Assembly: GCF_900104725.1 (NCBI RefSeq)
Contig: NZ_LT629758.1
Location: 7,526,001 to 7,590,000 of the forward strand
From: Actinoplanes derwentensis
GTDB lineage: Bacteria; Actinomycetota; Actinomycetes; Mycobacteriales; Micromonosporaceae
DNA length: 64,000 nt
Direction: 5' to 3'
Below, piece by piece: positions 1 to 64,000 of the stretch. Numbering within the stretch: position 1 is the stretch's first letter; the number at the start of each line of letters is the position of its first letter. The translations under genes were made by a program, and so were the position numbers. A model generated the notes under the pieces. That model was given only the letters and a program-made list of their open reading frames with translations. It searched no databases and was not told where the DNA came from.

Positions 1-684
1 GTCGGGATGACGCTGATTGTCCCGGCGCTGCGCGGCGTCGGCCGCCATCCGATGCGCGACCGCGTCGTTGGGCTGCTCGTTCTCGGTGGGGTGTGCAGCT
101 GGTGACCGGTTCACCTGGGACGGGGCCGGCGGCATCGGGTCGGCGAACAGCGCCTCCTGGCCGGTGGGGACGCTGCGGGAGAACGGAGCCTGCGGTGCCG
201 AGTGCTGGGCGGAACCCGTCGGGTACGGCTCGGGCACGTGCTCGGTGGGGCCGAAAGCCTGCTGCTGGTACGGCGGGTCGGGCATCCGTTGCGGACCGGG
301 GTAGGCCGGCAGCTCCGGTTGATAAGGACCGGCCTCCGCGTAGTGCCGTGGCTGTGCCTCGGGCATCTGCTGCGTCTGCTCGGAAGGAGTGCCGTAGACC
401 GTGCCGGGCATGCCGGAACCGTCCTCCGGAGGGCGGACCGTGACGGCGACCTGGATCGGCCGGTTCAGCCGCTTGGTGAGGGCCTCGGTGATCGCCGGGC
501 GCAACCGGGACTCGATGATGTCTCGGGTGTAGGTGTCCGGAACCGATAGGAGAGCAGTGTCCTCGACTATCGCCCGCAACCGGGTGAACTGAAGGTAGGC
601 ACGCTGCTGCCGTGACGCGATCTCGTCGGAGAGTTCGTCCAACGTCTCACGCCACAACGTGCCCAGGTCCACCTGATCGGCCAC
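1..684 (-). CDS. dnaA: Chromosomal replication initiator DnaA, N-terminal part (cut by window edge)
   Basis: DnaA binds DnaA boxes and opens the origin. Only about 228 N-terminal residues are visible. Domain I is clear (LGTLWRETLDELSDEIA, then QQRAYLQFTRLRAIVEDTALL and RPAITEAL), followed by a Pro/Gln-rich domain II linker; the AAA+ and DNA-binding domains lie outside the window. I chose the GTG at 684 because it gives the usual start (MADQVDLGTLW) and has a GGGGGT stretch upstream. The frame stays open to a GTG at 750 and an ATG at 768, neither with a Shine-Dalgarno sequence. It is divergent from rpmH, as in other actinobacteria. Two DnaA boxes lie about 100 bp upstream, which suggests autoregulation (inference). 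Confidence 0.87.
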   Translation of the reverse strand, partial: MADQVDLGTLWRETLDELSDEIASRQQRAYLQFTRLRAIVEDTALLSVPDTYTRDIIESRLRPAITEALTKRLNRPIQVAVTVRPPEDGSGMPGTVYGTPSEQTQQMPEAQPRHYAEAGPYQPELPAYPGPQRMPDPPYQQQAFGPTEHVPEPYPTGSAQHSAPQAPFSRSVPTGQEALFADPMPPAPSQVNRSPAAHPTENEQPNDAVAHRMAADAAQRRDNQRHPD

Positions 685-1235
685 CGCCGCGCCACCCCCA
701 TCGCCACTGACCCCCGGTGGGCCTTGTTCGGCCTCTTGCCAACCCAGCACAGTCAACGTGCTGAACATGCACGGTGCCAACCGGCTATCCACAGGTTATC
801 CACAACCCGTGGCAGTGCCGATGGCCGCTCCCGGCCGGATGGTCGGCAGGTTCATCGAAGCCTGTGGTGACGCGGGCGGTAAACAGGCTCCACCGTGGCG
901 AACGATCCACCTGCTTGTCCGGTTTTGGCCGTCGCTTCGCGGGTCGCGAACGGCCGGTGAGACCAGCAACCGCGCACGCTAACAGCGCTGACTGGCGGGT
1001 TACAACTGTGGCTCCGGGCGTCCAGCGCCCGGTCGCGGGAAAAGATTCACTTGGTGCACGGAACGACCAGCGCCGGCCCCCGGACGCACCTCGGAGCCGA
1101 CGTGCCGGACCAGGATATGGTTGACCCTCCGGATGGCCCTGAGTAGGGTTGGGCGGTTGCTCCGCCGCGCTCTGATAAAGTGGCGTCTTACAGCGGATGC
1201 CCCCAAAAGTCGTAGCAGGAAATCGGAGTTCTCAC
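685..1235. other. dnaA-rpmH divergent intergenic region
   Basis: About 550 bp without a supported gene between the divergent dnaA and rpmH starts. It holds the two DnaA boxes at 785-804. A possible rpmH -10 element (TGATAAAGT near 1171-1180) lies about 55 bp before the rpmH start. No long repeats or AT-rich unwinding element are evident. Confidence 0.5.
785..804. promoter_or_regulatory. Two DnaA boxes upstream of dnaA
   Basis: CTATCCACA (785-793) and TTATCCACA (796-804) lie in tandem 11 bp apart in the dnaA-rpmH gap. The second matches the DnaA-box consensus exactly and the first differs at one base. I see no further clear boxes in this gap, so the main oriC is probably on the far side of dnaA (dnaA-dnaN), as in Streptomyces. 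These two more likely serve dnaA autoregulation. Confidence 0.7.
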
Positions 1236-1373
1236 GTGAGCAAGCGCACCTACCAGCCGAACAACCGCCGGCGTGCCAAGACCCACGGCTTCCGGCTGCG
1301 CATGCGCACCCGTGCCGGCCGCGCCATCCTGGCTGCCCGCCGTGTCAAGGGCCGCGACAAGCTGTCGGCCTGA
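1236..1373 (+). CDS. rpmH: 50S ribosomal protein L34
   Basis: A 45-residue basic protein starting [19 protein letters not shown] and ending GRDKLSA, the whole length and sequence pattern of L34 (TYQPN-RRR--HGFR-RM-T-AGR-IL--RR--GR--L). It is a structural protein of the large ribosomal subunit. The start is the GTG at 1236, preceded by CGGAG. It opens the plus-strand rpmH-rnpA-yidD-yidC run and diverges from dnaA, the near-universal bacterial origin arrangement. Confidence 0.97.
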
Positions 1374-1409
1374 GCCGCCCGCTAGTCGGGTCGGAATGTC
1401 CAGGTAGTC

Positions 1410-1766
1410 ATGCTTGCCGCGGCGCAACGACTGCGGCGTAGCGCGGACTTCGCCGCAGCGATCCGTGGTGGCCGTCGAGCCGGCCGCGGGACTCTGGTCG
1501 TTCACCTGCTTATCGATGAGCCGGCGTGCGCCTCCACGGCGCGCGCCGGCTTCGTCGTATCCAAAGCGGTGGGCAACGCGGTCGTCCGTAACAAAGTGCG
1601 CCGCAGACTCCGGCACCTCGTCCGGCCGCTCCTCAGCGACCTTCCAGCAGGTGCCTCTCTGGTGGTCCGGGCGCTTCCGCCGTCGGCTGAAGCCTCGTAC
1701 GCCACCCTCACCACTGACCTGGAGAGCGCGCTCACTGCGGCCCGTAGACCTCGGCGGCCCCGATGA
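1410..1766 (+). CDS. rnpA: Ribonuclease P protein component
   Basis: 118 residues, the normal size for the RNase P protein, which helps RNase P RNA cleave the 5' leader of pre-tRNA. It begins [20 protein letters not shown], close to the family pattern LRR..DF....R, and contains the RNR-like signature ([19 protein letters not shown]), the RNA-binding core. It lies 36 bp after rpmH, and its last four bases overlap the start of yidD (ATGA), showing translational coupling. Confidence 0.95.
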
Positions 1767-2026
1767 GCCTGGCCGCCCGGCTCCTGACGGCAGTGGTCGT
1801 CGCGTACCGTCGATACTTGAGTCCGGTGCTGCCGGCACGCTGTCGGTTCTACCCGTCGTGCAGCGCGTACGCCCAGGAGGCTCTGGCTCGGCATGGTGCC
1901 TTTCGGGGTACAGGCCTGGCGATCTGGCGGCTCCTCAAATGCCATCCCTTCCACCCTGGCGGGTATGACCCGGTGCCTGACCCGATCCGTCACCGTCCTG
2001 CCGATGTGACTGGAGCTTTAGATTGA
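1763..2026 (+). CDS. yidD: Membrane protein insertion efficiency factor YidD
   Basis: 87 residues with the YidD core: YRRYLSP, then [15 protein letters not shown], and [14 protein letters not shown]. The cysteine-containing motif and the HPGG.DPVP end are diagnostic. YidD is a small amphipathic protein at the inner face of the membrane that assists YidC-dependent insertion. It overlaps rnpA by 4 bp at the start and yidC by 4 bp at the end (TTGA). Confidence 0.95.
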
Positions 2027-3048
2027 GTCTCGGTCCGATCTACTACGCCATCTCGTGGATCCTTCTGCAGTGGCATTCGCTGTGGGACACGATCGGCATA
2101 CCTGACGGTCGCGTCCTGGGCACCAACTGGGCCTGGATCCTGGCGATCTTCTTCCTGGTCGTGACGCTGCGGGTCATTCTCTTCCCGGTCTTCGTCAAGC
2201 AGATCAAGAGCCAGCGCGCGATGCAGGCGCTGCAGCCCAAGGTCAAGGCCCTCCAGGAGAAGCACAAGGGCGACCGGGAGACGCTCCAGAAAGAAATGAT
2301 GGAGCTGTACCGGGTCGAGAAGGCCAACCCGCTGATGGGCTGCCTTCCGATGTTCCTGCAGATCCCGGTCTTCTTCGGCCTGTTCCACGTGCTCCAGCAC
2401 CTCGACCCGACGATCTCCGACGAGAACAAGCAGCTGTACGGCTGGCCGCTCGAGCAATTCGACAGCGCCGCCGTGGCACACCTGTTCAACGCCCCGATCA
2501 GTGCCAAGTTCGGCTCGACCGCCGCTGAGCTGGCCGCCCTGAACGCCGACGGTACGACGGTCAAGGTCCTCGCCGCCGTCCTGGTCCTGGTCATGATGGC
2601 CACCACGTTCCTCACCCAGCGCCAGATGATCCTCAAGACCGGCTGGGCCGAGGACCCGCAGCAGCTCATGATTCAGCGGCTGATGCTCTACGGCATTCCG
2701 TTCACGCTGCTCTTCTCCGGTGCGCTGTTCCCGATCGGTGTCGTCATCTACTGGGTCACGAACAACCTGTTCACCCTGGGCCAGCAGCAGTGGGTGCTCC
2801 GCAAGTTCCCGCCGCCGCAGATGGCCGGCAAGAGTGGCACCCCGGCCCGCCCGGCCGCCGGCACCAAGACCACCAGTGGTGCGAAGAACCCGGTTCAGCC
2901 GGCCCGCACCGGTGGCCTTTTCGGCCGAAAGCCCGCGCCCGAGCCGACGAGCCCGGTGGTCGACACCAAGGCACTCGCGCCCAAACCGGGTGCCAAACCG
3001 GTGAATCCCAAGAAGGGCACCCGACCGGCGAACAAACCCAAGGGATGA
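2023..3048 (+). CDS. yidC: Membrane protein insertase YidC/Oxa1 family
   Basis: 341 residues, actinobacterial-type YidC without the large periplasmic domain of proteobacteria. The first membrane segment is followed by [20 protein letters not shown], where the Arg matches the conserved groove residue, then a cytoplasmic helical hairpin ([20 protein letters not shown]) and [20 protein letters not shown]. At least four further hydrophobic segments follow. The C-terminal 90 residues are basic and Pro/Gly/Lys-rich, a likely ribosome-contacting tail. The start is a TTG overlapping the yidD stop codon. Confidence 0.95.
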
Positions 3049-3183
3049 TCGCGGCCCGGGGCCTTTTCGGCACCCGGGCGCGCCTCTTGGCCCACAGACC
3101 TCCCCGAGTCGACGTGCACGCGGCCGGCGCGGGAAACAGCGGACCGACTCCGGTCGGGCCCGAGCGACAACGGAGATGAGACC

Positions 3184-3792
3184 GTGACCGACACCAGCAC
3201 TCCCCCTGCCGCCGACGCGCCGGCTAGCGCCGCCGCGTCCACTCCCGCTGACGCATCCACCTCCGCTGACGTGTCAGCCGGGGCTGCCGGTGCCTCGACC
3301 GAGGTCAAGAAGTCGGAGAGCGTCGCCTCGGACGGTGACCTGTTCCGCCAGAGCGAGATCGCCGCGGACTACATCGAGGGTCTGCTGGACATCCTTGACT
3401 ACGACGGCGACATCGACGAGCTGGTCTCCGCGGGCCGTCCGATGGTCGAGGTCGTCGGTGACCGTCTCCAGCCGCTCGTGGGTCAGCGCGGCGCCACCGT
3501 TGAAGCCCTTCAGGAACTCACCCGGCTGGCGATCTTCCGGGCCACTGGTTCACCCAGTCGGCTCCTGCTCGACGTCGGCGGCTACCGGGCCACCCGGCGC
3601 AAGGAACTCGGCGCGGTCGCCCGGAACGCCGTCGAGAAGGTCAAGGAGCACGGCGAGCCGGTTCGCCTGGAGCCGATGTCCGCGTTCGAGCGCAAGTGCG
3701 TGCACGACGTGGTCAACGCGATCTCCGGTGTGCAGAGCGAGTCCGAGGGCGTCGAGCCGAGCCGGCGCATCGTGGTGCGGGCGGCGGACTGA
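3184..3792 (+). CDS. jag: Jag/KhpB RNA-binding protein (KH and R3H domains)
   Basis: 202 residues: an Ala/Ser/Thr-rich disordered leader of about 50 residues, a KH domain (VEVVGDRLQPLVGQRGATVEAL, with the G-x-x-G loop as GQRG), and an R3H domain (EPMSAFERKCVHDVVN...SEGVEPSRRIVV; the R-x-x-x-H is ERKCVH). The family partners with KhpA, binds small RNAs and influences elongation and division. It starts at the GTG at 3184 with GGAG upstream, 135 bp after yidC. Confidence 0.92.
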   Translation: MTDTSTPPAADAPASAAASTPADASTSADVSAGAAGASTEVKKSESVASDGDLFRQSEIAADYIEGLLDILDYDGDIDELVSAGRPMVEVVGDRLQPLVGQRGATVEALQELTRLAIFRATGSPSRLLLDVGGYRATRRKELGAVARNAVEKVKEHGEPVRLEPMSAFERKCVHDVVNAISGVQSESEGVEPSRRIVVRAAD

Positions 3793-3794
3793 CT

Positions 3795-4538
3795 GTGATC
3801 GAGTCCCGCCACGACGCGGGGGACTCCGGCCCGGGCGTCACACTGCCCGGGCCGTCGTCTTTCCCCGTTCCCTCTTCCGCCACGGAGATCTTCGGCGAGC
3901 GCCTTGAGCTGGCCGAGCGCTTCGTGTCTCTACTTGCCACCGATGGCGTCGTACGTGGATTGATCGGTCCCCGAGAGGCGCCTCGCCTGTGGGAACGTCA
4001 CCTCGTCAACTGCGGGGTGATGGGTTCCCTCATTCCGTCCGGGGCGTCGGTGATCGACGTCGGTTCCGGGGCCGGGCTGCCCGGTCTGGTGCTCGCGATC
4101 AGCCGGCCTGACCTCGTGATCACTTTGGTGGAGCCGCTCGCTCGCCGTACCGTCTTCCTGGACGAGGCGGTCGCCTCGCTCGAACTGGACAACGTGACCG
4201 TCGTCCGGGGCCGGGCTGAAGAGGTCGACCTGCCCGGAGCTGACGTGGTCACGGCTCGGGCCGTCGCCGCGCTCGACAAGCTCGCCGGTTGGTGTCTTCC
4301 GCTGGCGTCGGTCGGCGGACGGCTGCTCGCCATGAAGGGTTCGTCGGCAGCCGAGGAGATCGCTGCCAATCAGGACCTCGTCTCGTCACTCGGTGGTGGA
4401 GAAGCGGTCATCCATCTGTGTGGGGTCGGATTGATCGATCCGCCCACGACAGTGGTGGAGATCATCAAAGAGCGGCACGTCGTTCCGGGGAAAGCTCGGC
4501 GTGAGGCTCCGTCACGTCGAAAGCCACGTCGGCGGTAG
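3795..4538 (+). CDS. rsmG: 16S rRNA (guanine-N7)-methyltransferase RsmG (GidB)
   Basis: 247 residues. RsmG methylates N7 of G527 in 16S rRNA using S-adenosylmethionine. The SAM-binding motif I is VIDVGSGAGLPGLVLA, motif II ends LVEPLARRTVFLDE, and ADVVTARAVAALDKL is the family-typical region. The N-terminal extension of about 40 residues is Pro/Ser-rich. It starts at a GTG 2 bp after the jag stop codon. The basic tail (SRRKPRRR) fits rRNA binding. Confidence 0.94.
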   Translation: MIESRHDAGDSGPGVTLPGPSSFPVPSSATEIFGERLELAERFVSLLATDGVVRGLIGPREAPRLWERHLVNCGVMGSLIPSGASVIDVGSGAGLPGLVLAISRPDLVITLVEPLARRTVFLDEAVASLELDNVTVVRGRAEEVDLPGADVVTARAVAALDKLAGWCLPLASVGGRLLAMKGSSAAEEIAANQDLVSSLGGGEAVIHLCGVGLIDPPTTVVEIIKERHVVPGKARREAPSRRKPRRR

Positions 4539-4873
4539 CCCTGAGGTCCAGTTCGATGTCCTGGGCTCCCAGCGGCGCCGCCAGGGGTGTTAACAGTCGT
4601 CTAGGGGTTCGTGTCGTCACTGCCGCTGTTCCACCCGTACCCCAAAGAGTTTGATTTGGGTCTTGGGGTTGCCCTTGTGCCCGGTGTCATGGTTTTTGGG
4701 GCTTTCTTGGATGACGATGGAACGACGTTGTGCTCGCCGGAACGGACGGACGACCATGGCGACACGTGCCCGACACCCGTAGGCTGGCCGAATGTCGATA
4801 GTGTGGTCCGGTTCTCCCTTGCCAGAGGGCACGTTCTGCCGGCCAACCTCTTTCTGACCTCAGGGATGAAGCG
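4539..4873. other. rsmG-parA intergenic region
   Basis: 335 bp with no conserved gene. Presumably it contains the parAB promoter. AGGGA at 4862-4866 is the likely ribosome-binding site for the parA GTG start. The G+C content by eye is lower than in the flanking genes. Confidence 0.5.
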
Positions 4874-6100
4874 GTGCATGAGTACGGTGTTTCACGTGAA
4901 ACCGAGTCGCCTCTCGACAGGCCGTCGGGAATGAGCGTGGGCGGACTGCACGCCGGCGACCAGAACATTCCACAGCCACGTGCTTCTCACGCGGGGGGTT
5001 CTTCCCACGTGGGAGGGCCTTCCCGAGGCTCTTCCGCTGCTGGGGGGCCACCTGCTGGCGGTCCCCCGCCTTCTCGCGCGGCAGGTCCTTCTCGGGCGGG
5101 GGGATACGAACTTCCGCCTGCGTACGGGTATGGCACGCCTCTGCCTAACCAAACCGCCGTCTCTCCATCTCCGGAGGCGCCGGTTCAGTCCACCGAGCAT
5201 GTTTCACGTGAAACGCCGGGCATGGATGAGGACGATCCGCCCCTTGCCATGGAAGCGTTGCGAGCTGTGCAGATCCTCAACCCGAGCGGCGAGATCATCA
5301 TGCCGCGCCCAGACCACCCCCGGGTGATTTGCGTCGCCAATCAGAAAGGCGGCGTCGGGAAGACGACCACGACGGTCAATCTGGCCGTGGCGCTCGCGCT
5401 TCACGGCAACCGTGTGCTGGTGGTTGACCTCGACCCGCAGGGGAACGCCTCCACCGGGCTGAACGTCCCGCACCATGCCGGTGTACCGGACGTCTACGAC
5501 TGTCTGATCGACAACGTGCCGCTGGCCGAGGTCGCTCAGCAGGTCGACGGTATTCCGAACCTGTACTGCGTGCCGGCGACCATTGACCTGGCCGGCGCCG
5601 AGATCGAGCTGGTGTCGGTCGTGGCTCGGGAGTCCCGTCTTGCCCGGGCGATCGCCGGTCACCCGGTGAAGTTCGACTACGTCTTCATCGACTGCCCGCC
5701 CTCGCTGGGCCTGCTGACGGTCAACGCACTCTGTGCGGCGCAGGAGGTGCTGATCCCGATTCAGTGCGAGTACTACGCGCTGGAAGGTCTCAATCAGCTG
5801 ATCAACAACATCAACCTGGTGCGTCAGCACCTCAATCCCACCCTCGATGTCTCTACGATCTTGTTGACGATGTACGACCGGCGTACTCGTCTGGCAGATG
5901 CGGTGGAGCAGGATGTGCGGAACCACTTCGGCGCCAAGGTGCTGAACGCTGTGATTCCCCGGAACGTTCGGGTGTCGGAGGCGCCGAGTTACGGCCAGTC
6001 GGTGTTGACCTACGATCCGGGTTCACGAGGCGCCACGAGTTACTTCGAGGCGGCTCTGGAACTCGCTGTGCGTGGAGTCAACACTGGAGGGGCGGCATGA
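4874..6100 (+). CDS. parA: Chromosome partitioning ATPase ParA (Soj)
   Basis: 408 residues. ParA dimerises with ATP, binds the nucleoid and is stimulated by ParB to move origins. The deviant Walker A is [19 protein letters not shown], Walker B is [12 protein letters not shown], and [12 protein letters not shown] is present. The first 140 residues are a Gly/Pro/Ser-rich extension. Two perfect parS sites sit in this extension's coding sequence and are read as VSRET, at 4889-4902 and 5201-5214. The start is the GTG at 4874 with AGGGA upstream; an ATG at 4931 would drop the first VSRET and is possible. The end overlaps the parB start by 4 bp. Confidence 0.95.
4889..4902. promoter_or_regulatory. 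parS site 1 (inside parA)
   Basis: Perfect 14-bp parS palindrome GTTTCACGTGAAAC, read as Val-Ser-Arg-Glu-Thr at residues 6-10 of ParA. Confidence 0.92.
5201..5214. promoter_or_regulatory. parS site 2 (inside parA)
   Basis: Perfect GTTTCACGTGAAAC inside the parA extension, again read as VSRET in the same frame. Confidence 0.92.
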
Positions 6101-7134
6101 AGAACCGGCGGGGCGGCCTAGGCCGTGGCCTGGGAGCGCTGATTCCCACGACACCTCTCGTGGATACGGCGGGTTCCGTCGAGGTGCTTTCCGCGCCTGT
6201 CGTGGATTCCCCGGTCGGGCTGCCGTCGGTGGCGTTGGCGGAGCCTGCAACACCCGTCTTCGACGACGAACCGGTGCAGCTGGCACCGGTTCCTGGGGCA
6301 CGGTTCGCCGAGCTGCCGGTTTCGGCCATCGAACCGAACGCCAAACAGCCGCGGCATGTCTTCGACGAGGAAGCCCTGGAGGAGCTGAAGACCTCCATTC
6401 AGGAAGTCGGCTTTCTCCAGCCGATCGTGGTTCGTGACCTCGGCGACGGCCGGTACGAGCTGGTCATGGGTGAACGCCGGTGGCGTGCCGCGCAGGCCGT
6501 CGGCAAAGAGACGATTCCCGCGATCATCCGGGACACCCCCGACGACGCGATGCTCCGGGACGCGCTGCTCGAGAACATCCATCGGGCCAACCTCAACCCG
6601 CTGGAAGAGGCGGCCGCCTACCAGCAGCTGCTGGAAGAGTTCGGCGCGACCCACGAGGAGCTGGCTCGGCGGATCGGGCGCAGCCGTCCACAGATCTCCA
6701 ACACCATCCGGCTGATGAACCTGCCGGCTGCGGTGCAACGCCGAGTCGCCGCGGGCATCCTGTCGGCTGGGCACGCTCGGGCACTGCTCGGGCTCGACAA
6801 CAGTGCGGCCCAAGACGCGCTCGCCGAGCGAATCGTCAAAGAAGGACTGTCGGTTCGGGCCACCGAGGAGATCGTGCACTTGGCGGCCTCCGACGACACG
6901 GTGGTGAAAACGCCGGCCGCTGCCCGACGAGCCAAGGTCCACGCACCGGCCTTGAACGATCTGGCCGAACGGCTGTCCGACCGCTTCGACACCCGAGTCA
7001 AGGTCGACATCGGCCGAAACAAAGGCAAGATCACGATCGAGTTCGCCACGGTGGACGACCTCGAACGGATAGTCGGCATGATCGGTGTCGAAGAGGAAGG
7101 CGCAGCCCGCGACGGAGACGAGCCGGCGGAGTAG
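6097..7134 (+). CDS. parB: Chromosome partitioning protein ParB (Spo0J)
   Basis: 345 residues. ParB binds parS, loads CTP and slides as a clamp. The N-terminus [14 protein letters not shown] is the ParA-stimulating basic box. The CTPase/ParB_N domain includes [27 protein letters not shown], the GERRWRA motif and [20 protein letters not shown] helix-turn-helix follows ([20 protein letters not shown]) and a C-terminal dimerisation domain ends the protein ([18 protein letters not shown]). It is translationally coupled to parA (ATGA) and followed by a strong terminator. Its targets are the parS sites between 4889 and 12049. Confidence 0.96.
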
Positions 7135-7149
7135 CCCTTCCCCGAACTC

Positions 7150-7186
7150 GAAGGCGCGTGATCTATCACGCGCCTTCTCTGTTTCT
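7150..7186 (+). terminator. Rho-independent terminator after parB
   Basis: A perfect 12-bp stem GAAGGCGCGTGA with a TCTA loop and complement at 7166-7177, followed by a T-rich tail. It lies 15 bp past the parB stop codon. Confidence 0.85.
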
Positions 7187-8255
7187 CGCTCGCAGGCGTC
7201 CCCACCCGGTTCTGTCAGAACGATTCTCCTGGGATTTCAGATCCCCGATCGTCTGCTGCTTCGGCAGTTTCAGATGCCTCTTTTGGAGTTAAAACGGCGT
7301 TCTGATGGACAACGCGAAGTTTTACCGCTTCTAGCGGTTCGTCGGTTTCCTGATTTGGTGGCGCTGTCTTTTGACAACTCTCCTGCGGATCGCTCGATCG
7401 TCAAGATTCCCATGATGAGACTTCCTCATTTTGTAGCCGTCGTTCCAATCTTGTTGCCGCCGTTGGCTGGCGCCCTTCTTACGCGTTCGCCCCGCCCCGA
7501 CTCGGGCAAGTGGACTTATCGTCACCGGAAGACTGAAAGTCAACAGCTGCCACGACAAGACCAGCGAGCAAGATCCTGGCACGGGGTTGGGTTGCATCCA
7601 ACTCTTGGAGTGAACCTGCTAGGTCGACCTCAACGTAGCCACTTGCGCGGCTCCGTTTGTCGGGCTCGCTCGCTCATCTGTGGGCATTTGAATCTGGCTG
7701 TCAGTTCTCCGGACATCCCGAAGTAGAGAGCCATGTAAATCAGCCCTCGGGCCTTGACGGTCTTGCTCGACGTTCCCGATCTCGATCGCTACTGCTGGTA
7801 CTTCCCACCTCTTCCGCCTCGAGTTACCAATCTCGGCTCAACGTGCCCGGTTGGCCGGCCCGTGCCGTTCCAAGTCACGAACTGATGTTGCACCTCAGCC
7901 TTCTCGGCATCAGCGTGGATGGAGTGTCCGTTTCCGGGTGCACCTCCATCGTCAGCGCTCCCCTTGACACTGCCCGCCAGCCCTTGCCCGGTGCTTGCCT
8001 GTCCTCTTCAGATTTTTGAGTGAACGGGATCGGGAGCAAGGCGCAGCCACCTCGCCCTGTGCGGATGCGGTTCAATGAACGCGCGAACGCTGCAGTCTTG
8101 GAGCAGAACCGGATTGCCTGCTGCCAACCCTGGATCACGAGCTCCCGCCCAACGGCCTCGTGCCCAGGCTGTGCGCAAGCTGCTGAACAAGCACACCCAC
8201 GGCTCGATCCAACTGCATACACGCGGATCGAACTCACGGCACCCCACAATCTCGT

Positions 8256-8512
8256 CGCGGCTCGCGGCTCGCGGCTCGCGGCTCGCGGCTCGCGGCTCGC
8301 GGCTCGCGGCTCGCGGCTCGCGGCTCGCGGCTCGCGGCTCGCGGCTCGCGGCTCGCGGCTCGCGGCTCGCGGCTCGCGGCTCGCGGCTCGCGGCTCGCGG
8401 CTCGCGGCTCGCGGCTCGCGGCTCGCGGCTCGCGGCTCGCGGCTCGCGGCTCGCGGCTCGCGGCTCGCGGCTCGCGGCTCGCGGCTCGCGGCTCGCGGCT
8501 CGCGGCTCGCGG
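8256..8512. repeat. Heptamer tandem array (GGCTCGC)n, about 36 copies
   Basis: An uninterrupted, apparently perfect array of a 7-bp unit (CGGCTCG in register) over 257 bp. Because 7 is not a multiple of 3, every frame reads the same heptapeptide cycle, so the long open frames across it are not evidence of a gene. It ends 69 bp before the parS site at 8582. Confidence 0.97.
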
Positions 8513-8525
8513 GAGTGAAGGGACC

Positions 8526-8555
8526 GGTCTTAAATCAGTCCACTGACTTAAGACC
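8526..8555. other. Hairpin next to heptamer array
   Basis: A 14-bp inverted repeat (GGTCTTAAATCAGT with its complement, one mismatch) and a 2-base gap, directly downstream of the 36-copy array and upstream of parS site 3. It could be a terminator or a cruciform; there is no T-tract. Confidence 0.55.
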
Positions 8556-8581
8556 ATGACCTCATCACCTGGGCTCCCAAG

Positions 8582-8595
8582 GTTTCACGTGAAAC
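8582..8595. promoter_or_regulatory. parS site 3
   Basis: Perfect GTTTCACGTGAAAC in non-coding DNA, 69 bp after the 36-copy heptamer array. Confidence 0.95.
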
Positions 8596-8785
8596 GTCCG
8601 CAGTAGCGACGGTGTTCTGGCCCATGTCCTTAAGTTCAGGACGGATAAGCATCAGCCCCGCGAAGATCGGCTTGCTCAGTGCCCAAGTTGCGAATGGCAC
8701 GCCGGACTTCTTAAGGCCGGTCTTGCCACTGCGACCGGCTAGATCCGCTCGCCCATCATCTGCAGACAGCCAGCAGCCGACGCCC

Positions 8786-8799
8786 GTTTCACGTGAAAC
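8786..8799. promoter_or_regulatory. parS site 4
   Basis: Perfect GTTTCACGTGAAAC, ending 4 bp before the CGTCGCC array at 8804. Confidence 0.95.
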
Positions 8800-8803
8800 A
8801 CTT

Positions 8804-8852
8804 CGTCGCCCGTCGCCCGTCGCCCGTCGCCCGTCGCCCGTCGCCCGTCGCC
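8804..8852. repeat. Heptamer tandem array (CGTCGCC)7
   Basis: Seven perfect copies of CGTCGCC, starting 4 bp after parS site 4. Confidence 0.96.
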
Positions 8853-9457
8853 CGCCGGCGTGGATTTCTCCCCCATGTGCGGCATACCAAAGATCCCCTC
8901 GGTGCCTACTCGAAGATCATTGTCGTGGGCAACCCAAAGACGAGTCCTCCGCCGTCTGCAGAATCGGGGACGGAAGCGGGCTAACCTGCGACTGACCGCG
9001 ATCTTCCAGTAGGTCCACCAATGCAGCCCAAGGCCCGCAGGTTCCGGAATGATGCCGAGACCCATGCCGGTGAGTCTTGAATGACCATCCGTTGCCCGGA
9101 TGGTTCAGCTCCGGCTGTTGGTGCCTAATGTCCGGACCTCGGCCCTGTTGGCTGGTCTGATCCCATTAACTCGATCTCGCCTGAGTCGACTGGCCTACCT
9201 CCGGCGCGCGCCCTTCCTGGCCGTTCACTCGCACTTTCAGCCGAGCTTCAGAGGTGGTTTTCAAGATCGAAGTCCAACCTCTCCGGAGAACCACCAGCGA
9301 TCTGCAGACGAACGACCCGTCTCAAGTCGTGAGCCAACGCGGTGTTGACGGAAATGACCGCGGGGGCTTGGCTCCGCTGTCATCGATCAAGTGGCCTACA
9401 AGCCATAGGCGCCCGCGCTTCAGTTGTCGCCGCCAAACGTCTATACGCCTTCCGCTT

Positions 9458-9471
9458 GTTTCACGTGAAAC
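9458..9471. promoter_or_regulatory. parS site 5
   Basis: Perfect GTTTCACGTGAAAC, 12 bp before the GGTGCCC array. Confidence 0.95.
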
Positions 9472-9483
9472 GGCAAGTTTAGG

Positions 9484-9518
9484 GGTGCCCGGTGCCCGGT
9501 GCCCGGTGCCCGGTGCCC
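9484..9518. repeat. Heptamer tandem array (GGTGCCC)5
   Basis: Five perfect copies of GGTGCCC lying between parS sites 5 and 6. Confidence 0.95.
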
Positions 9519-9540
9519 TTCTGGCTTTCGTTGCTTAGAA

Positions 9541-9580
9541 CATGGGTTGCGCCGTTTCACGTGAAACGGCGCAACCCATG
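9541..9580. repeat. 40-bp perfect palindrome centred on parS
   Basis: The parS core is extended by 13 matching bases on each side (left arm CATGGGTTGCGCC), giving 20-bp arms with no loop. It may form a cruciform or a strong hairpin in either transcript, but it lacks a T-tract. Confidence 0.95.
9554..9567. promoter_or_regulatory. parS site 6 (centre of palindrome)
   Basis: Perfect GTTTCACGTGAAAC at the exact centre of the 40-bp palindrome. Confidence 0.95.
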
Positions 9581-10313
9581 AAACCTGGCCGTAGCCGAGG
9601 CTTCAGATGTCGTCTCCTCCGCCCGGAGCCTGGACTGGAGCAGTCAAGCGAGCCCGAGCCGTGAAGACCTCAGATCCGGGTAATGAGGACGTGGCAAGGT
9701 CCGCGTCATTCCGGGCTCAAAAGTTTGGATCCTGTCTGGGAGGGGCGACTTGGGCGGCCGGATCCAATGGGAGTGAGCCCGGCGCTGATCGGGGACTTCC
9801 TCGAGGGGACGACGGCTATCGGCCTGCCGGAAGCTAGTGAGGTCACCGTGCTGTGAAGGGGTTGCCCGAAAGGCGGCGACAATCCGGGACACTGGCCAGC
9901 CAGCCGCGGCAGCAAGGACGAGGGCGCTTTGGTGGTGTGGGTGCCGGATCCAGGCTGATCTTGCATAGCTGTTACCACCCGACCAACGCGGGCTGATCGG
10001 GCTATTGATGTGGCGGTGTCGCGCTATTCCAAAGCCTGCCAGTTCAGGAACTGCAAGGGCCTGTCTGGAGCACTGCAGCGCCTGGAGCCTGATGATCGAC
10101 CGGCCGTTGGGGTGACCGGAGATCGGCAGCGGCAGTTAGCGGAACCCTGAAGGAATCCCTGTGGCAGCAGGCATGCCGTTTGCGTCGCAAAAGAGTGGCC
10201 CAGGTATCGGGGCTGAGAGCCTTTGCCTGGTGCTAGCCGGGCCACTGAGCTTGGGTCGTTTTGCCGGTCTGTAGAGAGAAGACCGTGCCCGGCACGCTTT
10301 GGGCAAAGAATCT

Positions 10314-10417
10314 GGTGCCGGGGTGCCGGGGTGCCGGGGTGCCGGGGTGCCGGGGTGCCGGGGTGCCGGGGTGCCGGGGTGCCGGGGTGCCGGGGTGCCG
10401 GGGTGCCGGGGTGCCGG
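10314..10417. repeat. Octamer tandem array (GGTGCCGG)13
   Basis: Thirteen perfect copies of an 8-bp unit over 104 bp. It ends 32 bp before the near-parS at 10450. The unit resembles the GGTGCCC heptamer at 9484 with one added base. Confidence 0.96.
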
Positions 10418-10449
10418 CCGTTCAGGTTTTGTGGGTCGGGGCGGTCGTG

Positions 10450-10463
10450 GATTCACGTGAAAC
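10450..10463. promoter_or_regulatory. Near-parS site (one mismatch)
   Basis: GATTCACGTGAAAC differs from parS only at position 2. It lies 32 bp after the octamer array, keeping the pairing of array and parS seen elsewhere in this region. Confidence 0.7.
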
Positions 10464-11747
10464 ATTGGTCAGTTGGCGTGGGCGGAGAAGGAACGGGTGC
10501 CTGCTCCTCTCGCCGAGAGACTTGATGGTGGTTGATCTTTCCTGCTTTGACCCTTTGCAAACTCGGACCTAGCCGAGCGCTATAGAACTTTGCGTGCCTG
10601 GATCTGAAGGGCTGACCAAGACGGGCAGCGAGAATGCGGTGGCGGTGGGACTTCTGAGATGGGCACGTGTGGGCGTGGCCATAGGCGTTGGGTAGTGGTG
10701 TGGGCGGGGCCTCGCCTAGCGGCGAAGTGGGTTCGCCTTGCACCGGGACGGGTTTCGGGTGAAGCGCATCTGCGGGGATCTGGCGGAAAACTGCTTCGTA
10801 GGCCGCTGTTGTTGGCTGCCGAGATCGGAGCGGAAAGGCGATTGATTGCCGTTGGCCGTCGTTCTGAGGATGCCTGTTGAACTTCCGCTGAGGCCGTGAT
10901 CCCGGGCGATTCGCCGCTTGCCGTGGTTCGTCTGTGAGGACCAAGACGGCTGAAGTTAGGACTGGGCGCTCCGAGACTGGTGGTGAGACCGAGGAGCGAG
11001 GCGCTTGTAGCCCGGGTTGCGGAGGGCGGCTTACGTCTTGGTGCGCCGAGCAACTCACGGCTTTGGGTGCCGCGGAGCCTGTGTTCCGGAGTGACGGAGG
11101 ACTTGCGGTTCGGGGGCTGAGGGATGCCCGGAGCCAGCTGAGGGTCTGGATGCTGGCGGGCGGTGTATGTGGGCCGACTCGGGTGCCAGGTGGTTGGGTC
11201 TCGAGGTTGCTTCGGGCCCGAATCGTCGGACGTGGTGATGCGGCTTATGAATGCTCGTCGGTTGTCGAGATTGTGGCGAGGAGGAGAGCGGCATTTGGAT
11301 GCGTGGGACTCGGTGGGGGTGAAGCGAGCCGTAGGTGTGGCGAGACTTCGGCGGATTAGAGACGGTCGGGCTGAGGGACTACTGCACTTGAGAACGGACG
11401 AGTTGGGGGTGGCTGGACCGAAAGTCAGCCGCGTTGTAAGGCGGTAGCCGAGGCCCACCGTGTCGGTCGAGCCGGCTACCGACACAAGCCGGTCGTGCCC
11501 GACGGCTGGGATCGGCGGTCGGGCTGGGATTGGCGGTCGGTCGGGCAGGGGCGGCTCGGATCGGCGGTCGGCCCGGGCGGTTAGGGCTGATGGTCTGGAC
11601 CGGGCGGTTAGGGCTGACGGGCTGACGGGCTGACCCTGCGATCGGGGTCGGCGTCGGGGTCAGTGGTCTGTCTCGGTGGGTGTTCGGGATTGGTGGGCTG
11701 GACCGACAGTCGGGGCGGTCGGTGAGTGGCTGGAGTTAGGGGTGACT

Positions 11748-11769
11748 GGGTGGGTGGGTGGAGTCGGGG
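11748..11769 (+). other. Potential G-quadruplex motif
   Basis: Four G-runs (GGG, GGG, GGG, GGGG) separated by loops of 1, 1 and 7 bases within the G-rich skewed stretch. It fits the standard G3+N1-7 pattern and sits just before the DnaA-box island. Confidence 0.6.
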
Positions 11770-11957
11770 CTTGATGGACAGCGGTTGGGGGGTGATGGAC
11801 GTTTGTGGATAGCGGCGGGCTTGTTTTGGGGGATCCGCCGACGGGGGTGCGGTGGGACGTGAATGTGAGAGTGGTCGTTCGGGTGTGGTTGGAGACATGC
11901 GTGATGGCCACTATCCACAACCTGTGTGTGGCGGCTGTTGATGGTGGGTCTTGCGTC

Positions 11958-11971
11958 GTTTCACGTGAAAC
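11958..11971. promoter_or_regulatory. parS site 7
   Basis: Perfect GTTTCACGTGAAAC, embedded in a 24-bp perfect palindrome (11953-11976). Confidence 0.95.
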
Positions 11972-12035
11972 GACGCCGATGTTGTGGGCTTCGTCCACTG
12001 CTCTATCCACAGGGTGTGCAAGCGTTCTACGTCGA

Positions 12036-12049
12036 GTTTCACGTGAAAC
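12036..12049. promoter_or_regulatory. parS site 8
   Basis: Perfect GTTTCACGTGAAAC between DnaA boxes at 12003 and 12059. Confidence 0.95.
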
Positions 12050-12195
12050 ACGGGAGCCTGTGGATAACTCCTGTGGATAACTTTTGGGTTGGGGTGGGCG
12101 AGGTGGGATCTTCATGGCTGTCAACGTGAGGTGGTACCTCCGTCGTGCGAAATTGATCCGGGACAGGCTGTCGTGGGCTGGGCTAAGGTCACGTC

Positions 12196-12846
12196 GTGTC
12201 TGAGAACACCACCCCCCTGCCTGACTTCACTCGATGGCCGTCCTTTCCCTTCGAAGGCGATATGCGGGTCAAGAAACTCGCCGCACCGGTTGATGTCGAG
12301 CCGCCCCGCAGCGGTGAGGACGGCACCGACTGTGTGGCTTGCGGGACGGCCGACGACTCGTACATCTGGGTCAGTGAGCGGTGGCGCGTCCGCGCGATGG
12401 ATCGGCCCACCGGCCTGCCCATGGTTCTCATCCTTGAGTGCCGGTCGCACCTCGACCTGGGTGACCTGCCGAACCTGCTGGCCGCCGAGCTCGGCGTGAT
12501 GACGGTTCGACTGGAGCGCGCCATTCGCTCGCTCGACGGTGTGGCCCGGGTTCACGTGAACCGGTGGGGCGACGGGAGTGCGCACCTGCACATGTGGTTC
12601 CTGGCGCGGCCGTACGGGCGACTGCAGTTGCGGGGTACGTTCCTGTCGCTCTGGGACGACATCCTGCCGGTCGTACCCGAATCGCAGTGGCGGGAGAGTC
12701 TTGCTCTTGTCGCCGCCTGGCTCGCCGACTTCGGTGGCACGGCGAACGCTGAGCCGGCACACATCGCGTGGGAGTCGTCCGGCAAGTTGAACGTTCCGAC
12801 GACGACGGAAACCGACCGCCCGTCGACGCTGGGCGATGTCGACTAG
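12196..12846 (+). CDS. HIT-like hypothetical protein
   Basis: 216 residues starting at GTG 12196 (MSENTTPLPDFTRWPSFPF). The middle has CVACGTADDSYIWVSERW and, toward the C-terminus, VHVNRWGDGSAHLHMWFLARP. The H-L-H-M-W pattern and following Arg-Pro resemble the active-site strand of HIT-fold nucleotide hydrolases/transferases, but the third His of HxHxH is not in place. Substrate unknown; the HIT assignment is by pattern only. It is the first recognisable gene after the parS region and is separated from the converging Ddl gene by a strong bidirectional hairpin. A two-mismatch parS-like palindrome lies in its coding sequence (12549). Confidence 0.75.
   Translation: MSENTTPLPDFTRWPSFPFEGDMRVKKLAAPVDVEPPRSGEDGTDCVACGTADDSYIWVSERWRVRAMDRPTGLPMVLILECRSHLDLGDLPNLLAAELGVMTVRLERAIRSLDGVARVHVNRWGDGSAHLHMWFLARPYGRLQLRGTFLSLWDDILPVVPESQWRESLALVAAWLADFGGTANAEPAHIAWESSGKLNVPTTTETDRPSTLGDVD
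12549..12562. promoter_or_regulatory. Degenerate parS-like palindrome
   Basis: GGTTCACGTGAACC, a symmetric variant with one change in each half-site, inside the HIT-like gene. ParB binding is uncertain. Confidence 0.35.
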
Positions 12847-12855
12847 GCCAAAGCC

Positions 12856-12906
12856 GGAGCAAAGCCAGGCCGGACCGAAGCCAGGCCGGACCGAAGCCAG
12901 GCCGGA
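12856..12906. repeat. Three short direct repeats after the HIT-like gene
   Basis: About three near-identical 16-bp units (GCCAGGCCGGACCGAA type) in a row between the HIT-like gene and the terminator. No function suggested. Confidence 0.7.
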
Positions 12907-12982
12907 CCGAGTTAAGGCTGGACCAGACCGAGGCCAAGAAATTCTGTGGACGGGCATGGAAGCGAAAAGCAGACCACGAAAC

Positions 12983-13020
12983 GCGCGACGGCCCGGCGGA
13001 ATCCCGCCGGGCCGTCGCGC
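12983..13020. terminator. Bidirectional terminator
   Basis: A perfect 17-bp G+C-rich stem (arm GCGCGACGGCCCGGCGG) with a 4-base loop between the converging HIT-like and Ddl genes. No long T-tract on either strand. Confidence 0.75.
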
Positions 13021-13046
13021 CGTAATGAAGCCGTGAACCGCTCCGC

Positions 13047-14021
13047 TCAGTGACCCTGACGAGCCACCGCGCGCCCCACCAGTGCACTCAAGACAGCCCC
13101 TAGATCCACCCCGGCCGCCTGCACCGCCAACGGCAGCAGCGACGTCTCGGTCATCCCGGGCGACACGTTGCACCCGAGCACGTGCGGTTGGCCGTCCTCG
13201 GTCACGATCACGTCGATCCGGGAGAGATCCCGCAGACCCAGAGTCTTGTACGCGGCCAGCGCCGTCTCCGAGACCCGGGCGGCGACCGAGTCAGGCAGCC
13301 GGGCCGGCGCGTGCCAGGTGGTGAGTCCGGCCGTGTAGCGAGCGGCGTAGTCGTACACCCCGTCCCGCGGCACGATCTCCACGATCGGCAGGGTTTCCGG
13401 TCCGGTGCCGAGGTCGATGATCGAGACGGTCACGATGGTGCCGGGCACGTACCGTTCCACGAGCGCCGTCGAGTCGTACGCAAAACAGCCGACCATGGCC
13501 GCCGGCAGGTCCGCAGCGTCGCGCACCACCGATGCCCCCAGCCCGGATCCGCCCTGGGCAGGTTTGACCATGAGCGGCAGCCCCAGCCGGGACACGATCC
13601 GGTCGAGCACCGATACGGCCCCGAGTTCGGAGAACCGGTCGTGCGGCAGCGCCACCCAGTCGGGGGTGGGGATCCTGGCGTCGCGAAGCATCGATTTGGC
13701 GGACGGCTTGTCCCAGGCGAGCCGGGCGGCCCGCGCGTCCGGACCGACGTAGGGCACCCCGCACAGGTCGAGCACCCCGCGAAGCGACCCGTCCTCACCG
13801 CTGGCGCCGTGCAACGCGATCACCACGGCGTCGGGCGGGTCGGCCTGCAGAGAGGGAAGCAGGGCGACGTCGGCGTCGTGCAGTTCGGCGGTCATGCCGA
13901 TGGACCGGAGCGCGTCGTGCACCCGGCGCCCCGATCGCAGTGACACGTCTCGTTCGTAGGACAGTCCACCGGCCAGGACCAGAACTCGCAGATCGTCACG
14001 CGTACCCATGGTTGTGATCAT
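13047..14021 (-). CDS. D-alanine-D-alanine ligase-like ATP-grasp protein
   Basis: 324 residues with Ddl-family order: N-terminal LVLAGGLSYERDVSLRSG, ALHGASGEDGSLRGVLDLCG, the ATP-grasp region LGLPLMVKPAQGGSGLGASV, ALVERYVPGTIVTVSII, DYAARYTAGLTTWHAPA, and CNVSPGMTETSLLP near the end. Ddl joins two D-Ala for peptidoglycan. The canonical Ddl HGxxGEDG and N-x-x-PGMT motifs are nearly intact, so a ligase activity is likely. A housekeeping ddl usually sits elsewhere, so this may be a paralogue with another acceptor. Its ATG overlaps the stop of the upstream aminotransferase (ATGA), so the two are likely one operon. Confidence 0.85.
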   Translation of the reverse strand: MITTMGTRDDLRVLVLAGGLSYERDVSLRSGRRVHDALRSIGMTAELHDADVALLPSLQADPPDAVVIALHGASGEDGSLRGVLDLCGVPYVGPDARAARLAWDKPSAKSMLRDARIPTPDWVALPHDRFSELGAVSVLDRIVSRLGLPLMVKPAQGGSGLGASVVRDAADLPAAMVGCFAYDSTALVERYVPGTIVTVSIIDLGTGPETLPIVEIVPRDGVYDYAARYTAGLTTWHAPARLPDSVAARVSETALAAYKTLGLRDLSRIDVIVTEDGQPHVLGCNVSPGMTETSLLPLAVQAAGVDLGAVLSALVGRAVARQGH

Positions 14022-15322
14022 GCCAAGTCGGGGCCGGGAACGTCCGCGGCGGCCGGACCACGACGGCGCTGCGGGCCGGGGTGAAGGCCGGCCTCACCGA
14101 AGACGGCACGCATCGCTAGTTCCTGTTCCATCACCCCGGAGAGGCGGCGTACGCCTTCGCGCAGCCGGTCGGGGGCGGAGAAACTGAAGTTGAGCCGCAT
14201 GTTGGACCGGCCTGTCCCGTCGGCGTAGAAGCCGGTGCCGGGCACGTAGGCGACCCGGGCGGCGATGGCCCGCGGCATCATCGCTTTCGAGTCGAGTCCG
14301 TCGGGCAGGGTGGCCCAGACGAAGAGCCCGCCGGACGGCCGGGTCCACGTGGTACCCACCGGCATCAGGTCTTCCAGGGCACCGAGGAGGGCGTCGCGCC
14401 GTTCCCGGTAGATCTCCTGGTACACCTTGATCTGCTGCCGCCACGGCATGGTCGTCAGATACCTCGTGACGGCGCCCTGAGCGAACGCGCTGGGGCAGAG
14501 CACGTTGGCTTCACTCATCATGACCAGCTTCTCGCGTACCGCATGGGGGGCCAGGATCCAGCCGACCCGCAGCCCGGGCGCGAACGTCTTGGAGAAGGTC
14601 GAGCAGTAGAAGACACCTTCGCGACGGCGGGCCCGCAGCGGCAGCGGGGCATCGCCTTCGAAGGACAGCATCCCGTACGGGTCGTCCTCGACGACTAGTA
14701 GCCCGGCCCGTTCGCAGATGTCGAGGATCAGCTCCCGCCGTTCCTCCGAGAGGGTGACACCGGCCGGGTTCTGGAAGGTCGGGATCGTGTAGAGGAACTT
14801 GGCCCGGCCGTCGGTCCGCGCGATGGCTTCCTCGAGTGCTGCCGGAATCAGGCCTTCCGCGTCCATTGCCACGTGCCGGACCTGTGCCTGGGCGGCCTGG
14901 AACACGCCGAGTGCGCCGACATAGGTCGGCCCCTCGGCGAGCACCACGTCGCCCGGGTCGAGGAACACCCTGGCGAGCAGGTCGAGAGCCTGCTGGCCGC
15001 CGACCGTGACCACCACGTCGTCGGGGGAGGCGTTGACGATGCCGGAGTGGGTCATCACTTCACAGATGCGCTCGCGCAGTTCGATGGTGCCCTGGCCGAT
15101 GCCGTACTGCAGGCTGGTGGCGCCCTGCTGCGCGGCCAGTTCACCGAGCATCTCGCCGACCGCGTCGAGTGGTAGCGCGGCGATGTAGGGCGACCCGCCG
15201 GCCAGCGAGACCACTTCGGGGCGGCTGGCGACGGCGAACAGGGCACGGATCTCGGACGTGGTCATGCCGCGGACCCGTCGGGCGTACCGATCGGTGTAAT
15301 CGTCCTGGGTGGTGCCGGTCAT
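14018..15322 (-). CDS. PLP-dependent aminotransferase (fold type I, class I/II)
   Basis: 434 residues from ATG 15322, chosen because GAGGTG lies just upstream; longer frames lack a ribosome-binding site. Features: SLAGGSPYIAALPL, the GGQQALDLLARVFLDPGDVV segment, YTIPTFQNPAGVTLS, VVEDDPYGMLSF (PLP-pairing Asp), and FYCSTFSKTFAPGLRVGWI with the Schiff-base Lys. It belongs to the AAT-I family near 2-aminoadipate/valine-pyruvate aminotransferases; the substrate is not predictable. An aminotransferase at this position beside parB is known in other actinobacteria. Translationally coupled to the Ddl-like gene. Confidence 0.9.
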   Translation of the reverse strand: MTGTTQDDYTDRYARRVRGMTTSEIRALFAVASRPEVVSLAGGSPYIAALPLDAVGEMLGELAAQQGATSLQYGIGQGTIELRERICEVMTHSGIVNASPDDVVVTVGGQQALDLLARVFLDPGDVVLAEGPTYVGALGVFQAAQAQVRHVAMDAEGLIPAALEEAIARTDGRAKFLYTIPTFQNPAGVTLSEERRELILDICERAGLLVVEDDPYGMLSFEGDAPLPLRARRREGVFYCSTFSKTFAPGLRVGWILAPHAVREKLVMMSEANVLCPSAFAQGAVTRYLTTMPWRQQIKVYQEIYRERRDALLGALEDLMPVGTTWTRPSGGLFVWATLPDGLDSKAMMPRAIAARVAYVPGTGFYADGTGRSNMRLNFSFSAPDRLREGVRRLSGVMEQELAMRAVFGEAGLHPGPQRRRGPAAADVPGPDLA

Positions 15323-15478
15323 GCGAATCACCTCTTCTAAAAGAAAGACTGAAACGATCGTAGACCGGCCCGGCACTTGCCCGACCTGCTCCCGTTCATG
15401 GTGGTTGCGACGTAAGATTCGGCGGGGCGCGGCGGCGCTCCGGTTCATGTCCTGTGATCGAGCTGCAAGGGGTCCCGG

Positions 15479-16141
15479 ATGTCGCGACGCCTGGTCAATC
15501 TCACCCTCGACACTCTCGAGGATCTGCCCCGGCCTTGTCGGCAGTGCATCTATTGGGAGCTTGATCCCGTCTCCGCGGAGCGCGCCTGTGCCACCGGTGA
15601 TCCCGGCCTCGAAAAGGAGGCGTGGGTGTCGCAGACGCTGCTGGAGTGGGGTTCGTGCGGCAAGTTGGCCTACGTCGACGGGATGCCTGCCGGTTTCGTG
15701 ATGTATGCGCCGCCCGCCTACGTGCCGCGGTCGATGGCGTTCCCGACCTCACCGGTGAGTGCCGACGCGGCTCTGCTGACCACGGCCAAGGTTGTGCCCG
15801 CTTTCGCCGGCGGCGGCCTGGGCCGGATGCTCGTCCAGGGCGTGGCCCGGGACCTGACCAAACGTGGCGTGAAAGCGATCGAGGCGTTCGGGGACGCCAA
15901 ACCCGACGAGACCGACGAGTCGTCGGCGTGTCTGGCCCCGGTCGACTTCTACCTGTCGGTGGGGTTCAAGACGGTCCGCCCGCATCCCCGGTACCCGCGG
16001 TTGCGGCTGGAGCTGCGGACGGCCCTGTCCTGGAAGTCCGACGTCGAGTACGCGTTGGAGAAACTGCTCGGCTCGATGAGCCCGGAGACCCTGTTGCGCC
16101 CGGTCCGCCCGGTGGCAGCCACAAGATCAGCCGAGAACTGA
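15479..16141 (+). CDS. GNAT-family N-acetyltransferase
   Basis: 220 residues. The acetyl-CoA binding region is KVVPAFAGGGLGRMLVQGVA (the Q/R-x-x-G-x-G/A loop appears as FAGGGLGRML). An N-terminal cysteine pair lies in PRPCRQCIYWEL, and CLAPVDFYLSVGFKTVRPHP is the GNAT C-terminal motif. The equivalent gene in mycobacteria (Rv3916c region) lies at the same place between parB and cwlM. The acceptor is unknown. It runs convergently into the amidase gene with a 7-bp gap. Confidence 0.85.
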   Translation: MSRRLVNLTLDTLEDLPRPCRQCIYWELDPVSAERACATGDPGLEKEAWVSQTLLEWGSCGKLAYVDGMPAGFVMYAPPAYVPRSMAFPTSPVSADAALLTTAKVVPAFAGGGLGRMLVQGVARDLTKRGVKAIEAFGDAKPDETDESSACLAPVDFYLSVGFKTVRPHPRYPRLRLELRTALSWKSDVEYALEKLLGSMSPETLLRPVRPVAATRSAEN

Positions 16142-16148
16142 GAGAGAA

Positions 16149-17315
16149 CTAGCCCTTTTCGGCCAGCGCGAGCCGCAGCTGGCGCACGTCGATCGAACCA
16201 GTGGGGACGTCCCGTTCGACGGGGAAATACATCCGCTGCACCGCGGCCAACAGCGCCTCGACCAGTTGCTCCCGGGACTCCGGGTCGATCAGCCGCTCGC
16301 GGTCCGTCTTCGACGTCAGGTAACCGAGGTCGACCCGGACCGTGGGCATGCGGGTGAGCCGGAGCAGGTCCCAACCTTTCGCGTGGGTGCGGCAGTCGTT
16401 CATTCCGGTCCGCACCACGATCTCGCGCTGCACCAGGTTCGCCAGCCGCTCGCCGACCGTGGAGCTGAGCCCGTTGCCGGTGCCGTAGTGGTAGGTCGCC
16501 ACGCCCTCGGCCGCCGGGGACTCGTGTTCGTCCAGATGCAGCGAGATCAGCAGGTCGGCACCGAGGGTGTTGGCCAAGGCGGCTCGCTCGGCGCCACTCA
16601 TCGGTGCGGCAGGTGACGGGCCACGGGTCAGGTGCACCCGCATGCCGGCCGCGGAGAGCCGACCCTCCAGCCGGGACGCCAGGTCGAAGACCAGGTCCGC
16701 CTCGTTCCACCGGAGTGGGCCGTCGGGCACCAGCACACCGGTGTCGGTGCCGCCGCCGTGTCCGGGGTCGATCACGATGGTCTTGCCGACCAGGTTGGGA
16801 CCGGACTGCCGGAACGCCTCGGCCTCGCGCAGCCACTGCGGGCGCCCACCGACGACCTTGCGGCCGAGCCGGCGCAGCGCCTTCATCGTCTGAGGACCGC
16901 AGGAACCGTCGGGGACCAGCCCGACCTCGCGCTGGAACTGGGCGACCGCGCGGGCGGTCCGGGCACCGTAGACGGAGTCGGGGCGACCGGCGTCGTACCC
17001 CATCTCCAGCATGCGCTCCTGGAGTGTCCGCACATCCTCGCCGACCAGCGCGTCGGGCACCGAGTGGAAGAGCGCCCGCGCACCCAGCCGCCAGCGCGCC
17101 GCGTCGAGGGCACCCCAGGTCTCGTTGCCGACCATGCCGTCGATGCCGAGACCGCGACTCTGCTGAAAGGCCCGGACCGCACCCTCAAGCGCCTCGTCGA
17201 AGACGACCTCGTCGACGACATCGGGTTCGGCGCCGGCGAGCAACTCCAGGCCGACCAGGATTGACCTGATCTCAGAAACGGCCGGGCCGCTGTCTCCGCG
17301 TCGAATGGACCGCAC
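16149..17315 (-). CDS. cwlM: CwlM-like N-acetylmuramoyl-L-alanine amidase-fold protein
   Basis: 388 residues: two peptidoglycan-binding type 1 repeats (about 5-75 and 85-150; GIDGMVGNETWGAL and YGARTARAVAQFQREVGLVPDG), then an Amidase_3 domain (about 174-362). Zn-binding positions look kept (IDPGHGG, NEADLVFDLA, LLISLHLDEH). The usual catalytic Glu of the VEVGF-type motif is Asp here (VRVDLGYLT). No signal peptide is visible. In mycobacteria CwlM sits beside trxB-trxC and is mainly a cytoplasmic activator of MurA; the position and missing signal support the same role here (inference). Confidence 0.88.
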   Translation of the reverse strand: MRSIRRGDSGPAVSEIRSILVGLELLAGAEPDVVDEVVFDEALEGAVRAFQQSRGLGIDGMVGNETWGALDAARWRLGARALFHSVPDALVGEDVRTLQERMLEMGYDAGRPDSVYGARTARAVAQFQREVGLVPDGSCGPQTMKALRRLGRKVVGGRPQWLREAEAFRQSGPNLVGKTIVIDPGHGGGTDTGVLVPDGPLRWNEADLVFDLASRLEGRLSAAGMRVHLTRGPSPAAPMSGAERAALANTLGADLLISLHLDEHESPAAEGVATYHYGTGNGLSSTVGERLANLVQREIVVRTGMNDCRTHAKGWDLLRLTRMPTVRVDLGYLTSKTDRERLIDPESREQLVEALLAAVQRMYFPVERDVPTGSIDVRQLRLALAEKG

Positions 17316-17365
17316 GCACGACTCCTTTGACGAGAGGCGATAAAGGACACAATCCCCAGGAGAGT

Positions 17366-17397
17366 ACGCCCCGCGACCCAGAAGGGGCGCGGGGCGT
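17366..17397 (-). terminator. Hairpin after trxA
   Basis: A 10-bp stem (ACGCCCCGCG and its complement) with a 12-base loop, 15 bp downstream of the trxA stop on the minus strand. It separates trxBA from the cwlM-like gene. Confidence 0.55.
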
Positions 17398-17411
17398 TGG
17401 ACCCGAGTTGA

Positions 17412-17735
17412 TCAGATGGATGACTCGATGAAGTTGACCAGGAAGCTCTTCGGCTTGGCGCCGGCCACCGAGTTGACCCGCTCGCCGTCCTTGAAGATGG
17501 TCAGTGTCGGTACCGACATCACCTGGTAAGCCAGGGCGATCTGCGGGTTCTCGTCGATGTTGACCTTGACGATCTCCAGCTTGTCGCCCATCTCCTCAGC
17601 GATCTCGGCCAGCAGCGGGTCGACCTTCTTGCAGGGCACGCACCACTCGGCCCAGAAGTCCACCAGCACCGGCTTTTCGGAGCGGAGTACATCACTGTCG
17701 AAGGTTTTGTCAGTGACTGCCTTGGTTGCTCCCAC
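17412..17735 (-). CDS. trxA: Thioredoxin
   Basis: 107 residues, standard thioredoxin length, reduced by TrxB to keep cytoplasmic thiols. The active site is FWAEWCVPCKK, i.e. CVPC rather than the usual CGPC. The cis-Pro is in VMSVPTLTIFKDG. The start is the GTG at 17735 with GGAGG upstream. It follows trxB on the same strand by 16 bp, so they form one operon. Confidence 0.94.
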   Translation of the reverse strand: MGATKAVTDKTFDSDVLRSEKPVLVDFWAEWCVPCKKVDPLLAEIAEEMGDKLEIVKVNIDENPQIALAYQVMSVPTLTIFKDGERVNSVAGAKPKSFLVNFIESSI

Positions 17736-17751
17736 GAGGACCTCCCGGGTC

Positions 17752-18711
17752 TTACAGCTCGACGAATGAAGCGATGAAGCGCTCGGCGTCCAGCGCCGCG
17801 GAACAGCCGGTGCCGGAGGCGGTGATGGCCTGCCGGTAGGTGTGGTCGACCAGGTCGCCGGCGGCGAACACACCGGGGACGTTGGTGCGGGTGCTGGGCG
17901 CGTCGACCTTCACGTAGCCCTCGTCGTCCAGCTCGACCTGGCCCTTGAACAGCTCGCTGCGCGGGTCGTGACCGATCGCCACGAAGACGCCGGTGACGTC
18001 GAGGACCTTGGTGTCGCCCGAGTTGACGTCACGGAGACGGACACCGACGACCTTGCCGTCGACGCCGAGGATCTCCTCGACGGCCGTGTTCCACTCGACC
18101 TTGATCTTCGGGTTGTCCAGGGCGCGCTTCTGCATGACCTTGCTGGCCCGGAAGCTGTCCCGGCGGTGCACGATGGTCACGGTCTCGGCGAACCGGGTGA
18201 GGAAGGTGGCCTCCTCCATCGCCGAGTCGCCGCCGCCGACGACCACGATGTGCTGGTTGCGGAAGAAGAAGCCGTCACAGGTGGCACACGACGACACGCC
18301 GTGGCCGAGCAACTCCTGCTCGCCGGGGACCCCGATCGGGCGCCACGCGGAACCGGTCGCCAGGATCACGGCGCGGGCGAAGAACTGCTGCTCGCCGACC
18401 CAGACCGTCTTCAGGCCCTCGGTGCCGGGCTCGGTGGGCTTGTCACCCAGCTCGACCCGGGTGACGTCGTCGGTCAGGAACTCGGCGCCGAATTTCTCCG
18501 CCTGGGCCCGCATGTTGTCCATCAGCTCGGGACCCATGATCCCGTCACGATGGCCCGGGAAGTTCTCCACCTCGGTGGTGGTCATCAGCGCACCACCGGA
18601 CTGCACGCCCTCGATCACCAGGGGCTTGAGCTCGGCCCGGGCCGCGTACAACGCCGCGGTGTAGCCCGACGGTCCGGAACCGATGATGATCAGATTGCGG
18701 ACCTCGTCCAC
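17752..18711 (-). CDS. trxB: Thioredoxin-disulfide reductase
   Basis: 319 residues. FAD-binding [16 protein letters not shown] at the N-terminus, the redox pair [15 protein letters not shown]-binding [16 protein letters not shown] with HRRD, and the C-terminal FAD motif [10 protein letters not shown]. It transfers electrons from NADPH to thioredoxin. I chose GTG 18711 (GAGGAGT upstream; [11 protein letters not shown]) over the longer frame to GTG 18759, which has no ribosome-binding site and would add 16 unusual residues. Confidence 0.95.
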
Positions 18712-18835
18712 TGCCGACTCCTCAGTCTGTTTTCCGCCGAACGAATAGGCCGGCGACACTGCACGCTAGAACGTCATGCTGGCATTCGCCATTCCCCCGG
18801 GCAGGCTGGTGTCCGACCTCACGCGGGGGATGCGG

Positions 18836-19690
18836 TCAGCGTACCGGGAGTTTCCGGACGGTGTCGGCGCCCGCACCGGGCACGCCGCACTCAGGTCCCA
18901 CCGCCCACACCCACAGACCGTTGGCGGCACTGAACCGGACGATCACCGCGGGTTTCCCGTCGAACAGGGCGTAGTCCACGCCCTCGACCGTGATCGTGCC
19001 GCCGCTGTTCTCCGTGGTGATCGCTTCGACGCAGGCCATCAGCTCGGCCGCGTCGTCCAGCCGGCCCAGCGCGCTGTTCTTCAGCGCTGTCGCCCTGGTC
19101 TTGTCGGGGGCGCTGATGCCGGTCTCCCCGGAGGCCATCGTCGAGCCCATCGGGACCTCGGTCAGGGTCGCCACGGTGTAGTCCATGCCGCTGCTGGTCA
19201 CCGCGAACGGCAGGCCCGCCTCAGCGGCGCCCTCGGCGACGGCCGCGGACGAGGCGGTGTCGTTGCTGTTGTCCATCGGCTGGTTCGCCACCCACCAGCT
19301 GGCCCCGAAACCCGCGAACGCGAGCACTGCGGCGGCCACGGTGAGCGGCGCGGCCCACCGCCGGGCCCGTCGACGGCTGTCCAGATCAACGACCTTGGCG
19401 GGTACGTCCGGAGCCGGCACTTCCCGGGGCTCTGCCGCGATGGCGGGTGCCCTCAGTAGGGTGTCCAGCCGGTCCGCCAGGTCATCAGGCATCGGCTCCG
19501 GATCGAACGCCTCCAGCGCGCCGCCGACCGCGGCCATCGCCGGTGCCAGCGCCTCGAACGAGGCCCGCCACACCGGGTCCCCGGCCACCAGTGTGGCCAC
19601 CCGCTCCTGGTCGGGAGTGCCGTCCAGAGCGCCACCGACGAAGTCGGCGAGCAGGTCGAAGTCGACCCCCTCGAACTCGGCGCCCGTCAC
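18836..19690 (-). CDS. Anti-sigma-M-like membrane protein
   Basis: 284 residues from GTG 19690. The N-terminal cytoplasmic part (DLLADFVGGALDG, VWRASFEALAPAM) looks like an anti-sigma domain. One membrane segment follows (WAAPLTVAAAVLAFAGFGAS), then an extracytoplasmic domain of about 160 residues (TSSGMDYTVATL, ACVEAITTENSGGTITVEGV, VWAVGPECG). It overlaps the sigM stop by 4 bp. The same pair exists in mycobacteria (Rv3911-Rv3912), where the second protein binds SigM. The zinc-coordinating HxxxCxxC of ZAS anti-sigmas is not seen. Confidence 0.85.
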   Translation of the reverse strand: MTGAEFEGVDFDLLADFVGGALDGTPDQERVATLVAGDPVWRASFEALAPAMAAVGGALEAFDPEPMPDDLADRLDTLLRAPAIAAEPREVPAPDVPAKVVDLDSRRRARRWAAPLTVAAAVLAFAGFGASWWVANQPMDNSNDTASSAAVAEGAAEAGLPFAVTSSGMDYTVATLTEVPMGSTMASGETGISAPDKTRATALKNSALGRLDDAAELMACVEAITTENSGGTITVEGVDYALFDGKPAVIVRFSAANGLWVWAVGPECGVPGAGADTVRKLPVR

Positions 19691-20349
19691 CGCGGCTCCC
19701 TCCGATCAGACCCGGTCGGCAGCGTTGTCGCCGCCTCCGACCTGGATGAGACGGTCCCGCCGTCGTTTCGGTTCCCGCGCAGATATCCCAGGGTCATCGC
19801 CATCCGGGCGCGGCCACGAGCGCACCGGCTCTTGACCGTGCCCTCCGCCACGCCGAGCATCTCGGCCGCCTCGGCCACCCCGTAACCCTGCACGTCCACC
19901 AGCACGATCGCGGCCCGTTGATCGACCGGTAGAGCGGCCAGCGCGTCCCGTACCACCAGCACGGTGTCCTGATCGGGGGCGGGCGCCACCGGTTCGGGAC
20001 CGGTGAGGTGGTCGTCGTCCCGGTTGCCGTCCGGCAGCGGCACGGTCGGGTGGGCCTGCCGGCGGCGCAGCCGGTCCAGGCAGGCGTTCACCACGATCCG
20101 GTGCAGCCAGGTCGTGACTGCCGCGTCGCCGCGGAACTTGGCGGCGTTGCGGTGTGCGTTGAGTAACGCGTCCTGGACCGCGTCAGCGGCCTCCTCGCGG
20201 TCACCGACGGTCCGTAGTGCCACCGCCCAGAGCCGGTCCCGATGGCGGCGCACCAGCTCGGCGAACGCGTCCGGATCACCCTCGACATGGGCACGCACCA
20301 GCTCGGCGTCGGTCGGCGCCGAGCTGGGTGGCCCATCGCGGAGAGTCAC
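19687..20349 (-). CDS. sigM: ECF RNA polymerase sigma factor SigM
   Basis: 220 residues from GTG 20349. Sigma region 2 is FAELVRRHRDRLWAVALRTV, VQDALLNAHRNAAKFRGDA and WLHRIVVNACLDRLRRR. Region 4 is LAALPVDQRAAIVLVDVQGY and VAEGTVKSRCARGRARM. It directs RNA polymerase to a stress regulon and is held by the overlapping anti-sigma gene. Location next to murJ, trxBA and cwlM matches the conserved SigM locus. The C-terminal 30 residues are polar with no recognisable domain. Confidence 0.92.
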   Translation of the reverse strand: MTLRDGPPSSAPTDAELVRAHVEGDPDAFAELVRRHRDRLWAVALRTVGDREEAADAVQDALLNAHRNAAKFRGDAAVTTWLHRIVVNACLDRLRRRQAHPTVPLPDGNRDDDHLTGPEPVAPAPDQDTVLVVRDALAALPVDQRAAIVLVDVQGYGVAEAAEMLGVAEGTVKSRCARGRARMAMTLGYLRGNRNDGGTVSSRSEAATTLPTGSDRREPR

Positions 20350-20386
20350 GTCAGCAATCTAATGCACCTGGGCGGATGCCGAGGTC

Positions 20387-21934
20387 TCAGTATCCGTACA
20401 CCTCGATCTCGTTCACACTGACCTTGTAGCCGCTGCCCTCTTCGCTCGGCGGGAGCGAAGTGAGGAAGACCAGGACGTACTGGTACTTCGCGTTCGGGTC
20501 GAAGCCGTTGATGATCGAGTCGGTGCCGGTGGTCTTCTCCGGCTTCTCGTCGGAGAGCGACTTGTAGTCCTTGAGCAGCTTCTTGTCGCCGTTGCTGCTG
20601 TCACCGGGGTCCGACGAACCGGTCCGGACGTCCATCGTCACGCCCGGCACCGACGTGGTCACCCTGACGTCGGAGAGAGCGCGGGGCTCGCCCAGGTTGA
20701 TCAGGATGCCCATACCTTCCTTCGTGTTACCGAAGTTCGGGGCGCCGCGGAAGGTCTGCGTGGACCAGCCGGTGTTCTTGTCGCCGTCGACGGTCAGTTT
20801 CGCCTCGTCGGCATCAGTGCGGCTGCCGGGCGGCGCGTCGACCAGCCGCACCATGTCGCCGGTGATCTTGAGTTTCTCCGGGATGGCCGGCGGTGCGACC
20901 GCCTCACCGTCGTCACCGGCGGGCGTGGTGGCCGAGGTGTCAGCGCCGGCGGTGTTGTCGCTGCTCGTCCCGGTGATGGCACGGATGCCGAAGACCAGGC
21001 CGATGATCGCGATGACGATCAGCGCGCCGACCCCGATCATGATTTTCGGGGCGCTGCGGGACGGTTCGCTCGACGACGAGCCGCCACTCTGCATGAAGCG
21101 GAGCGGGCCGGCATCCTCGTACTCGTCGTCCTCGGCGGCGGCCGCGTCCAGCCGGCCCAGCTCCGCGGTCAGCGCGTCGGAGGCCGGTGCCGCGACCCGG
21201 CGGTCGAGCAGGTCCATGGTCAGATCGTCGAGGTACGCCGGAACACCGGCCCGGATCTGACGTGGAGCCGCCGGGTTGCCGACGTTGTCCCGGTTCGCGT
21301 CGGTCAGTGCGGAATTCCCGACCTCGGCGTGCGGCCAGTGGCCGGTCAGCGCGAAGTAGAGGATCCCGCCGACCGCGCGGACGTCGCCCTCGACCGTGTC
21401 GGACGAGTCGGCGCGCGCGTCGGCCAGGACCACCCGGTTGTCGTCGGCGATCAGGATGCTGCCCGGGTGCACGTTGCCGTGCACCATGCCGGTGGCGTGC
21501 ACCGCGGTGAGCGCGTCGGCCACCGAATGCGCGATCGAGATCGCCCGGGCCGGATCGAGCGGGCCCTCGGTGGCGATCAGATCCCGCAGCGACTCGCCGT
21601 CGACCCACTCACGGACCACATAGGCCCGTTGGTCCTCGTCGATCGCGTCGTAGACGCCGACCAGGTTGGGGTGGATCACCCGGCTCGCGGCGACCGCGGC
21701 CTGGAGCATTTCGGTGGCGGAGTCCCCGCCCGGGTGCCGGAGCACGACGGCGACCGACCGCCGGAGGATCACATCGATGCCTCGCCACACCTGCCGGCCG
21801 GCACTGTCATTGTTGACGTGCTCTTCCAGCTGGTAGCGCTCGGCCAGGATCTCACCAGCGGTGGGGGCACCGAAGGTCAAGACCGGTCCGGCCTCGTCGG
21901 CCGCGGTCTCGTGGCCTTCGCCGACCTGGGTCAC
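20387..21934 (-). CDS. Membrane pseudokinase with extracellular discoidin-like domain
   Basis: 515 residues from GTG 21934 (GGAGGACTG upstream). Residues 30-260 are a Ser/Thr kinase fold, but the catalytic residues are gone: the HRD loop is MVHGNVHPGSILIADDN, the DFG position reads VLADARAD, and the ATP-binding Lys is replaced in VAVVLRHPG. There is one transmembrane helix (KIMIGVGALIVIAIIGLVFG) and an extracellular beta-rich domain (WSTQTFRGAPNFGNTKEG, YQYVLVFLTSLPP, VSVNEIEVYGY) like a discoidin/carbohydrate-binding fold. In mycobacteria this pseudokinase is fused to MurJ (Rv3910) and binds FhaA; here it is a separate gene after murJ. Confidence 0.88.
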   Translation of the reverse strand: MTQVGEGHETAADEAGPVLTFGAPTAGEILAERYQLEEHVNNDSAGRQVWRGIDVILRRSVAVVLRHPGGDSATEMLQAAVAASRVIHPNLVGVYDAIDEDQRAYVVREWVDGESLRDLIATEGPLDPARAISIAHSVADALTAVHATGMVHGNVHPGSILIADDNRVVLADARADSSDTVEGDVRAVGGILYFALTGHWPHAEVGNSALTDANRDNVGNPAAPRQIRAGVPAYLDDLTMDLLDRRVAAPASDALTAELGRLDAAAAEDDEYEDAGPLRFMQSGGSSSSEPSRSAPKIMIGVGALIVIAIIGLVFGIRAITGTSSDNTAGADTSATTPAGDDGEAVAPPAIPEKLKITGDMVRLVDAPPGSRTDADEAKLTVDGDKNTGWSTQTFRGAPNFGNTKEGMGILINLGEPRALSDVRVTTSVPGVTMDVRTGSSDPGDSSNGDKKLLKDYKSLSDEKPEKTTGTDSIINGFDPNAKYQYVLVFLTSLPPSEEGSGYKVSVNEIEVYGY

Positions 21935-22203
21935 CAGTCCTCCCTAGGTGGTGCATTCCGTGGTGCCGGATGACTGGACGCCTTATTCACTGGAGCCTCG
22001 TTCACTGAATCAGTGTCCCGGCACATAGGTCTCGTCGCACGGGACGATGCTCCCGCGTACATGACGACACCGACCATACCCGCACGGGGCCACGCTCCGG
22101 CAGGTCGTCCCCCCGGCGCGGCAGCGGTGTCGAACCCGGCCAACCGGGCGAATCGGTGACTCGACCGCCCGGAATCACCTGTTCAGGACAGTTGCTCCGG
22201 AGA

Positions 22204-23940
22204 TCAGCGACCGATCTTCCGGCGCACCATCCCGACCACCTGACTGACCTCGTGAACCCGCAGCAGCAGGGCGGTTCCCAGATAGGCGACCAGGATCACC
22301 ACTCCGCCGACCGCGAGCTGGGTGATCGCCTCGATCCGGCCGTCCGGCGCACCCGAGCCCGGGAGCAGCCGGACCACCAGGTAGGCGACGCCGGCCGCGA
22401 CCCCGGCGGCGACCGCGACCCGGAGCAGCGACGTGAACACCGAGCCGAGACTGAGCCGGCCGATCCGGCGCCGCAGGACGGCCAGCGAGATCAGCGCGGA
22501 CACCAGATAGGAGACGCCGTTGGCCGCGGTCATGCCGGCCGCGATCAGCGACTGGTTCAGGATCGCGGCGAGAATGAAGTAGCCGGCGATCCGGACCGCG
22601 ACCACCGGCAGGTTGATCAGCGCGGCCGTCTTGTTGCCCTGCAGCGCGTAGAAGGCGTTGGTGCAGAGGAAGCTGATCGACAGCGGCAGCACCGCGAACG
22701 CGGCCACGGTCAGCACGGTGCCCATGGCCAGCGCGTCGTCGTTGGTGATCCGCCCGCCCTGGAAGAGGAAGACCGCGATCGGTTTGCTGAGGACGGCGTA
22801 GACCACCACGATCGGGGCGAGAGCCGCGGCGACCAGCTTGATGCCGCGGGTCAACTCCTCGCTGACCTCGTGGAACCGGCCGTCGGCGGCGGCCGCGCTC
22901 ATCTTGGGCAGCAGCGCGGTCATCACCGAGACGCCGATGATGCCGTGCGCCATCATCATCAGCAGGAAGACGTTGTTGAAGGCCTGGGCGCCGGGGTTGG
23001 TCGTCCCCTCGGCCCCGTTCAGGGTCCGGATCAGTGCGAAGACCGCGATCTGGTTGGCGCCCACGTAGCAGAGCATCCAACCGGCCAGCCGGCCGATCTC
23101 GCCGAGCCCGAGCGCCCGCGGGTTCCAGCGCCAGGCCCAGTGGAAACCGACCTTGCGCAGGGCCGGCAGCAGGCCGATCGCCTGGACCACCATGCCGAGC
23201 AGGGTCCCGCCGCCGATCAGCGCGATCTGGGCGCCGGTGATGTTCTCCGCCGTCAGCGCCTTCTCGGTGCCGTAGATCAGCAGGAACGCCCCGCACACCG
23301 CGATGACCACGATGTTGTTGAGGATCGGTGCCCACATCGGTGCGGCGAAGTGGCCCCGGACGTTCAGCACCGCGCCGATCAGTGCCGACAATCCGGTGAA
23401 GAAGATGATCGGCAGGATCAGGTACGCGAAGTTCGTGACCAGGTCCCGGAAGGCCGGACTGGTCTTGTCACTGCTCGTCTGGATCGCGGTGATCAGCGGG
23501 GCGGCGAGCACCACCAGGACGGTGGCCAGGCCGAGCATGACCACGGCGAAGGAGAGCAGCCGCTGGGTGAACTCCTGACCGCCGTCCGGGTCGGACTTGC
23601 GCCGCCGGACCAGCAGCGGGATCAGCACGCTGGAGAGGACGCCGCCGAGCAGCAGTTCGTAGATCTGGCCGGGCAGGAACTGGGCGCCGGTGTAGGCGTC
23701 ACCGACCGCCTTGCCGAGGGCCATGCCGATCAGCGCGTTCCGGACGAAACCGATCACCCGGCTGACCAGGCTGCCGATCGCCATGATCGCGCTCTGCCCG
23801 GCCGTACTGCCGCTGCTCTGTTGTTCCGGTTGTCCGGGGGTGTCGGCGGGACCGTCCACGGACATGACGGTCACACCCTCTTGTCCCGCGGGTTCACCGT
23901 CCGGTGCCGCGTGCGTGCTGCGGTACAGGCCGCCGTTCAC
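22204..23940 (-). CDS. murJ: Lipid II flippase MurJ (MviN family)
   Basis: 578 residues from GTG 23940 (GGAGG upstream). A 50-residue polar leader is followed by about 14 hydrophobic segments. Typical MurJ sequence: GSLVSRVIGFVRNALIGMALG, GQIYELLLGGVLSSVLIPLL, AAPMWAPILNNIVVI, MMAHGIIGVSVMTALLPKMS, and NAFYALQGNKTAALINLPVV. MurJ moves lipid II across the cytoplasmic membrane. It ends at the membrane without the pseudokinase domain seen in the mycobacterial homologue; that domain is the next gene, 269 bp downstream. Confidence 0.94.
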   Translation of the reverse strand: MNGGLYRSTHAAPDGEPAGQEGVTVMSVDGPADTPGQPEQQSSGSTAGQSAIMAIGSLVSRVIGFVRNALIGMALGKAVGDAYTGAQFLPGQIYELLLGGVLSSVLIPLLVRRRKSDPDGGQEFTQRLLSFAVVMLGLATVLVVLAAPLITAIQTSSDKTSPAFRDLVTNFAYLILPIIFFTGLSALIGAVLNVRGHFAAPMWAPILNNIVVIAVCGAFLLIYGTEKALTAENITGAQIALIGGGTLLGMVVQAIGLLPALRKVGFHWAWRWNPRALGLGEIGRLAGWMLCYVGANQIAVFALIRTLNGAEGTTNPGAQAFNNVFLLMMMAHGIIGVSVMTALLPKMSAAAADGRFHEVSEELTRGIKLVAAALAPIVVVYAVLSKPIAVFLFQGGRITNDDALAMGTVLTVAAFAVLPLSISFLCTNAFYALQGNKTAALINLPVVAVRIAGYFILAAILNQSLIAAGMTAANGVSYLVSALISLAVLRRRIGRLSLGSVFTSLLRVAVAAGVAAGVAYLVVRLLPGSGAPDGRIEAITQLAVGGVVILVAYLGTALLLRVHEVSQVVGMVRRKIGR

Positions 23941-23989
23941 CAAGCCTCCCGAGGGCTACCGATGTTGCAGCCACCTTAAAGCGCAAATG

Positions 23990-24868
23990 TCACACGTGGT
24001 GACGCAGGAGGGTGCCGGGCTCGGCTCCGGCCAGGGTCTCCACCATCCAGCATGCCTCCAGCGGAACCAGAGGCTCACTCAGCGCATCCAGAACCGTCGG
24101 ATGGTCACAGCCCGCCGCGGTCAGGACATCGAGCAGAGCGGGTACCGCGGACAGGTCACCGGAGCGGGCGATCTCCCCGGCCAGTGGGGCTGCCGACACG
24201 TACTCCGCCTGGTCGGGAAGACGGGTGAGGGCGGCACTCGTACGACGTACCAGAAAGGAAAGGTCCTCATGGGGGAACCGCTCGTCCACGCGGACCTGGA
24301 GCGACGCGAACGCCGGGGCACTCAGAGCCGCGATGGCGGCCTCGTCGAGGACCTGCGGCGACGGCGCCGGGGGTGCCGGCCACCACTGCTCGCCGGCGAA
24401 GAGCGGCAGCGGCGTCTGCTCCGGACCGGACGGGGCCACCACCGGGACCTCCCGGCGCAGCGACCGGTACGCCGCCTCCCGCACCGCCGCGATCGCCGTC
24501 AGATCGTCCTCTGCGCCGGCCGGTGCGAACGGTGCGAGCAACGCCACCACCAGACCCGGATGTGGCAGCAGCGGGTCGTCCAGGGCGATCACCCGGGCGA
24601 AGGACTCCAGCTCCCACCAGCGCAGCGCCGCGGGGTACGGCCCACCGGCCGGCGCCCAGCCCAGCTGCACGGGCTCGCTGGAGGCGGGCACTCGCAGACC
24701 GAGCGTCCGGTCGCCGGACGGCAGATCGATGCCGAGCACCAGGGAGTAGCCGGCGATCACCGGAAACGTCACGCGCACCTGGGCCGGAAGTTCATCCGTG
24801 CCGGTCAGCCCGCCGGTCCAGAAGTCGGGGTCCACGATCAGGCGCTGCAGCGCCTCGGAAACGGGCAT
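23990..24868 (-). CDS. Hypothetical protein, conserved position upstream of murJ
   Basis: 292 residues from ATG 24868 (AGGATGG upstream). I do not recognise a domain. The N-terminal part (MPVSEALQRLIVDPDFWTGG) and a middle block (AALRWWELESFARVIALDDP) look globular. A Pro-rich linker (GEQWWPAPPAPSPQVLDEA) precedes a helical C-terminus. No signal peptide or membrane segment. It lies 49 bp upstream of murJ on the same strand and diverges from the CCA-adding enzyme gene, so it may be co-transcribed with murJ. Confidence 0.75.
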   Translation of the reverse strand: MPVSEALQRLIVDPDFWTGGLTGTDELPAQVRVTFPVIAGYSLVLGIDLPSGDRTLGLRVPASSEPVQLGWAPAGGPYPAALRWWELESFARVIALDDPLLPHPGLVVALLAPFAPAGAEDDLTAIAAVREAAYRSLRREVPVVAPSGPEQTPLPLFAGEQWWPAPPAPSPQVLDEAAIAALSAPAFASLQVRVDERFPHEDLSFLVRRTSAALTRLPDQAEYVSAAPLAGEIARSGDLSAVPALLDVLTAAGCDHPTVLDALSEPLVPLEACWMVETLAGAEPGTLLRHHV

Positions 24869-24925
24869 CCGACCATCCTGCCCGGCGGTAACTCTCCCCG
24901 CTAATGCGGATACCCTGGTAATCCC

Positions 24926-26356
24926 ATGTCTGTCTTGAACTCCGCCCAGCAGAAAGCGGTAGCCGAGTTGCTCCGCGTGTCCCCCGTCGCCGATGAGCTC
25001 GGGCGGAGGTTCGCCGACGCCGGCCACGAGCTGCACCTGGTCGGCGGCTCGGTCCGGGACGCGTTGCTCGACAGTCTCGGCGACGACCTCGACTTCTGCA
25101 CCGATGCGCGGCCCGAGCAGACCCTTGAAGTGATCAACGGCTGGGCCGACGCGATCTGGGAGACCGGGCGCGATTTCGGCACGATCGGCATCCAGAAGAA
25201 CGGGTTGCGGATCGAGATCACCACGTACCGGGCGGAAGCCTATGACGGGGTGACCCGGAACCCGGTGGTCTCCTACGGCACGTCGCTGCACGACGACCTG
25301 TCCCGGCGCGACTTCACCATCAACGCGATGGCCGTCTCGGTGCCGGGGCACGAGTTCACCGACCCGTTCGGCGGGCTCGACGACCTCGCGGCCCGGATCA
25401 TCCGGACCCCGGCGGCGCCCGCGCAGTCGTTCGGTGACGATCCGCTGCGGATGCTGCGGGCCGCCCGGTTCGCCGCGAAACTACGGTTCACCGTGGACGA
25501 GCCGGTCATCGCCGCGATGCGGGATATGGCCGCCGACCTGGACCGGATCACCGCGGAACGGATCCGGGACGAGTTCACCAAACTGATGTGCGCCGTCGAC
25601 CCGCTCACCGGTCTGCGGCTGCTCGTCGACACCGGGCTCGCCGACCGTTTCCTGCCGGAGATCGCCGGGCTCAAGCTGGAGATCGACGAGCACGCCCAGC
25701 ACAAGGACGTCTACGAGCACACGCTGATCGTGGTCAGCAACGCGATGCGCCTCGAAGGTGACGAGAGCCCCGACTTCGTGCTGCGGATGGCCGCGTTGAT
25801 GCACGACGTCGGCAAGCCCGCCACCAAGGCCGTCGGCCGGGACAGCCGGGTCAGTTTCCACCACCACGAGGTGGTCGGCGCGCGGCTCACCAAGCAGCGG
25901 ATGAAAGCCCTCAAATACCCCAAGGACGTGACCACCGAGGTGGTCGGTCTGGTCGCCCTTCACCTGCGATTTTATGGGTACGGGCGGGGTGAGTGGACCG
26001 ACTCGGCGGTGCGCCGTTACGTGACCGACGCCGGGCCGCTGCTCGACCGGCTGCACAAGCTGACCCGCTCCGACGTCACCACCCGTAACCGGCGTAAGGC
26101 CGCCGGGCTGGCCGCCGACTACGACGCCCTGGAAGAACGGATCGACCGGATCGCGGCCGAGGAGGACCTGGCCAAGGTCCGACCCGACCTGGACGGCAAC
26201 GCGATCATGGAGCTGCTCGGGGTGCCGCCCGGCCCGATCGTCGGCCAGGCGTGGCGCCACCTGAAGGAGCTCCGGCTCGACCGGGGGCCGCTGGACCGCG
26301 ACGAGGCCGAGGCGGAACTCATCAAGTGGGCCCGCGAGCAGGGCCACATCGCCTAA
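24926..26356 (+). CDS. cca: CCA tRNA nucleotidyltransferase
   Basis: 476 residues, actinobacterial CCA-adding enzyme/poly(A)-polymerase-like (pcnA in mycobacteria). The nucleotidyltransferase head includes HLVGGSVRDALLD and DDLDFCTDARPEQ, with DLSRRDFTINAMAV and DDPLRMLRAARFAAKL. An HD domain follows (LMHDVGKPATK, HHHEVVGARL, VALHLRFYGYG). It adds or repairs the 3' CCA of tRNAs. It overlaps the converging sigma-factor partner by 4 bp. Confidence 0.95.
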   Translation: MSVLNSAQQKAVAELLRVSPVADELGRRFADAGHELHLVGGSVRDALLDSLGDDLDFCTDARPEQTLEVINGWADAIWETGRDFGTIGIQKNGLRIEITTYRAEAYDGVTRNPVVSYGTSLHDDLSRRDFTINAMAVSVPGHEFTDPFGGLDDLAARIIRTPAAPAQSFGDDPLRMLRAARFAAKLRFTVDEPVIAAMRDMAADLDRITAERIRDEFTKLMCAVDPLTGLRLLVDTGLADRFLPEIAGLKLEIDEHAQHKDVYEHTLIVVSNAMRLEGDESPDFVLRMAALMHDVGKPATKAVGRDSRVSFHHHEVVGARLTKQRMKALKYPKDVTTEVVGLVALHLRFYGYGRGEWTDSAVRRYVTDAGPLLDRLHKLTRSDVTTRNRRKAAGLAADYDALEERIDRIAAEEDLAKVRPDLDGNAIMELLGVPPGPIVGQAWRHLKELRLDRGPLDRDEAEAELIKWAREQGHIA

Positions 26357-27456
26357 GGCCGGCCCACGCTCAGCTCCCGGCCGGCGAAGTCGTCCGGCAG
26401 GACCTGGGATTCGAGCAGGGTGCCCGCGGTGTCGTACACCTCGGCCTCGGTCTGCCCGATGGCGAGGATCCGGCCGTCCGGCAGGAAGTGCACGTTCCGG
26501 CCGGGGACCGTGCCGACGTTCCGGCCGGTCCGGACGTCGGCGACGACGGTCGGGATCCCGTTGAACTTCTTGTTCCGGACCAGCACGTACCGGCCGTCGG
26601 GCGACCAGGCGTCGGTGCCGATCGGGACACCCGGCACCGGCAGGGTCCGGAGCTTCTTCCCGGTCGCCGCGGAGTAGACGACCACGTCCTTGACCGTGTC
26701 GGGCTCCGACTCCGACTGCGGGACGTCCGGATCTACCCGGGCCAGCGCGATCTCCGCGCCGTTCGGCAGCCAGGTGAAGAAGCAGTAATCCGGGCAGGTC
26801 GACATCGCCGCGCTGGAGTCCACCTCGACGCGCTCGCCGGTCGCAGCGGTCCAGATCGTGTACTGCTCCATCCCGTTCGACAGCACCCGCGTGCCGTCCG
26901 GCGACCACTGCGGATCTCCGGAGCCACCGGTACTGACCGCTCGGGGCGTGCTTCCCTCGCCGTCGAGAGCCAGCAGGTTGCTGCTGCCGTCGGAGACGAT
27001 CGCGGTCGAACCGGTGGGAGCGCCCCAGACCGTGTAGTAGTCCCAGGGGCTCGCCCAGTAACCACCGGTCTTCCGATCGAGGATCACGTTGCCGTCCTGA
27101 ACGGTCTTGCCCGCCGGTTCCTCCGAACCCACGTTCGTTCTGGTCAAAGCGGTGACGATCAGTCCGCCGGGCAGTCGGTAGGGCTGTTTCCACCAGTCAC
27201 CCACCGGTTTCGCCGCGGTGATCGACGGCTGCGGGCCGGGTGTGGTCGGCAGCACCGGCGACTTCTCCCGGAACACCACGAAGGGGCTGGCGGCGGCCAG
27301 GACCAGAGCGAGCGCCGCGCCACCGATCGTGGCCCGGCGCCGCCGCCGGATCCGCCGTCCCCGGGCGCGGGCCACCCCGGCCAGGTCGAAGGGCCGCGGC
27401 GCGTCGGCGGCGAGATCCCGGACGGCTGCTCCCACGATCTCCTCCAGGTCTCTCAT
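26353..27456 (-). CDS. Membrane-anchored beta-propeller protein, putative anti-sigma partner
   Basis: 367 residues from ATG 27456 (GGAGGGG upstream). A short basic N-terminal domain (MRDLEEIVGAAVRDLAADA, then GRRIRRRRRATIGG) precedes one transmembrane helix. An extracytoplasmic domain carries WD40/TolB-like repeats (GDPQWSPDGTRVLSNG, GTDAWSPDGRYVLVRN, RNVHFLPDGRILAIGQ). It overlaps the stop of the sigma gene by 4 bp, as expected for a sigma/anti-sigma pair. The regulatory role is inferred from position; the ligand is unknown. Confidence 0.78.
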   Translation of the reverse strand: MRDLEEIVGAAVRDLAADAPRPFDLAGVARARGRRIRRRRRATIGGAALALVLAAASPFVVFREKSPVLPTTPGPQPSITAAKPVGDWWKQPYRLPGGLIVTALTRTNVGSEEPAGKTVQDGNVILDRKTGGYWASPWDYYTVWGAPTGSTAIVSDGSSNLLALDGEGSTPRAVSTGGSGDPQWSPDGTRVLSNGMEQYTIWTAATGERVEVDSSAAMSTCPDYCFFTWLPNGAEIALARVDPDVPQSESEPDTVKDVVVYSAATGKKLRTLPVPGVPIGTDAWSPDGRYVLVRNKKFNGIPTVVADVRTGRNVGTVPGRNVHFLPDGRILAIGQTEAEVYDTAGTLLESQVLPDDFAGRELSVGRP

Positions 27457-27965
27457 CGTGCCCCTCCCATCGAGATGTGCCGGTCGCCGACCAGGGCACG
27501 CAGTTTGCTGAGGGCCCGGGACGCCTGACTGGCCACCGTGCCGGGCCGGCAGCCGAGCAACTCGGCGGTCTCCTCGACGCTGCGGTCCTCCAGGTAGCGC
27601 ATCACCAGCACGGCGCGCTGGCGGTCGGGTAGTGACAGCAGCGCCTCCCGGACCGCGAGCCGGTCGGCGACGTCCTGATCGTGACGGTGCTCCGCGGGGC
27701 GTTCCGGCACGTCGGCAACGGTCACCTCGTTGCGGTGGCCGGCTCGGCGCCAGGCCGATATCCGGTCGTTGTAGATGATTCTTCGTACGTACGCCTCCGC
27801 GTCGGAGTGGATGCGGGGCCATCGTGCGTATGCCTTGGCCAGTGCGCCCTGGACCAGATCCTGCGCGGCTTCCGGGTCGCCGGTCAGCGCGTGCGCGATC
27901 CGGAGCAGTGTCTGCCCCCGGGCCGCGACGAACGCGGTGAACTCGTCTTCGAGTGACTGCCTCAC
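27453..27965 (-). CDS. SigE-family (ECF-like) RNA polymerase sigma factor
   Basis: 170 residues from GTG 27965. SigE/SigL-type actinobacterial sigma: FTAFVAARGQTLLRIAHALTG, VQGALAKAYARWPRIHSDA, YVRRIIYNDRISAWRR, then region 4 LSLPDRQRAVLVMRYLEDRS and TVASQASRALSKLRALV. Translationally coupled to the beta-propeller membrane protein, which probably controls it. The region between the regulator and the Ig-like gene is short (about 100 bp). Confidence 0.88.
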   Translation of the reverse strand: MRQSLEDEFTAFVAARGQTLLRIAHALTGDPEAAQDLVQGALAKAYARWPRIHSDAEAYVRRIIYNDRISAWRRAGHRNEVTVADVPERPAEHRHDQDVADRLAVREALLSLPDRQRAVLVMRYLEDRSVEETAELLGCRPGTVASQASRALSKLRALVGDRHISMGGAR

Positions 27966-28066
27966 TGATCACCTCCGACGGGTCAGACGCGCCAGGGATC
28001 GGAATCTTTGCATGCATCGGCTGAACGGCTGGTGACGTCGAAACGGTAGCGTTCTACGCTGCGAGC

Positions 28067-28804
28067 GTGATCTCCGTACGCAATCGGGCCCTTGCCGCTC
28101 TTCTCACCCTCACCCCTGCCGCCGGGCTGCTCGTCGGCTCGCCCGCGCAGGCCGCCGACCTGGCCATCACCGTCAAGTCGGTCTCGCTCAGCAAGAGCAC
28201 CCTCGTGCTCGGCTCCAAGGCCGGTTGCAGTTCGGTCGTCTTCACCGCTGTGCTCAGTGCCCCGCTGCCCACCGGAGGCGAGATCTTCAGCGGGGTCGGC
28301 GTCGACATCGAGACCCCGAGCGGTGACAACGCCGGCATCGGCGGAGCGATCACCCAGGTCGGGTCGACGGCCACCTACAAGGGGCCGATCTCCTTCTGCG
28401 GCAGCGGCCCGGCCGGCCGGTACACCGCGCTTGTCTACGGGGTCGTGGCCGACAAGAGCGGGGATTTCCAGACCACCAACGTCGTCAGCAAGTCGATCTA
28501 CCTCAAGCGGCCGTCGTCGCTGACCCTGAACGCCACGCCCGAGCCGGTGGTCAAGGGCAAGAAGCTCACCGCCAAGGGCACGCTCAAGGTCAACGGCAAG
28601 GTCCTTTCCGGTACGCCCGTCAAGATCTATTTCAAGGCGGCCGGCGCTAGCGTCTACACCTACAAGGGCACTGCCAAGACCAACGCCAAGGGCGTCTACA
28701 CCAAGGCGTTCACCGCTACCAAGAGCGGCGTCTGGAAGGCCGTCTACGCGGGCGGTAACGCGCGCAACGCCGCCTCCGCAGTCGACGCGGTGGCGGTGAA
28801 GTAG
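28067..28804 (+). CDS. Secreted Ig-like/bacterial surface domain protein
   Basis: 245 residues from GTG 28067. The N-terminus has a Sec signal peptide (NRALAALLTLTPAAGLLVGS, cleavage after AQA). One beta-rich domain contains two Cys (KAGCSSVVF and SFCGSGPAG, possible disulfide). A Lys-rich C-terminal domain (KGKKLTAKGTLKVNGKVLSG, TYKGTAKTNAKGVYTKAF) resembles the carbohydrate-binding/Ig-like repeats found in actinobacterial secreted proteins. No anchor is visible; function unknown. Confidence 0.8.
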   Translation: MISVRNRALAALLTLTPAAGLLVGSPAQAADLAITVKSVSLSKSTLVLGSKAGCSSVVFTAVLSAPLPTGGEIFSGVGVDIETPSGDNAGIGGAITQVGSTATYKGPISFCGSGPAGRYTALVYGVVADKSGDFQTTNVVSKSIYLKRPSSLTLNATPEPVVKGKKLTAKGTLKVNGKVLSGTPVKIYFKAAGASVYTYKGTAKTNAKGVYTKAFTATKSGVWKAVYAGGNARNAASAVDAVAVK

Positions 28805-28818
28805 GCACACTTCAGAGT

Positions 28819-29283
28819 ATGTTCGTCATCGAGACGCCGATCGGTCCGCTCGGAGTGGTCGCCGACGGCCCGGCCGTGGTGAGCGTGCGCTTCGCCGCCT
28901 TCGCCACCCGGCCGGACCCGGATGCCGATCATCCGGCCCTCGATCAGCTCCGGGACTACTTCGCCGGCGGGCTGACCGATTTCACCGTGCCGTTCGAGCT
29001 GCGCGGCGGGTCGGAGTTCGAACGGGCGGTCTGGGGCGAGATCGCCAAGATCCCTTACGGCGAGACGATCACGTACGGCGCGATCGCCACCGCCCTGGGT
29101 GACCCCGGCGCCGCCCGCGCGGTGGGCACGGCCTGCAACCACAACCCGGTCCCGGTGATCGTGCCGTGTCATCGGGTGGTCGGTGCCGGCAACAAGATGG
29201 TCGGTTTCGGCGGCGGCCTGGACCGCAAACGCATCCTGCTGGAGTTGGAGGCAGCGGTCGCCTTCCAGCGGGCCTGGAGCTGA
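28819..29283 (+). CDS. ogt: Methylated-DNA-protein-cysteine methyltransferase
   Basis: 154 residues. The active-site block VPVIVPCHRVVGAGNKMVGFG contains the acceptor Cys in PCHRV. Upstream, FERAVWGEIAKIPYGETITYG, GDPGAARAVGTACNHNP and the C-terminal DRKRILLELEA are the standard family segments. It removes the methyl group from O6-methylguanine and is inactivated. It lies 14 bp after the Ig-like gene and is followed by a shared terminator. Confidence 0.93.
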   Translation: MFVIETPIGPLGVVADGPAVVSVRFAAFATRPDPDADHPALDQLRDYFAGGLTDFTVPFELRGGSEFERAVWGEIAKIPYGETITYGAIATALGDPGAARAVGTACNHNPVPVIVPCHRVVGAGNKMVGFGGGLDRKRILLELEAAVAFQRAWS

Positions 29284-29320
29284 AGAAGGCCGGCTCATCG
29301 TCAGTGAGCCGGCCTTCTTC
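29282..29320. terminator. Bidirectional terminator between ogt and ino1
   Basis: A 16-bp perfect stem (GAAGAAGGCCGGCTCA) with a 7-base loop. TTCTTC follows on the plus strand. Confidence 0.85.
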
Positions 29321-29348
29321 TTCATTACGGGTTCAGCTTCTCCGCACT

Positions 29349-30428
29349 TCAGCGCTCGATGTCGCCCTTGATGAAGGCCTCGACGGACGCGTGGGCGTCG
29401 TGGTCGCTGTACTGCACCGGCGGGGACTTCATGAAGTAGGACGACGCCGACAGGATCGGGCCGCCGACACCACGGTCCTTGGCGATCTTCGCGGCGCGGA
29501 CCGCGTCGATGATCACGCCGGCCGAGTTCGGCGAGTCCCACACCTCGAGCTTGAGCTCGGCGTTCAGCGGGGTGTCACCGAAGGAACGACCTTCCAAGCG
29601 GATGTACGCCCACTTACGGTCGTCGAGCCACGGCACGTGGTCGGACGGGCCGATGTGCACGTCGCTCTTGATCATCTCGTGCGGGATCTGCGAGGTCACC
29701 GACTGGGTCTTCGAGATCTTCTTGGAGACCAGACGGTTGCGCTCCAGCATGTTCATGAAGTCCATGTTGCCGCCGAAGTTCAGCTGGTAAGTGCGCAGCA
29801 GCTCGACACCACGGTCTTCGAACAGCTTCGCCAGCGCGCGGTGCACGATGGTGGCGCCGACCTGGCTCTTGATGTCGTCACCGACGATCGGCACGCCCGC
29901 GTCCTGGAACTTCTTCGCCCAGACCGGGTCCGAGGCGATGAAGACCGGCAGTGCGTTGACAAACGCCACGTTCGCGTCGATCGCGGCCTGCGCGTAGAAC
30001 TTGTCGGCCTCCTCGGAGCCCACCGGTAGGTAGGAGACCAGGACGTCGACCTCGGCGTCCTTCAGGGCCTGCACGATGTCGACCGGCTCGGCCGTCGACT
30101 CCTCGATGATCTCCCGGTAGTACGTGCCCAGACCGTCGAAGGTCGGGCCGCGCTGCACGGTGACGCCGGTCGGCGGCACATCGGTCAGCTTGATGGTGTT
30201 GTTCTCGCTGGCGACGATCGCCTCGCTGAGGTCCATGCCGACCTTCTTGGCGTCCACATCGAACGCCGCGACGAACTTCACGTCGGACACGTGGTAGTCG
30301 CCGAAGGTCACGTGCATGAGACCCGGGACGCGGTCGTTGGGGTCGGCGTCTTTGTAGTACTCCACGCCCTGGACTAGGGACGAGGCGCAGTTACCCACAC
30401 CGACGATGGCGACGCGGACGGAGCCCAT
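29349..30428 (-). CDS. ino1: Inositol-3-phosphate synthase
   Basis: 359 residues from ATG 30428 (AAGGAGG upstream). It converts glucose-6-phosphate to inositol-3-phosphate, needed for mycothiol and phosphatidylinositol. NAD-binding [20 protein letters not shown], then [57 protein letters not shown] and [20 protein letters not shown] identify the family. It is followed on the same strand by no other gene. The PadR gene immediately upstream overlaps the alternative start, so the two are probably co-transcribed. Confidence 0.95.
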
Positions 30429-30448
30429 CGCGTTTGCCTCCTTGTTCA

Positions 30449-31105
30449 TCACGGCCGGTCCTGGTGGGGACGCGGTGTTTCTGGGGAAGCCGCCCCGGTC
30501 GGCGGGCCGACAGCGGGAGCGGGGTTCGGAGCGCCGGCGAGACCGGCGCGATTGCGGAAGGCAGGAGTGCGCCCGGAGCGCTCGTTGGTGATCAGTTCCT
30601 CCAGCCAGCGGACCTCGCGCTCGCACGCCTCGAGCCCGTGACGCTGGAGCTCCAGGGTGTAGGCGTCGAGCCGGTCGGCGGCCCGGGCGAGGATCTCGCG
30701 CAGGCCCTCGCGCCGCTCCTCGATGCGCCTGCGGCGGCCCTCGAGGATGCGCAGCCGGGTGGCGGGGTCGGTGCGGGAGAAGAAGGTGAAGTGCACACCG
30801 AAGCCGGTGTCGTCATACGTCTCCGGGCCGGCCTGGGTCAGCAGATCGGCGAAGTGCTCTTTGCCCTCGGCCGTGATCTTGTAGACGACCCGTCCCCGTT
30901 TGCTGGTCATCGGGGGAATGATGCTGATCTCGGCCTCGGCCTCACTGATCCAGCCGGCGAGCTTCAGCCGCTTCAAAGTGGGGTAAAGAGTGCCATAACT
31001 GATCGCGGCCCGGAGTGTGCCGAGCTTGGTGGCCAGCTCCTTGCGGAGCTCGTAACCGTGCATCGGGGCCTCCTGAAGGAGACCGAGGATCGCCATGTCC
31101 AACAT
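30449..31105 (-). CDS. PadR-family transcriptional regulator
   Basis: 218 residues. The winged-helix domain is [40 protein letters not shown] and [21 protein letters not shown] long coiled C-terminal region follows ([31 protein letters not shown]), then a Pro/Ala-rich tail. Same strand as ino1, 20 bp upstream; mycobacteria have the same order (Rv0047c-Rv0046c). A perfect PadR-type operator lies 25 bp upstream of the start, so autoregulation is likely, with possible control of ino1. Confidence 0.92.
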
Positions 31106-31129
31106 TGGCCCTCCCTCGAATCATGTCCC

Positions 31130-31150
31130 GATGTATCGGCCCGATACATC
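31130..31150. promoter_or_regulatory. PadR operator
   Basis: A perfect 10-bp inverted repeat around one central base (arm GATGTATCGG). It contains ATGT and ACAT half-sites separated by 11 bases, close to the PadR consensus ATGT-N8-ACAT. It lies between the PadR start and the divergent DUF5318 gene. Confidence 0.8.
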
Positions 31151-31263
31151 GCAACGGTAAATCGGGGCCGTCCGACGTGCAAGTCGGCGCGTCTGCGCAG
31201 TCGACGCGCCACGCTGAGTGATGGCGGTCGCCGGGGGCGCGGGGACCGCGTAGTCTCTTCGCC

Positions 31264-31728
31264 ATGCGCACGCAGCGGCAGACAGTCGACTACTCGCTAC
31301 AGAGGCGAGTGGTCCTGCGTGACGTTCGAAACGGCCGGATCGGCACGCTCGAGGTGTGCGACGCGTCTCCTTACTTGCGAAACGCGGCGACCTTCCACGG
31401 CGAGCCGACCGAAGTCCGGTGCCCGATCTGCCGCCGGGAAAACCTGACGCTGGTGCACTACGTCTATGGCGACGAACTCAAGCAGTCCGCTGGTCAGGCC
31501 CGGAAACTGGCCGAGCTGCCCAGTCTGGCGATGACTCTGCGTGAGTTTCAGGTCTTCGTGGTCGAGGTGTGCCGCTCGTGCTCGTGGAACCACCTCATCG
31601 AGAGGTTCGTGCTCGGCCGTGACGGCCTCACTACCGATGAGACATTGCAGACCGAAGCTATGGTCTCGTCCGGTGGTGGGGGATCCCGCCGGAATGGTCC
31701 GTCACACAGCGGGGAGGCCCGGCGATGA
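31264..31728 (+). CDS. DUF5318-type zinc-ribbon-like protein
   Basis: 154 residues. Residues 10-125 are conserved in actinobacteria: VLRDVRNGRIGTLEVCDASP, VRCPICRRENLTLVHYVYGD, and VFVVEVCRSCSWNHLIERFV. The CPIC and CRSC pairs form a probable zinc site. Synteny (Rv0049 next to PBP ponA1) supports the family name. Function unknown, possibly linked to wall synthesis. The C-terminal 25 residues are Gly/Ser/Arg-rich and vary. Confidence 0.8.
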   Translation: MRTQRQTVDYSLQRRVVLRDVRNGRIGTLEVCDASPYLRNAATFHGEPTEVRCPICRRENLTLVHYVYGDELKQSAGQARKLAELPSLAMTLREFQVFVVEVCRSCSWNHLIERFVLGRDGLTTDETLQTEAMVSSGGGGSRRNGPSHSGEARR

Positions 31729-31900
31729 ACCGGATCGATCCCGCTAACGTGTACCAGTTTGTGGCCGGTGTCCGGTCAATGCAGACAGATGACGAGGGGG
31801 CTGCCGGGACCGCAGCCCACAACGCCCGATCGAGGCGCAGTGTCAGGGCGGCCCTGCCGGGCCGTCGGGCCGCGCCCCCGCGACCGGTAGGTGTGAGGGA

Positions 31901-34564
31901 ATGAACGCGTACGGCGATCCGCAGAACGCACGAGCCCGGGCCAGAGTGCCCGGGCCGTCCGCTGCTTCCACGCCTGGCGACGAACCAGTCGACGATGGCC
32001 GGCCCGCTCCGGACGCCTACCGGCGTCCAGCCGGTGCCGCCTCGGTCGGTGGGCCGGGCCGGGCGTCGGTGGGTTCCGCTAGTCCGGGCCGGGCGTCGGT
32101 GGGCTCTGCCTCCGTCGGCTCCGCGAGCCCCGGCCGTGCCTCGGTGGCCCCAGCGGCCCCGGGACGCGCCGTGGTGGGGTCCGCCAGCCCAGGACGCGCC
32201 TCGGTGGGTGCGGCGCAGGTCGGCGGCCGTGCCTCGGTGGGCCCTCCGCCCATCGGCGGCCGGGCCTCCGTGTCACCCGGCGGCGGTGGGCCCGGCGGGC
32301 CAGGTGGTCCGCCCGGTGGTGGATCCGGCGGCTCGGGTGGTTCCGGCGGCCGTAAGCCCCGGAACAAGGCCGACAAGAAGCACCGGCGCGCCAACATCCT
32401 GACCGCGGCCGCGGCCGTGCTCGTCATCATGCTGGGCGTCGGCATCGTCGGCGGAACGTACTTCTTCGACGACATCAAGCTACCGCAGGCCGAGCCTGAG
32501 GCGCAGATGAACAAGATCCTCACCTCGACCAACAAGGTGCTGGAGCAGACCGGTTCACCGCGCATCAACGTGCCGCCGGACCAGATCAGCAAGGTGATGC
32601 AGGACGCCGTCGCCGCCGCTGAGGACAACAACTTCTGGGACCACGAGGGCATCGACTTCAAGGGCATCATGCGTGCCGCGTGGAACAACTTCACCGGCGG
32701 TGAGCTGCAGGGCGCCTCCACGATCACCCAGCAGTACGCCCGGCACGTCGCTGACGAGAAGGACATCAGCTACAGCCGCAAGCTCCGGGAAGCGGTCATC
32801 GCCCGCAAGCTGGAGTCGGAGTACAACAAGACCCAGATCATGGGCATGTACCTGAACTACATCGACCTCGGTCGTGGCAGGTACGGCGCGGAGTCGGCCG
32901 CGAACGGCTACTTCGGCACCTCGGTCATCAACGGGGCCAAGAAGCCGATCACCATCGAGCAGGCCGCGGTGCTCGCCTCCATCATCAAGCAGCCCTATGC
33001 CACCAGCACACACCAGGGATACGACCCGGCGAACAACCCGACGGGTGCCCTGGAGCGGTGGGAATACACCATGGGCAAGATGTACGAGATGGGGGCGATC
33101 ACCAAGGAGCAGTACGACGCCCGCAAGTACCCGAAGGCGCTCGCCCCGGCGAAGAGCAGCACGAACAACGTCGACGGCAAGCCGATCGGCATGGTCATGC
33201 GCCACGTGACCTACGAGCTGCACCAGCTCGGCATCACCGAGGAGATGCTGACCAAGGGTGGCTATACCGTCACCACCACGATCGTCCCGAAGGTACAGGC
33301 GGCAGCGGAGAAGGCCGGTTCCCGGCTGAGCAAGACCTCCCCGCTGTACAACCGGTCGAAGAAGATGCAGGCCGCGGTGATCGGTATCGACCCGAAGACC
33401 GGTGAGGTCCTCGGCATGTACGGCGGGGACAACCCGACCGGCACCGACTACGCCGGTTACATGTCCGGTAACGGCGAGGGTGTCCTGGACAACGCCGGCC
33501 AGTCGCCGGGCTCGACCTTCAAGATCTACACGCTGGCGGCCGGTCTGAAGGAGGACATCTCCTTCGACACGGTCTGGGACGGCACGAAGGAGCGGAACGG
33601 CGGCGGCAAGATCAGCAACGCCGGCGCATCCGACGCCAACACCTGTAACGGCAAGATCTCCTTCTGTGACCTGCGGACCGGCACGATCAAGTCCTACAAC
33701 TTCCCGTTCTACTGGATCGCCGACACCATCGGTCAGGACAAGGTCATCGAGGCGGCGCGAGACGCCGGCGTCCAGACCATGTGGACCGACGACGCCAAGA
33801 AGATCGACCTGAACGATGCCACCGCCGCCAAGATGAAGAGCAGCTTCGACAACGAGGTCGCGTTCGGTCAGTACCGCGTCGTTCCGCTGGAACACGCCGC
33901 GGGTGTGGCCACGATCGTCAACCAGGGCGTCAAGCACGACGCGCACTTCATCAAGTCGATCAGCCAGCGGGACTCCAAGACCGGTGCCAACAAGGTCATC
34001 TACACCGCTTCGCAGAAGGGCAAGCGGGTCTTCCCCGAAGACCAGATGGCCGGCCTGGCCGACGTGCTCAAGGAGATCGCGAAGAAGAAGCCGCTAGCCA
34101 ACGGCCGCCCGTCGATCGGTAAGAGTGGCACCTGGGAAATCAAGGTCGACGGCAAGAGCCTGAGCGGTGACACCTGGTTCGTCGGCGGCATCCCGCAGCT
34201 CGCGGCCACCGTCTGGGTCGGTGGCTCGCAGGGCCGTATCGCCTTGAAGGAGACGAACGACGAGAACATGTTCGGGTCCGGCACGCCGATGTCGATCTGG
34301 AAGGAATTCCTGGACACCTCCGCCGAGGCGATGAAGTGGGACAACGAATCCTTCCCGCCCGGTGTCAAGACCGGCCAGGACGACAAGGGCAACGGTGTCA
34401 AGCCGGTCGAGGTCGAGCTGCCGGCCCAGGACAACTCGCAATACTGCACGGCGTTGCCGGATGAGCCGATTTGTCAGACGACCGGTAACGATGACGATGA
34501 CGATGACACCGACACCGACGGTAACAACGGTGGTGGTAACGGCGGCGGCCCCGGCAACCGCTAG
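31901..34564 (+). CDS. ponA: Class A penicillin-binding protein (bifunctional PBP1)
   Basis: 887 residues. It polymerises and crosslinks peptidoglycan. Cytoplasmic N-terminus of about 160 residues built from RASVGSASPG-type repeats; one membrane helix (ANILTAAAAVLVIMLGVGIV); a GT51 glycosyltransferase (AAEDNNFWDHEGIDFKGIM, TITQQYAR); and a transpeptidase with SPGSTFKIYT (S-x-x-K), SYN in SYNFPFYW, and KSG in IGKSGTWE. The C-terminus is Asp/Asn/Gly-rich (NDDDDDDTDTDG). Equivalent to mycobacterial ponA1, same neighbour order. Start ATG with GTGAGGG upstream. Confidence 0.95.
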   Translation: MNAYGDPQNARARARVPGPSAASTPGDEPVDDGRPAPDAYRRPAGAASVGGPGRASVGSASPGRASVGSASVGSASPGRASVAPAAPGRAVVGSASPGRASVGAAQVGGRASVGPPPIGGRASVSPGGGGPGGPGGPPGGGSGGSGGSGGRKPRNKADKKHRRANILTAAAAVLVIMLGVGIVGGTYFFDDIKLPQAEPEAQMNKILTSTNKVLEQTGSPRINVPPDQISKVMQDAVAAAEDNNFWDHEGIDFKGIMRAAWNNFTGGELQGASTITQQYARHVADEKDISYSRKLREAVIARKLESEYNKTQIMGMYLNYIDLGRGRYGAESAANGYFGTSVINGAKKPITIEQAAVLASIIKQPYATSTHQGYDPANNPTGALERWEYTMGKMYEMGAITKEQYDARKYPKALAPAKSSTNNVDGKPIGMVMRHVTYELHQLGITEEMLTKGGYTVTTTIVPKVQAAAEKAGSRLSKTSPLYNRSKKMQAAVIGIDPKTGEVLGMYGGDNPTGTDYAGYMSGNGEGVLDNAGQSPGSTFKIYTLAAGLKEDISFDTVWDGTKERNGGGKISNAGASDANTCNGKISFCDLRTGTIKSYNFPFYWIADTIGQDKVIEAARDAGVQTMWTDDAKKIDLNDATAAKMKSSFDNEVAFGQYRVVPLEHAAGVATIVNQGVKHDAHFIKSISQRDSKTGANKVIYTASQKGKRVFPEDQMAGLADVLKEIAKKKPLANGRPSIGKSGTWEIKVDGKSLSGDTWFVGGIPQLAATVWVGGSQGRIALKETNDENMFGSGTPMSIWKEFLDTSAEAMKWDNESFPPGVKTGQDDKGNGVKPVEVELPAQDNSQYCTALPDEPICQTTGNDDDDDDTDTDGNNGGGNGGGPGNR

Positions 34565-34579
34565 CAACCCGTCCTGAAG

Positions 34580-34618
34580 AACGGCGCCCCTCCCGTACGG
34601 GAGGGGCGCCGTTTTCTC
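34580..34618 (+). terminator. Rho-independent terminator after ponA
   Basis: A 34-bp palindromic stem (arms AACGGCGCCCCTCCCGT and its complement) ending in GTTTTCT. Confidence 0.9.
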
Positions 34619-34672
34619 ATGAGGACCTGCCGGTCACCCCCGGCGGCCGCCGATGCGGCATGATGCCAAAGC

Positions 34673-36196
34673 ATGAGCGCGCAACCGCCCACCGAACGGC
34701 CTGACGTCTCGAGTGCCACCTCGGACGGATTCGTGCGGGGACTCTCCCAAGCCATCGGCGGGCCGCTCGGCGAACACGCGGTGCCACCGGAGACCCGGCC
34801 CGGGCGGTTCTGGACCGCGCCGCGGATCGTGATGGCGCTGGCCTGCCTGATCCTCGCCTTCTCCTGGGTGCAGAAGTCGCCCTGCATGGACGGCAACTGG
34901 CAGAACAACACCCAGTACACCCGGTACTGCTACACCGACGTGCTGGCGCTCTACTACGCCGAGGGCATCAACGAGGGCAAGGTTCCGTACAAGGACCACG
35001 CGGTGGAGTACCCGGTCGTCACCGGCTACTTCATGGGCGCGCTGGGGCTGCCGGTGCACGCGTACGGCGAGAAGAACCCCCAGATCAACCAGGGCAGCTG
35101 GTTCTACAACATCAACGCCCTGGTGCTCTCACTCCTCGCGGTCGCCGCCGTGGCGGTGGTACTCGCGCTGCGCCGCCGCCGCCCGTGGGACGCGGCGATC
35201 CTCGCGCTCTCCCCGATCGTGCTGTTCACCGCCACCATCAACTGGGACTACCTGGCGATCGGCCTGTTCGCCTTCGGTCTCTTCGCGTGGGTCCGGCAGC
35301 GGCCGATCCTGGCCGGAGTCCTCTTCGGTCTGGGCGGGGCGGCCAAACTGTGGCCGCTGTTCATCCTCGGGCCGATCCTCGTCCTGGCCCTGCGGAACGG
35401 CCGGCTGCGCCCGTTCATCAGCGCCTTCCTCGCCACCGGTGTCACCTGGCTGCTGGCCAACCTGCCGGTCATGGTGCTGTGGCACGAGAGCTGGCTGCGG
35501 TTCTTCCGGCTCAACTCGGAGCGGCCGATCGACTGGGGCACGTTCTGGTACATCGGGCGTTACCTGGACGGCAAGTGGAACTCCGGTGCGAGCGGCGACC
35601 AGGGCCCGTTCCAGTGGCTGAGTGATCACATCCCGACACTCAACATCCTGTCGTACGCCCTCTTCGCTCTGTGCTGCCTGGCGATCCTGCTGCTCGGGCT
35701 GCTCGCCCCGCGCCGCCCCCGGCTCAGCCAGCTCGCCTTCCTGGTGGTCGCGGCCTTCCTGCTCTTCAGCAAGGTCTGGTCCCAGCAGTACGTGCTCTGG
35801 CTCCTCCCGCTGATCGTTCTGGCCCGCCCGAAATGGGGCGCGATCCTGGCCTGGACCCTCGCCGAGATCGGGTACCTGGCCGCGTTCTACGCAGAGCTGA
35901 TCGGCGCCGGCGGCAAGTCGGTCATCCCGGAGGGCACCTTCGTGCTCGCCTCCACGTTGCGCCTGGTCACCGTCGCGGTCCTGGTCGGCCTGGTGGTGCG
36001 GGAGATCTGGCGGCCGGAACTCGACGACGTGCGGGTCAGTTACGACGGTGCCGACCCGGACGCCGGGCCCGTCGACGGCCCCGAACATCCCTGGGTCACC
36101 GGGTTGCGCCGGTTCTTCGGGATGGGACCCTCGGCGGAAGCGCCGCAGCCACCACCGCCGCCGGTCCATCAGGACGAACCAGCGCCGGTCGTCTAG
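34673..36196 (+). CDS. GT-C/GT87-like polyprenol-linked mannosyltransferase, membrane
   Basis: 507 residues with about nine to ten hydrophobic segments. The first extracytoplasmic loop holds a conserved acidic region (CYTDVLALYYAEGINEGKVP, DHAVEYPVVTGYFMGAL), typical of GT-C/DUF2029 enzymes that use a lipid-linked sugar. Later segments include KLWPLFILGPILVLAL and FSKVWSQQYVLWLLPLIVLA. Mycobacteria have a homologous protein beside ponA1 (Rv0051). The sugar donor and acceptor are not predictable. It ends 4 bp before the converging membrane protein. Confidence 0.85.
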   Translation: MSAQPPTERPDVSSATSDGFVRGLSQAIGGPLGEHAVPPETRPGRFWTAPRIVMALACLILAFSWVQKSPCMDGNWQNNTQYTRYCYTDVLALYYAEGINEGKVPYKDHAVEYPVVTGYFMGALGLPVHAYGEKNPQINQGSWFYNINALVLSLLAVAAVAVVLALRRRRPWDAAILALSPIVLFTATINWDYLAIGLFAFGLFAWVRQRPILAGVLFGLGGAAKLWPLFILGPILVLALRNGRLRPFISAFLATGVTWLLANLPVMVLWHESWLRFFRLNSERPIDWGTFWYIGRYLDGKWNSGASGDQGPFQWLSDHIPTLNILSYALFALCCLAILLLGLLAPRRPRLSQLAFLVVAAFLLFSKVWSQQYVLWLLPLIVLARPKWGAILAWTLAEIGYLAAFYAELIGAGGKSVIPEGTFVLASTLRLVTVAVLVGLVVREIWRPELDDVRVSYDGADPDAGPVDGPEHPWVTGLRRFFGMGPSAEAPQPPPPPVHQDEPAPVV

Positions 36197-36200
36197 GGCC

Positions 36201-38330
36201 TCAGTTCAGGTAGAACACCACGGCGTCGTCCAGGTCTTCGCGCCGGATGCCCAGGCTGTCCACCGGACGGTCGGTGGCCTCCTCCCACACCGTGCCCTCG
36301 GCCAGGTCGCGCAGCAGCAGGACCTTGGTGACGCCCATCGAGATCAGGTAGTCCGAACTCGCGGCGTCCGGGAAGTTGGCGACCCGGGCCCGGAGTTCGG
36401 TCTGCTGCTGAGCGGCGAAGCCGCCACCACCGTTGGCGACCTGCTGGAACCGCGACGTCGTCCACAACTGCACGGTCTGGTCGGTCAGCTCGGCGGTGGG
36501 CAGGACCAGCATCGGGCCGGGCACCGTGCGCATCGACACCGGCTGGGCCGGGACGATCGGATGTGCCGTCGCGTTCCAGCCCTCCAGGACGACCAGGACC
36601 AGTGGTATCAAGGTGGCCAGGCGCAGCCACGGCCCCGGCCACGGCGGGATCCGCTGGGCGGCGAACTGCTCGGTCCGGCGGACCAGGTCGTCGACGGCAC
36701 CCGCGGCCAGGATCGCCAGCAGCAACGTCACCCAGAGCATCAGGCGGCCGGGGATGCGCTGGTCGAAGGAGGCCGGGAAGTGGCCGAACAACGGCAGATA
36801 GGTCCAGCGGCCGTCGAAGAAGCTCGTGCCCAGGGTGAGGATCACCGCGACCGCCAGGCCGGTGACCAGCGCCAGCCGGTGCCGGAGCCGCCAGACCGAC
36901 AGGAACAGTCCGGCGACCGCCAGCGCGTACAGGGCGAAGCCGGGCAGCAGTGACATCTCGGCGGCCCAGCCCAGCGACTCCCGGGGGACAGCGTGTGCGG
37001 CGCCCCAGATCCGTGACTCGGCCGGTCCGATCAGCAGACTCCGCAGCGGCGGGGAGAAGAAGGTGATCTCCTCGACCCGTGAGCCGGTGTTCAGAGCCCG
37101 GACGTAAGGCAGTGCGATCACCGAGCCGACCGCGATGAACGTCTGCACCCCCAGCGCGTTGACGACGATCAGCCACCAGGCGACGGTCGGCTTCTTCGGT
37201 GGGGCGGGCCGTCGCCGCCTCGCCGACTTGGCGGCTCTGGCACGGGCGGCCGCGGTGACCGGCCGTCGCGGACCGAAGAGCAGCCATCGTCGGCGCCCTT
37301 TCGGCTCCGGTAGCGGGCTCTCCAGCACGTCCACGCGGGTGACGTCGATCTTCGTGGATGTCAGTGCCGGTTCAGCGACCGGGGCCGGCTCTCCCGCTGC
37401 CGCTTTCCGGGTCGCCACCTTCGCGGCTCGGCGGGTGATCATGCGGTGCAGGTGGCGGTACACGGCGGCGACCAGGATGACGATCACGAGCAGGCCCAGC
37501 ACGTACGCGAACGGAATCCCCAGCGAGAATCCCAGCGTGAGCTGCCAGGTCGCCACCAGCCATCCGCCCGCGGCCCAGCCGGCGTGCCGGCGGCCGGGCC
37601 GGAACCCGTACCGCAGGGAGTAGCCGTGTGCGCGTGCGAGCATCGCGAGCGCCACCGGGATGCCACCCGCCGAGATGATGTCGAGGTGGCCCTCCTGCGC
37701 CAGCCGCCAGGGGGCGTAGGCGAACGCGACGGCCGCCACCGCCGCTCCGGTACGCCGGGCGCCGAGCTGGCGCGTCAGGACGTAGGCGCCGAACACCAGC
37801 AGGGCGTGGGCCAGCACGAACAGCACGTTGTACCGGAGGATCGCGGCGGCCGGGCCGGTCCCGATCATCCCGGCGAACGCGTAGCCGACGAGGCTGTCGC
37901 CGAAGGCGAAGCTGAACGGTTCCGGATAGTAGGCGTTCGACTGCCACAACCGGACCGGATTGCTGCTCAGGATGTGCCCGGCCCAGGAGATCTGCCACGC
38001 CTGGCGAGCCGGGTCGCCCAGGTCCTGCGGCAGGGTGTAGAGCGGGTAACGCAGCGCCGGCCAGGTCATCGCCACGGCCAGCAGACAGGACGCGTAGACG
38101 GCCAGGGCGTACTCATGGATGAGTGCCCGCCCGAACCGGCGGGATCCGCGCCGGATCCGCCCCGGCCCCTTGTCCTGGGTGGCGGCGAACGCGGTCCACG
38201 GATCCGGTGGCGAGCCGGGCGGCCGGTCCGTGGGCAGTCTTCGCCGCTGCTTCGGCACCTTGCCGGTCCGCTGTGGAGGTTTCTCCGAAGCGGGCGGCGC
38301 GGTCGCGATCGGCTGCGGCTTCTCGGTCAT
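36201..38330 (-). CDS. Large GT-C-like membrane protein
   Basis: 709 residues from ATG 38330 (GGGGAG upstream). A basic Pro-rich N-terminus of about 75 residues precedes about 12 membrane segments. The first large loop includes LPQDLGDPARQAWQISWAGH and NAYYPEPFSFAFGDSLVGYA, a GT-C/YfhO-like acidic Asp region. A cytoplasmic basic insert (KGRRRWLLFGPRRP, ARARAAKSARRRRPAPP) lies mid-protein. An extracytoplasmic C-terminal domain has SMGVTKVLLLRDLAEGTVW. It probably transfers a sugar from a polyprenyl donor; specificity unknown. Confidence 0.8.
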   Translation of the reverse strand: MTEKPQPIATAPPASEKPPQRTGKVPKQRRRLPTDRPPGSPPDPWTAFAATQDKGPGRIRRGSRRFGRALIHEYALAVYASCLLAVAMTWPALRYPLYTLPQDLGDPARQAWQISWAGHILSSNPVRLWQSNAYYPEPFSFAFGDSLVGYAFAGMIGTGPAAAILRYNVLFVLAHALLVFGAYVLTRQLGARRTGAAVAAVAFAYAPWRLAQEGHLDIISAGGIPVALAMLARAHGYSLRYGFRPGRRHAGWAAGGWLVATWQLTLGFSLGIPFAYVLGLLVIVILVAAVYRHLHRMITRRAAKVATRKAAAGEPAPVAEPALTSTKIDVTRVDVLESPLPEPKGRRRWLLFGPRRPVTAAARARAAKSARRRRPAPPKKPTVAWWLIVVNALGVQTFIAVGSVIALPYVRALNTGSRVEEITFFSPPLRSLLIGPAESRIWGAAHAVPRESLGWAAEMSLLPGFALYALAVAGLFLSVWRLRHRLALVTGLAVAVILTLGTSFFDGRWTYLPLFGHFPASFDQRIPGRLMLWVTLLLAILAAGAVDDLVRRTEQFAAQRIPPWPGPWLRLATLIPLVLVVLEGWNATAHPIVPAQPVSMRTVPGPMLVLPTAELTDQTVQLWTTSRFQQVANGGGGFAAQQQTELRARVANFPDAASSDYLISMGVTKVLLLRDLAEGTVWEEATDRPVDSLGIRREDLDDAVVFYLN

Positions 38331-38352
38331 GACTCTCCCCGGCGGCGGTGCG

Positions 38353-39129
38353 TCAGTTGCCCGCCCGCTCCCGCAGAAGGGCGATGTCGGCGGTCTGACC
38401 CTCCACCCCGCCCGGCGTCTCCACAATGGCCGGAGCCCCGGACGCGCGGATCGCGGCCACCACCAACTCGGGGTCGATCTTCCCATTCCCGAGGTTGTCG
38501 TGCCGGTCCTGACCCGAGTCGAATCCGCCCTTCGAATCGTTGGCGTGGATCAGGTCGATCCGGCCGGTGATCGCCTTGACCCGGTCGACGATGCCGGGCA
38601 GTTCCTCCCCACCGGCGAACGCATGGCACGTGTCCAGGCAGAACCCGGCCCCGAACGAGCCGACCGCCTCCCACAGCCGGGCCAGATCGTCGAACCGGCG
38701 GGCGCACGCGTTGTCGCCGCCGGCCGTGTTCTCGATCAGGATCGGGAGGGGCAGGCCGCCTTCGCTCTCCGCATACTCGAAGGCCTTCCGCCAGTTCGTG
38801 AAACCGTCGGCCAGATCGGCGCCCTTGCCGACGTGGCCGCCGTGCACGATCAGACCTTTCGCACCCAACTCGGCAGCGGCCCGGGCGTGCGCCATCAGCA
38901 GTTTGCGGCTGGGGATGCGGATGCGGTTGTTGGGGGAGGCGACGTTCACGATGTAGGGCGCGTGCACGTAGACGTCCACCTCGGAGGCCCGGATCAGTGC
39001 GGCGTCCTCGCGTGGTTTGGGGGAGTTGTATTTCTGTGGGTCGGTCAGGAAGAACTGCACCGCCTCGGCGCCACGGGCGGCGGCCTCGGCCAGCGGGTCG
39101 GCTTGATCGACATGGGCTCCGATGCGCAT
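38353..39129 (-). CDS. nfo: Endonuclease IV (AP endonuclease, AP_endonuc_2 fold)
   Basis: 258 residues, short Nfo-type TIM barrel. Starts MRIGAHVDQADPLAEAAARG, then VYVHAPYIVNVASPNN, LIVHGGHVGKG, ILIENTAGGDNACARRF, GFCLDTCHAFAGGEELPG, and LIHANDSKGGFDSGQDRHDN, with IVETPG near the end. The His, Glu and Asp metal ligands of endonuclease IV are at the expected places. It cleaves DNA at abasic sites. It lies 22 bp upstream of the GT-C-like gene on the same strand. Confidence 0.88.
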   Translation of the reverse strand: MRIGAHVDQADPLAEAAARGAEAVQFFLTDPQKYNSPKPREDAALIRASEVDVYVHAPYIVNVASPNNRIRIPSRKLLMAHARAAAELGAKGLIVHGGHVGKGADLADGFTNWRKAFEYAESEGGLPLPILIENTAGGDNACARRFDDLARLWEAVGSFGAGFCLDTCHAFAGGEELPGIVDRVKAITGRIDLIHANDSKGGFDSGQDRHDNLGNGKIDPELVVAAIRASGAPAIVETPGGVEGQTADIALLRERAGN

Positions 39130-39259
39130 GGGAGGAGCCTACGACGCGGGTACGACGGTTTCCCCTCGCGTCACCGGGCTCGTCCACCCGTCGTTACCCC
39201 CGGTGATCCGACTGGACGGAACGCCGGCTCTTGATCGGCGGTGAACTGGGGGATGACGC

Positions 39260-40297
39260 ATGTCGCGACGGTTCCGACACCGGATGACGGCACTGGGGCT
39301 GAGCGGGCTCATCCTCGGTGCACCGTTTCTCCTCAGTGGGACCGCGAGCGCCGGACAGCCCGGTGGCGACGGCCGTCAGGTCAGTTTCGGCGGCGGTGGC
39401 GTGTTCGGCCTGTCCTGTGGTTCCCAGCCGAGCGTCGAGGCGATGACGGTCCCGGCCGGCAGCGTGGTCCGGGTGGTCAACCGGACCGGGCACGCCGCGA
39501 AGCTCCGGCTCGACGGTTCGCCGCGGGGGACGATCCCGGCGGACGGCGTGGCCGAGGTGGTCTTCCGTCGCGGGGCCACTCCGGTGCTGCTGACGCCGGT
39601 CTGCGCGTTCGGCGCGGACGAGGGGCTGCCGGTGCTGGTCACGACCGCTCCGTCGGCCGTCGCCGAGGACCCGGATCCGAAACCCGGAGCTCCGGGGGAC
39701 GGCGCCGCCACGATCATCTCCAAGTCGGCCGGCAAGGCTTCGCCCTCGCGTACCGCCGCGGGCTCCCGACGGACCGCCACGGCCTCTCGCCCGGCTCGTA
39801 CCGCCAAGAAGGACTCCCGTCGCGGCGCCCGGCGCCCGGCTGAGCCGGCCCCGGCGACATCCGTGCGGACCGCGACCACCGCGGCGCAGCCGGAACCCCG
39901 GGACGACGTCACCGCCAGGCTGAAGACCAGACCCAAACCCCGGCCAGGACCCATTGCCGGTACGGGGGACGAAGCGCCCGCCTTCACCGGCATGCCCCCG
40001 GGCGGCCGGGCGGCGTTCCTGCCCGGCACGTCGGCCGGTTCGGAGGCCCCGTACCAGGCCGGAGTGGTGCCGCCGTTCACCGAGACGGATTACGTGGCGG
40101 CCCTGGGACTGGAGCCCGAGACGGGTGGGCCGTCGGATCTCGGCTCGGCCGCGTCGGTCACGATGGTCGGGCGGATCGAGGACGGACCTCCGGTGGGGCT
40201 GCTCGCGCTGACCGCCGTGGTCTGCGTACTCGGCGTAGCGACTGCGGCAATTCGGTCAATTGTGTCACAACGTGCATCTCGTACAAATATGGCGTAA
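39260..40297 (+). CDS. Secreted/anchored hypothetical protein upstream of rpsF
   Basis: 345 residues (GGGGGAT before ATG 39260). An N-terminal signal peptide (LGLSGLILGAPFLLSGTASA) precedes a beta-rich domain with two Cys (FGLSCGSQPSVEAMTVPAGS, LLTPVCAFGADEG), which looks like a cupredoxin or lipid-binding fold without obvious copper ligands. A long Pro/Thr/Arg disordered stretch and a C-terminal membrane segment (GLLALTAVVCVLGVATAAI) follow, with a short basic tail. So it is probably a wall-spanning protein anchored in the membrane. Function unknown. Confidence 0.75.
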   Translation: MSRRFRHRMTALGLSGLILGAPFLLSGTASAGQPGGDGRQVSFGGGGVFGLSCGSQPSVEAMTVPAGSVVRVVNRTGHAAKLRLDGSPRGTIPADGVAEVVFRRGATPVLLTPVCAFGADEGLPVLVTTAPSAVAEDPDPKPGAPGDGAATIISKSAGKASPSRTAAGSRRTATASRPARTAKKDSRRGARRPAEPAPATSVRTATTAAQPEPRDDVTARLKTRPKPRPGPIAGTGDEAPAFTGMPPGGRAAFLPGTSAGSEAPYQAGVVPPFTETDYVAALGLEPETGGPSDLGSAASVTMVGRIEDGPPVGLLALTAVVCVLGVATAAIRSIVSQRASRTNMA

Positions 40298-40408
40298 GGT
40301 GGCTTTTGAAAGCTCCGCGGGGCGGACGTGCCCAACCTCATCGGTGTGGTCGTTCCTCCCCAGGTCCCACCCAACGAATCGGGCCGGACGTCCCGCGGCT
40401 TAACGATG

Positions 40409-40446
40409 ACGACGGCCCCGTCCACGGACGGGGCCGTCGTTTTTGG
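40409..40446 (+). terminator. Rho-independent terminator before the rpsF leader
   Basis: A 15-bp stem ACGACGGCCCCGTCC with a 2-base centre (effectively a smaller stem with a larger loop) and a T-run at 40440-40444. Confidence 0.85.
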
Positions 40447-40493
40447 GTCACGGGCCGGACCTGGGTATGCTGGCTCGGTTCGCAGTGTGTTCG

Positions 40494-40584
40494 CCGTGGG
40501 CGCTACTCACCCACGGTTTATTTCTGCGTGCGACACAAGACCTCCTGCCACGGAAATTCCGTGGCCGCATAGCCCACAGGAGGT
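40494..40584 (+). ncRNA. rpsF 5' leader with Shine-Dalgarno sequestering stem (S6:S18-type autoregulation candidate)
   Basis: Upstream of rpsF a hairpin CCGTGGG/CCCACGG (40494-40516) is followed by ACCTCCTG (40540-40547). That is the exact complement of CAGGAGGT (40577-40584), which contains the rpsF Shine-Dalgarno sequence. Between them lies a second perfect hairpin GCCACGG-AAATT-CCGTGGC (40547-40565). Pairing would hide the ribosome-binding site. The layout resembles S6:S18 leader motifs that autoregulate rpsF; the identity is inferred. Confidence 0.55.
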
Positions 40585-40593
40585 GAGAACGTC

Positions 40594-40884
40594 TTGCGTC
40601 ATTACGAACTCATGGTGATCCTCGACCCTTCGCTCGAGGAGCGCACCGTTGCTCCGTCGCTCGACCAGTACCTGAACGTGATCAGGACCGCGGGTGGCTC
40701 GGTGGAGAAGCTCGACGTCTGGGGCCGTCGCCGGCTCTCGTTCGAGATCAACAAAAAGGCTGAGGGCATCTACGCGGTCGTTGACCTGCAGGCGACGCCC
40801 GAGGCCGTGGCCGAGCTGGACCGTCAGCTCCGGCTCAACGAGTCCATCCTGCGCACCAAGGTCATCCGTCCCGAGACCCGCTGA
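40594..40884 (+). CDS. rpsF: 30S ribosomal protein S6
   Basis: 96 residues starting at TTG ([20 protein letters not shown]) with GGAGGTGAG upstream. Typical S6: [20 protein letters not shown] and [13 protein letters not shown]. First gene of the S6-SSB-S18-L9 operon. Its ribosome-binding site is complementary to a segment of the leader just upstream. Confidence 0.96.
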
Positions 40885-40950
40885 GGCGTTTTTTGTCAGA
40901 GGGTCCTGAGACCCTTTGCGTCAACGACTTGAGCGGCGAGGAGAAGTTTC

Positions 40951-41562
40951 ATGGCTGGAGAAACCGTAATCACGGTTGTTGGCAACCTCGTCAACGACCC
41001 TGAGCTGCGCTACACCAACTCCGGTGCGGCTGTCGCCACGTTCCGCGTCGCTTCGACGCCGCGGACGCTGGACCGGCAGTCGGGCGAGTGGAAAGACGGC
41101 GAGCCACTCTTCCTCACCTGCAACATCTGGCGTGAGGCCGCGGAGCACTGCACCGAGTCGCTGCAGCGTGGCGCCCGGGTGATTGTGCAGGGCCGGTTGC
41201 GGCAGCGGTCTTACGACACCAAAGAGGGAGAGAAGCGCACCGTCTACGAGCTCGAGGTCGACGAGATCGGCCCGTCACTGCGCTACGCCACGGCGAAGGT
41301 GCAGAAGGCGAGCAGGTCCGGTGGCGGCGGGGGTGGCTTCGGCAACTCCAGCGGCGGCTTCGGTTCCGGTGGTGGCGGCGGCGGTGGCAACCGGCAGTCC
41401 GGGGGCAACAGCAACTCCGGCGGCGGTGGTCGTGGCGGTAACAACGACTTCGCCGACGACCCCTGGGCGACGGCGGCCCCGGCTTCCAGTGGCAACCGCT
41501 CCGGCGGTGGCAATGGTGCCGGCGGTGGCAACTCCTCGTTCGACGACGAGCCTCCCTTCTGA
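40951..41562 (+). CDS. ssb: Single-stranded DNA-binding protein
   Basis: 203 residues. OB fold at the N-terminus ([80 protein letters not shown]). The second half is a Gly/Ser/Asn-rich disordered tail ending SSFDDEPPF, the conserved acidic tip that recruits replication and repair proteins. It covers ssDNA in replication. A 6-bp hairpin (40900-40915) lies between rpsF and ssb. Confidence 0.96.
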
Positions 41563-41602
41563 GCCCACGGGCTCTTCAGGATCACAAACAGGAGTTTGAG
41601 CA

Positions 41603-41842
41603 ATGGCTAAGGCTGCGGCGCTTCGCAAGCCGAAGAAGAAGGTGAACCCGCTCGACAAGGACGGGATCACCTACATCGACTACAAGGACACCGCTCTCCT
41701 GCGGAAGTTCATCTCCGACCGCGGCAAGATTCGTGCCCGCCGCGTCACCGGTGTGACCTCCCAGCAGCAGCGTCAGATCGCCCGTGCCGTCAAGAACGCC
41801 CGTGAGATGGCGCTCCTGCCGTACACGGCCACGGCTCGCTGA
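41603..41842 (+). CDS. rpsR: 30S ribosomal protein S18 (zinc-independent form)
   Basis: 79 residues: [60 protein letters not shown] and LLPYT. No cysteine is present, so this is the non-zinc (C-minus) version. Actinobacteria usually also have a zinc-containing copy elsewhere. Third gene of the S6 operon, 40 bp after ssb. Confidence 0.96.
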
Positions 41843-41856
41843 GAGGGGGCACCGAG

Positions 41857-42306
41857 ATGAAGATCATCCTTACTCAGGAAGTTTCCGGCCTCGGCACCCC
41901 CGGCGACATCGTCGAGGTGAAGAACGGTTACGGCCGTAACTACCTTCTCCCCCAGGGGTTCGCGATTCTGTGGACCAAGGGCGCGGAGAAGCAGGTCGTC
42001 GTGATCAAGCGGGCCCGCGAGGCTCGTGAGATCCGTGACCTGGGCCAGGCCAACGAGGTCAAGGGACAGCTGTCCGGCCTCAAGGTCACGCTGAAGGCGC
42101 GCTCCGGCACCGGTGGCCGCCTGTTCGGCTCGATCACCCCGGCCGAGATCGTCGACGCGGTCAAGGTCGCGGGCGGTCCGGCTCTCGACCGCCGTCGTCT
42201 CGAGCTCCCTGGTCACATCAAGACCACGGGTTCGTACAACGTGCAGGTCCGGCTCCACCCCGAGGTGACCGCGACGTTCCCCGTGAACGTGGTGGCTGCC
42301 AAGTAG
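41857..42306 (+). CDS. rplI: 50S ribosomal protein L9
   Basis: 149 residues: [36 protein letters not shown], a helical linker, and the C-terminal domain [16 protein letters not shown] through [13 protein letters not shown]. Both RNA-binding domains are complete. Last gene of the S6-SSB-S18-L9 operon, 14 bp after rpsR. Confidence 0.96.
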
Positions 42307-42323
42307 TCTCCGACTACGCGCAC

Positions 42324-42358
42324 AACGGCGCGCTGGGCCTCTGGCCTGGCGCGCCGTT
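42324..42358. terminator. Hairpin after rplI
   Basis: A 10-bp stem AACGGCGCGC with a 15-base loop and complement at 42349-42358. It serves the converging rplI and giant repeat gene. Weak T content. Confidence 0.6.
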
Positions 42359-42453
42359 CGTGTTCCCACGGCCTCGTTGCCTCCGGCCTCGCTGCTTCAC
42401 GAGCGGCCGCCCGGGCGTCGGGCTCACGAGCGGCCGTCGGGGCGCCGGCCGCG

Positions 42454-45400
42454 CTAGCTGAGGCTGTTGCCGCTGATGGCGGAGCTGAGCACGGTGGCCA
42501 GGCCGCCACCCACGACCGCGGCGGCCAGGCCGACACTCGCCGACTTCCAGGCCGTCGTGATCGAGCGCAGGCCGTAGGCGAGCATCATGCTCACGACCAG
42601 GGCGATACCGAACCCGGGAGCGGCGTCGGTGAGCGTGTTCAGCGCGTTGGTGCGCTGGCCGGAGTCGAGCAGCAGAATGCCGACGCCGAAGAGCACGACC
42701 GGGATGCCGTACCAGACAGCGGTGTAACCGACCGCGGCCAGCGGGCTGCCGGTCTCTTCCTCTTCCTCGTCGTCATCCGGATCGAGCAGGTCGCCCGGCG
42801 CCGTGCTGGTCGTGAAGTAGTCGTCACTGACCGGCCGGCGCTCGTACGAACCGGTGCCCTGGAACGCGCCGGTGGAACGCCGCGGCGGCCAGGAGGTGTC
42901 CTCCTCGACAGCAAGAGCCGTCCCGCCCCCGGAGGGCAGGGCATCCGCCGCGCCGGCGCCGGGCGCCAGGGAGATCACCGAAGTGGCACTCAGGGCCAGA
43001 TTCGACGTTCCGTCGACCGAGGCTGAGCCACTTGGCCGAAAGGGAGGAAAGTCCGACGTGCTGTAACGGCGGGACTCGCCCTCGGTGGGTTCTCCAGACA
43101 ACTGTCGACGCCAGTCGGTCTCACCGTCCTGCCCGGCGCCCGCGCTGCGATAGTCGGCACCGCGCCGGTCGGCGCGTTCAGCGGCGAGCCAGTCCGCCAG
43201 AGGCGGGCGGCCACCGAATCCACCACCAGCAGGCGGCGGGTCGTCACGATCGTCGTAGCCGCGCCGTGCGGGCGGCTGCTCACTGAGCGGATCCGGCCAG
43301 CGTGCGGTCAGCTCGTCAGCCGCCGGGCCGTAAGCGGGTTTCTGCTGCTCGGTCCAGCTAGGTGCGGCACTTCCAGCCGGCAGTTCCCGAGCCCCGTACG
43401 CGGGACGGCCCGGCTCGGCCTGCTCCGGCCGACGGGATCCGCCACCGCCCGGCGCGTCGTAGCCGGGCGACTGGGACGGGATCCGGGGCCCGCCGTACGA
43501 CGGCCCCTGCTGCTGTTCCTGGTCGCGCCACGCCGGGCCGCTGACCGGCCGGGCCGGCTGATTCCAGGAGGGCTCGCCACCGGGCCGCTGCGCAGGCGGC
43601 CGACGGTCCGGTTCGGCCCGCGACGGGTCCGGTCGCCGCTCCTGGTCCGACCACGAGGAATCAGTGCCAGGAGCGCCGTAGGCGGCTCGCTGCGCGCTTT
43701 GCTGCCCCCGCTCCTGATCCGCCCATGCCGGGCTGCTGACGGGCCGCTGAGGGCGCTCTTGGTCGTCCCATGAGGGGCCGCCGGATCGCTGCTGCCGGTC
43801 CTGGCGTTCCTGGTCGGCCCACGAGCTGCCACCGGATCGGTCCGGCCGTTCCTGGTCCGCCCAGGAAGGCCCGCCGGATCGGTCCTGCCGGTCCGGGCGT
43901 TCCTGGTCGGCCCACGAAGGCGCGTTGCCGGGGCGCTGCTGCCGTTCCTGGTCGGCCCATGACGGGGCCGCGGACGACGCGGGAGCCACCGGAGACGGGT
44001 TGCTGTCGCCGTACGCCGACGGTCCTGCCGGTAGCTCTCGCTGCGGACCGCCGAAAGCGGGCCGCTGAGGCTGCGCGGACGGTCCGGCCGGAAGTTCTCG
44101 CTGCGGACCGCCGAAAGCGGGCCGCTGAGGCTGTGCCGGCGGTCCGGCCGGAAGTTCCCGGGCACTACCGAACCCGCTGCGCCGCTGCTGCGGAGGCGGG
44201 TAGGACTGCTCGTAACCCGACGGCTCCTGCTGCCACCGGGGGTCGTCAGCGGGCGACTCGTCCTGGTAGCCGGAACGGCGCGGATCGGGGTCCTGCCACT
44301 GCGGCGGCCGGGGACCGGGACGCCCGCCATCGGGCGACGGGTACTCCTCGGGAGCGCCACCGCGACGACGGCCTGACCGGGGCTCGGGTTCGGACCGCCA
44401 GGACTCGGCGCCCATCGGCTCATCGAAACGCTGCGGCCCCGGACCGGCGTCACCGGCACGCCGACGGCCGGCGGGATCCTCGCCGCGCCAGCCGGTCGGT
44501 TCCTCGCCACGGCGGCGACGGCCATCGTCGGGCGGGCCGGGAAGTGCGCCGGGGCCGGGCATGGCGCTCCGGGGCCGGTTGCCGGGCATGTCGCCGGACG
44601 GCGCGTTGTTCGGAACGGCGCTGGTCGGCCAGCCTGGACCACCATCGGCCCGGGCATCGGGCATCGGGCCGCCGGGTACACCGCCGGACGGCTCGCCCCG
44701 GCGGGCGCGTCGGCCGGTCGGCTCCTCCTCGGGCTCCGGGGCGGGCTTGACGGCATCGCGGCGAGCCGCCTCGGCACGCCACGCCAGCACTCGGGGGTCG
44801 TCCTCGGCGCGGCTCCACTGGCCGGTGTCCGGGTCCCGGGTCCAGTTGCTGGTGTCCTGATCGCCGTCCCATGAGGCGGTGTCCTCACGCCAGTTGGTCG
44901 GGTTGGCGTTGTACCGCGGGCGGCTCTGTCCCGGACCACGTTTCGCACCGGCCTCCCGGCGCCCGGTGTCCTCAGGACGCCCCAGGTCGGTGCGGGAGCG
45001 GTCGGGCCGCCCTAGATCAGTCCGGGACTGGTCGATTCGGGACTGGTCGGGGCGCGACAGGTCACCGCGTGACAAATCCGCACGTGACAGGTCAGCACGT
45101 GACAGCTCAGCACGTGACAGGTCCGCGCGAGATTGGTCCGCGCGAGATTGGTCCGCGCGGGAGAGGTCCGCGCGGGAGAGGTCCGCGCGTGACAAATCGG
45201 TGCGGGACAGGTCCGCGCGGGATTGGTCGGCGCGGGATGGGTCTGTGCGGGAGAGGTCGGCGCGGGCGGGCTCGGGGCGGGTCTCCTCGGCGCGGCGGCG
45301 GTCGCGGCGTGACGGCGTGCCGGACCGGGTGCCCCAGCTCGGCGCTGCCGGGCCGTCCCCGGGCCCGGAGAAGGCCGTGATGTTGCCGGTGTCGGTGTGC

Positions 45401-46863
45401 CCGGCCCACCCGCCGGTCGTTTCGGACCCGCTGGTCCAGCCGGTGCCCCCGGACGGTGCGGTGCCACTCTCGGCGGCACGCCGGCGGCCGGCCCGGGTGG
45501 GCCGCTCGCTGTAGTCGGCCTCGCGGCGCCAGGCGGCCCGGTCGTCCTCCCGGACCAGGTGCCGGGCGTCGTCGGCGGCCGAACGCTGCCAGCCGGGCGC
45601 GTCGGTGCGCTCCCACCGGGTGATGCCACCGGTGTTCTCACCGGGCGGCGTGCGGTCGGCACGATCCGACCGGGAGGTCCCGGAGACCGGGGCGGTGGAC
45701 CAGGAGCCACTGTCCTCGTCCCGGCGCCGGGATTGTCCCGAACCGGACGGCTGCTGCCAGGACGGAGTCTGCTGCGGTTGCTGCCAGGACGGTGCCGGGG
45801 TGGAGGGTTCCTGCCACGAGGGGGTCCGGCCGGACGGCTGCTGCCACGACGGCGTCTGCGCGGACGGCTGCTGCCACGACGAACTGCCCGACGACCAGGT
45901 CTGCTCGACCGGGGTGGTCGCGGACGGCCCGTCGGACCGCCGCCGCCAGGACGTCGAGTTGTCCGGATCGCTGCGCTGCCAGGACGCCGAATTGTCCGGG
46001 TCATTGCGCTGCCACGACCCTGAGTTGTCCGGGTCGTAGCGCTGCCGGGGCGGTGTCTCGGGCTCGGACTGCCGCCAGGACGGTGCCGGTTCCGGTGCCG
46101 ACTGCCGCCACGACGGAGTCGGGTCGGGTGATGCCGGCGCTGGTGACTGCTGCCAGGACGGTGCCGGATCCGGTGCCGACTGTCGCCACGACGGCTGGTC
46201 GGTGGCGGACTGTCGCCACGACGGTGTCTGCTCGGCCGCCGACTGCCGCCCGGATGTCGTCTGGTCCGCCGCCGACTGCCGCCAGGACGGGGTCTGGTCG
46301 GCGGGTGCCTGTCGCCAGGACGGGATCTCGGGCTCGGGCTCGGCCCCCGGGGTCGGCCACGCCGTCCCGGTGATCGCCGGCTGGTCCCGGCTGCTCAGGT
46401 CTCGGCTGCCGGGGTCCCGGCCGTTCGGTTCGTCCTCGTCGTCGCCCTGCCAGGACTCGGTGGTGGAACGCCACACGTGCGAGCCGGTAGAGGAGCGCCA
46501 CTCGGTGGTCTGCCGCCAGCGAGCCCCGGTGGCGCGCCACTCGGCGGTCTGGGTGCGCCAGCCGGCGCCGTCGGCCGGGAAGGTGGGCCGGCCGGTCGTG
46601 CTGACCTCGGCGGACCACCGGTTCGCCGGCTCGATGGCCTGGCCGCCGCCGTTGTACGGCTCGACCTCGGCCTGCTGGGCCCAGTCGTCGGCCCGGCGCT
46701 GCCAAGTGAGTGCTTCGTCGCTCGGCGCCATGCTTCCGGTGTCGGTGAGTGACGACCAACGAGGCTCTGGATCTTGAGGCTCCGGGTCACGGGTGGGCCA
46801 AGACCCCGCAGCGCGCCTACTGCGCGACATGCGGGTGCTGTAGTCCCACTCCCGTTGGTCCAC
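42454..46863 (-). CDS. Giant repeat-rich membrane protein (Trp-, Arg-, Gln-rich), unknown function
   Basis: 1,469 residues from GTG 46863; an ATG at 46830 is an alternative (neither has a clear ribosome-binding site). The first 1,300 or so residues are low complexity with regularly spaced Trp: TPSWRQSAADQ- and TPSWQQPSG-type units (about 45720-46330), about 19 tandem xDxSR pentapeptides dominated by ADLSR (44975-45275), RELPAGPPAQPQRPAFGGPQ-type units (44030-44170) and PSWADQERxxR units (43600-43990). The C-terminus has three membrane helices (VWYGIPVVLFGVGILLLDSG, GFGIALVVSMMLAYGL, VGLAAAVVGGGLATVLSSA). No signal peptide, so the long part is cytoplasmic. It lies beside dnaB and the ssb operon. 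I do not recognise a function. Confidence 0.8.
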   Translation of the reverse strand: MDQREWDYSTRMSRSRRAAGSWPTRDPEPQDPEPRWSSLTDTGSMAPSDEALTWQRRADDWAQQAEVEPYNGGGQAIEPANRWSAEVSTTGRPTFPADGAGWRTQTAEWRATGARWRQTTEWRSSTGSHVWRSTTESWQGDDEDEPNGRDPGSRDLSSRDQPAITGTAWPTPGAEPEPEIPSWRQAPADQTPSWRQSAADQTTSGRQSAAEQTPSWRQSATDQPSWRQSAPDPAPSWQQSPAPASPDPTPSWRQSAPEPAPSWRQSEPETPPRQRYDPDNSGSWQRNDPDNSASWQRSDPDNSTSWRRRSDGPSATTPVEQTWSSGSSSWQQPSAQTPSWQQPSGRTPSWQEPSTPAPSWQQPQQTPSWQQPSGSGQSRRRDEDSGSWSTAPVSGTSRSDRADRTPPGENTGGITRWERTDAPGWQRSAADDARHLVREDDRAAWRREADYSERPTRAGRRRAAESGTAPSGGTGWTSGSETTGGWAGHTDTGNITAFSGPGDGPAAPSWGTRSGTPSRRDRRRAEETRPEPARADLSRTDPSRADQSRADLSRTDLSRADLSRADLSRADQSRADQSRADLSRAELSRADLSRADLSRGDLSRPDQSRIDQSRTDLGRPDRSRTDLGRPEDTGRREAGAKRGPGQSRPRYNANPTNWREDTASWDGDQDTSNWTRDPDTGQWSRAEDDPRVLAWRAEAARRDAVKPAPEPEEEPTGRRARRGEPSGGVPGGPMPDARADGGPGWPTSAVPNNAPSGDMPGNRPRSAMPGPGALPGPPDDGRRRRGEEPTGWRGEDPAGRRRAGDAGPGPQRFDEPMGAESWRSEPEPRSGRRRGGAPEEYPSPDGGRPGPRPPQWQDPDPRRSGYQDESPADDPRWQQEPSGYEQSYPPPQQRRSGFGSARELPAGPPAQPQRPAFGGPQRELPAGPSAQPQRPAFGGPQRELPAGPSAYGDSNPSPVAPASSAAPSWADQERQQRPGNAPSWADQERPDRQDRSGGPSWADQERPDRSGGSSWADQERQDRQQRSGGPSWDDQERPQRPVSSPAWADQERGQQSAQRAAYGAPGTDSSWSDQERRPDPSRAEPDRRPPAQRPGGEPSWNQPARPVSGPAWRDQEQQQGPSYGGPRIPSQSPGYDAPGGGGSRRPEQAEPGRPAYGARELPAGSAAPSWTEQQKPAYGPAADELTARWPDPLSEQPPARRGYDDRDDPPPAGGGFGGRPPLADWLAAERADRRGADYRSAGAGQDGETDWRRQLSGEPTEGESRRYSTSDFPPFRPSGSASVDGTSNLALSATSVISLAPGAGAADALPSGGGTALAVEEDTSWPPRRSTGAFQGTGSYERRPVSDDYFTTSTAPGDLLDPDDDEEEEETGSPLAAVGYTAVWYGIPVVLFGVGILLLDSGQRTNALNTLTDAAPGFGIALVVSMMLAYGLRSITTAWKSASVGLAAAVVGGGLATVLSSAISGNSLS

Positions 46864-47253
46864 GTCAAAAGGGTGACGTGCGCGAGGCAGAACCGCAACG
46901 CCTCAGCGCGACTGCTTGCTCACTGGAGCCAGTATTTCAGCAGATCCGGAACCTTTTCTGCCCTCCGCAGGTGTGCACAACGAAACACCTGGTCGAGTTC
47001 GTTTTTGCCAAAAGTTATCCACACCGTATTCACAGGGCTACCCACAGGAGCTGCCGGAGTTGTCCACAGGTTGTCCAGAGGCTCGTCCACCGCGGCAGTT
47101 GGGCCGGAGGCAGCGGGATTCGTACAGTGGTCCAGCCTCACATGCGGACTTGATCGGATCGAAGCGCTGAATCCTGCGACGAACCCGTCGAATGGGTTGT
47201 ACCGAGGCGGTTCGATCGAGCACGCAGTGTGGCCGAGTGGAGGGGGAGTTCGG
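46864..47253. other. Intergenic region upstream of dnaB with DnaA-box cluster
   Basis: About 390 bp between the divergent giant-protein gene and dnaB. It holds several DnaA-like boxes at 47015-47090 and the AGGGGGAG ribosome-binding site of dnaB at about 47241-47248. No other gene supported. Confidence 0.6.
47015..47090. promoter_or_regulatory. DnaA-box cluster upstream of dnaB
   Basis: TTATCCACA (47015-47023, exact), TTGTCCACA (47060-47068, the form preferred in Streptomyces), and weaker relatives TATTCACA (47027), CTACCCACA (47038-47046), TTGTCCAGA (47071-47079) and CTCGTCCAC (47082-47090), all on one strand. Confidence 0.65.
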
Positions 47254-49992
47254 GTGTCGATCACCGACGACGCGAGACCTGAGTCACGGCCGCCAGCCGC
47301 ATCCGGGGGCGGGGGCGGCTCCTTCAACGGGGGCGGTGGCAAGGGCAAAGGTCCGCAGGACGGTGGCGGGGGCGGTGGTGGTGGCGGGTTCGACAAGGCG
47401 CCACCGCAGGATGTCGCGGCCGAGCAGGGTGTGCTCGGCGGCATGCTCCTCTCCAAGGACGCCATCGCCGACGTCGTCGAGATCCTCAAGGTCGCCGACT
47501 TCTACCGGCCGGTCCACGCGACGATCTACGACGTCGTCCTCGAGCTGTACGGTCGTGGTGAGCCGGCCGACGCCTTGACCGTGGCCGCGGCGCTCGCCGA
47601 TTCCGGTGAGCTGGGGCGCATCGGCGGCGTGCCCTACCTGCACACGCTGATCGAGAGCGTGCCGACCGCAGCGAACGCGTCGTACTACGCCCGGATCGTC
47701 TCCGAACGTGCCATTCTGCGCCGCCTGGTCGAGGCCGGGACCAAAATCGTGCAACTCGGTTACGGTACGGGTGGCAACGGCGGCCGCGACGTTGACGACA
47801 TCGTCGACCTCGCCCAGCAGGCCATCTACGACGTCACTGAGAAACGTGTCAGCGAGGACTTCGCAGCCCTAGGTGACATGCTCCAGCCGACCCTCGACGA
47901 GATCGAGGCGGTGGGCGCTTCCGGTGGCATGATGACCGGTGTGCCGACCGGGTTCCAGGACCTGGACCGGCTGCTGAACGGGTTGCACGCCGGCCAGCTG
48001 ATCATCGTGGCCGGCCGCCCGGGTCTCGGTAAGTCGACCGCGAGTATGGACTTCGCCCGTAACGCGGCGATCCAGCACGGTCACGCCAGTGCCATCTTCT
48101 CGCTCGAAATGAGCAAGATCGAGATGGTGATGCGGTTGCTCTCCGCGGAGGCGCGGGTTCCGCTGCACACGCTGCGATCGGGTCAGCTCTCCGACGACGA
48201 CTGGACGAAACTGGCCCGGCGGATGGGCGAGATCAGTCAGGCGCCGATCTTCGTCGATGACACACCCAACATGAACCTGATGGAGATCCGGGCCAAGGCG
48301 CGACGTCTCAAACAGCGTCACAACCTACGGCTGCTGGTGATCGACTATCTCCAGCTGATGTCCTCACCGAAGAAGACCGAGAGCCGTCAGCAGGAGGTCT
48401 CGGAACTCTCCCGTGGTCTGAAACTGCTGGCCAAGGAGATCGAATGCCCGGTGATCGCGGTGAGCCAGCTGAACCGTGGCCCCGAGCAGCGCACCGACAA
48501 GCGCCCCCAGCTGTCCGATCTGCGCGAATCGGGCTGTCTGACCGCGGCGACCCGGGTCATGCGTGCCGACGACAACAGCGAGGTCACCCTTGGGGAGTTG
48601 CTCGCCTCGGAGAGCCGTGACATTCCAGTCTGGGCACTCAATGATCGACTTCAATATACGCCTCGGACGATGACGCACGTCTTCCCCAGCGGCTGCAAGC
48701 AGGTTTACCTGCTGACTCTCGCTTCGGGTAAGCGGATCGAGGCTACCGCCAACCATCCGTTCCTGACCCTGCACGGTTGGAAGCCTCTCGGTGAACTGGT
48801 CGTCGGAGATCGGCTCGCCGCGCCACGACACGTGCCACCGCCCCTGTTGCTGAGGCCTTGGGTGGAGCCCGAGTTGGTGCTGCTCGCTCACATGCTGGGC
48901 GACGGCTCCTTCGTTCGCCGGCAGCCCATCCGCTACGCCAGCGTGGACGAGCTCAACCTGACCGCGGTGGCCGAAGCGGCGAAACACTTCGGTGTCACCG
49001 CAGTGCGCGACGAGTACGCGGCTACGCGAGTCACTACTTTGCGTCTTCCCGCGCCGTACCGGTTGGCGCGCGGCAGCCGCAATCCGATCGCCGAGTGGCT
49101 GGACGACCTAGGGTTGTTCGGCTTGCGGTCGCACGAGAAGTACTTGCCTGAGCGGCTCTTCTCCATACCTAAGGAGCAGGTCAGGCTCTTTCTCCAGCAC
49201 CTTTGGGCGACCGATGGCTCAGTCACAGTCAACAAGGCCGGCACGGGAGGCCGCATCTACTTCGGTTCGACCAGTCGGCCGATGCTGGAAGGCATCTCCC
49301 GGCTGCTGCTCCGGTTCGGTATCACTGGTCGGCTGCGTGTTGTGCGGGTGGAACGTCATCGGCCGCAGTTCACTCTCGATGTCTCGGGGCGCGACGATCA
49401 GTTGCGTTTCCTTCGGGAGATCGGGGTCTTCGGCGGTCGGTCGGCTCAGTGCGAAAGCTTGCTGGCGGTGCTGGAGAACTCGCGGAGTAACACGAACGTG
49501 GACACCGTGCCCCGGGAGATCTGGGACGAGGTCCGCACGATCCTCTTGGACAAGGGGATGACGCACCGTGAGTTTGCTGCGGCGATTGACGTCCAGTTCT
49601 GTGGGAGCACTCTGTGGAAACACGCGCCAAGTAGGCAGCGACTGGCCCGGATCGCGGATGTTCTGGAGAGTGCTGAACTCGAGCTGCATGCCACGAACGA
49701 TGTCTTCTGGGACGAGATCGCCTCGGTGGAGAGCCTTGGTGAGCAGGAGGTCTACGACGCCACGGTGATGGGAACGCACAACTTCATCGCGAACGGCATC
49801 GCCACCCACAACTCGATTGAGCAGGATGCTGACGTGGTGATCCTGCTGCACCGCGATGACTACTACGACAAGGAATCGCCTCGGGCAGGTGAGGCCGACT
49901 TCATCGTTGCCAAGCACCGTAACGGGCCGACTGACACGGTTACGGTGGCCGCGCAGCTGCACCTGTCGCGCTTCGTCGACATGGCTATCTGA
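47254..49992 (+). CDS. dnaB: Replicative DNA helicase DnaB with intein
   Basis: 912 residues from GTG 47254 (AGGGGGAG upstream). An N-terminal Gly-rich leader (about 45 residues) precedes the DnaB N-domain (AAEQGVLGGMLLSKDAIADV), then RecA-type Walker A (IIVAGRPGLGKSTASMDFA), IFSLEMSK, LLVIDYLQLM and VIAVSQLNRGPEQ. After LSDLRESG an intein begins at Cys428 and ends at Asn853; the C-extein resumes SIEQDADVVILLHRDDYYD. Without the intein the protein is 486 residues, the normal helicase length plus leader. Unwinds DNA at the replication fork. Mycobacterial DnaB also carries inteins. Confidence 0.96.
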   Translation: MSITDDARPESRPPAASGGGGGSFNGGGGKGKGPQDGGGGGGGGGFDKAPPQDVAAEQGVLGGMLLSKDAIADVVEILKVADFYRPVHATIYDVVLELYGRGEPADALTVAAALADSGELGRIGGVPYLHTLIESVPTAANASYYARIVSERAILRRLVEAGTKIVQLGYGTGGNGGRDVDDIVDLAQQAIYDVTEKRVSEDFAALGDMLQPTLDEIEAVGASGGMMTGVPTGFQDLDRLLNGLHAGQLIIVAGRPGLGKSTASMDFARNAAIQHGHASAIFSLEMSKIEMVMRLLSAEARVPLHTLRSGQLSDDDWTKLARRMGEISQAPIFVDDTPNMNLMEIRAKARRLKQRHNLRLLVIDYLQLMSSPKKTESRQQEVSELSRGLKLLAKEIECPVIAVSQLNRGPEQRTDKRPQLSDLRESGCLTAATRVMRADDNSEVTLGELLASESRDIPVWALNDRLQYTPRTMTHVFPSGCKQVYLLTLASGKRIEATANHPFLTLHGWKPLGELVVGDRLAAPRHVPPPLLLRPWVEPELVLLAHMLGDGSFVRRQPIRYASVDELNLTAVAEAAKHFGVTAVRDEYAATRVTTLRLPAPYRLARGSRNPIAEWLDDLGLFGLRSHEKYLPERLFSIPKEQVRLFLQHLWATDGSVTVNKAGTGGRIYFGSTSRPMLEGISRLLLRFGITGRLRVVRVERHRPQFTLDVSGRDDQLRFLREIGVFGGRSAQCESLLAVLENSRSNTNVDTVPREIWDEVRTILLDKGMTHREFAAAIDVQFCGSTLWKHAPSRQRLARIADVLESAELELHATNDVFWDEIASVESLGEQEVYDATVMGTHNFIANGIATHNSIEQDADVVILLHRDDYYDKESPRAGEADFIVAKHRNGPTDTVTVAAQLHLSRFVDMAI
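48535..49812 (+). mobile_element. Intein in DnaB with LAGLIDADG homing endonuclease
   Basis: 426 residues. Splicing blocks: A CLTAATRVMRADD (nucleophile Cys), B KRIEATANHPFLTLHGW (T-x-x-H), F VYDATVMGTHNFIANGIATHN, with final His-Asn and the extein Ser as the downstream nucleophile. Two endonuclease motifs, LLAHMLGDGSF and LWATDGSV, keep the Asp residues, so endonuclease activity is possible. The insertion follows LRESG before SIEQDAD, a conserved helicase motif and a known intein site in DnaB proteins. Confidence 0.93.
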
Positions 49993-50036
49993 GATCGGTA
50001 TGGCTATCTGAGATCGGTATGTCGATCTGAGACCGG
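49981..50036. repeat. Triple 19-bp direct repeat over the dnaB stop
   Basis: ATGGCTATCTGAGATCGGT at 49981-49999 and 50000-50018 is identical, with a third, degenerate copy at 50019-50036. The first copy covers the last dnaB codons and the stop. Confidence 0.9.
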
Positions 50037-50277
50037 CAACGGCCGTTTGTGGCCATATGGTCGCCTGGGTCTTGGTGAGTGGGCGCCGGGTCGCGGTGTT
50101 CGTGGGGTGGGAACGGGCGGCCCGGCACTGGCACCGGATCCGGCTTATCTCGAAGCCGGCGCGTGGGGTGGGCGTCGGCTGGTCGGGTGGGCCGGAGTTC
50201 CGGGCTGAACTGAAACGGAAATGCGAAGCCCGGATTCGTAGGATTGGGCGGCTATCGGAAGAACGTCCGGGAAGCGG

Positions 50278-50607
50278 CTAGGCGGCTTCGCTGGCGCGGT
50301 GATTGGTGACGATCTGTTCGATCTGTCGGGATGTGCTGGACGAAGCGTTCCGCACGGTTTCCACGATCACCCGGGCCAGGGTGTCCGGGTTCCATTCCCG
50401 GCAGGCCTGCTGGTCCAGGCGGAGCCCGACGAGGCTGCCGGTGGCGTCCACAGTGGCGTGCACCACGCCGTTCTCGGATTCGGCACTGACCTGCATGGTC
50501 GCGAGGCTGCGCTGAAGTTCGTCCACACCGGAACGAAGTTCCTCGTAGCGCCCGTAAGTGTCTGCCAGGTCGGTGCGCAGCAGGGATTGGTCGGCTGTTT
50601 CAGTCAC
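50278..50607 (-). CDS. YbaB/EbfC-like DNA-binding protein
   Basis: 109 residues from GTG 50607 (AAGGA upstream). The pattern matches the YbaB family used by actinobacteria: DTYGRYEELRSGVDELQRSL, VSAESENGVVHATVDATGSL, and LARVIVETVRNASSSTSRQI. YbaB-family dimers bind DNA and influence nucleoid organisation. It lies close to dnaB but on the opposite strand. The family is inferred from pattern only; identity is not strong. Confidence 0.72.
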   Translation of the reverse strand: MTETADQSLLRTDLADTYGRYEELRSGVDELQRSLATMQVSAESENGVVHATVDATGSLVGLRLDQQACREWNPDTLARVIVETVRNASSSTSRQIEQIVTNHRASEAA

Positions 50608-50868
50608 GGTTTTTCCTTCGCTCGCCGCGACAGGGGGGCGATGTGACAATACCCAAGATCGGCGACGTTGCGTATTCCGATAACTTCGTAACGCACATGT
50701 AAAGAGAACCTTATCGAAATATCTCGCTCTAAAGTGATGACACGACTCCGTTTTGTGATTACTCAGCGTGATCAATGACACGTTCGTCATTTGATTACGA
50801 GCGTGAAAACTGGCGCGCTCACTAGGGCGGAAACAGCCACTGTGGAGGATCCGGTGCGCGTGACCGAA
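50608..50868. other. AT-richer intergenic region upstream of YbaB-like gene
   Basis: About 260 bp between two minus-strand genes. It is clearly lower in G+C than surrounding DNA (50650-50820) and probably holds the promoter of the YbaB-like gene. No gene supported. Confidence 0.4.
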
Positions 50869-51696
50869 TTACTGTGAGTGCGGAATGGGAAGCGCCGGAA
50901 CCGTACCGGCGACACGAAAGCCCTCTTGCAAAGGGCCGCCGGTGTGATCCAACACAGCTCGGACCGCAGCGAGAAGAAGCTCCCGATCGTCGCCCGTCAG
51001 CACGGCCCGATGCCCCTCGACGAGACGGCCGGGAAGCCCTGGATCGACCTCCGCGAGCCGGCGCGGCAGCCACTTTCCGCGCGCCGACCAACGATTCTCG
51101 GCCAGTAGAAGCAGATCGGAGGCGGACAACACGATCGTGGCCGCCAGATAAGCGACCTCGACCGGATCGGTGGCGCCGCGCAGATCGTCCAACAGGTCGG
51201 TGACGAGGTACCGCTGATAGTCGACGGCGGCGGCTCCCGGGTCCGGCGGCCCGGCGGCGAGTAGCGCGACCGCCTCGGCCTGATAGATCTCCGCCAAAGC
51301 GGTCGGCGATTGCGGCCCGGCACCGGTTCGGGAAGCACTCCGCGAGACACCGGGGAGGAGTGGATCCGGTTCGTCACCGGGCTGCGGAAGAACCAGGGGG
51401 ACGCCTTCGGCGACCATGCGCAACAGCGGGGTACGTCGCCGCGAGGCATCCAGTCGCCAGTAGTGCCGTAAGGACTCCGGGGTCTGCACGAACCACTCGA
51501 CGAGCTGGCCGGAATGCCGGGTGGTCTCCCGGAACGGGGCCGGCGGACCGTCGAGGACGACCACCACGTCCAGGTCGGACCATCGGGTGCGCCGGGCGGT
51601 CGGGGCACTGCCACCGAGAAAGGCGGCGTGCGCACTCGGGAACCGGGCGGCGACGAGCTGGGCAGCGACTTCCACGGGATCGGTCGACACGGCCAC
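50869..51696 (-). CDS. Nucleotidyltransferase-domain protein
   Basis: About 275 residues. The N-terminal FLGGSAPTARRTRWSDLDVV is the nucleotidyltransferase fold GG-S and D-x-D signature. Then RETTRHSGQLVEWFVQTPES and a C-terminal helical part (VEVAYLAATIVLSASDLLLL, AENRWSARGKWLPRRLAEVD) like aminoglycoside-type nucleotidyltransferases. The target is unknown. The start at GTG 51696 is a guess; the frame is open to 51762. Confidence 0.72.
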   Translation of the reverse strand: MAVSTDPVEVAAQLVAARFPSAHAAFLGGSAPTARRTRWSDLDVVVVLDGPPAPFRETTRHSGQLVEWFVQTPESLRHYWRLDASRRRTPLLRMVAEGVPLVLPQPGDEPDPLLPGVSRSASRTGAGPQSPTALAEIYQAEAVALLAAGPPDPGAAAVDYQRYLVTDLLDDLRGATDPVEVAYLAATIVLSASDLLLLAENRWSARGKWLPRRLAEVDPGLPGRLVEGHRAVLTGDDRELLLAAVRAVLDHTGGPLQEGFRVAGTVPALPIPHSQ

Positions 51697-51827
51697 ACCA
51701 TGACACGCGGGCGGCGTCGACGGCGCGATGCGGCTCGGGAAGCGAGCGGCCCGGCTGAACAAAGCAGGTCAGCCGGGCGGCTACCCGGGCGAGACGGCCC
51801 GGCTCAAGCCAAGGCCGGGTCGTCGGC

Positions 51828-52214
51828 TCAGTCGAACAGGCCGTGCAGGAAGCTGCGGCGACGGTAGTGGCCGTGGTGCCCCGCGTGCCGGTAGTGGCCG
51901 TGGTGACCGTAGGCCGGGACGGCGGGTGGGTAGGCGTTCGGCCGCGGAGCCCCATACCCGGGCGGCGGGGGCGGCGGCGCGTAGCCGGGCTGCTGCTGGT
52001 GGTGGATGGGCTGCTGGTGCGGGGCGGGCGGCGCAGGAGGGGGCGGGACCTGACCGCCCTGCGAACGGTTGAAGGTGGCCTCGGCGGCGAAGAGCTTCTC
52101 CAGCTCACCGCGGTCCAGGAAGATCCCCCGGCACTCGGTGCACTGATCGATCGTGACACCGCTGCGCTCGTACACCCGCATCTCGCCGTGACACTTGGGA
52201 CAGGTCATATGCAT
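51828..52214 (-). CDS. TFIIB-type zinc-ribbon protein with His/Pro-rich tail
   Basis: 128 residues. The N-terminal zinc ribbon is MTCPKCHGEMRVYERSGVTI and DQCTECRGIFLDRGELEKLF (C-x2-C ... C-x2-C). The rest is Pro/Gln/Tyr-rich, and the last 30 residues are His/Arg-rich (YGHHGHYRHAGHHGHYRRRS). Ends in LHGLFD. The family (zf-TFIIB) is common; function unknown. The His-rich tail may bind metal or membranes (inference). Confidence 0.8.
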   Translation of the reverse strand: MHMTCPKCHGEMRVYERSGVTIDQCTECRGIFLDRGELEKLFAAEATFNRSQGGQVPPPPAPPAPHQQPIHHQQQPGYAPPPPPPGYGAPRPNAYPPAVPAYGHHGHYRHAGHHGHYRRRSFLHGLFD

Positions 52215-52215
52215 T

Positions 52216-53418
52216 TCAACGACGGTACAAGGCGGTGTCTCCCCGTGCAGCCGAAGATGCGGCCGAAGTCGCTGTGTCCTTGCTGAGTGCCAGGGCGAAA
52301 AAGACCAGTGCGGCCGGGTAGAGCAGGTATCCGAATCGTGTTGTCGGCATCAACAGGATCGCGGTGAGAAGTCCGTATCCGCAGAAGAAGGCAGCGGACC
52401 GGGCGGTACGTGGCGGGCGGCGCAGCAGCAGGATCCCGATCACGACGGCCGCGAGTCCGAGCAGGCCCATGGCGAGGTAGCGCCCGCCCGGCTCGATCTG
52501 GGAGATCAGGTAGCCGGGGAACGGGGACTGCGCGGGGCTGGTCACCAGGCCGTGCCCCAGGGGGAACCGGAGCACGTTCTCGATCAGTGCGTCCGGGTCG
52601 ACCAGCAGCGGCGGGACCAGGGCGAGCAGCGGCAACCCGAGGGCACCCGGAAGCAGCCGCCACGACCGGGTGAACAGCGCGAACACGACCAGCACCGCGA
52701 CCACCGGCAGGGCGAACAGTTTGCACGCGGCGGCGAACCCGACGGCTACGCTGGACCAGCCGAAACGACCGGCTCCGGCTAATGCCAGCGCGAGCAGGCA
52801 CAAGGCCAGAACCGGGATGTCGTCCCCGCCGGTGGCGAGTGTCAACGCCGTCACGGGGAGGACGGTGGCGGCTTGCAGGGCCCGTACGGAACCCGGCGTT
52901 GAACGTACGAAATGAAAAGCCGCAGCCAGCGCGCTGACCGTGACCACCGCGAACCAGATCCGGGCATCGGTGAACCAGAACTCGCCGGCGAGCGCCCGTG
53001 GCAGGCCGAAGATCGACATGCCGGGTTGGTAGGGCCGGTAGCCGAGAAGGCGCTCGTCGAGCGGGATCGCGGCGATCTCCGCCCGGCTCAGGTAGGGCGT
53101 GCCGCTGTGCAGCAGCGACTCACCCATGTGCTCGACGACCAGCACTTCCTCCTGAGCCCGGTCGGTGCGCCCACCGGCCCGCTGCACCGCCTGGATCACC
53201 ATCGGCAGCAATGCGACCGCGCCCCAGGCGGCCCAGGTCAGCAGTTCACGACGCCGCACCAGGTAGACGAGCAGGGCGGCGGCCAGATAACCACCGGCCG
53301 CTACCGCACCCCACGCCCGATGCGGCAGCAACGTCGAGGTCAGCGCGGTGACCAGGGCGAAGACCGCGGAGAGCGCATAGAAGAGCAGGTCGACGGCCCG
53401 ATCCGACAGCTTGATCAC
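52216..53418 (-). CDS. GT87-like membrane glycosyltransferase
   Basis: 400 residues with about nine hydrophobic segments. After the first helices, the loop EEVLVVEHMGESLLHSGTPY and FGLPRALAGEFWFTD resemble the acidic region of GT-C enzymes. The helices include FAAACKLFALPVVAVLVVFA and FGYLLYPAALVFFALALS. It probably adds a sugar from a polyprenyl-phosphate donor; acceptor unknown. It lies 1 bp upstream of the zinc-ribbon gene and overlaps the GGDEF-EAL gene by 4 bp. Confidence 0.78.
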   Translation of the reverse strand: MIKLSDRAVDLLFYALSAVFALVTALTSTLLPHRAWGAVAAGGYLAAALLVYLVRRRELLTWAAWGAVALLPMVIQAVQRAGGRTDRAQEEVLVVEHMGESLLHSGTPYLSRAEIAAIPLDERLLGYRPYQPGMSIFGLPRALAGEFWFTDARIWFAVVTVSALAAAFHFVRSTPGSVRALQAATVLPVTALTLATGGDDIPVLALCLLALALAGAGRFGWSSVAVGFAAACKLFALPVVAVLVVFALFTRSWRLLPGALGLPLLALVPPLLVDPDALIENVLRFPLGHGLVTSPAQSPFPGYLISQIEPGGRYLAMGLLGLAAVVIGILLLRRPPRTARSAAFFCGYGLLTAILLMPTTRFGYLLYPAALVFFALALSKDTATSAASSAARGDTALYRR

Positions 53419-55946
53419 GCGGGCAAGTTTGGCAGACGGCGGGCGGGCAGGCGGACCACCGATCCCTCGTCGTGCAGGGCCACCGCCAGAATCCCGGAAC
53501 CGCGCTGCAGGATCGTCAGGAATCGGGCGGCGGAGTAGGGCCGGGCGAACAGGTGTCCCTGCCCGGCCAGGCAGCCCAGCGACCAGAGGGCCCGGCGTTG
53601 CGGTTCGCTCTCCACGCCTTCGGCGACCACGGTGAGATTGAGGTTGCGGGCCAGATCGACGGTGGTACGGATGACCGCCGCGGCCTCCGCCGAGGTCTCC
53701 ACCCCGGCCACGAACTCCCGATCGATCTTGAGTTGGTGCACCGGGATCCGGGACAGCACCGACAGTGACGAGACCCCGGTGCCGAAGTCGTCGATGGCCA
53801 GCCGGATCCCGGCATCGCGCAGCTCGGCGAGGGTGCGCTCGACCACGTCGAGCTGACTGACGGTGAGCGTCTCGGTGAGTTCCAGGACGAGCCGGTTGGC
53901 CGGGGCGTCATGTCGCGCCAGCATGGCCAGCACCGCCCCGGGAAAGGTCGGGTCGAGCAGGCTCCGTGGCGACACGTTCACCGCGACCGGCAGATCGAAA
54001 CCGGCTTCCCGCCAGCTCTGCCGGGCGATCAGTGACTGTTCCAGCACCGCGTCGGCGAAGGCCGGCAGTTGCCCGGACCGTTCCACCGTCTCCAGGAACT
54101 GCACCGGGCTGAGACTGCCCTGCTCGGGATGGTGCCAGCGGGCCAGGGCCTCGGCTGCCACCACCTCGCCGGTGCCCAGGTCGACGATCGGCTGGAAGTC
54201 GACGATGAACTCGTGTTCGGCCACCGCCCGCCGCAGCTCTCCGGTGAGCATCAGCCGGCCCAGGTCGGCGGTGTCCCGGGCATGCGCGTAGACGAAGGTC
54301 TGCTCGCCGGAACGTTTCGCCTGGTACATGGCGATGTCGGCGCGGCGCATCAGCTCTTCCACGCCGCCGGTGCCGGCGGCCAGGGCGATGCCGCCGGCTG
54401 CCTCGACGGTGATCCGCATGCCCTCGACCTCGATGTCGGTCTCCAGCGCGGCGAGCATGCCGGTGGCCCGATGCCCGGCCAGCGCCGGTGTGGGCAGGCC
54501 GGTGAGCAGCACCGCGAACTCGTCACCACCGAGGCGGGCGACCAGGTCACCGGGGGCGGCCGAGTCCCGCAGCCGGGCGGCCACCTGGCGCAGCACCTCG
54601 TCACCGGCCGCGTGCCCGAGGGTGTCGTTGACTTCTTTGAAGTGGTTCAAGTCGATCATCAGCAGTGCGAACAGGCCGGAGTGCGAGGTGGCCCGGAACA
54701 GGTGGTCGGCGTGTTCGTACAGGCGGCGGCGGTTGGCCAGGCCGGTGAGCGGGTCGTGGGCGGCGGCGTGGGCGTTCTCCGCGGCGATACGAGCCAGTTC
54801 GGCGTACGCCTGGGCGTTGCGGATGGCGGTGCAGATCGCGGATGCGAAGGTACGCAGTTTGTACTGTTCGACCTCGGTGAGCCGGACCGTCCCGCCGAAC
54901 CGGAGCCGCAGCACCCCGACCCGGACGCTGCCGTCGTGGGCGATCAGGTCGACGGTGGTCTCGTCGGGTGGCGCCAGGTTCGTGGCCGGAATCGGACCGT
55001 CGGCCAGGACCTGGGACTCGGTGGCGCGGACGGTGCGAGCGGCCAGGTCGATGGTGGCCTCGGCGGCGGAGAAGATCTGTGCCGCCCGGGTCGTCGCTGA
55101 GTGCAGGACCTGGGTGAGGTCCACGGCGTTGAGTTCGTCGGTCGCTTTGGCCAGGCGCTGCCAGGACTCGCGCTCCTCACGGGTCCGGACGCTGCGGGAC
55201 TGCCACAGGTGCATGCACACCACAACGAGCGGGACGCACAGCAGGAGCAGCGGGTTCGTGCCGGTCGCGAGCACCCCCACGACGAGCAGGACGGCGACCA
55301 GTTCGCCGAGGTGCAGGATGACCTTGCTGGCCCAGTCGTGCAGCGCCACCTGCCACAGGCCGACTCCGGTGGCGGCGGACAGCACCGGCACGAAGGCCAG
55401 ATGGTCGATCACGATGAAGGTGACGAGGGCGACCACGATCGCGGCCATCGGGAAGGACGGGTCGGTCAGATCGCCTCGCACCCCGAAGGCCAGGAAGACC
55501 ATGGCGGCCGCGCCGGTGGTCAGGGTGTCCTTGGCGACGGCGAACACGGTCTTCTGCACGCCGACCCAGGTCAGACAGCGGATCACCAGGGTGGCGGCGA
55601 TAGCGCAGAGCACCACCCAGGGTGCCGGTACCAGAGTGAGCCCGATCAGGACCGGAACCTCGCCCCAGGTGTTGCTGTCGACGTTGGACTGCACCCGGAC
55701 GTAGACCCGGACCCGCTTGGCGATGATCAGGGCGCCGCAGAGGCCGGCGAGGACCAGCGGCTGCGGGGTGGGGACGGGTTCGCGTAACGCGTACGCCGCG
55801 AGACCGGCGACGGCACAGACCCCCAGAACGACGACGAGACCGACGAGCAGCCGGAGCCGCTGATCGGTCACGTTGTCGACGTTTCGGTCTTGAGACATCA
55901 GGTCCTTGTCGTCGCCGAGTGCTATCGCATCGTCGCTCAAGGACAA
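53415..55946 (-). CDS. GGDEF-EAL cyclic-di-GMP protein with membrane domain
   Basis: 843 residues. The N-terminal third has about seven hydrophobic segments (LLVGLVVVLGVCAVAGLAAY and others), followed by a GAF-like region. The GGDEF domain has the intact ARLGGDEFAVLL motif; the EAL domain has AAEALARWHHP, FQPIVDLGTG, NVSPRSLLD, and DDFGTGVSSLS with the C-terminal EGVES. Both catalytic motifs look complete, so it may make and degrade c-di-GMP. Translationally coupled to the GT87-like gene. Confidence 0.88.
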   Translation of the reverse strand: MSLSDDAIALGDDKDLMSQDRNVDNVTDQRLRLLVGLVVVLGVCAVAGLAAYALREPVPTPQPLVLAGLCGALIIAKRVRVYVRVQSNVDSNTWGEVPVLIGLTLVPAPWVVLCAIAATLVIRCLTWVGVQKTVFAVAKDTLTTGAAAMVFLAFGVRGDLTDPSFPMAAIVVALVTFIVIDHLAFVPVLSAATGVGLWQVALHDWASKVILHLGELVAVLLVVGVLATGTNPLLLLCVPLVVVCMHLWQSRSVRTREERESWQRLAKATDELNAVDLTQVLHSATTRAAQIFSAAEATIDLAARTVRATESQVLADGPIPATNLAPPDETTVDLIAHDGSVRVGVLRLRFGGTVRLTEVEQYKLRTFASAICTAIRNAQAYAELARIAAENAHAAAHDPLTGLANRRRLYEHADHLFRATSHSGLFALLMIDLNHFKEVNDTLGHAAGDEVLRQVAARLRDSAAPGDLVARLGGDEFAVLLTGLPTPALAGHRATGMLAALETDIEVEGMRITVEAAGGIALAAGTGGVEELMRRADIAMYQAKRSGEQTFVYAHARDTADLGRLMLTGELRRAVAEHEFIVDFQPIVDLGTGEVVAAEALARWHHPEQGSLSPVQFLETVERSGQLPAFADAVLEQSLIARQSWREAGFDLPVAVNVSPRSLLDPTFPGAVLAMLARHDAPANRLVLELTETLTVSQLDVVERTLAELRDAGIRLAIDDFGTGVSSLSVLSRIPVHQLKIDREFVAGVETSAEAAAVIRTTVDLARNLNLTVVAEGVESEPQRRALWSLGCLAGQGHLFARPYSAARFLTILQRGSGILAVALHDEGSVVRLPARRLPNLPA

Positions 55947-56246
55947 CGGTAATTCATAGGGGTTTGACGTTCAGGCCCACTCTTTTTCGCCGATCATGGC
56001 TTTTCTCCTTTTTGTGATGTTTATTGGCGTTGACGGAGAAAAGTTATGCCGCGAGTAGTGTCTGTTTCAAGTGGATCGTGTCGCTATGCGCAGAATGCGA
56101 GAACCGTACGGGATACCGTTACGGAAAGTTTCTGAATGGAAACGCAATGCAATTGAATCGCGTCCTTCGGCAATGCTGAATTCTATTTCCGATGTCCCCT
56201 GAGCTGTATGGACGAAGCGTGAACGGCCTAGAACTAAGCTCCCGGT
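55947..56246. other. AT-richer divergent region between the GGDEF-EAL gene and moaC
   Basis: About 300 bp, conspicuously less GC-rich than neighbours, between divergent genes. It contains a 9-bp inverted repeat CTTTTCTCC (56000-56008) and GGAGAAAAG (56035-56043), and an imperfect inverted repeat near 56104-56125 (CCGTACGG ... CCGTTACGG). It presumably holds two promoters. Confidence 0.45.
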
Positions 56247-56729
56247 ATGACCCGACTCACCCATGTCGACGAGGCCGGTGCCGCGCGGATGGTGGACGTT
56301 TCCGCCAAGGCGGTGAGCGACCGCCGGGCCGTCGCCGCCGGCCGCGTTCAGACCACCGCCGAAGTCATCGAACTGCTCCTCCGTGACGGCCTGCCGAAAG
56401 GCGACGCGCTCGCGGTGGCCCGCCTCGCCGGAATCATGGGCGCGAAACGGACGCCCGACCTGATTCCGCTCTGCCACCCGATCGGCCTGCACGGCGTCAA
56501 GGTCGAGCTGGAGACCACCGCCACCACCGTCGAGATCACCGCGATCACCAAGACCGCCGACCGCACCGGCGTCGAGATGGAGGCACTCACCGCCGTCGCC
56601 ACCGCCGGCCTCGCGATGATCGACATGATCAAGGCGGTGGACCCCGCGGCCAGCCTGGAAGCCATCCGGGTTCTGCGCAAAGAAGGCGGCAAAACCGGCG
56701 ATTGGGTACGACCGGAGAACCGGCCGTGA
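56247..56729 (+). CDS. moaC: Cyclic pyranopterin monophosphate synthase MoaC
   Basis: 160 residues: MVDVSAKAVSDRRAVAAGRV, KGDALAVARLAGIMGAKRTP, DLIPLCHPIGLHGVKVELE, TADRTGVEMEALTAVA and MIKAVDP. The conserved Lys, His and Asp are in place. It converts the MoaA product into cPMP in molybdopterin synthesis. Its stop overlaps the start of the next gene (GTGA). Confidence 0.95.
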   Translation: MTRLTHVDEAGAARMVDVSAKAVSDRRAVAAGRVQTTAEVIELLLRDGLPKGDALAVARLAGIMGAKRTPDLIPLCHPIGLHGVKVELETTATTVEITAITKTADRTGVEMEALTAVATAGLAMIDMIKAVDPAASLEAIRVLRKEGGKTGDWVRPENRP

Positions 56730-57199
56730 CCATCACCGCACGAGTGATCGTCGCGTCGAACCGCGCGGCCGCCGGGATCTACGCCGACACCAGCGGGCCC
56801 CGCCTCGTCGCCGGTCTCCGCGACCTCGGGTGCGAGGTGGGCGAGCCGGTGGTGGTACCCGACGGGGACCCGGTCGCCGACGCCCTGCGCACTGCCGTCG
56901 CCGACGGTGTCGACGTGGTGCTGACCAGCGGCGGTACCGGAGTCACCCCCACCGACCGCACCCCCGAGGCCACCCGCGGGTTGCTCGATTTCGAGATCCC
57001 CGGCATCGCCGAGGCGATCCGCGCCCACAGCCGCGACAAGGTGCCGGCCGCGGCCCTGTCCCGGGGACTGGCCGGAGTGGCCGGGCGCACCCTGATCGTC
57101 AACCTGCCCGGCTCCACCGGCGGCGCCAAGGACGGCCTGGCAGTCCTGGCTCCACTGCTGTCCCACACCGTCGACCAGATCCGGGGCGGCGACCACTGA
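56726..57199 (+). CDS. mog: Molybdopterin biosynthesis protein MogA/MoaB family
   Basis: 157 residues from GTG 56726. ARVIVASNRAAAGIYADTSG, LTSGGTGVTPTDRTPEATRG, PAAALSRGLAGVAGRTLIVN and PGSTGGAKDGLAVLAPLL are typical of MogA/MoaB, which adenylates molybdopterin before molybdate insertion. Overlaps moaC by 4 bp. A 157-bp gap with repeats separates it from moeA. Confidence 0.93.
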   Translation: MTITARVIVASNRAAAGIYADTSGPRLVAGLRDLGCEVGEPVVVPDGDPVADALRTAVADGVDVVLTSGGTGVTPTDRTPEATRGLLDFEIPGIAEAIRAHSRDKVPAAALSRGLAGVAGRTLIVNLPGSTGGAKDGLAVLAPLLSHTVDQIRGGDH

Positions 57200-57204
57200 C
57201 CAGC

Positions 57205-57304
57205 GTGGTGATCTGGGGTTCGATCCGAACCGCAAGCCACCACGCTGAAGTGGCGAAGGGCCGGCGTGGTGACCTGGGGTCCGGATCGAACCCCAGATCA
57301 CCAC
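57205..57304. repeat. Intergenic inverted repeat unit between mog and moeA
   Basis: A 22-bp perfect inverted repeat (first arm GTGGTGATCTGGGGTTCGAT, 57205-57226; complement 57283-57304). A third, direct, imperfect copy of the arm lies between them from about 57265. It resembles an intergenic repetitive element (REP-like) rather than a terminator. I did not find the unit elsewhere in the window. Confidence 0.8.
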
Positions 57305-57356
57305 ACTCGGCTACTGCGGTCACGGTGGGGACGGTTCCGGGCGATAGGCTTTCGCG

Positions 57357-58580
57357 GTGACCGAGTCGACCCCTGTGGACTGGGAACTGGCGCGCACGCT
57401 CGCCTATCGGGCGGGCCTGTCGGCGACGGGTGGCGCAGAGCAGATTCCGCTGGGTGAGGCCGACGGCCGGACCCTCGCGGAGCCCCTGCGCACCCTCACT
57501 GACCTGCCCGCCTTCCCGACTTCGAGCATCGACGGATGGGCCGTGCGCGGTGCCGCGCCGTGGCGCCCGGTCGGCCGGGTGCTGGCCGGTGGCGCTCCGG
57601 AGCCGCTGACCGAGGACGGCACCTGCGTCGAGATCGCCACCGGCGCGATGGTGCCGGACCACACCACCGCCCTGATCCGCGTCGAGGACTCGGTCACCGG
57701 CGCCGACGGGCGGGTCTCCGGCGAGCCCCGGACCGGACCGGTTCCGGACGGCCGGCTGCCCGGCGAGGAGGCGAGACTCGGTGAGGAGCTGTTCCCAGCC
57801 GGGACCCCGGTCGATCCGGCGGTCATCGGGGTGGCCGCGACCTGTGGATACGAGTCGCTGTCGGTTTACCCCGTACCGCGCGCCGCCCTGTTGGTCTTCG
57901 GCGACGAACTGCTGACCTCGGGTGTGCCCGGGGCCGGCCGGGTGCGTGACTCGCTGGGCCCGCAGGTGCCGTCCTGGCTGCGGCGGTACGGCGCGACCAT
58001 CGGCACCGTGACCGGCCCGGTCAAGGACACGCTCACCGCACACGTCGACGCGATCCGGTCCGCCCTCGACACCGCCGACCTGATCTGCACCACCGGCGGC
58101 ACGATGAACGGCCCGGTCGACCACCTGCATCCGGCGCTGGCCGAGCTGGGCGCGACCTACCTCGTCAACACCGTGGCCGTGCGTCCCGGCTTCCCGATGC
58201 TGCTCGCCCGGGTGCCCGGTCCGGACGGCCGTCCGCGCTTTTTGGCCGGGCTGCCCGGCAACCCGCAGTCCGCGGTGATCGCCCTGGTCACGCTGGTGGC
58301 CCCACTACTCGCGGGTCTCCGGGGCCGGGCCTTGCCGCCGCTGCCGACGGTGACCGCCGGCAGCGACGTGGCGGGCCGTGGCGACTTCACCCACCTGGCG
58401 CTGGCCGCCCTGGACCCGACCGGCCGGACCGCTACCCCGGTCGGCCACGTCGGCTCGGCCATGCTGCGCGGTCTGGCGAACGCCCACGGCTTCGTCGTCA
58501 ACCGGCCCGGCACCCGGACCACCGCGGGCGATCCGGTGCCCTTCCTGCCCCTTCCGCTGACTCCCGGGGAGCGCCCATGA
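57357..58580 (+). CDS. moeA: Molybdopterin molybdenumtransferase MoeA
   Basis: 407 residues from GTG 57357. Segments: PLGEADGRTLAEPLRTLTDL, PAFPTSSIDGWAVRGAA, EIATGAMVPDHTTALIRVED, VTGPVKDTLTAHVDAIRSAL, ICTTGGTMNGPVDHLHPALA and FLAGLPGNPQSAVIALVTLV. Inserts molybdate into molybdopterin. The TGG-D-type residues are partly altered (TTGGTMNGP, where many MoeAs have TTGGVSVGD). Overlaps the next gene by 4 bp. Confidence 0.92.
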   Translation: MTESTPVDWELARTLAYRAGLSATGGAEQIPLGEADGRTLAEPLRTLTDLPAFPTSSIDGWAVRGAAPWRPVGRVLAGGAPEPLTEDGTCVEIATGAMVPDHTTALIRVEDSVTGADGRVSGEPRTGPVPDGRLPGEEARLGEELFPAGTPVDPAVIGVAATCGYESLSVYPVPRAALLVFGDELLTSGVPGAGRVRDSLGPQVPSWLRRYGATIGTVTGPVKDTLTAHVDAIRSALDTADLICTTGGTMNGPVDHLHPALAELGATYLVNTVAVRPGFPMLLARVPGPDGRPRFLAGLPGNPQSAVIALVTLVAPLLAGLRGRALPPLPTVTAGSDVAGRGDFTHLALAALDPTGRTATPVGHVGSAMLRGLANAHGFVVNRPGTRTTAGDPVPFLPLPLTPGERP

Positions 58581-59086
58581 CCACCCCGACCCCCATCGCG
58601 GCACCCGGCCCCGAAGCGACTGGTCCGGAAGCGACTGGTCCGGAAACGCCTGGCCCGGCTGTCACCGGTTCGGTGACCCTGGTCGCGGTCCTTGACGAGA
58701 CGCTGGACCTGGCCGCGCACGAGGAAGCGGTGGCCGACCCGCGGGCCGGTGCCGTCGTCTCCTTCCAGGGCGTCGTCCGCGACCACGACCACGGGCGCGG
58801 CGTGACCCTGCTCGAATACGAGGGCCATCCCAGCGCGGCCGCGATCCTGCGCGAGGTCGCCGAGGAGATCGCCGCGGACCCGGCGGTCTATGCGGTGGCG
58901 GTCTCGCACCGGGTCGGCACTCTGCGGATCGGCGACGTGGCACTTGTCGCATCGGTGAGCACCGCCCATCGCGCGGCCGCCTTCACTGCCTGCGCCCGCC
59001 TGGTCGACGAGGCCAAGGCCCGCCTGCCGATCTGGAAGCGCCAGGTCTTCCTGGACGGTACCGAAGAGTGGGTCAACTGCCCCTGA
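58577..59086 (+). CDS. moaE: Molybdopterin synthase catalytic subunit MoaE
   Basis: 169 residues: GAVVSFQGVVRDHDHGRGV, LEYEGHPSAAAILREVAEEI, VSHRVGTLRIGDVALV and EAKARLPIWKRQVFLDGTEE, with the catalytic Lys residues. The N-terminal 35 residues carry EATGPEATGPETPGP repeats. MoaE with MoaD converts cPMP to molybdopterin; moaD is not seen here. ATG overlaps the moeA stop. Confidence 0.95.
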   Translation: MTTPTPIAAPGPEATGPEATGPETPGPAVTGSVTLVAVLDETLDLAAHEEAVADPRAGAVVSFQGVVRDHDHGRGVTLLEYEGHPSAAAILREVAEEIAADPAVYAVAVSHRVGTLRIGDVALVASVSTAHRAAAFTACARLVDEAKARLPIWKRQVFLDGTEEWVNCP

Positions 59087-59208
59087 ACTGGGCAGACTCG
59101 TGCTCGAGAAGAGCGGCGAAAAAACTTTCTCGGATGACACAACCGGAACAGTGCCGACTGGCGTTCTCCCGTCGAGACACAGCGAAGCACAACATTTCGG
59201 GAGTAATC

Positions 59209-59721
59209 ATGAAGAAGTTCCCAGTTCTCGCCGCCGTGACCGTCGGCCTCGTGGGCGTCCTGAGCGCGGTGCTGCTCGGCCAGTCCGCGCAGGGTTCCGT
59301 CGTGCCGAACGCGCCCGCCGCCCAGCCTCCGGCCGTCGTGGTGTCGGCTCCGGTCGAGGCGATCGACGCGGGTGACAGGTCGCTGACCTACCAGCAGTCC
59401 GGTTCCACCGTGACGGTCTCCCGGGACGGCACCGCGATCGCCGCCCTCACTCTGCAGAAGCAGGACTGGACCGCCGGGTCGGCCCACCTCGAACTGCAGG
59501 TGACCGTGGAGCGCACCTTCACCGTGGACACCGACCGATTCCTGGTCTACGACGTCGAGGGCGGCGAGAACGGTGTGGAGAACGCGCACACGGTTCGCTG
59601 GGAGCCCGGAACGCACACCCTGGTCCTCGACTTCGAGGCCCGGAACCGTCCGGCGGCCGCCGGTTGGGTGCCGCAGGACGGCGAGGGCGGCGCAGCGGTC
59701 TGGGAGCGGACCGCCGGCTGA
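59209..59721 (+). CDS. Secreted sensor-like domain protein, paralogous to the anti-sigma ectodomain
   Basis: 170 residues from ATG 59209 (GGGAG upstream). A Sec signal or anchor helix (KKFPVLAAVTVGLVGVLSAV) precedes a beta-rich domain: SLTYQQSGSTVTVSRDGTAI, FTVDTDRFLVYDVEGGENGV, and AAGWVPQDGEGGAAVWER. The same order recurs in the ectodomain at 60640-60990 (LVYQQSGETVTLTRNGTAVA, TGRFIVYDDNGGENGV, AIGWVPQDGEGGAGVWER). It lies directly upstream of the sigma-factor gene. Function unknown. Confidence 0.82.
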   Translation: MKKFPVLAAVTVGLVGVLSAVLLGQSAQGSVVPNAPAAQPPAVVVSAPVEAIDAGDRSLTYQQSGSTVTVSRDGTAIAALTLQKQDWTAGSAHLELQVTVERTFTVDTDRFLVYDVEGGENGVENAHTVRWEPGTHTLVLDFEARNRPAAAGWVPQDGEGGAAVWERTAG

Positions 59722-59803
59722 ATGTGACCCGCGTTACACACAACCGCTTGGTCGATCGCTGCGTCCTGTTAGCGACACCCCGGACAGGCCAGGAATGGAA
59801 GCG

Positions 59804-60361
59804 ATGCACGCCGACCTTGAGGAAAGGTTTCGCGCGATGGTAGCCGCGGAACACTTGCCGCTGCGCCGCTTCGCGCGGTCCCTCACTCGTGACACCCATC
59901 GCGCCGACGATCTGGTGCAGAGTGCGATGGAGAAGATGTACGTGGCCTGGCCTCGTACGCACAATGTCGCCGAGGCCGGCGCCTACCTACGGACCATCGT
60001 GATCCGTCAGGCCGTGAGCGAGAGCCGCCGGCCGTGGCGGCGGGAGTACAGCGCCGAGGTCCTGCCGGATGCCGGCCAAGTGGACGGCGTCCCGTCCGCG
60101 ATGCTGCGGTACGACCTGGCACAGGCGCTGACCACCCTTACCGTCAAACAGCGGGCGATCGTCGTGCTGCGTTATGTCGAGGACCGCGGCGTCCAGGAGG
60201 TCGCCGAGATGATGGGCATCGCACCCGGCACCGTGAAACGGCAGAGTGCCGATGCCGTCGCCAAGCTGCGCCGCGTCCTCGGTGAGGACTTCGCCGACGA
60301 CGCCCCCGAGAACCGCCCCGGTTCACCCACCGTCACCGCGACCCCCGGAGGTAACCGATGA
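59804..60361 (+). CDS. SigE-family RNA polymerase sigma factor
   Basis: 185 residues from ATG 59804 (an ATG at 59795 is possible). FRAMVAAEHLPLRRFARSLT, HRADDLVQSAMEKMYVAWPR, YLRTIVIRQAVSESRRPWRR, then region 4 TTLTVKQRAIVVLRYVEDRG and EVAEMMGIAPGTVKRQSADA. The stop overlaps the start of the membrane protein (ATGA). Confidence 0.88.
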   Translation: MHADLEERFRAMVAAEHLPLRRFARSLTRDTHRADDLVQSAMEKMYVAWPRTHNVAEAGAYLRTIVIRQAVSESRRPWRREYSAEVLPDAGQVDGVPSAMLRYDLAQALTTLTVKQRAIVVLRYVEDRGVQEVAEMMGIAPGTVKRQSADAVAKLRRVLGEDFADDAPENRPGSPTVTATPGGNR

Positions 60362-60990
60362 GTTTCGATGACTCCCCTCGCTCCGGGCGGGGGCTCTCCG
60401 AACACCTCAAACGCCTCGACGCCGGGGACCATAGCCCGCCGTCCGCGCTCGACATCGACGGCATCGTCCGTGGTGGTCGGCGGCGCCGGCGGCGGCGTAC
60501 CGTCGCGCAGGTCGCCGCCGGGATCGTGATGCTGGCGGGAATCAGCGGCGTGGCCCTGCTCAACCCGGGCCAGCGCGACGTCCCGGTCCTGCCGCCCGCG
60601 ACCAGCGCGCCGTCACCGGTACCGGCGCTGCCCCCGGTGAACGCCTCGGACCGGGCTCTGGTCTACCAGCAGTCCGGCGAGACGGTGACCCTGACCAGGA
60701 ATGGCACCGCAGTCGCCACGGTCGCCCTGGCCGATGCCACCTATACCGCCTCGTCCGCTCACGTCGTGCTGACCATCACCGCCCAGCAGCCCCTGGTGGT
60801 GGACACCGGCCGGTTCATCGTCTACGACGACAACGGCGGTGAGAACGGTGTCGCCACCGCGCAGACGACCCGATTCGAACCCGGCGTCCGGGAACTGACC
60901 CTGGACTTCAGCACCCGGGCTCGCCCCGCAGCGATCGGATGGGTACCCCAGGACGGCGAGGGTGGGGCGGGGGTCTGGGAACGCCCCTGA
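60358..60990 (+). CDS. Membrane protein with the duplicated sensor ectodomain, putative anti-sigma factor
   Basis: 210 residues. A cytoplasmic N-terminus (SEHLKRLDAGDHSPPSALDI, RGGRRRRRRRTVAQVAAG) precedes one membrane helix (IVMLAGISGVALL). The outer domain shares many identical segments with the secreted protein at 59209 (YQQSG-TVT-TRNGTAV, VDTGRFIVYD-NGGENGV, GWVPQDGEGGAGVWER). Coupled to the sigma gene, so a membrane regulator of it is likely (inference). The signal it senses is unknown. Confidence 0.82.
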   Translation: MSFDDSPRSGRGLSEHLKRLDAGDHSPPSALDIDGIVRGGRRRRRRRTVAQVAAGIVMLAGISGVALLNPGQRDVPVLPPATSAPSPVPALPPVNASDRALVYQQSGETVTLTRNGTAVATVALADATYTASSAHVVLTITAQQPLVVDTGRFIVYDDNGGENGVATAQTTRFEPGVRELTLDFSTRARPAAIGWVPQDGEGGAGVWERP

Positions 60991-60994
60991 CGGC

Positions 60995-62374
60995 TCAACC
61001 CCCTCGGGGCAGGGGGATGGCGGCCCGGCGCCGGGTGGGGCTGGTGGTGGCCAGCGGCGGTGAGGCGTGCCGGGACGGCAGGATGTTGACCAGCAGGATC
61101 ATCGTCGCCGCCGGTACGTTCCAGACAAGTGACCAGGCCGGGGTGGCGACCACCGTCAGGTAACCGAACGCGGCGGCCACCAGGTACCAGGTTCCGGCGA
61201 GGCGCGCCTGCCGCGGTAGGCGGGCGCTGCGGTGCCGGCGGAGGCCGGTGTCGGCCAGGATCAGGACGGCGGGCAGCATCCACAGGCTCTCCGCGGCGGT
61301 GCTGGCCGGCCCGGTGACCGCGACGGTCAGCCCGACCAGGGTGAACGCGGCCACCTCGTCGCCTTCGGTGTGTGCGGACCGGGCCCGGATCAGGCCGACG
61401 GCGAGCAGCAGGATGCCGAACGAGAACCACACCAGGACCGGCGGGGCGGGGAAGCCGTAGAGCCGGGCCATCACACCGGCCAGGGACTGGTTGCCGGGGT
61501 CGCTGATCGGGGCGGGCCGGTCGAGTTCCCACATCGTCGTGCCGTACCAGGCGAGGGTTTCCGCCGGAGCCACCAGCAGGGCGGCGAGGATGACCGCCGC
61601 GGCCGTGGCCAGGGCGGTGCCGGCGGCCCGCCGCTGCCGGGTGATCACCAGGTAGATCACGAACAGCAGCGAGGTGGCGCTGAACGTGACGGCCAGGCCG
61701 GTGCCGAGTCCGGCCCACGAACCACCGGTCCAGATCCGGCGGAACGGCCCGGGTCGCGGCCGGGTGATCCCCGGCCGCGAGGTTCCCTGATGGGCGGCCC
61801 CCGGATGGGAGGTTCCGGGGCGGGACCAGCGCCGGGAGATCGGCAGCCGCCGGAGGGCGGGGATCCCGGCCAGGGCACGGTGCCGGATCCGGGCGGCCCG
61901 GCGGAGTGCCACCAGGTCGACGGCGACCAGGGCGACGATCAGCAGTTCGGGCCGGCCGAGACCGATGACGGCGCGGACCGGTTCGGCCAGCAGAGCCAGA
62001 GCGGCGACACCGAGTACGAACGGAGTACGCCGCTGCCCGTGACGGCGGGCCACCGGTCCGGCGACGATCAGGGCGACGAGCAGGAGGGCGGCGGTTCCGG
62101 CCAGCGCCAGCAGCCAGCCGGCCCCGTGCAGCGGCAGCAGGGCTAGTGGGGTCAGCAGGATGGCCAGCGCGGGCGGCAGGGTGGTGCCGGTCTGCGTGCC
62201 GGGGTCGCGGTACGTGTAGAGCCCGTCCCCGTCCAGCCAGCCCCGGATCGCCTGGTGGTTGACGGCGAGCGTGCTCAACTCGTACCAGCGCAGGCAAAGG
62301 GTGATGATCGCAACCGTGACCAGGACGCCCAGCGCGACCCATCCTGATCGCACGCGCTTGTTGTTCGCCGGCAT
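60995..62374 (-). CDS. GT87-like membrane glycosyltransferase
   Basis: 459 residues from ATG 62374. About ten hydrophobic segments; the first loop has NHQAIRGWLDGDGLYTYRDP and TGTTLPPALAILLTPLALLP, as in DUF2029/GT87 proteins. It ends in a short basic tail. Converges on the sensor-domain gene with a 4-bp gap. Donor and acceptor unknown. Two further such proteins occur at 34673 and 52216. Confidence 0.8.
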   Translation of the reverse strand: MPANNKRVRSGWVALGVLVTVAIITLCLRWYELSTLAVNHQAIRGWLDGDGLYTYRDPGTQTGTTLPPALAILLTPLALLPLHGAGWLLALAGTAALLLVALIVAGPVARRHGQRRTPFVLGVAALALLAEPVRAVIGLGRPELLIVALVAVDLVALRRAARIRHRALAGIPALRRLPISRRWSRPGTSHPGAAHQGTSRPGITRPRPGPFRRIWTGGSWAGLGTGLAVTFSATSLLFVIYLVITRQRRAAGTALATAAAVILAALLVAPAETLAWYGTTMWELDRPAPISDPGNQSLAGVMARLYGFPAPPVLVWFSFGILLLAVGLIRARSAHTEGDEVAAFTLVGLTVAVTGPASTAAESLWMLPAVLILADTGLRRHRSARLPRQARLAGTWYLVAAAFGYLTVVATPAWSLVWNVPAATMILLVNILPSRHASPPLATTSPTRRRAAIPLPRGG

Positions 62375-62531
62375 GCCGCGACCCCCGTCTCGTTACCGGG
62401 CACGGCATAGCCTGCCGGTTCGTCCCGCCTGCCTTGGCGAGGAGCGAAGAGCGAGGAGCGGCAGGTCGTAGCCGAGCGGAAGCGAGCTTGGGCCCCTCGT
62501 CCGCTTTAACGCAAAGGCCGCAATAAGGTTG
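62375..62531. other. Short intergenic region with G/A-rich repeats
   Basis: About 157 bp, with short imperfect GAGGAGCGAAGAGCG-type repeats near 62440-62462. No gene or terminator supported. Confidence 0.4.
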
Positions 62532-63041
62532 TTAGCCGGGCAATTTGCGCGCAGTGGCGGCCGAGAGGGTGGCGATCCGGGCTTCCCGCTTGGCGGTACG
62601 CAGTGCCCGGCGAGCCGTCCGCCGGCTCCGTTGCACCGCGTGTGACGTGCGGTAACGCAGTCCGGGACGGCCCTCGGTGTCGGCCGCCGCCAGCAGCAGC
62701 CCGCCGAGCAGACCAAGGTCCCGCAGCACCTGATCGCGGTTGTCCCGGTCGGACAGGGTGTGCGCCACCAGGCCGGTGGCCAGGACCGCGGCGGCCGGCC
62801 TGGTGAAGCGCCCGGTGGCCAGAGCCAGACCGGCCAGCACGTCGGCGACGGCCTTCACCCGGACCAGAGTGACCGGGTCGGTGGGCAGGCGTGGATCGGC
62901 TCGCTCCAGGAACGGCCGGGCCCGGTCGGCGAGCGGGCGAGCCGCCTCGGCCCGCTTCTCCGGCTGAGCCAGAGTGCGGACGCCGTCGAGCACAAAAATC
63001 GATCCGAGCATGGCGCGGGCAGCGGTGCGTACGGGCCTCAT
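62532..63041 (-). CDS. DoxX-like membrane protein
   Basis: 169 residues. The pattern is DoxX-like: MLGSIFVLDGVRTLAQP, VRVKAVADVLAGLALATGRF, PAAAVLATGLVAHTLSD, and RDLGLLGGLLLAAADTEGRP. About four hydrophobic segments and a basic, Arg-rich C-terminal tail. A small inner-membrane protein of unclear role, possibly redox- or envelope-related. It lies near the AAA ATPase on the same strand. Confidence 0.78.
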   Translation of the reverse strand: MRPVRTAARAMLGSIFVLDGVRTLAQPEKRAEAARPLADRARPFLERADPRLPTDPVTLVRVKAVADVLAGLALATGRFTRPAAAVLATGLVAHTLSDRDNRDQVLRDLGLLGGLLLAAADTEGRPGLRYRTSHAVQRSRRTARRALRTAKREARIATLSAATARKLPG

Positions 63042-63068
63042 GTCCTGGTTATACCCGCAACTGGGCCC

Positions 63069-64000
63069 TCACACCGGCTGGGTTCGGAGGTACCGGCCGA
63101 AGTGCGGGACGGTGAACGCCACGGTCCCTCGCTCGCCCGAGTAGATGAGTCCCTTTTTGATCAGCGCGTCCCGAGCCGGGGACAGGCTGGCCGGCTTACG
63201 CCCGAGCGAGACCGCGATCTCCGAGGTCGGCACCGCGGCGTCCATGTCGTTGCCGGGGTCGTCGGAGAGCGCCGCCATGGCCCGCATGTACTCCCGCTCG
63301 GCCGGGGTGGCCCGCTCGAACCGGGAGCCGAAGAAGCCGACCGCCAGCTCACCCTCGGCCTCCGGCGCGGCCACCCGGACGTCGGCGGCGGTGATCGGTG
63401 ACTGCGGCGCGTGATCCCAGGTCGCCTTGCCGTACGCCTGGACGAAGTACGGATATCCGCCCGACTTCTCGTACAGCAGATCCAGGGCCTCCTGGTCGTA
63501 GTCCACCCCCTCCCGCTCGGCCGGCACCCCCAGCGCGAGATCGGCGGCGTCCCGGTCCAGCCGGTCGATCCGGGCATAGCGGAACAGCCGCTCGGAGTAC
63601 GACTTGGCGGCCGACAACACGGCCGGCAGATGCGGCAGCCCGGCGCCGACCACGATCAGCGGCGCCCCGAGCTGCGACAACTCGTGACACGCCGCGCAGA
63701 GCGCCGACACGTCGGTGGCACTCAGGTCCTGCATCTCGTCGATGAACAGGGCGATCCCGGTGCCCACGTCAGTGGCCAGCGAAGCGACGTCGGTGAACAG
63801 CTCGACCAGATCGATCTCGATGTCGCCGGAGTCGGCACGACCGCGAGCCGGGGGTACGTCGATGCCGGGTGTCCACCGGTCCCGCAGCTTGGCGTTCTCG
63901 TCGTTGGCCCGCAGTGCGAACGCCTTGAGCACGCCCAGCACCTCGTCCACCCGATCCGGGTCCCGATGGTGCGGGGCCAACTCACGGATCGCCATGTGCA
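63069..64000 (-). CDS. AAA/STAND-type ATPase, C-terminal part (cut by window edge)
   Basis: About 310 visible residues at the C-terminal side. Walker B-like ALFIDEMQDLSATDVSALCA and the sensor-1 region LIVVGAGLPHLPAVLSAAKS, then the lid YEKSGGYPYFVQAYGKATWD, and a winged-helix-like C-terminus (RDALIKKGLIYSGERGTVAF). A visible ATG at 63995 is not the true start; the Walker A must lie outside the window. Family: Orc1/Cdc6-like or STAND ATPase, common in actinobacteria. Partner unknown. Confidence 0.8.
   Translation of the reverse strand, partial: HMAIRELAPHHRDPDRVDEVLGVLKAFALRANDENAKLRDRWTPGIDVPPARGRADSGDIEIDLVELFTDVASLATDVGTGIALFIDEMQDLSATDVSALCAACHELSQLGAPLIVVGAGLPHLPAVLSAAKSYSERLFRYARIDRLDRDAADLALGVPAEREGVDYDQEALDLLYEKSGGYPYFVQAYGKATWDHAPQSPITAADVRVAAPEAEGELAVGFFGSRFERATPAEREYMRAMAALSDDPGNDMDAAVPTSEIAVSLGRKPASLSPARDALIKKGLIYSGERGTVAFTVPHFGRYLRTQPV

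Follow-up and report, generated by a model that had tools for sequence, protein, structure and literature searches.

A tryptophan-rich, probably membrane-anchored protein family of the Micromonosporaceae, encoded between rplI and dnaB, as a possible multivalent docking scaffold

On sequence comparison, a 1,469-residue protein encoded in a 64,000-nucleotide stretch of the Actinoplanes derwentensis genome (the whole stretch analysed, here called the window) belongs to an undescribed protein family that is defined by a C-terminal anchor of about 100 residues and occurs in the Micromonosporaceae, soil actinobacteria. The initial annotation of this DNA had the coordinates, strand, length and GTG start of the gene right, and its description of the product as Trp-rich holds (Table 1). 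We give about an even chance to the reading that the protein is a Micromonosporaceae-specific, inner-membrane docking scaffold with a multivalent cytoplasmic arm, possibly one that condenses; we favour it because a membrane-anchored, cytoplasmic and disordered arm appears to combine selected stickers with freely varying spacers. The constant C-terminal anchor would hold the arm at the inner membrane, and the motifs of the arm would serve as numerous weak docking sites (stickers), recruiting one or several soluble partners, or further copies of the protein, to the membrane. The length of the arm would set reach and valency, and genera that lack it would keep the function of the anchor only.

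Table 1. Features of the gene and its neighbours (window coordinates)
Feature	Position	Strand	Remarks
Whole gene	42454..46863	minus	1,469 aa, GTG start; open frame, purifying selection
N-terminal Trp/Arg block, aa 1-140	46444..46863	minus	95% aa identity to L049
Arm 1, SW[RQ]Q repeats, aa 141-420	45604..46443	minus	at least 2 copies in 20/26 proteins
Conserved block 2, aa 421-505, DDARHLVREDDRAAWRR ... GGWAGHTDTG	45349..45603	minus	genus comparison, tblastn placement
19 xDxSR-type pentads, aa 535-629	44977..45261	minus	source of Pfam pentapeptide match
Conserved block 3, aa 655-715, triple DTxxW, DTASWDGDQDTSNWTRDPDTGQWSR	44719..44901	minus	T and W both conserved, each in 88% or more of orthologues
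Pro/Gly/Gln arm, fast-evolving, repeats species-specific, aa 716-1220	43204..44718	minus	dN/dS 0.27 against L049; repeat counts
Juxtamembrane block and acidic stretch, aa 1221-1370	42754..43203	minus	DWRRQL, GESRRYSTSDF, YERRPV, DLLDPDDDEEEEE
Three-helix membrane anchor (predicted), aa 1371-1469	42457..42753	minus	family-defining part
dnaB	47254..49992	plus	start inferred at GTG 47254; divergent neighbour
rplI	41857..42306	plus	convergent neighbour
Two perfect DnaA boxes	47015-47023, 47060-47068	plus	divergent region between gene and dnaB
Conserved leader	46864..46923	minus	TTGC-N17-G[TG]CAC[GC]CT-N6-GTG, directly before start codon

The protein is rich in P, R, S, A, G, D and Q and contains 0.3% Lys; its Trp content of 4.2% compares with 1.5% in 293 ORFs sampled from the same genome, and is reached by 5 of the 262 sampled ORFs of 150 aa or more. 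Since GC by codon position is 0.72/0.68/0.83, the usual frame test for high-GC DNA is weak and relatives were needed. None of 1,000 first-order simulations of the sequence kept the frame open (mean 15.5 stops), so that its length is not due to chance. The gene was therefore compared with 25 relatives, namely 22 of 66 same-genus genomes and three named records; for the same-genus genomes beyond these 22, the evidence is open-frame length. Homologues with disrupted frames had been named at the outset as the sign of a frame that is not maintained. When five blocks of the protein, from the N-terminus to the anchor, were placed by tblastn, all detected blocks lay in a single frame in 23 of the 25 relatives. 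The frame of L064 shifts at a run of 100 N, an assembly gap. L061 (genome G017) has its N-terminal block in a frame different from that of the other blocks, with no such gap, and the change falls between about 3173 and 3899. The latter is an apparent frameshift, either real or a sequencing error in repeats, and the only result of the kind named at the outset; this single case does not outweigh the codon evidence for a real gene. Three of the 67 genus genomes have short frames: two run off contig ends (G043 and G009) and the third, by its coordinates, lies beside one (G031).

The window protein and its relatives made up a set of 26 that served the block, frame-stop, Trp-conservation, T-x-x-W and repeat counts; L061 and L064 entered it without the N-terminal block, which lies in another frame, and L064 was left out of the conservation statistics. 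That the gene's own frame lacks stops in 26/26 sequences follows in part from the method, which traced each frame from the anchor back to its first stop; the other five frames carry 223, 373, 165, 660 and 319 stops. Codons were aligned through their amino acids, a procedure biased towards low values; dN/dS against the closest relative, L049, was 0.27 overall, 0.12-0.40 by segment and 0.16-0.37 in the three repeat-rich arms; it was 0.30-0.43 against four further relatives and 0.19-0.37 in five other pairs. Arm differences from L049 at codon positions 1, 2 and 3 number 129, 102 and 304 over 897 codons. That the frame is an artefact of GC-rich DNA and encodes no protein might be argued from a second frame on the same strand that stays open for 567 codons, from L061, and from a homologue of A. 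missouriensis (P0129) annotated only as a 124 aa C-terminal stub. Against dN/dS values well below 1, the third-position bias, the single frame of most relatives, the stops in every other frame and a conserved start and leader, we regard this as very improbable indeed; on the codon evidence the frame is a genuine, selected protein-coding gene.

The initial annotation had suggested a search for homologues of the C-terminal helices with variable arms; such homologues exist and define the family. With a single sequence as query, the anchor was found in 85 of 150 relatives: 67/67 of the same genus (own genome included), 17/23 from elsewhere in the family and 1/60 from outside it, the last at E=2e-4. 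A profile search found it in 133 of 150 Micromonosporaceae genomes; among 394 genomes of the class it gave five matches, three from Micromonosporaceae and two weak ones from outside (E about 1e-4, one with an internal stop). Named matches come from Actinoplanes, Paractinoplanes, Couchioplanes, Krasilnikovia, Micromonospora, Asanoa, Phytohabitans, Catellatospora and Stackebrandtia, and most are called hypothetical. A literature search, with supplements outside its scope, found no paper on this protein, and none for six homologue locus tags. The earlier statement that no family is recognisable is thus correct for the curated libraries, apart from the pentapeptide match described below, and incorrect in that a Micromonosporaceae family exists.

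Members differ mainly in the arm, which ranges from almost nothing in Stackebrandtia to about 1,640 residues, the whole proteins from 122-125 aa in Stackebrandtia up to 1,755 aa. Micromonospora-type proteins measure 409-622 aa (best 120 of 195 matches) and the Actinoplanes proteins used here 1,029-1,755 aa; searches for the Stackebrandtia and Micromonospora-type proteins scored only the candidates sharing most words, and L039 was left out of the anchor references. Among the best 120 of 122 proteins in the other homologue list, a precomputed Pfam domain is recorded for three, with no domain shared among them (P0001, P0020, P0089). An apparently long frame in an otherwise short genus (G634) proved to be antisense of dnaB, the protein itself having about 132 aa. 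Judged from the sequences, the arm is dispensable within the family, being absent in Stackebrandtia and in G634. Recognition of the family would give a name to genes now called hypothetical and sometimes truncated or misnamed. The A. missouriensis stub (P0129, AMIS_80870) is, with P0146 and P0067, a likely public annotation error; the three include one homologue named ATP synthase subunit c and one named polycystic kidney disease protein 1-like. A separate anchor copy with a Pro-rich tail (L080, genome G073) has neither dnaB nor rplI nearby.

The anchor comprises three predicted C-terminal helices; loop 2 contains an R and a W that are invariant, and the third helix is of the GxAAAVxGxGxxT type. 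AlphaFold predicted the three helices, as the initial annotation had proposed, at low confidence (mean pLDDT 65.2 and pTM 0.32 with 47 sequences; 59.6 and 0.32 with 16), and a profile search for solved relatives gave none that was convincing (best E=0.51). In 25 anchors spanning the family, loop 2 is net positive in 25/25, and loop 1 is net +1 or less in 25/25 and has two Cys in 15/25. The Cys pair looks disulfide-like, which would put loop 1 outside; Cys is absent from 25 of the 26 genus proteins. The stretch just before helix 1 is acidic, not basic, and alone does not favour an inside N-terminus. By eye, no N-terminal signal sequence is evident. Because of the loop charges, the Cys pair and the lack of an evident signal sequence, the arm and loop 2 are placed inside and loop 1 outside. 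Sequence and model thus strongly suggest three membrane helices and a cytoplasmic, disordered arm, in support of the original description of a membrane protein with a long cytoplasmic low-complexity region. Repeat-rich, fast-changing sequence is common on surfaces and, together with the acidic flank, might instead suggest an envelope protein whose Trp/Arg repeats contact wall glycans or other cells from outside. We consider such an arrangement improbable, as the same topology evidence places the arm in the cytoplasm.

Within the genus, four well-kept blocks stand out from the remainder outside the anchor (aa 1-140, 421-505, 655-715 and parts of 1221-1370), and the sequence between conserved blocks expands as repeats. 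The first begins MDQREWDY and contains WRTxTAEWRATGxRWRQTTEWRSxTGSxVWRSTTESW; 12 Trp of this block persist in 92% or more of orthologues. Five repeat types were tested in the 26 proteins, and SW[RQ]Q was the only widespread one. The xDLSR-type, SW[AS]DQER and DPDNSxSWQR repeats are each present in at least two copies in one protein, and RELPAGP attains that number in 3/26. The several repeat families noted previously therefore survive in part: one is widespread, the others are species-specific or nearly so, and by these counts the repeats singled out appear to be mostly the least conserved part of the protein. Nor are the Trp residues evenly placed over the whole arm, as had been stated, the median gap being 15 with a coefficient of variation of about 1.

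The curated libraries gave no family match for the window protein besides pentapeptide repeats (PF00805), which match aa 534-569 with E=4e-12 and 45.8 bits against a curated cut-off of 20.2. That score is the likeness to PF00805 proteins. The window pentads differ from them in that the central position is often Q, P or R and in being embedded in low-complexity sequence. Runs of at least four pentads occur in two of the 26 proteins, the window protein (19) and L049 (8), and in none of the other 24. When seven homologues were searched against Pfam, 0/7 matched any family. Assignment as a pentapeptide-repeat protein was therefore rejected.

Conservation in the arm is concentrated on tryptophan. 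Identity to the window residue averaged 0.56 in arm Trp columns compared with 0.28 for all arm residues, and 0 of 10,000 random draws was as high; only His, with two arm residues, exceeds Trp, which is the best-kept common residue. Thirty of the 62 Trp are kept in at least 85% of 24 orthologues. In 118 Micromonospora-type proteins among the matches listed (two of the 120 were left out as under 450 aa), arm Trp averaged 0.91 over 18 positions, with Tyr at 0.82, His at 0.80, Arg at 0.77 and the remaining common residues at 0.48-0.69.

A second regularity is Thr three residues before Trp. Thr occupies this position at 28.7% of Trp in the 26 genus proteins, against a background of 6.6% (4.4-fold), and at 23.3% against 5.9% (4.0-fold) in 24 other-genus proteins, for which a rough pattern placed the start, with the result that some (e.g. 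L043-L045, L067) include non-coding residues from upstream. Across 293 ORFs sampled from 400 kb of the A. derwentensis genome, Thr frequency stays level around Trp (0.062 at -3, 0.061 background). The N-terminal block of the window protein has no match in the other-genus loci, despite the T-x-x-W enrichment there. The motif is commonly T-G-x-W-x-R, and at least one T..W.R is present in 118/119 Actinoplanes-type and 115/118 Micromonospora-type proteins among the matches listed, and in 20/24 other-genus proteins (absent from L068, L075, L077 and L079). The sequences behind these counts are related and some of the matches lie in tandem repeats, so they do not represent independent events; several T..W in the window protein are TPSW repeats whose Thr is poorly kept. 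As a DNA pattern, DTGxWxR was uninformative genome-wide, with seven places (one in this gene) against eight for a reversed control.

Sequence comparison has shown, within these limits, selection focused on Trp, Arg and the recurrent T-x-x-W while spacers drift, expand and shrink as repeats. At the sequence level aromatic and Arg stickers are conserved within variable spacers, so that the sticker-and-spacer composition originally proposed is borne out, for Trp and less so for Arg. It might nevertheless be that function resides in the anchor, as a small membrane protein of three helices, with the arm a tolerated tail or an entropic brush whose exact sequence hardly counts: all members were identified through the anchor, some members have no arm, and length varies widely within one genus. 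The low dN/dS of the arm segments against L049, the fixed Trp positions and the recurrent motif argue against it, and we regard it as unlikely though deserving real weight. The family provides a natural series, with one anchor, a fixed locus and arms from near zero to about 1,640 residues, in which selection visibly separates stickers (Trp, Arg, T-x-x-W) from spacers. What evolution keeps in a bacterial disordered arm, and whether arm length or motif number sets function, thereby become testable.

FHA domains, which bind phosphothreonine, read the residue at +3, and Ser/Thr kinases are numerous in actinobacteria. The position of Thr at -3 to Trp for this reason invites the speculation that it acts as a switch phosphorylated by Ser/Thr kinases of the actinobacterial kind. 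A stronger version, in which the protein forms a clade-specific membrane condensate whose tandem T-x-x-W-x-R motifs in the arm are Thr-phosphorylated and read by phosphothreonine-binding proteins, and whose expression, set by DnaA from the promoter common to it and dnaB, links it to the replication cycle, is a long shot on the present sequence evidence; if true, it would represent a tunable multivalent platform with valency evolving by repeat expansion.

Compared by description, the protein resembles hubs of the PopZ type in being a putative disordered bacterial hub that gathers clients. PopZ is soluble and has a C-terminal oligomerisation domain; the protein described here differs in its three-helix membrane anchor. 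PMC11326607 names PopZ as a condensate example and describes the M. tuberculosis ABC transporter Rv1747, whose cytoplasmic module of two phosphothreonine-binding domains with a disordered linker between them is reported to form phosphorylation-dependent condensates. On that description, Rv1747 sets an actinobacterial precedent for membrane condensates tuned by phosphorylation. Both are actinobacterial membrane proteins with a cytoplasmic disordered region, with clustering at the membrane reported there and only proposed here. The present protein differs in that neither a transporter nor an FHA domain was found in its chain (curated libraries, and seven homologues against Pfam), and in a far longer, Trp-rich arm; the two are likened by description, phosphorylation being known for Rv1747 only.

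The gene lies between rplI and dnaB, on the strand opposite both, in 53/53 loci in which all three were found (56 searched), in some cases with a further 1-2 kb ahead of rplI; both neighbours are missing at L080 and all three genes at L083, from outside the family, and L081 has both neighbours and no anchor match at the threshold used. In the 750 bp upstream of the dnaB anchor point, at least one perfect DnaA box is present in 35 of 55 loci, the window included (20/26 genus, 15/29 other; L080 and L083, where no dnaB was found, were left out), compared with a simulated average of 0.2 loci. These observations would suit a replisome or origin tether, in which the arm binds DnaB, SSB or DnaA and a promoter shared with dnaB couples expression to initiation. 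Synteny alone, however, could explain the position, and the position is shared by L082, a member whose arm is almost absent. Of the boxes at family loci, 41/43 point towards dnaB, and outside the family a perfect box lies upstream of dnaB in 10/28 loci (some cut by contig ends). In PMC7738170, M. tuberculosis DnaA is reported to bind upstream of dnaB, and DnaA binding upstream of Caulobacter dnaB is cited. Because boxes accompany dnaB outside the family, and in view of the M. tuberculosis binding reported there, we assign them to dnaB and treat them as neutral for the present gene; an argument from them for its involvement in replication was rejected. A shared DnaA-responsive promoter for the gene and dnaB is possible. 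The membrane tether near the replication machinery proposed in the initial annotation accordingly draws on gene position, which is conserved and could be plain synteny, and a tether seems to us improbable.

The leader directly before the start codon has fixed spacing in 24/24 usable genus sequences (L061 and L064 left out) and, with the same strict pattern, in 8/22 other-genus loci; L037, L043, L044, L079, L080, L082 and L084, which have no recognisable start, and L081 and L083, which have no anchor frame, were not counted. It may be a promoter, an operator or a leader. An Rfam search of 42000-48000 matched no RNA element up to E=1. Within dnaB, an intein-like insert appears to interrupt the gene at about 48600-49800 (CLTAATRV ... 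VMGTHNFIANGIATHN, seen by eye in the translation), and a 19-base tandem repeat of 2.9 copies occupies 49981-50036, from the end of dnaB. Elsewhere in the window, two tandem copies of a 13-base unit at 12057-12082 each contain a perfect minus-strand DnaA box. Perfect tandem arrays of 7- or 8-base units lie at 8255-8512, 8804-8854, 9484-9518 and 10314-10417 (37, 7, 5 and 13 copies) and adjoin a stretch with a GC skew of 0.31 at 10001-12000.
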